24,700 nt of DNA from Fragilaria crotonensis (Eukaryota; Bacillariophyta; Fragilariophyceae; Fragilariales; Fragilariaceae). Position numbers and translations under genes: made by a program. Positions 1 through 24,700 of this stretch are shown here, piece by piece. Each line of letters begins with the position of its first letter. Position 1 is the stretch's first letter. The notes under the pieces were generated by a model, which was given only the letters and a program-made list of their open reading frames with translations, searched no databases and was not told the DNA's origin. Where the stretch lies: assembly GCA_022925895.1 (NCBI GenBank), contig JAKSYS010000796.1, positions 1-24,700 on the forward strand. Reading direction: 5' to 3'.

Positions 1-84
1 CGTTGGTGTTGTTCCTTATCGTTGTTATTGCATCATTGTTGTTGCAAAGGACTAGCTGACAATCATCTTTGATGAACTCTGAAC

Positions 85-435
85 CGACACCACCAGTTGC
101 AACGCTGCGATAGCCACTACCTGTCATACATCAGGAGTGATGGTTGCGCTTGCAATTTTGGTGTGGTGGAGTTTGTGCTCGCGATGAGGCACTGCCGAAC
201 CGACACCAGTTGCGCAATGCTGCGATAGCCACTACCTGTCATACATCAGGAGTGGTGGTTGCACTTGCAATTTTGGTGCGGTGGAGTTTGTGCTCGCGAC
301 AAGGTACTGCCAAACCGACACCAGTTGCGACGCTGCAATAGCCACTACCTGTCGTACATCAGGAGTGGTGGTTGCGCTTGCAATTTTGGTTCGGTGGTGG
401 AGTTTGCGCTTGTGACAAGGAACCGCTGAACCAAT
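85..435. repeat. Minisatellite, about 114-bp period, roughly three copies
   Basis: Successive copies share blocks such as GCCACTACCTGTC followed by ACATCAGGAGTG, then a TTGCAATTTTGGT block and a GAACCGACACCAGTTGC-like block. The GCCACTAC landmark begins near 113, 228 and 341, giving periods of 115 and 113 bp. Copies differ by point changes and small indels. Open frames that cross it on either strand are by-products of the repeat. Positions 1-84 hold a partial, GTT-rich lead-in. Confidence 0.8.
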
Positions 436-744
436 ACCAAGAAAAGCGATGTGGCGCCTGTGATTTTGCTTCGGAATTGAGGCCAATTTTGACGCCGTGT
501 AACGATACAGCTAGTTCTTTTCCGCTTCATTTCCCCAAATCCGAGTAACGACATTGCCCATATTGCTCAATCCGACGAGTAACAACTTTGCCCAAGAGTT
601 TGTCCCGTGTAGTTTCTGAAGGAGAACAAGTTGTGCCCTAATGTTGACAAATCTGTTTGGGAGGGAGAATGAAATGGAAATTCCTGGGAGGCTGTGACAA
701 CCGCAATGGGCATTGGGAACAATGACAGCAGCACTGATGCCACC
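436..744. other. Spacer between two minisatellites; nothing recognised
   Basis: I see no convincing gene, RNA or repeat here. Short minus-strand open frames run through it but have no recognisable protein motif and overlap the neighbouring repeats. Confidence 0.5.
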
Positions 745-1245
745 ATTTGCAAAATCCCTTGTTATCTTTCTGCACCATGTTTGCACAAACATTCGATATT
801 TTTTACATTGTTTGCAAAAACCCTTGTTATCTTTCTGCACCATGTTTGCACAAACCCTCGTTGTTTTTTACATCATTTGCAAAAACCCTTGTTATCTTTC
901 TGCACCATGTTTGCAAAAACCCTTGTTATATTTCTGCACCATGTTTGCACAAATCACCGTTATTTTTCACGAAGTTTGCAAAAACCCTTGTTATATTTCT
1001 GCACCATGTTTGCACAAACCCTTGTTATTTTTTACGAAGTTTGCAAAAACCCTCGTTATCTTTCTGCACCACCATGTTTGCACAAATCATTGTTATTTTT
1101 CACAAAGTTTGCAAAAACCCTCGTTATCTTTCTGCACCATGTTGCAAAAACCCTCATTATCTTTCCGCACCATGTTGCAAAAACCCTCGTTATCTTTCTG
1201 CACCATGTTAAGAAACCCTCGTTATCTTTCACCAGCATTAGTAAA
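745..1245. repeat. Minisatellite, about 31-34-bp period, about 15 degenerate copies
   Basis: The unit starts TTTGCAAAAACCCT, continues into TTGTTATCTTTCTGCACCATG, and recurs throughout. A second unit flavour (TTTGCACAAA...TTATTTTTCACGAAG) is interspersed and gives a higher-order alternation in the middle of the array. Towards the right end the unit shortens (ATGTTGCAAAAACCCTC). All three plus frames stay open over much of it, which is why long hypothetical proteins rich in CTMFAQTL-like repeats can be drawn here. I regard these as artefacts of the unit. Confidence 0.85.
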
Positions 1246-2752
1246 ACCTTTTTTGCTGTGGACCCAAATACATAACCAGCATGGCATAATGATACAGTTC
1301 CTTTGGTTGATGGCAATCAAGTGAATGCAGTCCATGCATTGGGCTGCTGTTTGCAAGTCCACTTGCCTGTCGGGTTTTGGTCCAATACTAGTCGGGTCAA
1401 GCCACACACATGTGGGATGTGTAAGCGCAGAAGTTGTTCCATCGCAAAATGGTGATTGATGACAGTCAGCAGTTGGTATCGTTTATCTCTGTTTGCATTG
1501 CATATTGATACCGAGTCGCATCGTAACACCTTGTTTTCTGAAACGTCTTCATGTTAGTCAGAGGCTGGGGATGCAATGTTGTCCCAATCAGTGTCAAAAA
1601 CAAGGCTACCATTTTTTTCCAGCAGCGCAGGAACAAGCACGTTGACCATTCCCACATGCAACATTCGACCAAAATATCCCCCCATCATAGTGAGGCTGCC
1701 AACAGTCTGTGATCCTCCACAGCTCTCCGCAACCTGCCCAACAACACGTGAAACCAATCTTGTCCAAGCAAGTAGTTGATGGCTGGTCTGAGTGGCCTTT
1801 TGCCCTCCTTAAAATCACTTCCCCACTAGGTTTAGGATACAAGAATAGTTCAGAACCGTCAATGTGCTTCAGATTAGCTAGCACACAAAAATGGACAATT
1901 GGGAACATCCATAGCCTTCTGCAAAGACCTCATTACCTTGTCTGCCTGGCTTGCCTGTAATGGTGCATGCTGGTGATGTTGTAATCCCTTCACTGGGCCA
2001 ATCCCGGTGAATCCTGATACACACTATGATGTCAAGGAAGTACCAGAAGAAATTTAATTCAACCACTTCAGAAGAATAGGTGTGTTGCCGACAGATCTGA
2101 CAATTATCGGCTGAGTTGCTTGAATCTATTGAAGCATACATTGCTGTGTATGAATATGAATTCAAATTTGAATTGTCAGAGGGCAGAGCCGGCGACAAAT
2201 TGAGTTGGAAGAAAAAACCAAAAATCAAAAGTGAAATTCCTATTGTGAATAGCTTTCACGTGGAGCTAAATTTTCTAGAGGGGGTCCTAAGTAGCATGTC
2301 GTATGGTGACAAAATTGGAGTGCCATTTAATCGGATCCCGTATGTTTTCTCCTGCAACGTTTCTTGACATGGTCCATCACCTCATCTGTCGTCGTTGATT
2401 GTGTGTCCATCGTATCGCGACCTCTCAAAACTTCTTGCGTTCACCATGAACGGTGACATGCTCGGTGAAGCCTCACAGCTAGTAACAGTAGAACAAGCAG
2501 CGGAACCACAACGCGCACGTTTCTTTAACTCTTCTTCTAAAATCTAAAGGTGCTCGAACAAGTTCTTTCCTTTTTCACACCCCGTTAGCAGAACCCAATC
2601 AAAACACTGTTACATTTATTGTTGTTAAAGTCTACTTCTACTAGTAGTCTCTAGACCCCTCTTGATATGTTTGCCAGGGGCGGCAGATTCAATCGGCCGA
2701 CAAAACATTGTCGAAAACATCGTCGTCGTCGAATTTGCGTAGTTTGCAATTG
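1246..2752. other. Gene-poor stretch, possibly degenerate minus-strand coding remnants
   Basis: No intact gene is recognised in these 1.5 kb. On the minus strand, overlapping open frames (about 2228-1878, 1908-1606, 1757-1554, 1529-1317) read like pieces of one protein broken by frameshifts, for example a stretch reading LVPALLEKNGSLVFDTDWDN around 1640-1570. I cannot assign a family. The last 110 bp (about 2640-2752) flank the MULE directly and may belong to the retrotransposon disrupted on the other side, but I could not confirm this from motifs. Confidence 0.3.
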
Positions 2753-2761
2753 AGTTGAAGG
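2753..2761. repeat. MULE target-site duplication, left copy (AGTTGAAGG)
   Basis: The nine bases AGTTGAAGG immediately precede the left inverted repeat and are repeated exactly at 11024-11032 right after the right inverted repeat. A 9-bp duplication is typical of Mutator-like elements (8-11 bp) and fixes the element boundaries. Confidence 0.93.
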
Positions 2762-2836
2762 GGGAATGCCTAATGCGCTAACGATTAATGCGCTAACTAA
2801 AGCTCTAACCCAATCCGAATCCACTGCGACGTCATC
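2762..2836 (+). repeat. MULE left terminal inverted repeat (75 bp)
   Basis: This runs from GGGAATGCCTAATGCGC to ...GCGACGTCATC. It matches the reverse complement of 10950-11023 with only a few substitutions and a one-base indel. The motif TAATGCGCTAA occurs twice within the repeat, a plausible pair of transposase contact sites. Similarity stops sharply after the GACGTCATC end. Confidence 0.93.
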
Positions 2837-3063
2837 GGGGAAAGGGGCCGAAATAGTCATCGGAGGTGATAGAGATCATATACATGCATGAGAATCTGTA
2901 TTCAAATTGCACGCCGGCATTGCAACAGTACTAACGTTTTCAACGTCCGCGCCAAACTTTGAAATCGCATTGTAGTGAAATAGTACTCCATGCACAGCGG
3001 ATTCTTAACATTCTACAACCCTCACTATTCCTATCTTGCTTCACTTCTCAACAGCCGCCAGCC

Positions 3064-3438
3064 ATGGATAGCACTACCACAGAGGAACATGAAAGCATGT
3101 TAACTGCTAGCAATGACATCTTCTACTCCCATGCAGAGAAGGAGAATTTGATTCACATTAAGGAGGAATTTGATGGAGAGTTTCCTGTCGGAACTGTGTT
3201 CACATCACGAAGGCACCTCATTGATGCAATGCGCAGAAAGGCAACAAAGTTTGGTTTCTTTATAGTTGACCACGGTATGGCTGCTTGTTGCTCTGAGACA
3301 ACTTCAAGGGATGCCCAGAATGCACGAAAACAGATAGCTCGGGAGTTGGTTGCTCAGGAAAGTGGCAAAACCTACATGCCAAAAAATCTGCAAGATCAAA
3401 ATGTGGGTGTGATTTCAAGGTTAACTTTACTCGAATGA
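3064..3438 (+). pseudogene. MULE transposase, N-terminal segment (frame 1)
   Basis: The start codon at 3064 is the first ATG giving an acidic N-terminus (MDSTTTEEHESM) and lies in a fair context (GCCATGG). The segment reads through a FAR1/MULE-like DNA-binding region (GEFPVGTVFTSRRHLIDAMRRKA...FGFFIVDHG). The true frame seems to change near 3297-3303: beyond that point the next frame is richer in cysteines (GCPEC, then KCGCDFKVNFTRM) and runs without a stop into the catalytic core, while this frame drifts and stops at 3438. The change is either a one-base deletion, a two-base insertion, or a splice I cannot see. The family role would be recognition of the transposon ends. Confidence 0.65.
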
Positions 3439-5228
3439 AGGGCAGTGAACAGGGAGGAGTTCGAATTTCGCACGTGCAATTCATGCATGGAAAGGGGTGC
3501 AAGCCTTCTGGAGAGCAATTTAAGGCTGCATGGCATAGCGGTGGACATGCATCGCGGCATCTGGCCCGCAAGCAGAATCTGAAGCTGCACACAATCGTCC
3601 AGCTACTGGCTAGTGAACAGAGGCCAAGTGCCAGAATGATGAGAGGCTTGCTTAGTGATATGTTGCCAAAAGATTTTGACATTTCCAGCAAATTCATCAA
3701 CAACGTGAAGACCAAGGTAAAGTTGAAGCTCACAAATGGAGACTTTGATCTTCTCCTTGCAGAAGGTACAGTCTCGGAGGGAGAGGCAGAGTTCATATTA
3801 AGTCCATGTGATAATCTACCTTCGGAATACCTGTCTATTGCTCAAGAGATTGCAAATGAGACGCTGAAAGAAGCACTCTCTGACCCAGGAAGTATGTGCC
3901 TGGTAGTTCAATACCTCTGCCGATTACACCAAGAGGATCCATCATTTCTATTTGACATCCAACGTGATGAAAATGATACCATGGTTGGAATTTGCTGGCA
4001 AACAGCCACGATGAGGTTTGACTGGGACACCTGTGCCTCGTCAATTGCACTTGATGGCATGAAGCGACAGCTTAACAACTTCTGTTACCCTTACATTGCT
4101 GTCACTGGTATTGACGGATATGGTCAGATGGTTGTGTGTGCAGAAGCAATTGTTATATCTGAGCAGATCGAGGCTTATGCATGGCTCCTTCGATGTTGCA
4201 GTACCTTTTCATGCAAGCGAAAGCTAGATGGTATCCATGTTGTGTTTGGTGATGGACTTGTCACTTGCAATAGCCTGCTCACATCTCTTGGCATTCAAGA
4301 CTCATGCTCCCTCCTTGACGACGTGCACCATCTTTTGTCTCCTGAGTGTGGTACATGGTATAAACAATTTGGAGTTAGCCGATGGAACCATTATGGCGGA
4401 TTGCTGAGAGCCTTGGTTTTTGAGTCATACTCCTTAGAGGCGTATGAGACAATACGGTCCAAGATTCTCACAATGATGGATTGTCGTGATGAGCCTCAAA
4501 GCCTCCGTAACTATTTCAACAACTTCATCCACGATGCAAGAAAACGATTTGCTCGGTATGCTGTTCATGCAACTCCATGTAATGAAGACCGTCTTGGATC
4601 TTCCATTGCAGAGGCTAATCATGCATCTTATGTAGCTCGCATTGGGGGTGGCAGCTGGGACGATCCTGTCACACAGGTAAAGGACTGTATCCTTTGCATG
4701 CAAGAGCTGTCAAATAAGAGGGCAAGTATTCGGGATCAGTACAGGCGACAGAGTGCAGCACGCAGTCACACTACATGTGACAAAACACTTGCTCTTATGC
4801 TTGTCAAACTGTCAACACGTGGATACTTGATCTGTGAAGAAGAATACAAGAAATCTTCAGAGTACTACTGTTCACTGCTGAGTGATAGCAGCGAACAAAA
4901 AGAAGTCCGAAGGAGAGGAGGAGAGTCATCCCGCAATGCTCGCCTTACCAATGGCAAGACGTGCTCATGCCGTGTCTATATTGCGTACCAGGTTCAATGT
5001 CGACACCTCTTCTCATTTCACAACGGAGAATTCAAGCTTTGGCTTGTCGATTCCAAGTTCCATGCCCATCCACTGTCAGCTTCCCCCCAAATCCAGATTA
5101 CACCGCTGTCCTGTCAGCATGGTGTGTCACCAGGGACCCTTATGTTGGTAGTCTTGGCGATGCATTGTTTTGTCAGCAGTCGGCAGCGTTGTCGAGCCCA
5201 GCTCCGCCAAGACAACCAAGCCCACTGA
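3300..5228 (+). pseudogene. MULE transposase, DDE catalytic core and SWIM zinc finger
   Basis: This open frame is continuous from about 3297 to 5228. After a Cys-rich DNA-binding stretch comes the MULE fold. Counting from the Met at 3435, the catalytic acids are D207 (in ALDGMKRQ), D273 (VVFGDG) and E393 (SSIAEANHAS), with the family's C-x-n-H after the second Asp (CSLLDDVHH). A SWIM finger follows as C510-x-C512-x9-C522-x-H524 (CSCRVYIAYQVQCRH). These are the hallmarks of Mutator/FAR1-type transposases, which cut and rejoin element ends in the nucleus. The catalytic residues are intact. The reading frame is lost just after the SWIM finger at a run of six C's near 5083-5088, where the remaining protein moves to another frame. 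Confidence 0.88.
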
Positions 5229-6322
5229 CCGAGGAAGATGGGTGGGAAGACAATGATCCTCCACAAGATAGTGATGCTGGAGAAGGAGATGTTATGTGCG
5301 TTAGCACGGATTCCAACCAGGAGAGTTCTCAGCAAGAATGCATTTCCAATACCACAACTTCAGTACTACGCAGCAGCACAAAGAGGAATGTGACTTTTCG
5401 TGATTTCACGGATGTTGCAAACAGTGTTGCCAACCTTGCACTAAGTCTTCCGAAAGAAGACTCAAGAATGGAATGCCTAGGTATCTTGGTTCGGATGAGA
5501 GATGCTTTGAGTCTATCCGCCAGTGGTCACCAGGCATCTGTTCCACTGATGGGATTCATGTCCTCCGCTGAAGAATTCTTGGGTGCATTTGGGACAAATG
5601 CAGATTCTCGGAGAGAAGGAGTCTTTGCTGATCACGGAAACAGCAACTTTGAGATGCAGCGACACAATATAGGTAAGGTGAGGCAAAGGCGACTTACATC
5701 AATGAACGAGAGGAATGCTCTCGGAGGAAAACGCAGGAGGCCATTGCTGACGGAGGTCTCTCAAAACCTTCACTTAACCGATGCGCGTGTCAGGCCAGCA
5801 CAATGTTCATATTGCGGTTCCTGTCAGCACACAATAAAACGGTGCTCAGTGATGGACAAGGTAGCATTTGTTGGAAAGAAGAATAGCGCCCCGTGGAACC
5901 AATGGTATCGAACCTTGGGGAATCCAAGTCACCACGATGTAGTATTGCCCACTGCAGGATGCGCCTTGTTGATGAATCGCGAGCTCCAGCAAGACATCCC
6001 ACCTCCCTCCCAGATTATTTGCCATCTGTCCGTCAAGGCAGTCTTCTATTCCTCTGAGGCCGTGGAATTTATGTCTCGACCCACCAGCAAGTACAGATCC
6101 AACACAAACATGCAGATCCCATCTCCCGACAACAACATTGTGGAACTCCAGCTCATTGAGCGTGGTGGAAACTTGGTTATAAGACAATATGATACTGCTA
6201 GCAGGATTGAAAGGGAGGTTACCACCACTTTTTATACACATGCGAAGGCAGTTCAGAAATGGATGGAGAAAGCGTCAAGTAATTCTCACTTGTTTGTGTA
6301 TGTCAAAGCAAAGGAAACATAA
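5085..6322 (+). pseudogene. MULE transposase, C-terminal segment with CCHC zinc knuckle
   Basis: This is the downstream continuation of the transposase in a third frame, open to the stop at 6320-6322 (the frame is open back to about 4961, but the protein probably joins at the C-run near 5085). It has an acidic low-complexity linker (EEDGWEDNDPPQDSDAGEGD), a basic stretch, then a CX2CX4HX4C knuckle at 5804-5845 (CSYCGSCQHTIKRC). A roughly 150-residue C-terminal domain follows that I do not recognise (from WNQWYRTLGNP to YVKAKET). The knuckle probably binds nucleic acid. A single missing C in the homopolymer would explain the frame change, so sequencing or assembly error is a serious alternative to mutation. 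Confidence 0.75.
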
Positions 6323-6348
6323 CAAGGCAAGGTACTCCAACAGACGCA
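6323..6348. other. 26-bp gap between convergent stop codons
   Basis: The transposase stop (6320-6322, plus) and the passenger stop (6349-6351, minus) are tail to tail. Any 3' UTR of either gene must run into the coding sequence of the other. Confidence 0.8.
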
Positions 6349-8202
6349 CTACAACGCGCCATCAGAAATGCCGTTGTCGTGACTTCCATCACCATCACTG
6401 TCATCCTCTTCTTCTGTTTCTGAATCTTCAATAAAAGTACTAGCAGAACAATCATCATCGTCACGAATGGGTGAATCAATTGACGTCACCACCTTGCAAT
6501 TCCCACCAATCATCACCACATTAGAAACTGCTGAGGCACCATCAGGTACAGCACCACTTCCCAAACTCGACTTTCGTTCCTTCTTCCCCTGTGCATCGAG
6601 CATGCCATATTTGATAACTTTCGTCTTTGCCGCGAAGAATGTACCAAAAACGTTACCTCCATGACGACTCATCACAGAGGTACAGTGTCGGATCAGGCGT
6701 CCGTCCCAGCTGATGAGCACTCCGTGAGTCAACTTAATTGCAATTCCGTAGTATTCCCTCTCAGAATCTGGAAATGTGCCGTTCATGTTAGGCAAAACAA
6801 AATACCAACTTCTGGTTGTTCCAGGTCTTTCTTCAGTCCAAATGCTGAAGCCTTGGCTTGCGTCGTTGACATCGTAATGAGAAGAATTGGACAAATTGAC
6901 ACTCAAATCCATGCTATGTGTCACATAACACAGATTACCATCACCCTCCATTCCCTTCAGAGCCGTCATAGAAGCATCATTTTCCAAATCCTGAGCTACC
7001 CTCAGCACACCAGGGATAGTGACCGAAGCCAGTTTCGACGATGCCACAACTGCCTTTGACAGAAGGCGGATAGACGATGCATCCGAGGAGGCACGGTATG
7101 GAACCTTGTTTCCAGATGTGTTGATGCGTGTACCAATTGGATGCATTTGGCCCATGTCGCCCTTTCCAGCTCTCGCACTACCATTGTTTTTTTGTCTAAC
7201 CGCATTGCAATGATTGTTGATGTCTTGCAAAAGCGCACCACAACCTTCACCAACAACACTAGGCAGGTAACGGATCTGAACCACCGAGTGGCGGCGCAAT
7301 GCCAGCTTTTGGCTGGAGTGCCGAATGTGCACTTCAACAAGCAAGTCCATCTCTGCACACCTTGTGGGGTCAATTACGAAAGTAGTCTTCGGATCGATAC
7401 TCTTGTGCAGGAACCCTCTGGCATAGTGACGACAACCACGTCGTGCCAAATTCGATGTGCAGTATGCTCGTCTGTACAATCCAGTCAGGCGATTACAGTC
7501 AAACCGCGTAGACAAATCCTCACCATCAACAAAATCAGGAGGGAGTGCAGGACCGTCCTCGTCCGTAATCTGATACGTCTTGTGAACGCATTTCTCTGTC
7601 AGCCTAGGCGTCAATCCTGCAATACCGCAATTGGGTGGGAGTAGATTCAATTCTGATCGCCGCACACTCCATTTCCAAACAGGACAATCTCCATCAGCAA
7701 TCCTCGCAACATAAGATCCTTCACAAAACCAATTATCAACAGTGCTCTTCGTATTGTAACGTAATCTTAACCAGTTGATGTCCATGGGAATATGAGAGTT
7801 CTGGACACCTGCGCTTTCTTTCCTTCTTTCCCGGTGGCAGTAGAATACACCAGCTTCGGGAATGACGACAACACAGGCACGGTAGAAGTTGTCATCCGGC
7901 AACTTCATCGGACTTAAACCCACACAATTTTGCTCTCGATCCTTGTCAGCAGATCCCATGCCAACGGATGCGTCAGTAGGTCCAGCAGGTATCGCTTTCC
8001 CACGTAATGCTTTATGATGAAGATCAACGTAGGTATACATCTTCACCGGGGTGTCGAGAAGTATTGCTGTCTTCCTTCGCCTTGCCCTGCGGATCCTGAT
8101 GGTTCGTGCAAGAACACAATCCATGACAACAATGTCCAAATCCGATTTGCTCCTCCCACCAGATGTATCATATATATGAGCAGGAGAATGGCACTTTGTC
8201 AC
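6349..8202 (-). CDS. MULE passenger protein, main open frame; possible 2-oxoglutarate/Fe(II) dioxygenase-like domain
   Basis: This minus-strand frame of about 617 codons is uninterrupted. The first codon of the open stretch is GTG; the first ATG lies at 8124-8122 (MDCVLARTIRIRRARRR). Numbering from 8202, residues 442-444 read H-Y-D within SHYDVNDASQGFSIW. About 60 residues later ISWDGRLIRHCTSV supplies H506, followed by R513. An HxD, a distal His after a hydrophobic-Gly-hydrophobic-Trp-Asp-Gly strand and a nearby Arg is the pattern of the double-stranded beta-helix 2OG-Fe(II) oxygenases, which include the TET/JBP, AlkB and prolyl-hydroxylase families. The N-terminal half has scattered Cys/His and a WFCEGSYVARIADGDCPVWKW stretch; the C-terminus is an acidic tail (DSETEEEDDSDGDG). 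It sits inside the MULE, convergent with the transposase. The oxygenase assignment is inference; an unrelated fold is quite possible. Confidence 0.55.
   Translation of the reverse strand: MTKCHSPAHIYDTSGGRSKSDLDIVVMDCVLARTIRIRRARRRKTAILLDTPVKMYTYVDLHHKALRGKAIPAGPTDASVGMGSADKDREQNCVGLSPMKLPDDNFYRACVVVIPEAGVFYCHRERRKESAGVQNSHIPMDINWLRLRYNTKSTVDNWFCEGSYVARIADGDCPVWKWSVRRSELNLLPPNCGIAGLTPRLTEKCVHKTYQITDEDGPALPPDFVDGEDLSTRFDCNRLTGLYRRAYCTSNLARRGCRHYARGFLHKSIDPKTTFVIDPTRCAEMDLLVEVHIRHSSQKLALRRHSVVQIRYLPSVVGEGCGALLQDINNHCNAVRQKNNGSARAGKGDMGQMHPIGTRINTSGNKVPYRASSDASSIRLLSKAVVASSKLASVTIPGVLRVAQDLENDASMTALKGMEGDGNLCYVTHSMDLSVNLSNSSHYDVNDASQGFSIWTEERPGTTRSWYFVLPNMNGTFPDSEREYYGIAIKLTHGVLISWDGRLIRHCTSVMSRHGGNVFGTFFAAKTKVIKYGMLDAQGKKERKSSLGSGAVPDGASAVSNVVMIGGNCKVVTSIDSPIRDDDDCSASTFIEDSETEEEDDSDGDGSHDNGISDGAL
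6430..6435 (+). other. Candidate polyadenylation signal AATAAA for the transposase
   Basis: A canonical AATAAA lies 108 bp after the transposase stop, inside the antisense of the passenger gene's 3' end. If it is used, the two transcripts overlap by more than 100 nt. Short motifs occur by chance, so this is tentative. Confidence 0.3.
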
Positions 8203-9282
8203 TGAGACATGCTACGAACCGAAAGTGCGCTCAAGGGCCGATGTGATCCAATCAACTGGGGTCTTCATGATCTTCTCTCGTACTCAATAATCGGCGCAAG
8301 TGTCTTTGGCTTTGTTCCCTTTTTTGGAGGGGGTGGTACAAATGAATTGAACTCCTCGAGGAATGTGGCAACAGCATGCAATGGAAGGCTCTTTGCAATA
8401 ACACCTGCTACCTAGGCATGTGTTGCGAACGAGCGGGATGGATGATCACGAAGAAGGCCTGCAATTGATTCTTTGTTTTCCCATGCCGCCATCCTGTCTG
8501 CCTGACGGCTCTTGCGCGTGGTTGCGCCTTTCTGTCCCTCTGTTGTACAAGTCGGCGAAGTCTCAATATCAGTTTCCACCCAACCAGGGACCTCATGACA
8601 AACAACACGAGGGCAATCCAATCCAGCTCCAATTATACTTCTAGCCAACTCCCCTGGAAGTGTCCGTCCAAACGGCCCACTCACGCGGATACGACGAGGC
8701 TCCAGCGATTTGTGATGGTTGCCTTTCTTGTTGTAGGTCTTCCTTGCATCAATATGGGTCTTGTTCCATTTGGCAACTGTCAGCTTCTTTGCCTTGTTGA
8801 TAGACAGGGGACCAACACCCCCCCGTGAGAATTCTCCAGATGACGCCATGCCAACACTCCCCCCATACATCGGTCGTCCACAATTACTAGAAGATGTGAG
8901 CAGCTCCGATGAGGCAGAACTATGGAACTTCTTCATTCAAGGGATGCGTGCCTCCAAATCTGGACATTGCTCACATTCAAGACCCAGTTCTCCCGTCACA
9001 GATTTTCCTGAAAACGACATGCACGTTGGTCCCCTGCACATACTAGGCTGAGGTTTGCCAGTAGTTGCTATGCCCAGCTCCAATGAGGTAGCACAGCGGA
9101 ACTTCTTCTTTCGAGGGATCCTCTGTTCCAATCACCCCTGGCAATCCAGTGCATTGATACGTTGGGTGCTGCGTTTGCCAACAATAGCTACACCTGGTCC
9201 TCGCGCCAGAGATTTCCAGATGACAGCATGCGAGCACTCTCATCATGCTGTCGTTTACATGTCCCTTTGGGCATATCATCAA
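8203..9282 (-). pseudogene. Decayed 5' part of the passenger gene, with a CCHC zinc knuckle
   Basis: Read leftwards, the frame shared by 9131-8940 and 8936-8415 is protein-like (RIRVSGPFGRTLPGELARSI) but broken by TGA at 8937-8939 and TAG at 8412-8414. It then continues (AKSLPLHAVATFLEEFN) to a TGA at 8265-8267. At that point the neighbouring frame takes over (KIMKTPVDWITSALERTFGS) and meets a TAG at 8212-8214 just before the long 8202-6349 frame. Upstream, 9192-9151 encodes CSYCWQTQHPTYQC, a CX2CX4HX4C knuckle of the same spacing as the transposase knuckle. Segments 8905-8960 and 9079-9131 are diverged direct repeats of each other. Introns could explain part of this, but two in-frame stops within otherwise good coding sequence argue for decay. 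Confidence 0.5.
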
Positions 9283-9437
9283 ATTGTGTACTATCAGGAG
9301 AATGAATGGATTGGGAATCGGACCTCAAAATGCAATCGGAAGGTGATAAGTCAAAAGGAGATGAGGGCCCTTTGGGAATGGCAAACTCTTCCCGGAGTGT
9401 GCCATCACACACAAATCTCAAGTTATCAGGAAGTGAG

Positions 9438-10640
9438 GAATGCAGAAGCTGCGTGACACCAAAATCCCTAAGCAACGCCGGAAGCTTGCAGGATGGCAAC
9501 GCTTCACGAACGCGTCAAAGGGACAAATTTGGACGCCGTACACCACCAACAAAGCTCACCAAACAACACTGGAAGCTTGCAATTATGATGACGCTTGCTT
9601 CTTGAAGGCAGACACCAGCCAGTCCGAGCAGCAAGGAAATGCAGGTGCTGCATGACACCAAAATCCCCAAGCAACGCCGGAAGCTTGCAGGGATGGCAAC
9701 ACTTCACGAACGCGTCAAAGGGACAAATTTGGAGGCTGCGCAACACCAACAAAACTCACCAAACAACACTGGAAGCTTGCAATTATGATGACGCTTGCTT
9801 CTTGAAGGCAGACACCACCCAGTCCGAGCACCAAGGAAATGCAGATTCTGCGTGACACCAACAAATCCCAAGCAACGCCGGAAGCTTGCAGGGATGGCAA
9901 CACTTCACGAACGCGTCAAAGGGATAAATTTGGAGGCTGCGCAACACCAACAAAACTCACCGAACAACACTGGAAGCTCCCAATACTGATGACGCTACTA
10001 CTTGAAGGCAGACACCTGCCAGTCCGAGCAGCGAAGGAAGTGCAGATGCTGCGTGGCGCCAAAATCCCAAAGCAACGACGGAAGCTTGCAAGGATGGCAA
10101 CGCTTCACAAACGCAGTCAAGGGATCAATTTGGACGCCGCACAACAACAACAAAAATCACCAACAACACTGGAAGCTAGCAGATTATGATGAGACTTGCT
10201 TCTTCAAGGCAGACACCAGCCAGTCGAGCAGGAGTGCAGATGCTGCGTGACACCAAAATCCCCAAGCAACGCCGGAAGCTTGCAGGATGGCAACACTTCA
10301 CGAACGCGTCAAAGGGATAAATTCGGATGCTGCGCAACACCGACAAAACTCACCGAACAACACTGGAAGCTCCCAATACTGATGACGCTACTACTTGAAG
10401 GAAGACACCTGCCAGTCCGAGGAGCGAGTGAGGAAATGCAGATGCTGCGTGGCGCTGAACAAATCCCCAAGAAGCAACGGCGGAAGCTTGCAAGGATGGC
10501 AACGCTTCACGAACGCAGTCAATGGGATCAATTTAGTGGCCGCACAACAACAACAAAAACCACCACACAACACGGGAAGCTAGCAGAAATGACGACACTT
10601 CTCAAAGGCAGTTCAAGGAGCAGCGTACGGGCAGATACAG
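9438..10640. repeat. Tandem array inside the MULE, about 200-bp unit, six copies
   Basis: A unit carrying CTGCGTGACACCAAAATCCC, AGCAACGCCGGAAGCTTGCA, CTTCACGAACGCGTCAAAGG and AACACTGGAAGCT blocks repeats with landmarks near 9449, 9648, 9848, 10048, 10242 and 10445 (periods about 199, 200, 200, 194, 203 bp). Copies differ by small indels, so no frame stays open across the array and plus-strand translations (PKQRRKLARMATLHE...) shift repeatedly. It starts where the passenger gene's upstream region ends and stops about 310 bp before the right inverted repeat. It may serve as a subterminal spacer or binding array; no function is proven. Confidence 0.85.
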
Positions 10641-10949
10641 GATGAAACTCAGTTCGAGTTGTGATGTAATACCTGTCTTGTCCAGGTATCACTGTTGACT
10701 GGTGCTGCAGTTGTGCGCCTCGAATTCTATGATAAAATGAACACACAACGAAGCGAAGGAAAATCAGACATGTACCGATGGGATTGCCTTTTTCCGAAAT
10801 TTTGATTTGGTGTAAGATGAGTAGCGCACTTACATGTGTGAAGAATCATCTTTGCATACATATATGGGTGTTACATAGTTGACACATGAAATCAATTATT
10901 TCATTTAGAGACGGGGGTGCAAAAGGTCATTGACGAGGAGACTCGAAAG
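10641..10949. other. MULE right subterminal region, no gene seen
   Basis: This unique, AT-richer sequence lies between the tandem array and the right inverted repeat. I see no open frame of note and no repeat. It would be the natural place for the passenger gene's promoter only if transcription started beyond the tandem array. Confidence 0.5.
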
Positions 10950-11023
10950 GATGACGTCGCAGTGGATTCGGATTGGGTTAGCGCTATATTAGCGCATTAC
11001 TCGTTAGCGCATTAGGCACTCCC
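10950..11023 (-). repeat. MULE right terminal inverted repeat (74 bp)
   Basis: This is the reverse-complement partner of 2762-2836, ending CATTAGGCACTCCC at the outer edge. The innermost 30 or so bases (GATGACGTCGCAGTGGATTC and onward) match the left copy without mismatch. Confidence 0.93.
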
Positions 11024-11032
11024 AGTTGAAGG
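11024..11032. repeat. MULE target-site duplication, right copy (AGTTGAAGG)
   Basis: An exact second copy of the nine bases at 2753-2761, directly outside the right inverted repeat. Confidence 0.93.
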
Positions 11033-11139
11033 GATCCAGCACATTGGAATGGAATGGTTCAAAAACGTCAATCCAGTGAGTCGAACAGAAAGGATCACAT
11101 TTTTGAAGTGAGCTATTTTCATTGATTTATGCGTACATC
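11033..11139 (-). pseudogene. Candidate sliver of the retrotransposon tyrosine recombinase
   Basis: This 107-bp piece is trapped between the MULE and the TA-flanked element. The retrotransposon recombinase frame ends at the right edge of the TA-flanked element after GRTKIIRL. Skipping that element, the minus strand resumes here with codons for DVR and later SVRLTGLTF. These loosely resemble the segment that follows the catalytic Arg in DIRS-type recombinases, but stops occur and no single frame is open throughout. Position supports the assignment more than sequence does. Confidence 0.35.
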
Positions 11140-11141
11140 TA

Positions 11142-12605
11142 GTGTCTAAACGCCCGGGGGGTTATCTTTAATTAACGACAAAGCTGTCTTTTTTTAAAGA
11201 TGGCCATTTTCGTACGTTTTGCAAGACTGTCCATGTACGTTTCATACCATCCGCAACATGAAATTCGAGATCGACAATGGCGATTCGCCGTCGTCAATAG
11301 AATGATACATCAAGCCTAAGACTCATAAAGTAGCAATGGACATCTATTCATTATTCCCAGTAGCAGGACTCTATGTTGGTAGAAATGCATAACTTTCCTT
11401 TCTGGTGCAGAGAATGCATTTTGTTGTAGTGCACTCAAAAGCAAGTTTGCACCGAGAGCACATGCATGTTGTTCAACACTTGCAGGCTTGGCATTTGGCC
11501 CTGATAAAGGCTAATGGAAGTGATCTCACCATGTATTGTTCTTTTCCTTTACTTTGTTGAGTTAGATGACCCAATACTCGAGCTCTTGCAGTGGTGCAGA
11601 TCGGTCAATAATCGAGCGATTCAGCCTCGCCCACGGCATTGTTTATTGCCAAAGTTCAGCATTCACGGAATCCAATCTGCTGGTGTTGTTTATGAGTTCT
11701 TCAGCATGCAATTTGTAAAAAGGTCATCGTCCTCTCCGCCTGGAGCTTTTTTCGTCGTTGTCCGGTCCGCATTGACGGTAACCGAATTCGAGTCATTGAC
11801 CTCGTGACATTGCTATCTCACAACATTTCCCACCACAATATCTTCGTCAATGGCCTTCCTTGTTTCATGACTTAAGTCTTGAAGTTATAAGACGCGAGGA
11901 AAACGTCAAAGTACCATTGGTTTGAGCAGGACTGCTACGGAGCGAGACTTTTGGTGTTGCTTCCACGGCAACGACTGCACTCAGAAACGAACATCACCAT
12001 TTCTTTGGTTCAAAGATGCACAAGAAGAAGCTCAAGGATCATTTGTTGGACTCTAGCACGGTCAACACAAGTGCTACACAACAAAGGAAGTGAGAAATGG
12101 GATGATGATAAGATAGTGGCGCGCGATAAAAACGCCCGATAAATTTGTTATCACAACTCGACAACGAACAAAAGTTAGAGATTCACACCAGTGACATACC
12201 TCTCATTTAAAGGATGCTCGAGACCATTGCACTTCAGTGTTTTGCCTCAATCGAAATGGAAGATGATGAAGTCAATGTGTTAATTGAGGCCTCAAACGAC
12301 GTGATTTGGTGTGGCCTGCGTAGGTGATATACTATACATCCGGGTAAACCGTGTTATTTTTCCACCTAAAAAACTCGTGAAAAATTGGCTCCAGTTTTGC
12401 GTTCAACATCATACGTCAGGAACTGTCGCTGACTAAGATGCCCCCATTTGGCCCATGAGGTTTGACTCTATGCAGAACACGTTTGGCTTGTTAATTATGG
12501 TGTGCGAGGTAAAATGACGAAGTTGAGTAAGGGCCAAAATTGATCTTTAATTAAAGATTTCACCACTGGGAGATCTTTAATTAAAGATTTCGGGCGTTTA
12601 GACAC
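11142..12605. mobile_element. 1.46-kb inverted-repeat DNA element flanked by TA, non-autonomous
   Basis: The ends are GTGTCTAAACGCCCG at 11142-11156 and its exact reverse complement at 12591-12605. A second matched block follows inward (ATCTTTAATTAA at 11164-11175; ATCTTTAATTAAAGAT at 12573-12588). Both ends abut TA (11140-11141 and 12606-12607), the duplication expected for Tc1/mariner-type insertion, although a CTAG duplication is equally readable. The interior has no convincing transposase; the largest plus-strand frames (11514-11807, 11951-12142) have no recognisable motif. It lies inside the recombinase coding sequence of the minus-strand retrotransposon. Confidence 0.75.
12542..12591. 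repeat. Doubled 16-bp perfect palindrome at the right end of the TA element
   Basis: GATCTTTAATTAAAGATTTC occurs at 12542-12561 and again at 12572-12591, a 30-bp step. Each contains the perfect palindrome ATCTTTAATTAAAGAT. The left end of the element has only a partial copy (11164-11175). Paired subterminal sites like this may be transposase-binding sites. Confidence 0.7.
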
Positions 12606-15026
12606 TAGACGAATTATTTTGGTACGCCCAGGGTTCGGTGTGGATGTAAACTCGCAGGATCTCATCGCAAAGAAAAATCCCACAATTGCCAACTCAGCCG
12701 TGATGGCGAGGACGTTGTCGTGAGCTACTGGTCGGTCCGATTCGGCTGTCTCGAACATGGCCCGCAGTAGTTGCGGAGTTACCGCTCTCTGCTGTCGGGT
12801 TGGTGGGTCGACATTCTCGAAGGCTTTGAGTAGTTGTCGGACGAACGGGGGCAGGTGGGTTCCTCCCTTGACGTGCAGGGGGCTTTCCCGATATGGCCCC
12901 GAAACGCCGCTGCCAAGTGGCTTGCGGCGGATAGTGCCGACGCCCAGCGGTGACTCACGGACTCCTGTAATGCTCCCGTCTGGGGCCCATTTACTGGTGC
13001 GGTAGCATTGAAGGAAGGACTTGGTGACCAGGTCGCGCTCGATGTCGGGTAACAGAGCGAGGACGGGGTCACGACCGTATCCGACGTGGGCGCAGTACCC
13101 GATCCACCTTCGCCAGACTCGGTCGTAGGTCCTCGTGCCTTCCTTCCTGACAGCTGTCAAGGATGATGCTGCGATTTGCAGCACGTGCGAAATCCAGGAG
13201 AGCATCTCGTCCGGCAGTTGATGGATCTGAAAGTTGGCGGGAATCTGGTTGGACAGGGGTGAGAGATGGAATCGCTCGGTGAGTATATTGTTGGGTGGAT
13301 CATCAAATGCCAAGGGGTGACGCTTCCCCCGCGACTCGCCGACGAAGGATAGGAGATCCGCGACGACATTTAGTTCGCCTTTGACGTGTTGCGTTCCCAG
13401 GCAGCAGTCATGGTCCATCAACAGACTTGCGATGTGTCGCGCCACGATGAGGTGTGCCGTGTGGGCGGGCCATTCCGGGTTTAGGCGCGATGTGTTGTGC
13501 AGCCATCCGATTGCAGAGGTGTTGTCGCCGATGGCGAGTATGCAGTCCTGGTCGGATCCGGGACGGACACACTCAAGCCAGATGTTGACTGCCATTCCGA
13601 TAAACTCCAGTAGGTTATTTATTCTGGCATTCCCTCGTAATAGACTGTCTACTGGTATTTGGATCCGCCAGGCGTAGCCGTCTAGGTTGTACCCGCCAAT
13701 CCCGAAGGGGCAGGCATCTGACCAACATATCCGGTTAGGCTGTCGGGTCACCAGCAAGTTTAGTGATACGCCGCGGTGGGCTTTTGATAGTATGGCCTTC
13801 CAAAGTACCAGGTCCTCAAGTTCCTCCGTAGTTAGTGTGACAACTCCACGTTTCGTATTCCGGTACCGTGGCTCGATACGGTGGCGGAGCCGGGTGAGGA
13901 AGTGTCGCGCAGTGGGCAGCACATGGGACGTATGGTTAAGGCGTCCGATGAGTTGTTCCAGAGAGACGAACCGACAATTATTGGACAGGAGGGTGGTTTC
14001 GATGTCCTGAGTCCAAGCGTCATACTTGTCCTTAGGTAGCGAGAGTAGTAGCCGTCGGGTGTCCAGGTTCCACCCCAGTACCGTTTGGGACTCGGCGGGG
14101 CTGCCCTCTGCGATCAATTTTGGCTGGGACAGTATAGCTCTCCGTGGTAGTGGTTCCTGGTCGTCGCCAGCGTGGGGCCTGCTTGTGACGTGCATCGCTA
14201 GAGGTACCACATGGGGCTGACGGTTGCAATTATCCGGGGTGTCCAGGAAGACATTGATGAGGTCATCAATGAACCCATCCACACGGCACTCCCCTCGGCC
14301 TTCCGTGGCAACGATGACCGCCATACGGCGCGCACCTGCGATTGGGATTGCTGCGTCCATGCGTATGGGTGCCGGCACCGTCGGTTGGGCTGGGCTATGT
14401 AGTGCGGCGGGGTCCCAGTTCTGGCATAGGCTTATCTCATTGGCCAGGTCCGTTACAATTTCCGAGAACATGCACCACGTGGGTGGGTTAGGTGACCCTC
14501 CGAATGTCAGGCGCAGTGACAGATAGGCAAATGGCTCTTGGATGGCTATTGTCTGCGTGGCCGCGCTGGCGCTGTGTGCGATGCGCCGGTAGGCATCGCT
14601 GTAGTCGTACTTCGCGATGAGTATCCGGGTGTGAGGGTTCCGCCAACGCAGTGCCACGACAAAGTGGATTATCCGGGGCAGGCACCATCCATATATCATT
14701 TCGGTGTATGCAGTCATGTCTATCCTTTTATTTATAGACCGCGGGGGTCCCGTTTTTGAGCTGCAAAATGTCAGGTCCTGGGTCAAACGGTACTTGATGA
14801 CCCTTTCCCCATTCTCGTTGATTGTCCATTGGCTGGCCAGTCCCAAGGGTTGTATTCCCGCGTTTGGGATGAGTCGGACGGTAGAGATAGGGAGTGGTAT
14901 GGTGAAACCGTGAACGACGTCCTTGTCCAGTAACTTGACACCTGTTCGGGTAAGGCTTGGGCGGACTGGTGGTTCCCTCGTTCCAGTATAGCGAGCATCT
15001 CCTTTCGCTGTGTTTCGGTGTCCAAC
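12606..15026 (-). pseudogene. DIRS/Ngaro-type retrotransposon pol: reverse transcriptase, RNase H, truncated tyrosine recombinase
   Basis: The frame is open from about 15026 leftwards and runs on to 12495 only by reading through the TA-flanked element. Numbering from 14846, the RT has motif A in YDYSDAY (D81, D84), motif B in TFGGSPNPPTW (114-124) and motif C FIDD (192-195). RNase H has D377 (CWSDA), E414 (NLLEF), D441 (IGDNTSAI) and D497 (NVVADLLS). A tyrosine recombinase begins near residue 570 (TRTYDRVWRRWIGYC) and includes its first catalytic Arg, R729, in FFFAMRSCEF. The HxxR and Tyr boxes are missing because the coding sequence is split after GRTKIIRL at 12606. No protease or DDE integrase is present, as expected for tyrosine-recombinase retrotransposons. 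The region is clearly GC-richer than its surroundings. Confidence 0.9.
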
Positions 15027-15962
15027 TCACGTGAACACATAGCGCATCCCATGGTTGATCACTTCCTCCAGAGAGTTGAAGTTGGGGTGGCGACCGAGTA
15101 GGGGGCGTAACAGCGCCGTCGGCCGAAATTCAGAACCGTAGCCCAGCGTGGTTTTGCTGTACTCGTGAATGAGTTTTCCCAGGTCATAGTTCTACAACTT
15201 GAGGGTTTCAGCATTCTCCTGCGCTGCCTCGACCGTGCTTGCGAAGACGATGGGTGGGCGGTCCGGTGTCTCCGGGGTGGACCTTGCGATGCTGGATATG
15301 GCTGCCAAGAACCAGGCAGGTGGGTCAAATGTGTCGTCGGGGCCAAGGACTGGCGGCGGGAAGAACGTTGTGGGGTCGGCGTCAAGGTAACGCTTTGTTT
15401 TCGTCCGCTTGAACAGGTTGATTTCGCACGCACTCGACGTTGACTCACCTACTGCCACCTCTGCGTCGCTGGCGTTTATCGTCGACAACCTCTCCATGTT
15501 TCGTTCTCGGCGTCGGGCTCTGAGGCGGGCAGCGACGTGCTCCGACGACTCAATCGATGCTGATTGCGTGGTGTTTGCCGGTGATGCTGATGGGGCACCT
15601 TGCTGTCCTTTTCGGATGTTGGTAGGGTGTTCCTGGCCTGCGCTCGGCCACGCCGGGTGAGAAGTTGGGATGCCTCTCTGGGTTGCTGGCGGGATTGCTA
15701 CTTCGGGCGTGGGGATTTCTTGTCGTTCACCCCAGGTCCTTTTTGCTCGCCCGGTTTTGGTACTAAGGGGGTCCTGTTCGGTCCCCCTATTCCCAGGGAC
15801 AGTTGGGATGCCGTACCATGTTACTCGGAACGACTGTGCCGCTCCTTCGTGTTCGCGAAGGGGTTGCGGGTCGGCTGAGTGGTCGGTGCCCCCTTGTGAC
15901 CGTTTGTTGTGGTCACTAGGGTTGTCGGCGCCTGCGTTTGTTTTCCCTAGTGACCCTGCCAA
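15027..15962 (-). pseudogene. Retrotransposon pol N-terminal region, with in-frame stops and compensating frameshifts
   Basis: From 15962 to 15195 the frame encodes a low-complexity, polar linker ending FASTVEAAQENAETLKL and stopped by TAG at 15192-15194. The same frame continues as a conserved-looking pre-RT block (NYDLGKLIHEYSKTTLGYGSEFRP) to a TGA at 15027-15029. Just before that stop the protein shifts into another frame (RELDTETQRKEMLAILERGNHQSA), then shifts back near 14950 into the RT frame (LLDKDVVHGFTIPLP). It therefore holds at least one nonsense mutation and two indels that cancel out. It lies directly after gag in the same frame. Confidence 0.75.
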
Positions 15963-18151
15963 TCAGGGGGTGGCTGGGTCTGATGCGTAAACTTCCCGGA
16001 ACATTTTGTCAATCGTTTCCTGCTCCTCCTTTTTCATGTCGTCGAAATTAACGTGCGCTAGCGCGCAGCCCATTGAACACTTTCCGACGGCTTGGTAGCG
16101 GACGCAGAGTTGGACGGGTGACGCTTTTCGGTTGAGCTTGGTGAGGCGGGCATCGGCGAAGCGGGGCCAGTTGAGTAGCCCTGGCATGCGGCCGGGAAAG
16201 TAACTAAGGTAGTCGGTGCTGCCGTTGGGAGGTCGCCAAGAGGACCGCACACTGGGGTTGGTGTGGCTGGCAGAGGGTGTCTTGGTGGCCGCTGGCTTTT
16301 CGGCGGCGGTTGTTTCACCGGTGGCCGGCGCGGTTTTGGTAGCGGCTTTCTGTTTCTTTTTGCTTTGTTTGTTTGGGTCGCTGTTTGTGGGAGAAGCCAT
16401 TGTGGGGCTGCGTTTCTCCCCACTGCTACCCGTTTTGGCATCCTTGCCCCCAGTACTCGTCCCTTTCTGGTTCAGGAGAACCCTTGGTAGCATAACCCGT
16501 AGGTCTAGCCCCTCCTCCACTGCCTCCATTAGTTCGCGGGCCTTGCCTGTAAGATATTTGGTGTACCTTCGGTCGCAAAGTTTGTCCATTTGGTCATCCT
16601 GTCCAACAGCATCTGTATTGGTTTGTCGATGCTGTAGCAGAACTTTGCGCCAAAGTTGGGTTCTGTATTAAATCGCTCATGTAACTGTATGGTAATGTTG
16701 TCCCATCGGGTTGGTTCCAGTATGTTTTAATCCCTTTTGCTACAATCGAGTCCTTACACGTCAGCAGTTCCAACATGTCTCGCATCGTTTTGAGCTGGAT
16801 GTGAAGGTCATATGGGTTCTCAGGGGCAAAGTAACCCTGCTTTGTGTAGTACGCTATCGTGGCCTCGTCCACACCATGCCGAAGTAATCCCGCATAGTGG
16901 CAGAATCTCCGTCAAACGCCTTTCCGCTAACGTCAAGTGCCTTCGGGAAGAACATGAATACCGTAAAACCCCCTGGGTTGGACTTGTTCGAATCGAGGGA
17001 GAGGAACCCATTGGATAGGAATCTGTGACATCCGCCTTCTGAGAACGTTCCCAGCCAATTTCTTGTCTCCGCCTTCAGGAGCGCCACGGCCTTCTGCGGC
17101 GTTTTGGAGCGGGTGAGTCCTTTCATAAACTCCGTCATCAGCGGATCCGTCATCATGTCGTTTGTGCATAGGTCGGTGAACAGTTTCCTCTGCGGTGGGC
17201 CCATAGTCCGGAAGAGGGAGCTCTCTGCTTCCTTCTTGGACCGGTCTGCTTCCTGACTCTCGTGCATCCTGTTGAGGGCGAGTACAACTGACGCCAGAGC
17301 AAGGTTGTCCGCTCCTCGTCCTCGGTCCCTTTCCGCCGGGTCACGATCAGGGGTGACGAGCGGTCCCCCTTGTCCGATCTTTCCTTTAATTCGGCGGAGG
17401 GTCCCATTAAGGCGAACGTCGTCCGGAACGTCCTCGAGAGTGATCGGGGTTAGACCTTGATTTTCGGACGCCCAGAGCATCGCGAGGAGGGTCTCCATTC
17501 CCAGTGCTTCCGTCCTTTTGGTGTTCGCCAGGGGTGCTTCGTCCTCGTCATCGGCTTCGAGCCACGAGATTATGTCAAAGGCGAGCTTCTTGGCGCTGAC
17601 CGTCTTGTTTCCACTGGCAATATGGAAAACTTCGGGTGTGAGAAGGATGTGGTTGGGTTTGTTGGTGAGGATCCGTTACCTTCGGAAGGCAGGCTCTTGA
17701 ACGCCTCCGCAGTCTCAGCGCCTAACATACGATCCAGACTAGGGCAGGGCTTTGTTTCCTCTGTTCTGCGGGGTCCCGTCTCGCTCTTGATCTGGATGAC
17801 GGCCTCGTCGCGAGGTAACATTTTGAAAGAGACACTATCGCTGAGGTTTCCCTGGAGGAATACCAGGTGAAACCCTTCGCTGGTGTTTGTCCCGAAGCCG
17901 TGGTGGAGGATGTGTACTTTCCCCGGGCGGCCAGGCACCAGGATCATGTTGGCGTAGTTGCTCCCGACAATGGAGTCAGTGAGGCGCCCCGGGTCCCTGA
18001 GGTGCTCCACGGACTTGGACGTCATCTCGGCCATTTTTCCGTTGAAGAGCTCCTCGATATCTCCTCCGTCGCTCTTATTCCGCTGATAAAACTCGTCCCA
18101 GCTGGCTGGGGCGGTAACGACGTCATCGGTAGCAGTAGCGGCAGTAGCCAT
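15963..18151 (-). pseudogene. DIRS/Ngaro-type retrotransposon gag, frameshifted
   Basis: The probable start is the ATG at 18151 (MATAATATDDVVTAPASWDEFYQ). The protein then moves between frames: 18151 to about 17650, about 17650 to 16870 (NHILLTPEVFHIASGNKTVSAK...), 16872 to about 16680 after an extra TG near 16870 (FGMV then DEATIAYYTKQGYFAPEN), a short third frame (EPNFGAKFCYSIDKPIQMLL), and finally 16589-15963. The C-terminus has LCVRYQAVGKCSMGCALAHVN, a C-x8-C-x3-C-x3-H finger like those in gag of this group. The expected role is RNA packaging and particle assembly. Gag stops with TGA at 15963-15965 and pol follows in the same frame. Confidence 0.8.
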
Positions 18152-18724
18152 TGAATGTTTTAAAGTTAGCTTAGCTAAGAGTAGGTTGAGCGGGTTGATC
18201 GGGCACCACCAACCTAGTTTGGTTAGAAGTGTGCCTGTCGTATCGCTGATTCCGGTTCGTACTTTCTCGTTTCGTGTAGGATGTCGTGTAGGAATTCATC
18301 GGCCGAAGGTAATCGGTCGTTGTCATCAATAGTTTTGGATGCTGTCGGGTCCACCCGATTGAGGGGTCTTGGGCCGATGCTTTGGTCCTCTCCCGATTCT
18401 ACTCGTTCCGGAATGTACTGTACCGTCGTTTTCTCCCGCTGTCGCTTTGCAGACCTGGTAAACAATATAATTTGCATATGAGTTCAGCAAAAGTATTCAG
18501 TATTGGTGTTTAATACTGGTCGTACTGTCTACTGTACTACCGGTAGGTCATTATATCGATCCGGACTTGTTGCATGAGCCGAGGGACTTAACCACTCCAA
18601 CTCAGCATGCCACGTACGAGCTCTCTGAACTCGGAGCTCGAGGCTTATGCTTATATGTGGGTCCTTCGCCAGTTTATGTTAACGTTATAAATTGTTGCGA
18701 CCTGTTCGGGGAGATCTTTACTTC
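18152..18724 (-). other. Presumed 5' leader of the retrotransposon; small ORF 18223-18477
   Basis: This is the region upstream of gag. It holds one ATG-started minus-strand open frame at 18477-18223 (84 codons, MQIILFTRSAKRQREKTTVQY...) with no family I recognise. TATA-like runs lie just upstream on the minus strand (near 18460-18475 and 18553-18560), and a short inverted repeat CAGTATTGG/TAATACTGG lies at about 18499-18519. I could not find the terminal repeat of the retrotransposon, so its true 5' end is not defined. Confidence 0.35.
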
Positions 18725-18886
18725 CCCTAAGGGGGGCGGGGTTCAAACTAGATAAATTTTATTCGTGAATGATTTCATTTACTTGATACCACGGGAGGGA
18801 CTTCTATTTAGGAAGATGTACCACGGGAGGGATTTTCCTTGCCATGGGAGGGACTTTTTACTTAAGGACAAATACCACGGGAGGTA
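18725..18886 (+). promoter_or_regulatory. Iteron module 1: CCCTAAGG box plus four phased TACCACGGGAGGGA iterons
   Basis: The box at 18725 reads CCCTAA, six G's, CGGGGTTCAAACTAGATAA. The first iteron begins 62 bp after the box start. Iterons lie at 18787-18800, 18819-18832, 18840-18853 (variant TGCCATGGGAGGGA) and 18873-18886 (ending GGTA); start-to-start steps are 32, 21 and 33 bp. An inverted, weaker copy (TACCTCCCTTGTAGTA) lies at 18907-18922. The helicase-like gene starts about 75 bp further on. Steps near whole helical turns suggest a protein array bound to one DNA face. I interpret this as the left terminus and regulatory region of an uncharacterised element. Confidence 0.75.
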
Positions 18887-18997
18887 TGGAATTCATCACA
18901 CTCTCTACCTCCCTTGTAGTATGAAAATCCGTGCGCCAATTTTCAAATGAAAGCCATATCATTCATCCCTCAACTCCATTGTCCACCACAACAAACC

Positions 18998-20000
18998 ATG
19001 GACTTTAAAGTGTCTCAGATGACAAGCACCAAGCGAAAGGCAATGGTCCTTCAAGACATTCCACAAGAGGATGCAGACCCCATGCTTCCTATTAGGGATC
19101 TTTTCACATTTTCTCCTTTTGGTTTATGCTGTCGGCAATGTAAAAAAATTCAATTATTCAGCCTGATGAGCGATGCATCTCCCGGCATTTAAAAAAACAT
19201 GGTATGGACAGCAGAGTTGCTTTGGTTCGTTCTCTTCTCCTCGCTTTCGAATTGCAACTCGAAATTGCAAAGGCCTCAGGATCCATTGAATCATACCGAA
19301 GCGACAAGAATACCTACACCGGTTATTCCTGTAGATGTGGGATGGTTTTTCAATTAAGAAAAGACAACGCACTTCGACATTGCAAAAGAATGGGTTGTGA
19401 CGCATCCAAACTGCAAAAACTCGAGCTAATCAAGCTCTGCTGTGGTCGATATGTGTCCCCATCACAGGTCACTTCTCTATTTGGTGATGGACCATCCCGC
19501 ATAAAGAAACAATTTGATTATAAGGAGGCGAGAACTGTCCTTCTCCCATTGCTTCCTCAACGTGAAAAACAGGACCATACCTACACTCACATGTTCACCC
19601 CTCTTATTGCAGGATGCGGTGGTGGCAGCAAATTTGTCCAGAAGATAAAAATGGACTTCTTGTCAATCCACTCGGCACCACATCCTTCAAGTGAGAGATT
19701 GCTGATACACAAATTCACTCACATGCTGAGGATTGGCTTCTGAATTTCGCAACAAAAAATATTTTGATGGTGCCAGGCAATCTACGGGCTGCATTACAAA
19801 CCTTCGAAGGTGGTGAGGTTGATGAAATTTCGCATCGTTGCACATACACAATGCAACATGATCCCAGGAGTCTACTTCCTGAATTGAAGAAGCTTCTAGC
19901 CTTTTCGTACAGACAAGGTCTTTTTTTGTCACGAGGCTTTGACAACCATGATGCATTTGCAGTTCCCCTTCTTTTTGAAGGATTTGCTGCTGGAAGTCCC
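18998..20000 (+). pseudogene. Zinc-finger N-terminal part of a RecQ-like helicase element protein, frameshifted
   Basis: A likely start is the ATG at 18998 in good context (AAACCATGG). The first frame runs to a C2H2-like finger: CCRQC at 19127-19141 pairs with RHLKKH at 19183-19200, but only after a frame change in the A/T-rich run between them, and the original frame stops there. The next frame (from 19201, MDSRVALVRSLLLAFELQ) has a second Cys/His cluster (CRCGMVFQLRKDNALRHC, 19329-19383) and ends at 19743. Another frame (AEDWLLNFATKNILMVPGNLRAALQ) carries on, and a further change occurs before 20001. Paired N-terminal fingers ahead of a RecQ-like helicase are known to me from mobile or telomere-linked helicase genes of fungi; kinship here is inference. 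Confidence 0.55.
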
Positions 20001-20919
20001 TCAATCGGTGTCCTCTCTTCCCTTGGTTGCAGAATTCTGTCTTATGTTTGCTTTTCGAGTTCCTAAACATGGTTCAGAAATCAACATGATTTCATGCGAT
20101 ACAGTCTCATCTGTGTTCTCGAAGGTTGCATCAATTTTGAAAGCAGCAGTTTGTTCCGTTATTTGTTCGTTTGCGGAGCACTCCTTTACAACATTTGGTC
20201 CAGCACTTGTCAAATCAGTGCGAGAATCACCGGTCATTCATATTTTGTCACCAATGGTTCGTCAAATCCGTGAAATGCATCGTCGTTTACCCAAACGCCG
20301 AAAGACAACCCTTGATGCCATCGGAAATATAACGGTTGATCAGTTTACATTTTTGTATGATGATTGGTCTCAAATTGTACCTCGAACAGATTTCTTATGC
20401 GGGAAGCAATCTCCGAGTTGGCGATTGGGATATGGTGGGAGCCAGTTGTTGATCTCGACAAATGTCAAAGTAAGAGTCAATGAGGACACTGGAGACATTT
20501 TCCTTGTTGACATTTCTCCCGCCTGGAAACCAGTTCCTCTTTTGCCAATTGATCAGTGGGATTCCTTAACCGCACTGCTTGAGATGTCATTTCATGGCTT
20601 TGGTGGAGGATCCGCAAGAATGACAGAGTTAGCTGAACCGACAATGTTTCACTGCGTGTTTAGCAACCAGACCATCTATTATTCTCTCTCCTCATTGAAA
20701 GGTTTTAACAACACTTCACGAAGGAAGCATAAAGAAGTCGAGCGGAAACTCCCTCCACTTATTTGTCGGTACTTCCTTTTGTTCCGATCTCTTTTACAAG
20801 CAAACAAAAGCATATTGCGAGATGATGATGGTGGATGCTCAAGATTGATTTTTCCAAGTCGAAACAATCCAGCTGATTTTGGACCTTCCCATGTGATTCG
20901 AGATCTCTTCACTTTGTCA
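20001..20919 (+). repeat. Tandem duplication, copy 1 (919 bp)
   Basis: This segment of the helicase-element gene is repeated immediately as 20920-21841. Reading both copies side by side I found no substitutions, only two indels: copy 1 lacks one A at about 20392 and two bases (CT) at about 20452. The open frame 19939-20985 runs through this copy but is garbled between the two indels and stops after the junction, because 919 is not a multiple of three. Confidence 0.92.
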
Positions 20920-21841
20920 TCAATCGGTGTCCTCTCTTCCCTTGGTTGCAGAATTCTGTCTTATGTTTGCTTTTCGAGTTCCTAAACATGGTTCAGAAAT
21001 CAACATGATTTCATGCGATACAGTCTCATCTGTGTTCTCGAAGGTTGCATCAATTTTGAAAGCAGCAGTTTGTTCCGTTATTTGTTCGTTTGCGGAGCAC
21101 TCCTTTACAACATTTGGTCCAGCACTTGTCAAATCAGTGCGAGAATCACCGGTCATTCATATTTTGTCACCAATGGTTCGTCAAATCCGTGAAATGCATC
21201 GTCGTTTACCCAAACGCCGAAAGACAACCCTTGATGCCATCGGAAATATAACGGTTGATCAGTTTACATTTTTGTATGATGATTGGTCTCAAATTGTACC
21301 TCGAACAGAATTTCTTATGCGGGAAGCAATCTCCGAGTTGGCGATTGGGATATGGTGGGAGCCAGTTGTTGATCTCTCGACAAATGTCAAAGTAAGAGTC
21401 AATGAGGACACTGGAGACATTTTCCTTGTTGACATTTCTCCCGCCTGGAAACCAGTTCCTCTTTTGCCAATTGATCAGTGGGATTCCTTAACCGCACTGC
21501 TTGAGATGTCATTTCATGGCTTTGGTGGAGGATCCGCAAGAATGACAGAGTTAGCTGAACCGACAATGTTTCACTGCGTGTTTAGCAACCAGACCATCTA
21601 TTATTCTCTCTCCTCATTGAAAGGTTTTAACAACACTTCACGAAGGAAGCATAAAGAAGTCGAGCGGAAACTCCCTCCACTTATTTGTCGGTACTTCCTT
21701 TTGTTCCGATCTCTTTTACAAGCAAACAAAAGCATATTGCGAGATGATGATGGTGGATGCTCAAGATTGATTTTTCCAAGTCGAAACAATCCAGCTGATT
21801 TTGGACCTTCCCATGTGATTCGAGATCTCTTCACTTTGTCA
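20920..21841 (+). repeat. Tandem duplication, copy 2 (922 bp)
   Basis: The second, apparently intact copy of 20001-20919. The sequence between the two indel sites translates sensibly here (FLMREAISELAIGIWWEPVVDL) and not in copy 1, so copy 2 preserves the ancestral state. The junction shares the bases TCA with the sequence after copy 2, consistent with slippage or unequal exchange at microhomology. Such near-perfect tandem copies can also be assembly artefacts. Confidence 0.92.
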
Positions 21842-22465
21842 TCATTGCCAGACATGACACAAGTACGACAGTTTTGGGCTTGCGTTACAAATTTTGTTAC
21901 AAGTGGCAATCTTCAAAACAAATTTTTGACATCAAGTGCCATCGGAGCATCAAAAATGGGTCATTCTACCTATACACATGCAAGCACCTATTCAACTGAA
22001 CAAATCGGTTCCGAGGAGGCCCACTTTGATGCATATCATTCTGCAATTGGGGATACCTCGCATCATCTATTGAAGTGTCGGAGTATGTTGTCCTTGTCAG
22101 ATATTCGTAAGGCAATGCAGCTTCGGTTTCCAAAGTCCTCCTCATTGGAGAGCAACAACTACCTCTCGACACAACAGAAAGAGTTAGTTGAGTTTGGTTA
22201 TGGTCCCGGATCCTCCAAAAAGCAGCATTGTCTTGCTCTTCTTGCTCCAGGTGATGGAAAGTCTGAGTCCTACATCATTCCGACCATTGCTCGTTATCTC
22301 GCAAACCATGATTGCAAGACAATTATCCATATCTCACCTTACAGTTTTCTGGCTGGATACCAGTTTGCAAATGCTTCTGCTGTTATCGAGAAGCTTGGGT
22401 TGGATTCATACATTTCACTGCTCTCGTTCACAGGAAGGGATATTACCCAAATGGCTATTCCCTAA
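20927..22465 (+). pseudogene. Helicase-element protein, central region, YR-like motif and truncated RecQ-like helicase
   Basis: This 512-codon frame is open but has no natural start or end. The middle part (residues 1-300) is an unassigned domain. Around 21860-22000 it reads TQVRQFWACVTNFV and then KMGHSTYTHASTY, an R...GHS...Y spacing resembling the last boxes of tyrosine recombinases. A linker with FDAYHSAIGD follows, then LSTQQKELVEFG and a Walker A-like APGDGKSES (22244-22267), then IIHISPYSFLAGYQ, matching motifs 0, I and Ia of RecQ-family SF2 helicases. Normal RecQ Walker A is usually TGxGKS, so APGDGKS is slightly unusual. Motif II (DExH) and everything beyond are missing: coding stops exactly where iteron module 2 begins (MAIP then TAA in CCCTAAGG). 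Confidence 0.65.
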
Positions 22466-22619
22466 GGGGGCGGGGTTCCAATTAGATAAGAATTCCTCAA
22501 GTATATATATATTTAGTACATACGTTGGGAGCCATTTTATTTAGGGATTTGTACGTCGGGAGCCAATTTTCATACGTCGGGAGCCTATATTTTACTAATG
22601 ATTTTTACGTTGGGAGCTG
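22460..22619 (+). promoter_or_regulatory. Iteron module 2: CCCTAAGG box plus four phased TACGTYGGGAGCC iterons
   Basis: The box begins at 22460 and reads CCCTAAGGGGGCGGGGTTC followed by CAATTAGATAA. Iterons lie at 22521-22534 (TACGTTGGGAGCCA), 22552-22565 (TACGTCGGGAGCCA), 22573-22586 (ending CCT) and 22606-22619 (TACGTTGGGAGCTG). Box to first iteron is 61 bp and the steps are 31, 21 and 33 bp. The spacer after iteron 1 keeps the TTTATTTAG core seen in the other modules. The module cuts off the helicase frame at its first base and is followed by 112 bp of unassigned sequence. A half-site in the opposite direction (GCTCCTATAG, about 22626) trails it. Confidence 0.75.
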
Positions 22620-22731
22620 CAATGTGCTCCTATAGTCTCCAGTAGGTTTGATTTGAATTCAAATGTAACATTCAAATACAACTTATTACAGGCCATGTCA
22701 TCGACAACAAAGAGCCATCTGTGTTATGCTG

Positions 22732-22890
22732 CCCTAAGGGGGCGGGGTTCAAACTAGATAAATATTCCTCAGATATACATATTTTTACTTGATACCACAG
22801 GAGCTATTTTATTTAGAGAAAAGTACCACAGGAGCCAAATTTCTGCCATCGGAGCCGCTTTTCACATAGCAAAATATACCATAGGAGCTA
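22732..22890 (+). promoter_or_regulatory. Iteron module 3: CCCTAAGG box plus four phased TACCACAGGAGCCA iterons
   Basis: The box at 22732 is almost identical to that of module 1 (same GGTTCAAACTAGATAAAT). Iterons lie at 22793-22806 (TACCACAGGAGCTA), 22824-22837 (TACCACAGGAGCCA), 22844-22857 (variant TGCCATCGGAGCCG) and 22877-22890 (TACCATAGGAGCTA). Box to first iteron is 61 bp and the steps are 31, 20 and 33 bp. As in module 1, the third iteron is the variant beginning TGCCAT. An opposite-direction half-site (GATCCCGTAG, about 22897) follows, aligned with the one after module 2. No protein gene follows; the sequence runs into a satellite. Confidence 0.75.
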
Positions 22891-23049
22891 CAGTGCGATC
22901 CCGTAGAACATGTACTGCGTCAATTGGCAAGCCTTGTAAGAGCAAAGTGCCTCACGCGTATGTTAAACCTAGTATGGTCCAAACCTCTCTGCTGCCAAAT
23001 TTTTGACTAATGAACACCATAATCCTGGTCCGAGTGCTGTTATAATTTC

Positions 23050-24330
23050 ATTGTTTGCATCATTAACCGGTACGTTTCATTCAATGGCCTACTATCAAAC
23101 TTTGTTCGAGGGTTATTTGTCTCAACGTCCGTCGTTTCAGATTTTCCATTGGACTATTTTTGGTGAAGATGGATAATGAAATGCAGAGATGGTCAACATG
23201 CCAATCACGATTCAAAACTCGAAATTTGTTCGCCATTCAGCTGTTTGCATCATTAACCGGTACGTTTCATTCGATGGCCTACTATCAAACTTTGTTCGAG
23301 GGTTATTTGTCTCAACGTCCGTTGTTTCAGATTTTCCATTGGACTATTTTTGGTGAAGATGGATAATGAAATGCAGAGATGGTCAACATGCCAATCACGA
23401 TTCAAAACTCGAAATTCGTTCGCCATTCTGCTGTTTGCATCATTAACCGGTCATTTCGTTCGATGGCCTACTATCAAACTTTGTTCGAGGGTCATTTGTC
23501 TCAACGTCCGTCGTTTCAGATTTTCAAATGGACTATTTTTGGTGAAGATGGATAATGAAATGCAGAGATGGTCAACATGCCAATCACGATTCAAAACTCG
23601 AAATTCGTTCGCCATTCAGCTGTTTGCATCATTAACCGGTCGTTTCGTTCGATGGCCTACTATCAAACTTTGTTCGAGGATCATTTGTCTCAACGTCCGT
23701 TGTTTCAGATTTTCCATTGGACTATTTTTGGTGAAGATGGATAATGAAATGCAGAGATGGTCAACATGCCAATCACGATTCAAAACTCGAAATTCGTTCG
23801 CCATTCAGCTGTTTGCATCATTAACCGGTTCATTTCGTTCGATGGCCTACTATCAAACTTTGTTCGAGGGTCATTTGTCTCAACGTCCGTTGTTTCAGAT
23901 TTTCAATTGGACTATTTTTGGTGAAGATGGATAATGAAATGCAGAGATGGTCAACATGGCAATCACGATTCAAAACTCGAAATTCGTTCGCCATTCTGCT
24001 GTTTGCATCGTTAACCGGTACGTTTCGTTCACTGATCTTCTATCAAACTTTCTTTGAGGATGATTTGTCTCAACGTCCGTCATTTCAGATTTTCAATTGG
24101 ACTATTTTTGGTGACGATAGAGAATGATATGCAGAGATGGTCAACATGGCAATCACGATTCAAAACTCGAAATTCGTTCGCCAATCAGCTGTTTGCATCG
24201 TTAACCGGTACGTTTCGTTCACTGATCTTCTATCAAACTTTCTTCGAGGATGATTTGTCTCAAGGTTCGTCGTTTCAGATTTTCAATTGGATCACTTTTC
24301 GTGAAAATACAGTATGCGGCGTCGGTGCAC
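23050..24330. repeat. Satellite array, 189-190-bp unit, about seven copies
   Basis: The landmark CTGTTTGCATCATTAACCGG (first copy slightly different) begins near 23051, 23241, 23431, 23620, 23809, 23999 and 24189, giving periods of 190, 190, 189, 189, 190 and 190 bp. Each unit also holds CGTCCGTTGTTTCAGATTTT, GGACTATTTTTGGTGAAGAT and AATGCAGAGATGGTCAACAT blocks. The last two copies share variants (CTGATCTTC, GATGATTTGTCTCAA) and form a sub-family. Where units are 189 bp (63 codons) a plus-strand frame stays open across several copies (23350-23934), a by-product of length. The array starts about 160 bp after iteron module 3. Confidence 0.92.
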
Positions 24331-24545
24331 ATAACAACAATGATTGGAAACTCCAAAATTGTTCTGCAAATCTATTTTCCAACTCAGCAGGACCGTTTTG
24401 TTCCATTGTCTTCACTTCAATTCTGTTTGTCCTTTAAGAGTCTAAATGATGGTTGTTTTAGATTCTATATTGGACTCTTTTCAGTGAAGATACATCATGA
24501 AATGTCATGTTGGTGCTCATGCTCCGGATTGTGTTATGAAACCAC
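24331..24545. repeat. Strongly diverged satellite copy at the array edge
   Basis: Blocks such as CAGGACCGTTTTGTTCC, TTTTAGATTCTATATTGGACTC and TTTCAGTGAAGATACATCATG follow the order of the 190-bp unit but with many changes. Decayed copies at array borders are typical of satellites. The final 155 bp of the window (24546-24700) contain nothing I recognise. Confidence 0.6.
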
Positions 24546-24700
24546 TATGGTAGGATGCGAGATACAATCACATGATAAAATTCCGTGATACATGTAGTAT
24601 TAATATTACTGTAAGGCATGGTGCTGGGGGTCGAAAACTCGTCATGTTTTTGCTATGGCTAGTTATTGATTATTGCAATTGTTCGAAATCTCCTCATGTG

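Follow-up and report, generated by a model that had tools for sequence, protein, structure and literature searches.

To our knowledge, the elements known to attach to chromosome ends are all retroelements. Yeast Y' elements are helicase-coding repeats that adjoin the telomere, and their proximal side adjoins telomeric tracts. Starships carry a recombinase gene at one element end together with variable cargo. In the core and arm sites of lambda integrase, and in the geminivirus iterons with Rep, a conserved core or cleavage site is separated from type-specific docking sites by a fixed, phased distance. Terminons are described, in the available part of the source, as head-to-tail, truncated arrays at chromosome ends that attach to G-rich telomere repeats (PMC6431247). 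RecQ-like helicase families, several per genome and in part truncated, are located at chromosome ends of Agaricus according to the available part of another report, in the main text of which the word 'recombinase' occurs 0 times (PMC7473861).

The window analyzed here is a 24,700-nucleotide stretch of DNA from the freshwater diatom Fragilaria crotonensis. A sequence-only reading had described three same-orientation modules with a shared box, a first iteron 62, 61 and 61 bp after the box, iteron steps of 32/21/33, 31/21/33 and 31/20/33 bp, and TGCCAT as the third iteron of modules 1 and 3. All of this was borne out, with boxes starting at 18725, 22460 and 22732 and first iterons at 18787, 22521 and 22793. 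The box of module 1 contains six G residues (CCCTAAGGGGGGCGGGG), and those of modules 2 and 3 contain five. The features of the window are as follows.

18724..18741, + strand: module 1 box (type A), CCCCTAAGGGGGGCGGGG; the element 5' end, CCTAAGG, starts at 18726
18787..18885, + strand: module 1 iterons, type A (TACCACGGGAGGG), starting at 18787, 18819, 18840 and 18873; the third is TGCCATGGGAGGG
18998..22459 (start approximate), + strand: type A gene, truncated and frameshifted, with zinc fingers, tyrosine-recombinase domain and helicase start
21278..22060, + strand: predicted tyrosine-recombinase catalytic domain (alignment of 36 proteins, model, structure comparison)
21539 (R), 21620 (K), 21866 (R), 21962 (H) and 21989 (Y), + strand: invariant recombinase residues
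22217..22459, + strand: SF2 helicase start, interrupted where module 2 joins (DEAD match, E 0.0026)
22460..22475, + strand: module 2 box (type B), joining the type A helicase gene at target ATTCC/CGAGG
22521..22618, + strand: module 2 iterons, type B (TACGTYGGGAGCC), starting at 22521, 22552, 22573 and 22606
22619..22731, + strand: type B element remnant of 113 bp, cut by module 3 at target GCTGCC/CATTCC
22732..22747, + strand: module 3 box (type C)
22793..22889, + strand: module 3 iterons, type C (TACCACAGGAGCC), starting at 22793, 22824, 22844 and 22877; the third is TGCCAT
23052..24305, + strand: 190-bp tandem array, non-gene cargo of module 3

The type A gene ends at module 2, and the uninterrupted target is present in contig C413. 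The DEAD match in this truncated copy is below the curated cut-off; the full domain is found on C783. The tandem array of module 3 is ~87% identical to cargo of type D-module elements. No Rfam match was found in the window at gathering thresholds.

A whole-genome pattern search covering 881 contigs, which had been suggested as a check, identified many more copies, i.e. at least 75 boxes on 29 contigs, with uniform box orientation within each of these 29. With up to 3 mismatches allowed, the box core gave 42 matches and a second box variant, GGAAAAGGGG, gave 32, compared to 0 in the control for each; the three-iteron spacing pattern gave 15 matches compared to 0 for the reversed control. The box-plus-iteron pattern is confirmed as real and far above chance. 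The 57 readable modules sort into about 11 iteron types, and the concerted, type-specific change of iterons extends across them. The claim of fixed, helically phased spacing held in part: iteron steps are near 2 or 3 helical turns in most types, but the module family as a whole shows some variation in spacing. Type E spacing is 21/21/32 by eye and 25/21/32 by automatic fit, and a four-iteron array is a poor fit for modules of types G, H and E2 and for one of the two type I modules. The single box match in viral contigs was an unrelated GC-rich hairpin. Viral contigs scanned with a protein profile yielded no relative, and no phage match was found.

The zinc-finger/helicase gene expected downstream of the module is present. 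In autonomous types, the family gene encodes zinc fingers, a tyrosine-recombinase fold and a SF2 helicase in one protein; the likeness of the helicase to RecQ is moderate. R, K, R, H and Y are invariant in 36 aligned proteins, which by alignment have the catalytic residue set of the tyrosine recombinase superfamily, with T in place of the canonical HxxR histidine in most of the family. The model predicts the catalytic fold of the same superfamily. Foldseek by itself returned no significant match with the catalytic domain (best E 0.35, XerH ranked first) and none with the whole-protein model. On both C592 and C754, the interval from box to telomere contains a SF2 helicase gene, and domain matches occur on C783. 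No named fungal protein was found among the family-protein matches in a search of limited sensitivity, and none of at least 111 RVT_1 (reverse transcriptase) matches fell in type D spans or the window.

Four contigs were found to begin with telomere repeats, and the boxes on all four read toward the telomere; nearness to the chromosome end was seen on these contigs and is assumed for the others. The distance from box to the contig end pointed at was ~155 kb on C273, ~59 kb on C122, ~60 kb for C121:29071 and ~31–37 kb on C300, C349 and C411. Directly upstream of 16 of the 57 boxes lies a cut-off family gene copy, always in sense; the other 41 have a different upstream flank. These arrangements show one-way head-to-tail accretion at chromosome ends, the end itself being seen on the four contigs. 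Telomere-ward orientation, cut-off predecessors, the tyrosine-recombinase domain, and the module being one end of an element and not a free-standing array all go beyond the sequence-only reading.

In 54 modules the element starts at CCTAAGG or nearly so, and unrelated flanks meet there; the exceptions are C84:61217 (TCTAAGG) and C754:13120 (CCTAAGT). A second CCTAAGG, part of a short repeat, occurs ~15 bp farther upstream at C588:12138 and C754:12756. The empty target had CC, most often CCT, at the element start in 14 of 16 resolvable junctions, a count in which the end-to-end alignment requirement conditions on the first C. The other two were C431:33706 and the C592/C84 pair, in which filler of ~9 nt is present. 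Six junctions were compared with poorer homologs; CC was seen in two and absent in three, and one gave neither call. Microhomology was 2–4 bp; on the proximal side, elements join unrelated sequence at CC(Y). A telomerase-seeded proximal end was ruled out, as a direct tandem of two CCCTAA units at the box was seen in 0 of 54 junctions. No flanking direct repeat was seen around an element, and the only known 3' junction is the telomere. On telomere-capped C592, the rest of the cut-off gene is absent between box and telomere, and the type D element ends in telomere repeats. Nested two-sided insertion was ruled out on this contig, on which the one-sidedness of attachment mainly rests.

Modules also occur without a gene and over unrelated cargo. 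Same-type modules over unrelated cargo share only ~160–200 bp, ending just past iteron 4, indicating that box and iterons are a mobile cis unit. Box and iterons were 94–97% identical in three same-type pairs without common cargo. This retention argues for type-specific recognition in trans, and the proposal that each array is matched to its own protein is supported, although not proven. Types C and D differ in both module and zinc finger 1; from position ~420 they are mostly 97–100% identical (per 60-column block, with a few lower blocks of 93, 90 and 77). However, because the module adjoins finger 1, one crossover could explain this pattern without a link to specificity. One finger-1 zinc ligand is missing in type C copies (C32 is S). 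In C413:9171 a D'-like leader (98% over 62 bp) precedes iterons of type A (100%) and a gene of the same type. This copy and the C/D pair are two natural recombinants that show modularity.

Box and four iterons probably form the proximal end, used for attachment, of a DNA element that is mobile at diatom chromosome ends. Zinc fingers would bind the type-specific iterons as arm-like sites phased on one DNA face, while the recombinase domain would cleave or join at the box as a core-like site, relying on 2–4 bp shared with a CC(Y) site or end. With help from the helicase, the whole stretch that runs from box to telomere would be copied or moved, and the recipient chromosome would thereby gain a new end; non-autonomous modules would be moved in trans by a same-type protein. 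The boxes far from the contig end they point at, the 41 flanks other than the family gene, the junctions without CC, the T in HxxR and the lack of a significant Foldseek match weigh against this reading. A broader proposal, put forward tentatively at somewhat under even chances, is a new, DNA-only class of telomere-building elements. In this proposal a single protein with zinc-finger, tyrosine-recombinase and RecQ-like parts would capture broken ends or CC(Y) sites and provide a complete new chromosome end, box to telomere, and about 11 insulated recognition types, with fingers matched to phased iterons, would mobilize non-autonomous modules in trans.

An unlikely competitor is a Y'-like subtelomeric repeat, in which broken ends receive a copied terminal segment through host break-induced replication, and the box merely serves as a favored invasion point or boundary. 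The one-sided structure out to the telomere, the helicase gene, the tandem array near the telomere and the microhomology would all fit, as would the finding that C592 and C84 also share some DNA upstream of the element. Such copying does not account for unrelated flanks meeting at CCTAAGG or nearly so, for same-type elements that may keep box and iterons alone, or for a protein with an invariant recombinase catalytic set. Conventional insertion of a Crypton- or Starship-like circle at CC(T), with the distal target half later lost by end erosion, is improbable. It would explain the recombinase domain, the position of its gene next to one element end and the short core common with the target, but the missing gene remainder and terminal telomere repeats on C592 speak against it, as does uniform box orientation. 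It is very improbable that segmental duplication spread a subtelomeric helicase gene family of which the module is a mere promoter: in type D the reading frame holding the gene start does open ~230 bp after the box, but gene-less modules, unrelated cargo and junctions at CC are at odds with this role.

The mobile end element we favor resembles fungal telomere-linked helicases in encoding a probable RecQ-like helicase near telomeres, whereas a box, iterons and a one-sided mobile unit are not in the available part of their description (PMC7473861). It shares head-to-tail truncated arrays at chromosome ends with Terminons, HeT-A/TART, MoTeR and FoTeR, as far as the consulted sources describe them; all of these use reverse transcriptase, and none was found in the diatom element. 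Terminon attachment to G-rich telomere repeats also contrasts with the CC(Y) junctions. Cryptons and Starships likewise have a tyrosine recombinase; unlike them, the diatom element has a fused SF2 helicase, one-sided attachment and no flanking direct repeat, and their two-sided insertion was not found on C592, the one contig that bears on it. The proximal end is box plus iterons rather than the telomeric tracts that bound Y'. Likeness to lambda integrase and geminivirus Rep is a mechanistic analogy only, not membership. Searches of open-licence papers showed no diatom or recombinase-helicase chromosome-end element. If the proposal is correct, chromosome-end healing would have a separate solution in a DNA element that uses a recombinase-helicase fusion. 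Studies of how a zinc-finger recombinase reads its iterons could draw on a ready-made set of gene-less modules, hybrids and naturally occurring types, with possible use in engineering one-sided, end-directed DNA addition.

Conclusions on cargo rest on pairwise comparison, as single-linkage clustering chained unrelated groups via tandem repeats. On two contigs type A follows a D' cargo base after which another contig has type H, and this shared base may mark either a natural 3' end or a site that is preferred.

All three modules that the sequence-only reading had described in the window, each consisting of a box followed by four iterons, were present as claimed and are referred to as types A, B and C. 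The box occurs in all three modules, with six G in that of module 1. A search for further copies in the assembly (62.1 Mb, 881 contigs with prefix G000, here numbered C; the window is C776) identified 75 distinct boxes on 29 contigs, comprising 42 of a first form, 32 of a second form and one on C490. Orientation was concordant on every contig containing two or more boxes (65 boxes, 19 contigs, zero discordant). Legible modules numbered 57 on 21 contigs, 54 found by script and three with a degenerate box added by hand, and by-eye sorting gave 11 iteron types, among which G and I resemble each other, as do E and E2. Types A, B, C, D, F and G2, together with one of the two type I modules, retained the iteron spacing expected from the window, with steps close to 31/21/33. 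The steps of type E were 21/21/32 by eye versus 25/21/32 by automatic fit, a procedure by which types G, H and E2 fitted a four-iteron array poorly.

Fifty-four modules were examined for junctions with target DNA. Sixteen independent junctions, duplicated contigs being entered once, could be compared with a homologue (88% identity or higher) in which the target is uninterrupted; the other modules were without a homologue or had only box-bearing ones, and C258:7574 was excluded (69% identity, unaligned tail). The target contained CC at the element start CCTAAGG in 14 of the 16 junctions, nine of them with CCT. The exceptions were C431:33706 and the junction common to C592 and C84; the latter contains about 9 nt of filler and is omitted from the script figure of 14/15. 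Background CC frequency is 0.046. Since the alignment already conditions the outcome at the first C, the fairer test is the second C alone (frequency 0.22), for which a calculation by hand yielded about 1e-8. Six weaker junctions (72–84% identity), excluded from the count, had CC in two cases and non-CC in three, with one ambiguous. Window module 2 interrupts a type A helicase gene (intact target at C413:6365), and module 3 interrupts a type B element (intact target in C349 and C703). Several junctions have as their target a 16-bp tandem repeat, acaagtacctactagt (C783 about 4500–4890, C592, C84). Upstream of the box at C588:12138 and C754:12756 lies a short repeat, cctaaggagaaggccctaagg, itself containing CCTAAGG.

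Same-type elements over differing downstream DNA were compared pairwise. The common start was 161 bp for type B (C349 versus C84, 96%) and type D (C122:27646 versus C592, 94%), 160 and 187 bp for type C (window versus C578, 97%; C84 versus C578, 94%), and about 200 bp for C23 versus C578 (84%). Iteron 4 ends near 156 bp, and same-type likeness over differing cargo was confined to the element start. Judged from these alignments, the module is the mobile end of the element. The 190-bp array of the window (type C module) is ~87% identical to cargo under type D modules. As type C and type D modules lie over like cargo and same-type modules over unlike cargo, module and cargo reassort. At C122:30232, C121:83993 and C23:1482 one and the same cargo base precedes the next element, of type A on two of the contigs and of type H on the third; this would mark either a preferred site or a natural 3' end.

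The upstream flank was an interrupted family gene (zinc fingers, tyrosine recombinase, helicase) in 16 of the 57 modules, always in sense orientation; the other 41 upstream flanks gave no match to this gene. On C592, where the gene is interrupted at oriented position 1702, no continuation of the gene was present before the telomere in the 16 kb read at BLAST sensitivity. C754 was compatible with one-sided attachment, and C23 entered this assessment as a partial reading.

The telomere repeat is a CCCTAA/CCCCTAA mix, and searches with two exact patterns located arrays at the starts of C23, C490, C592 and C754. All boxes on these four contigs are on the minus strand, pointing at the telomere; the chance of all four being among the 29 box contigs is ~1e-6, using contig counts unweighted by length. 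On C592, 13.7 kb separate the last box from the contig start, and this terminal element finishes with a tandem array of 53-bp units, about 2.2 kb long, beyond which lies telomere. The C84 element is 99% identical over 13.3 kb, its contig stopping within the 53-bp array. The C592 element body also occurs, with different flanks, on C783, C258 and in two C121 copies, and a 600-bp piece from its distal half matched C592, C84 and C783 only. On C23, about 0.8 kb separates the last module from the telomere. Most remaining contigs contain no telomere repeats, and several boxes lie 30–155 kb from the contig end toward which they point; for boxes on contigs without telomere repeats, closeness to a chromosome end is an assumption. 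Telomere arrays also occur inside C427, a contig on which the searches found no box; those at 70399–70733 and 97119 face each other 26 kb apart on this single contig, reflecting either fusion or misassembly. C411 has one internal match, a short one at 23106 between modules whose boxes, both on the minus strand, are at 23593 and at 22646; it looks as though an end had healed before the next element attached.

The longest relatives of the family protein, from metagenomes, are about 1,320–1,370 aa, with the order zinc fingers, recombinase, SF2 helicase and cysteine-rich tail. The zinc-finger ligands are C29 C32 H50 H54 and C98 C100 H113 C119 C134, with S in place of C32 in type C copies. The helicase region gave profile matches to DHX58/LGP2, BLM and RECQ5. 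Residues invariant across 36 proteins (to about 30% identity) include R88, E91, L92, K115, Q195, R197, H229, T233, H234 and Y238 (recombinase numbering of window 21278–22060), and the family H-to-Y spacing of nine residues matches that of XerD-type recombinases. The recombinase domain model (pTM 0.81) matched the structures of Cre, XerH, XerA, XerD and type IB topoisomerases. When copies were compared, the frameshifts in many of them looked like assembly homopolymer errors. A near-exact tandem duplication of ~920 bp within the window type A gene (20001–20918 and 20920–21838; single copy in C413) may be genuine or an artefact of assembly.

Types C and D differ in module and in finger 1, their proteins being nearly identical beyond it, and at C413:9171 a D'-like leader is cleanly joined to type A iterons in a hybrid element. 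Both patterns fit the hypothesis, drawn from sequence comparison, that finger 1 reads the iterons; adjacency accounts for them equally well. Building on the established geometry, orientation, junction rule, cis unit and protein architecture, we propose that the zinc fingers would bind the iterons, cleavage would occur at the box, DNA from box to telomere would be transferred replicatively, and modules might be mobilized in trans. The closest analogies may be the core and arm sites of lambda integrase and the iterons of geminiviruses.

The examined portions of papers on fungal subtelomeric RecQ helicases (PMC7473861) and Terminons (PMC6431247), and of a fungal telomere review (PMC8381367), contained no description of an element of this kind; comparison with PMC12633428, PMC12477816 and PMC10799480 was at the level of terms. 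At 4424–6424 and 7936–9396, the 13-kb type D element (L075) has long ORFs that gave no significant family match. An ORF at window 3435–5228 matched MULE transposase and SWIM zinc finger weakly, without reaching the curated cut-offs.
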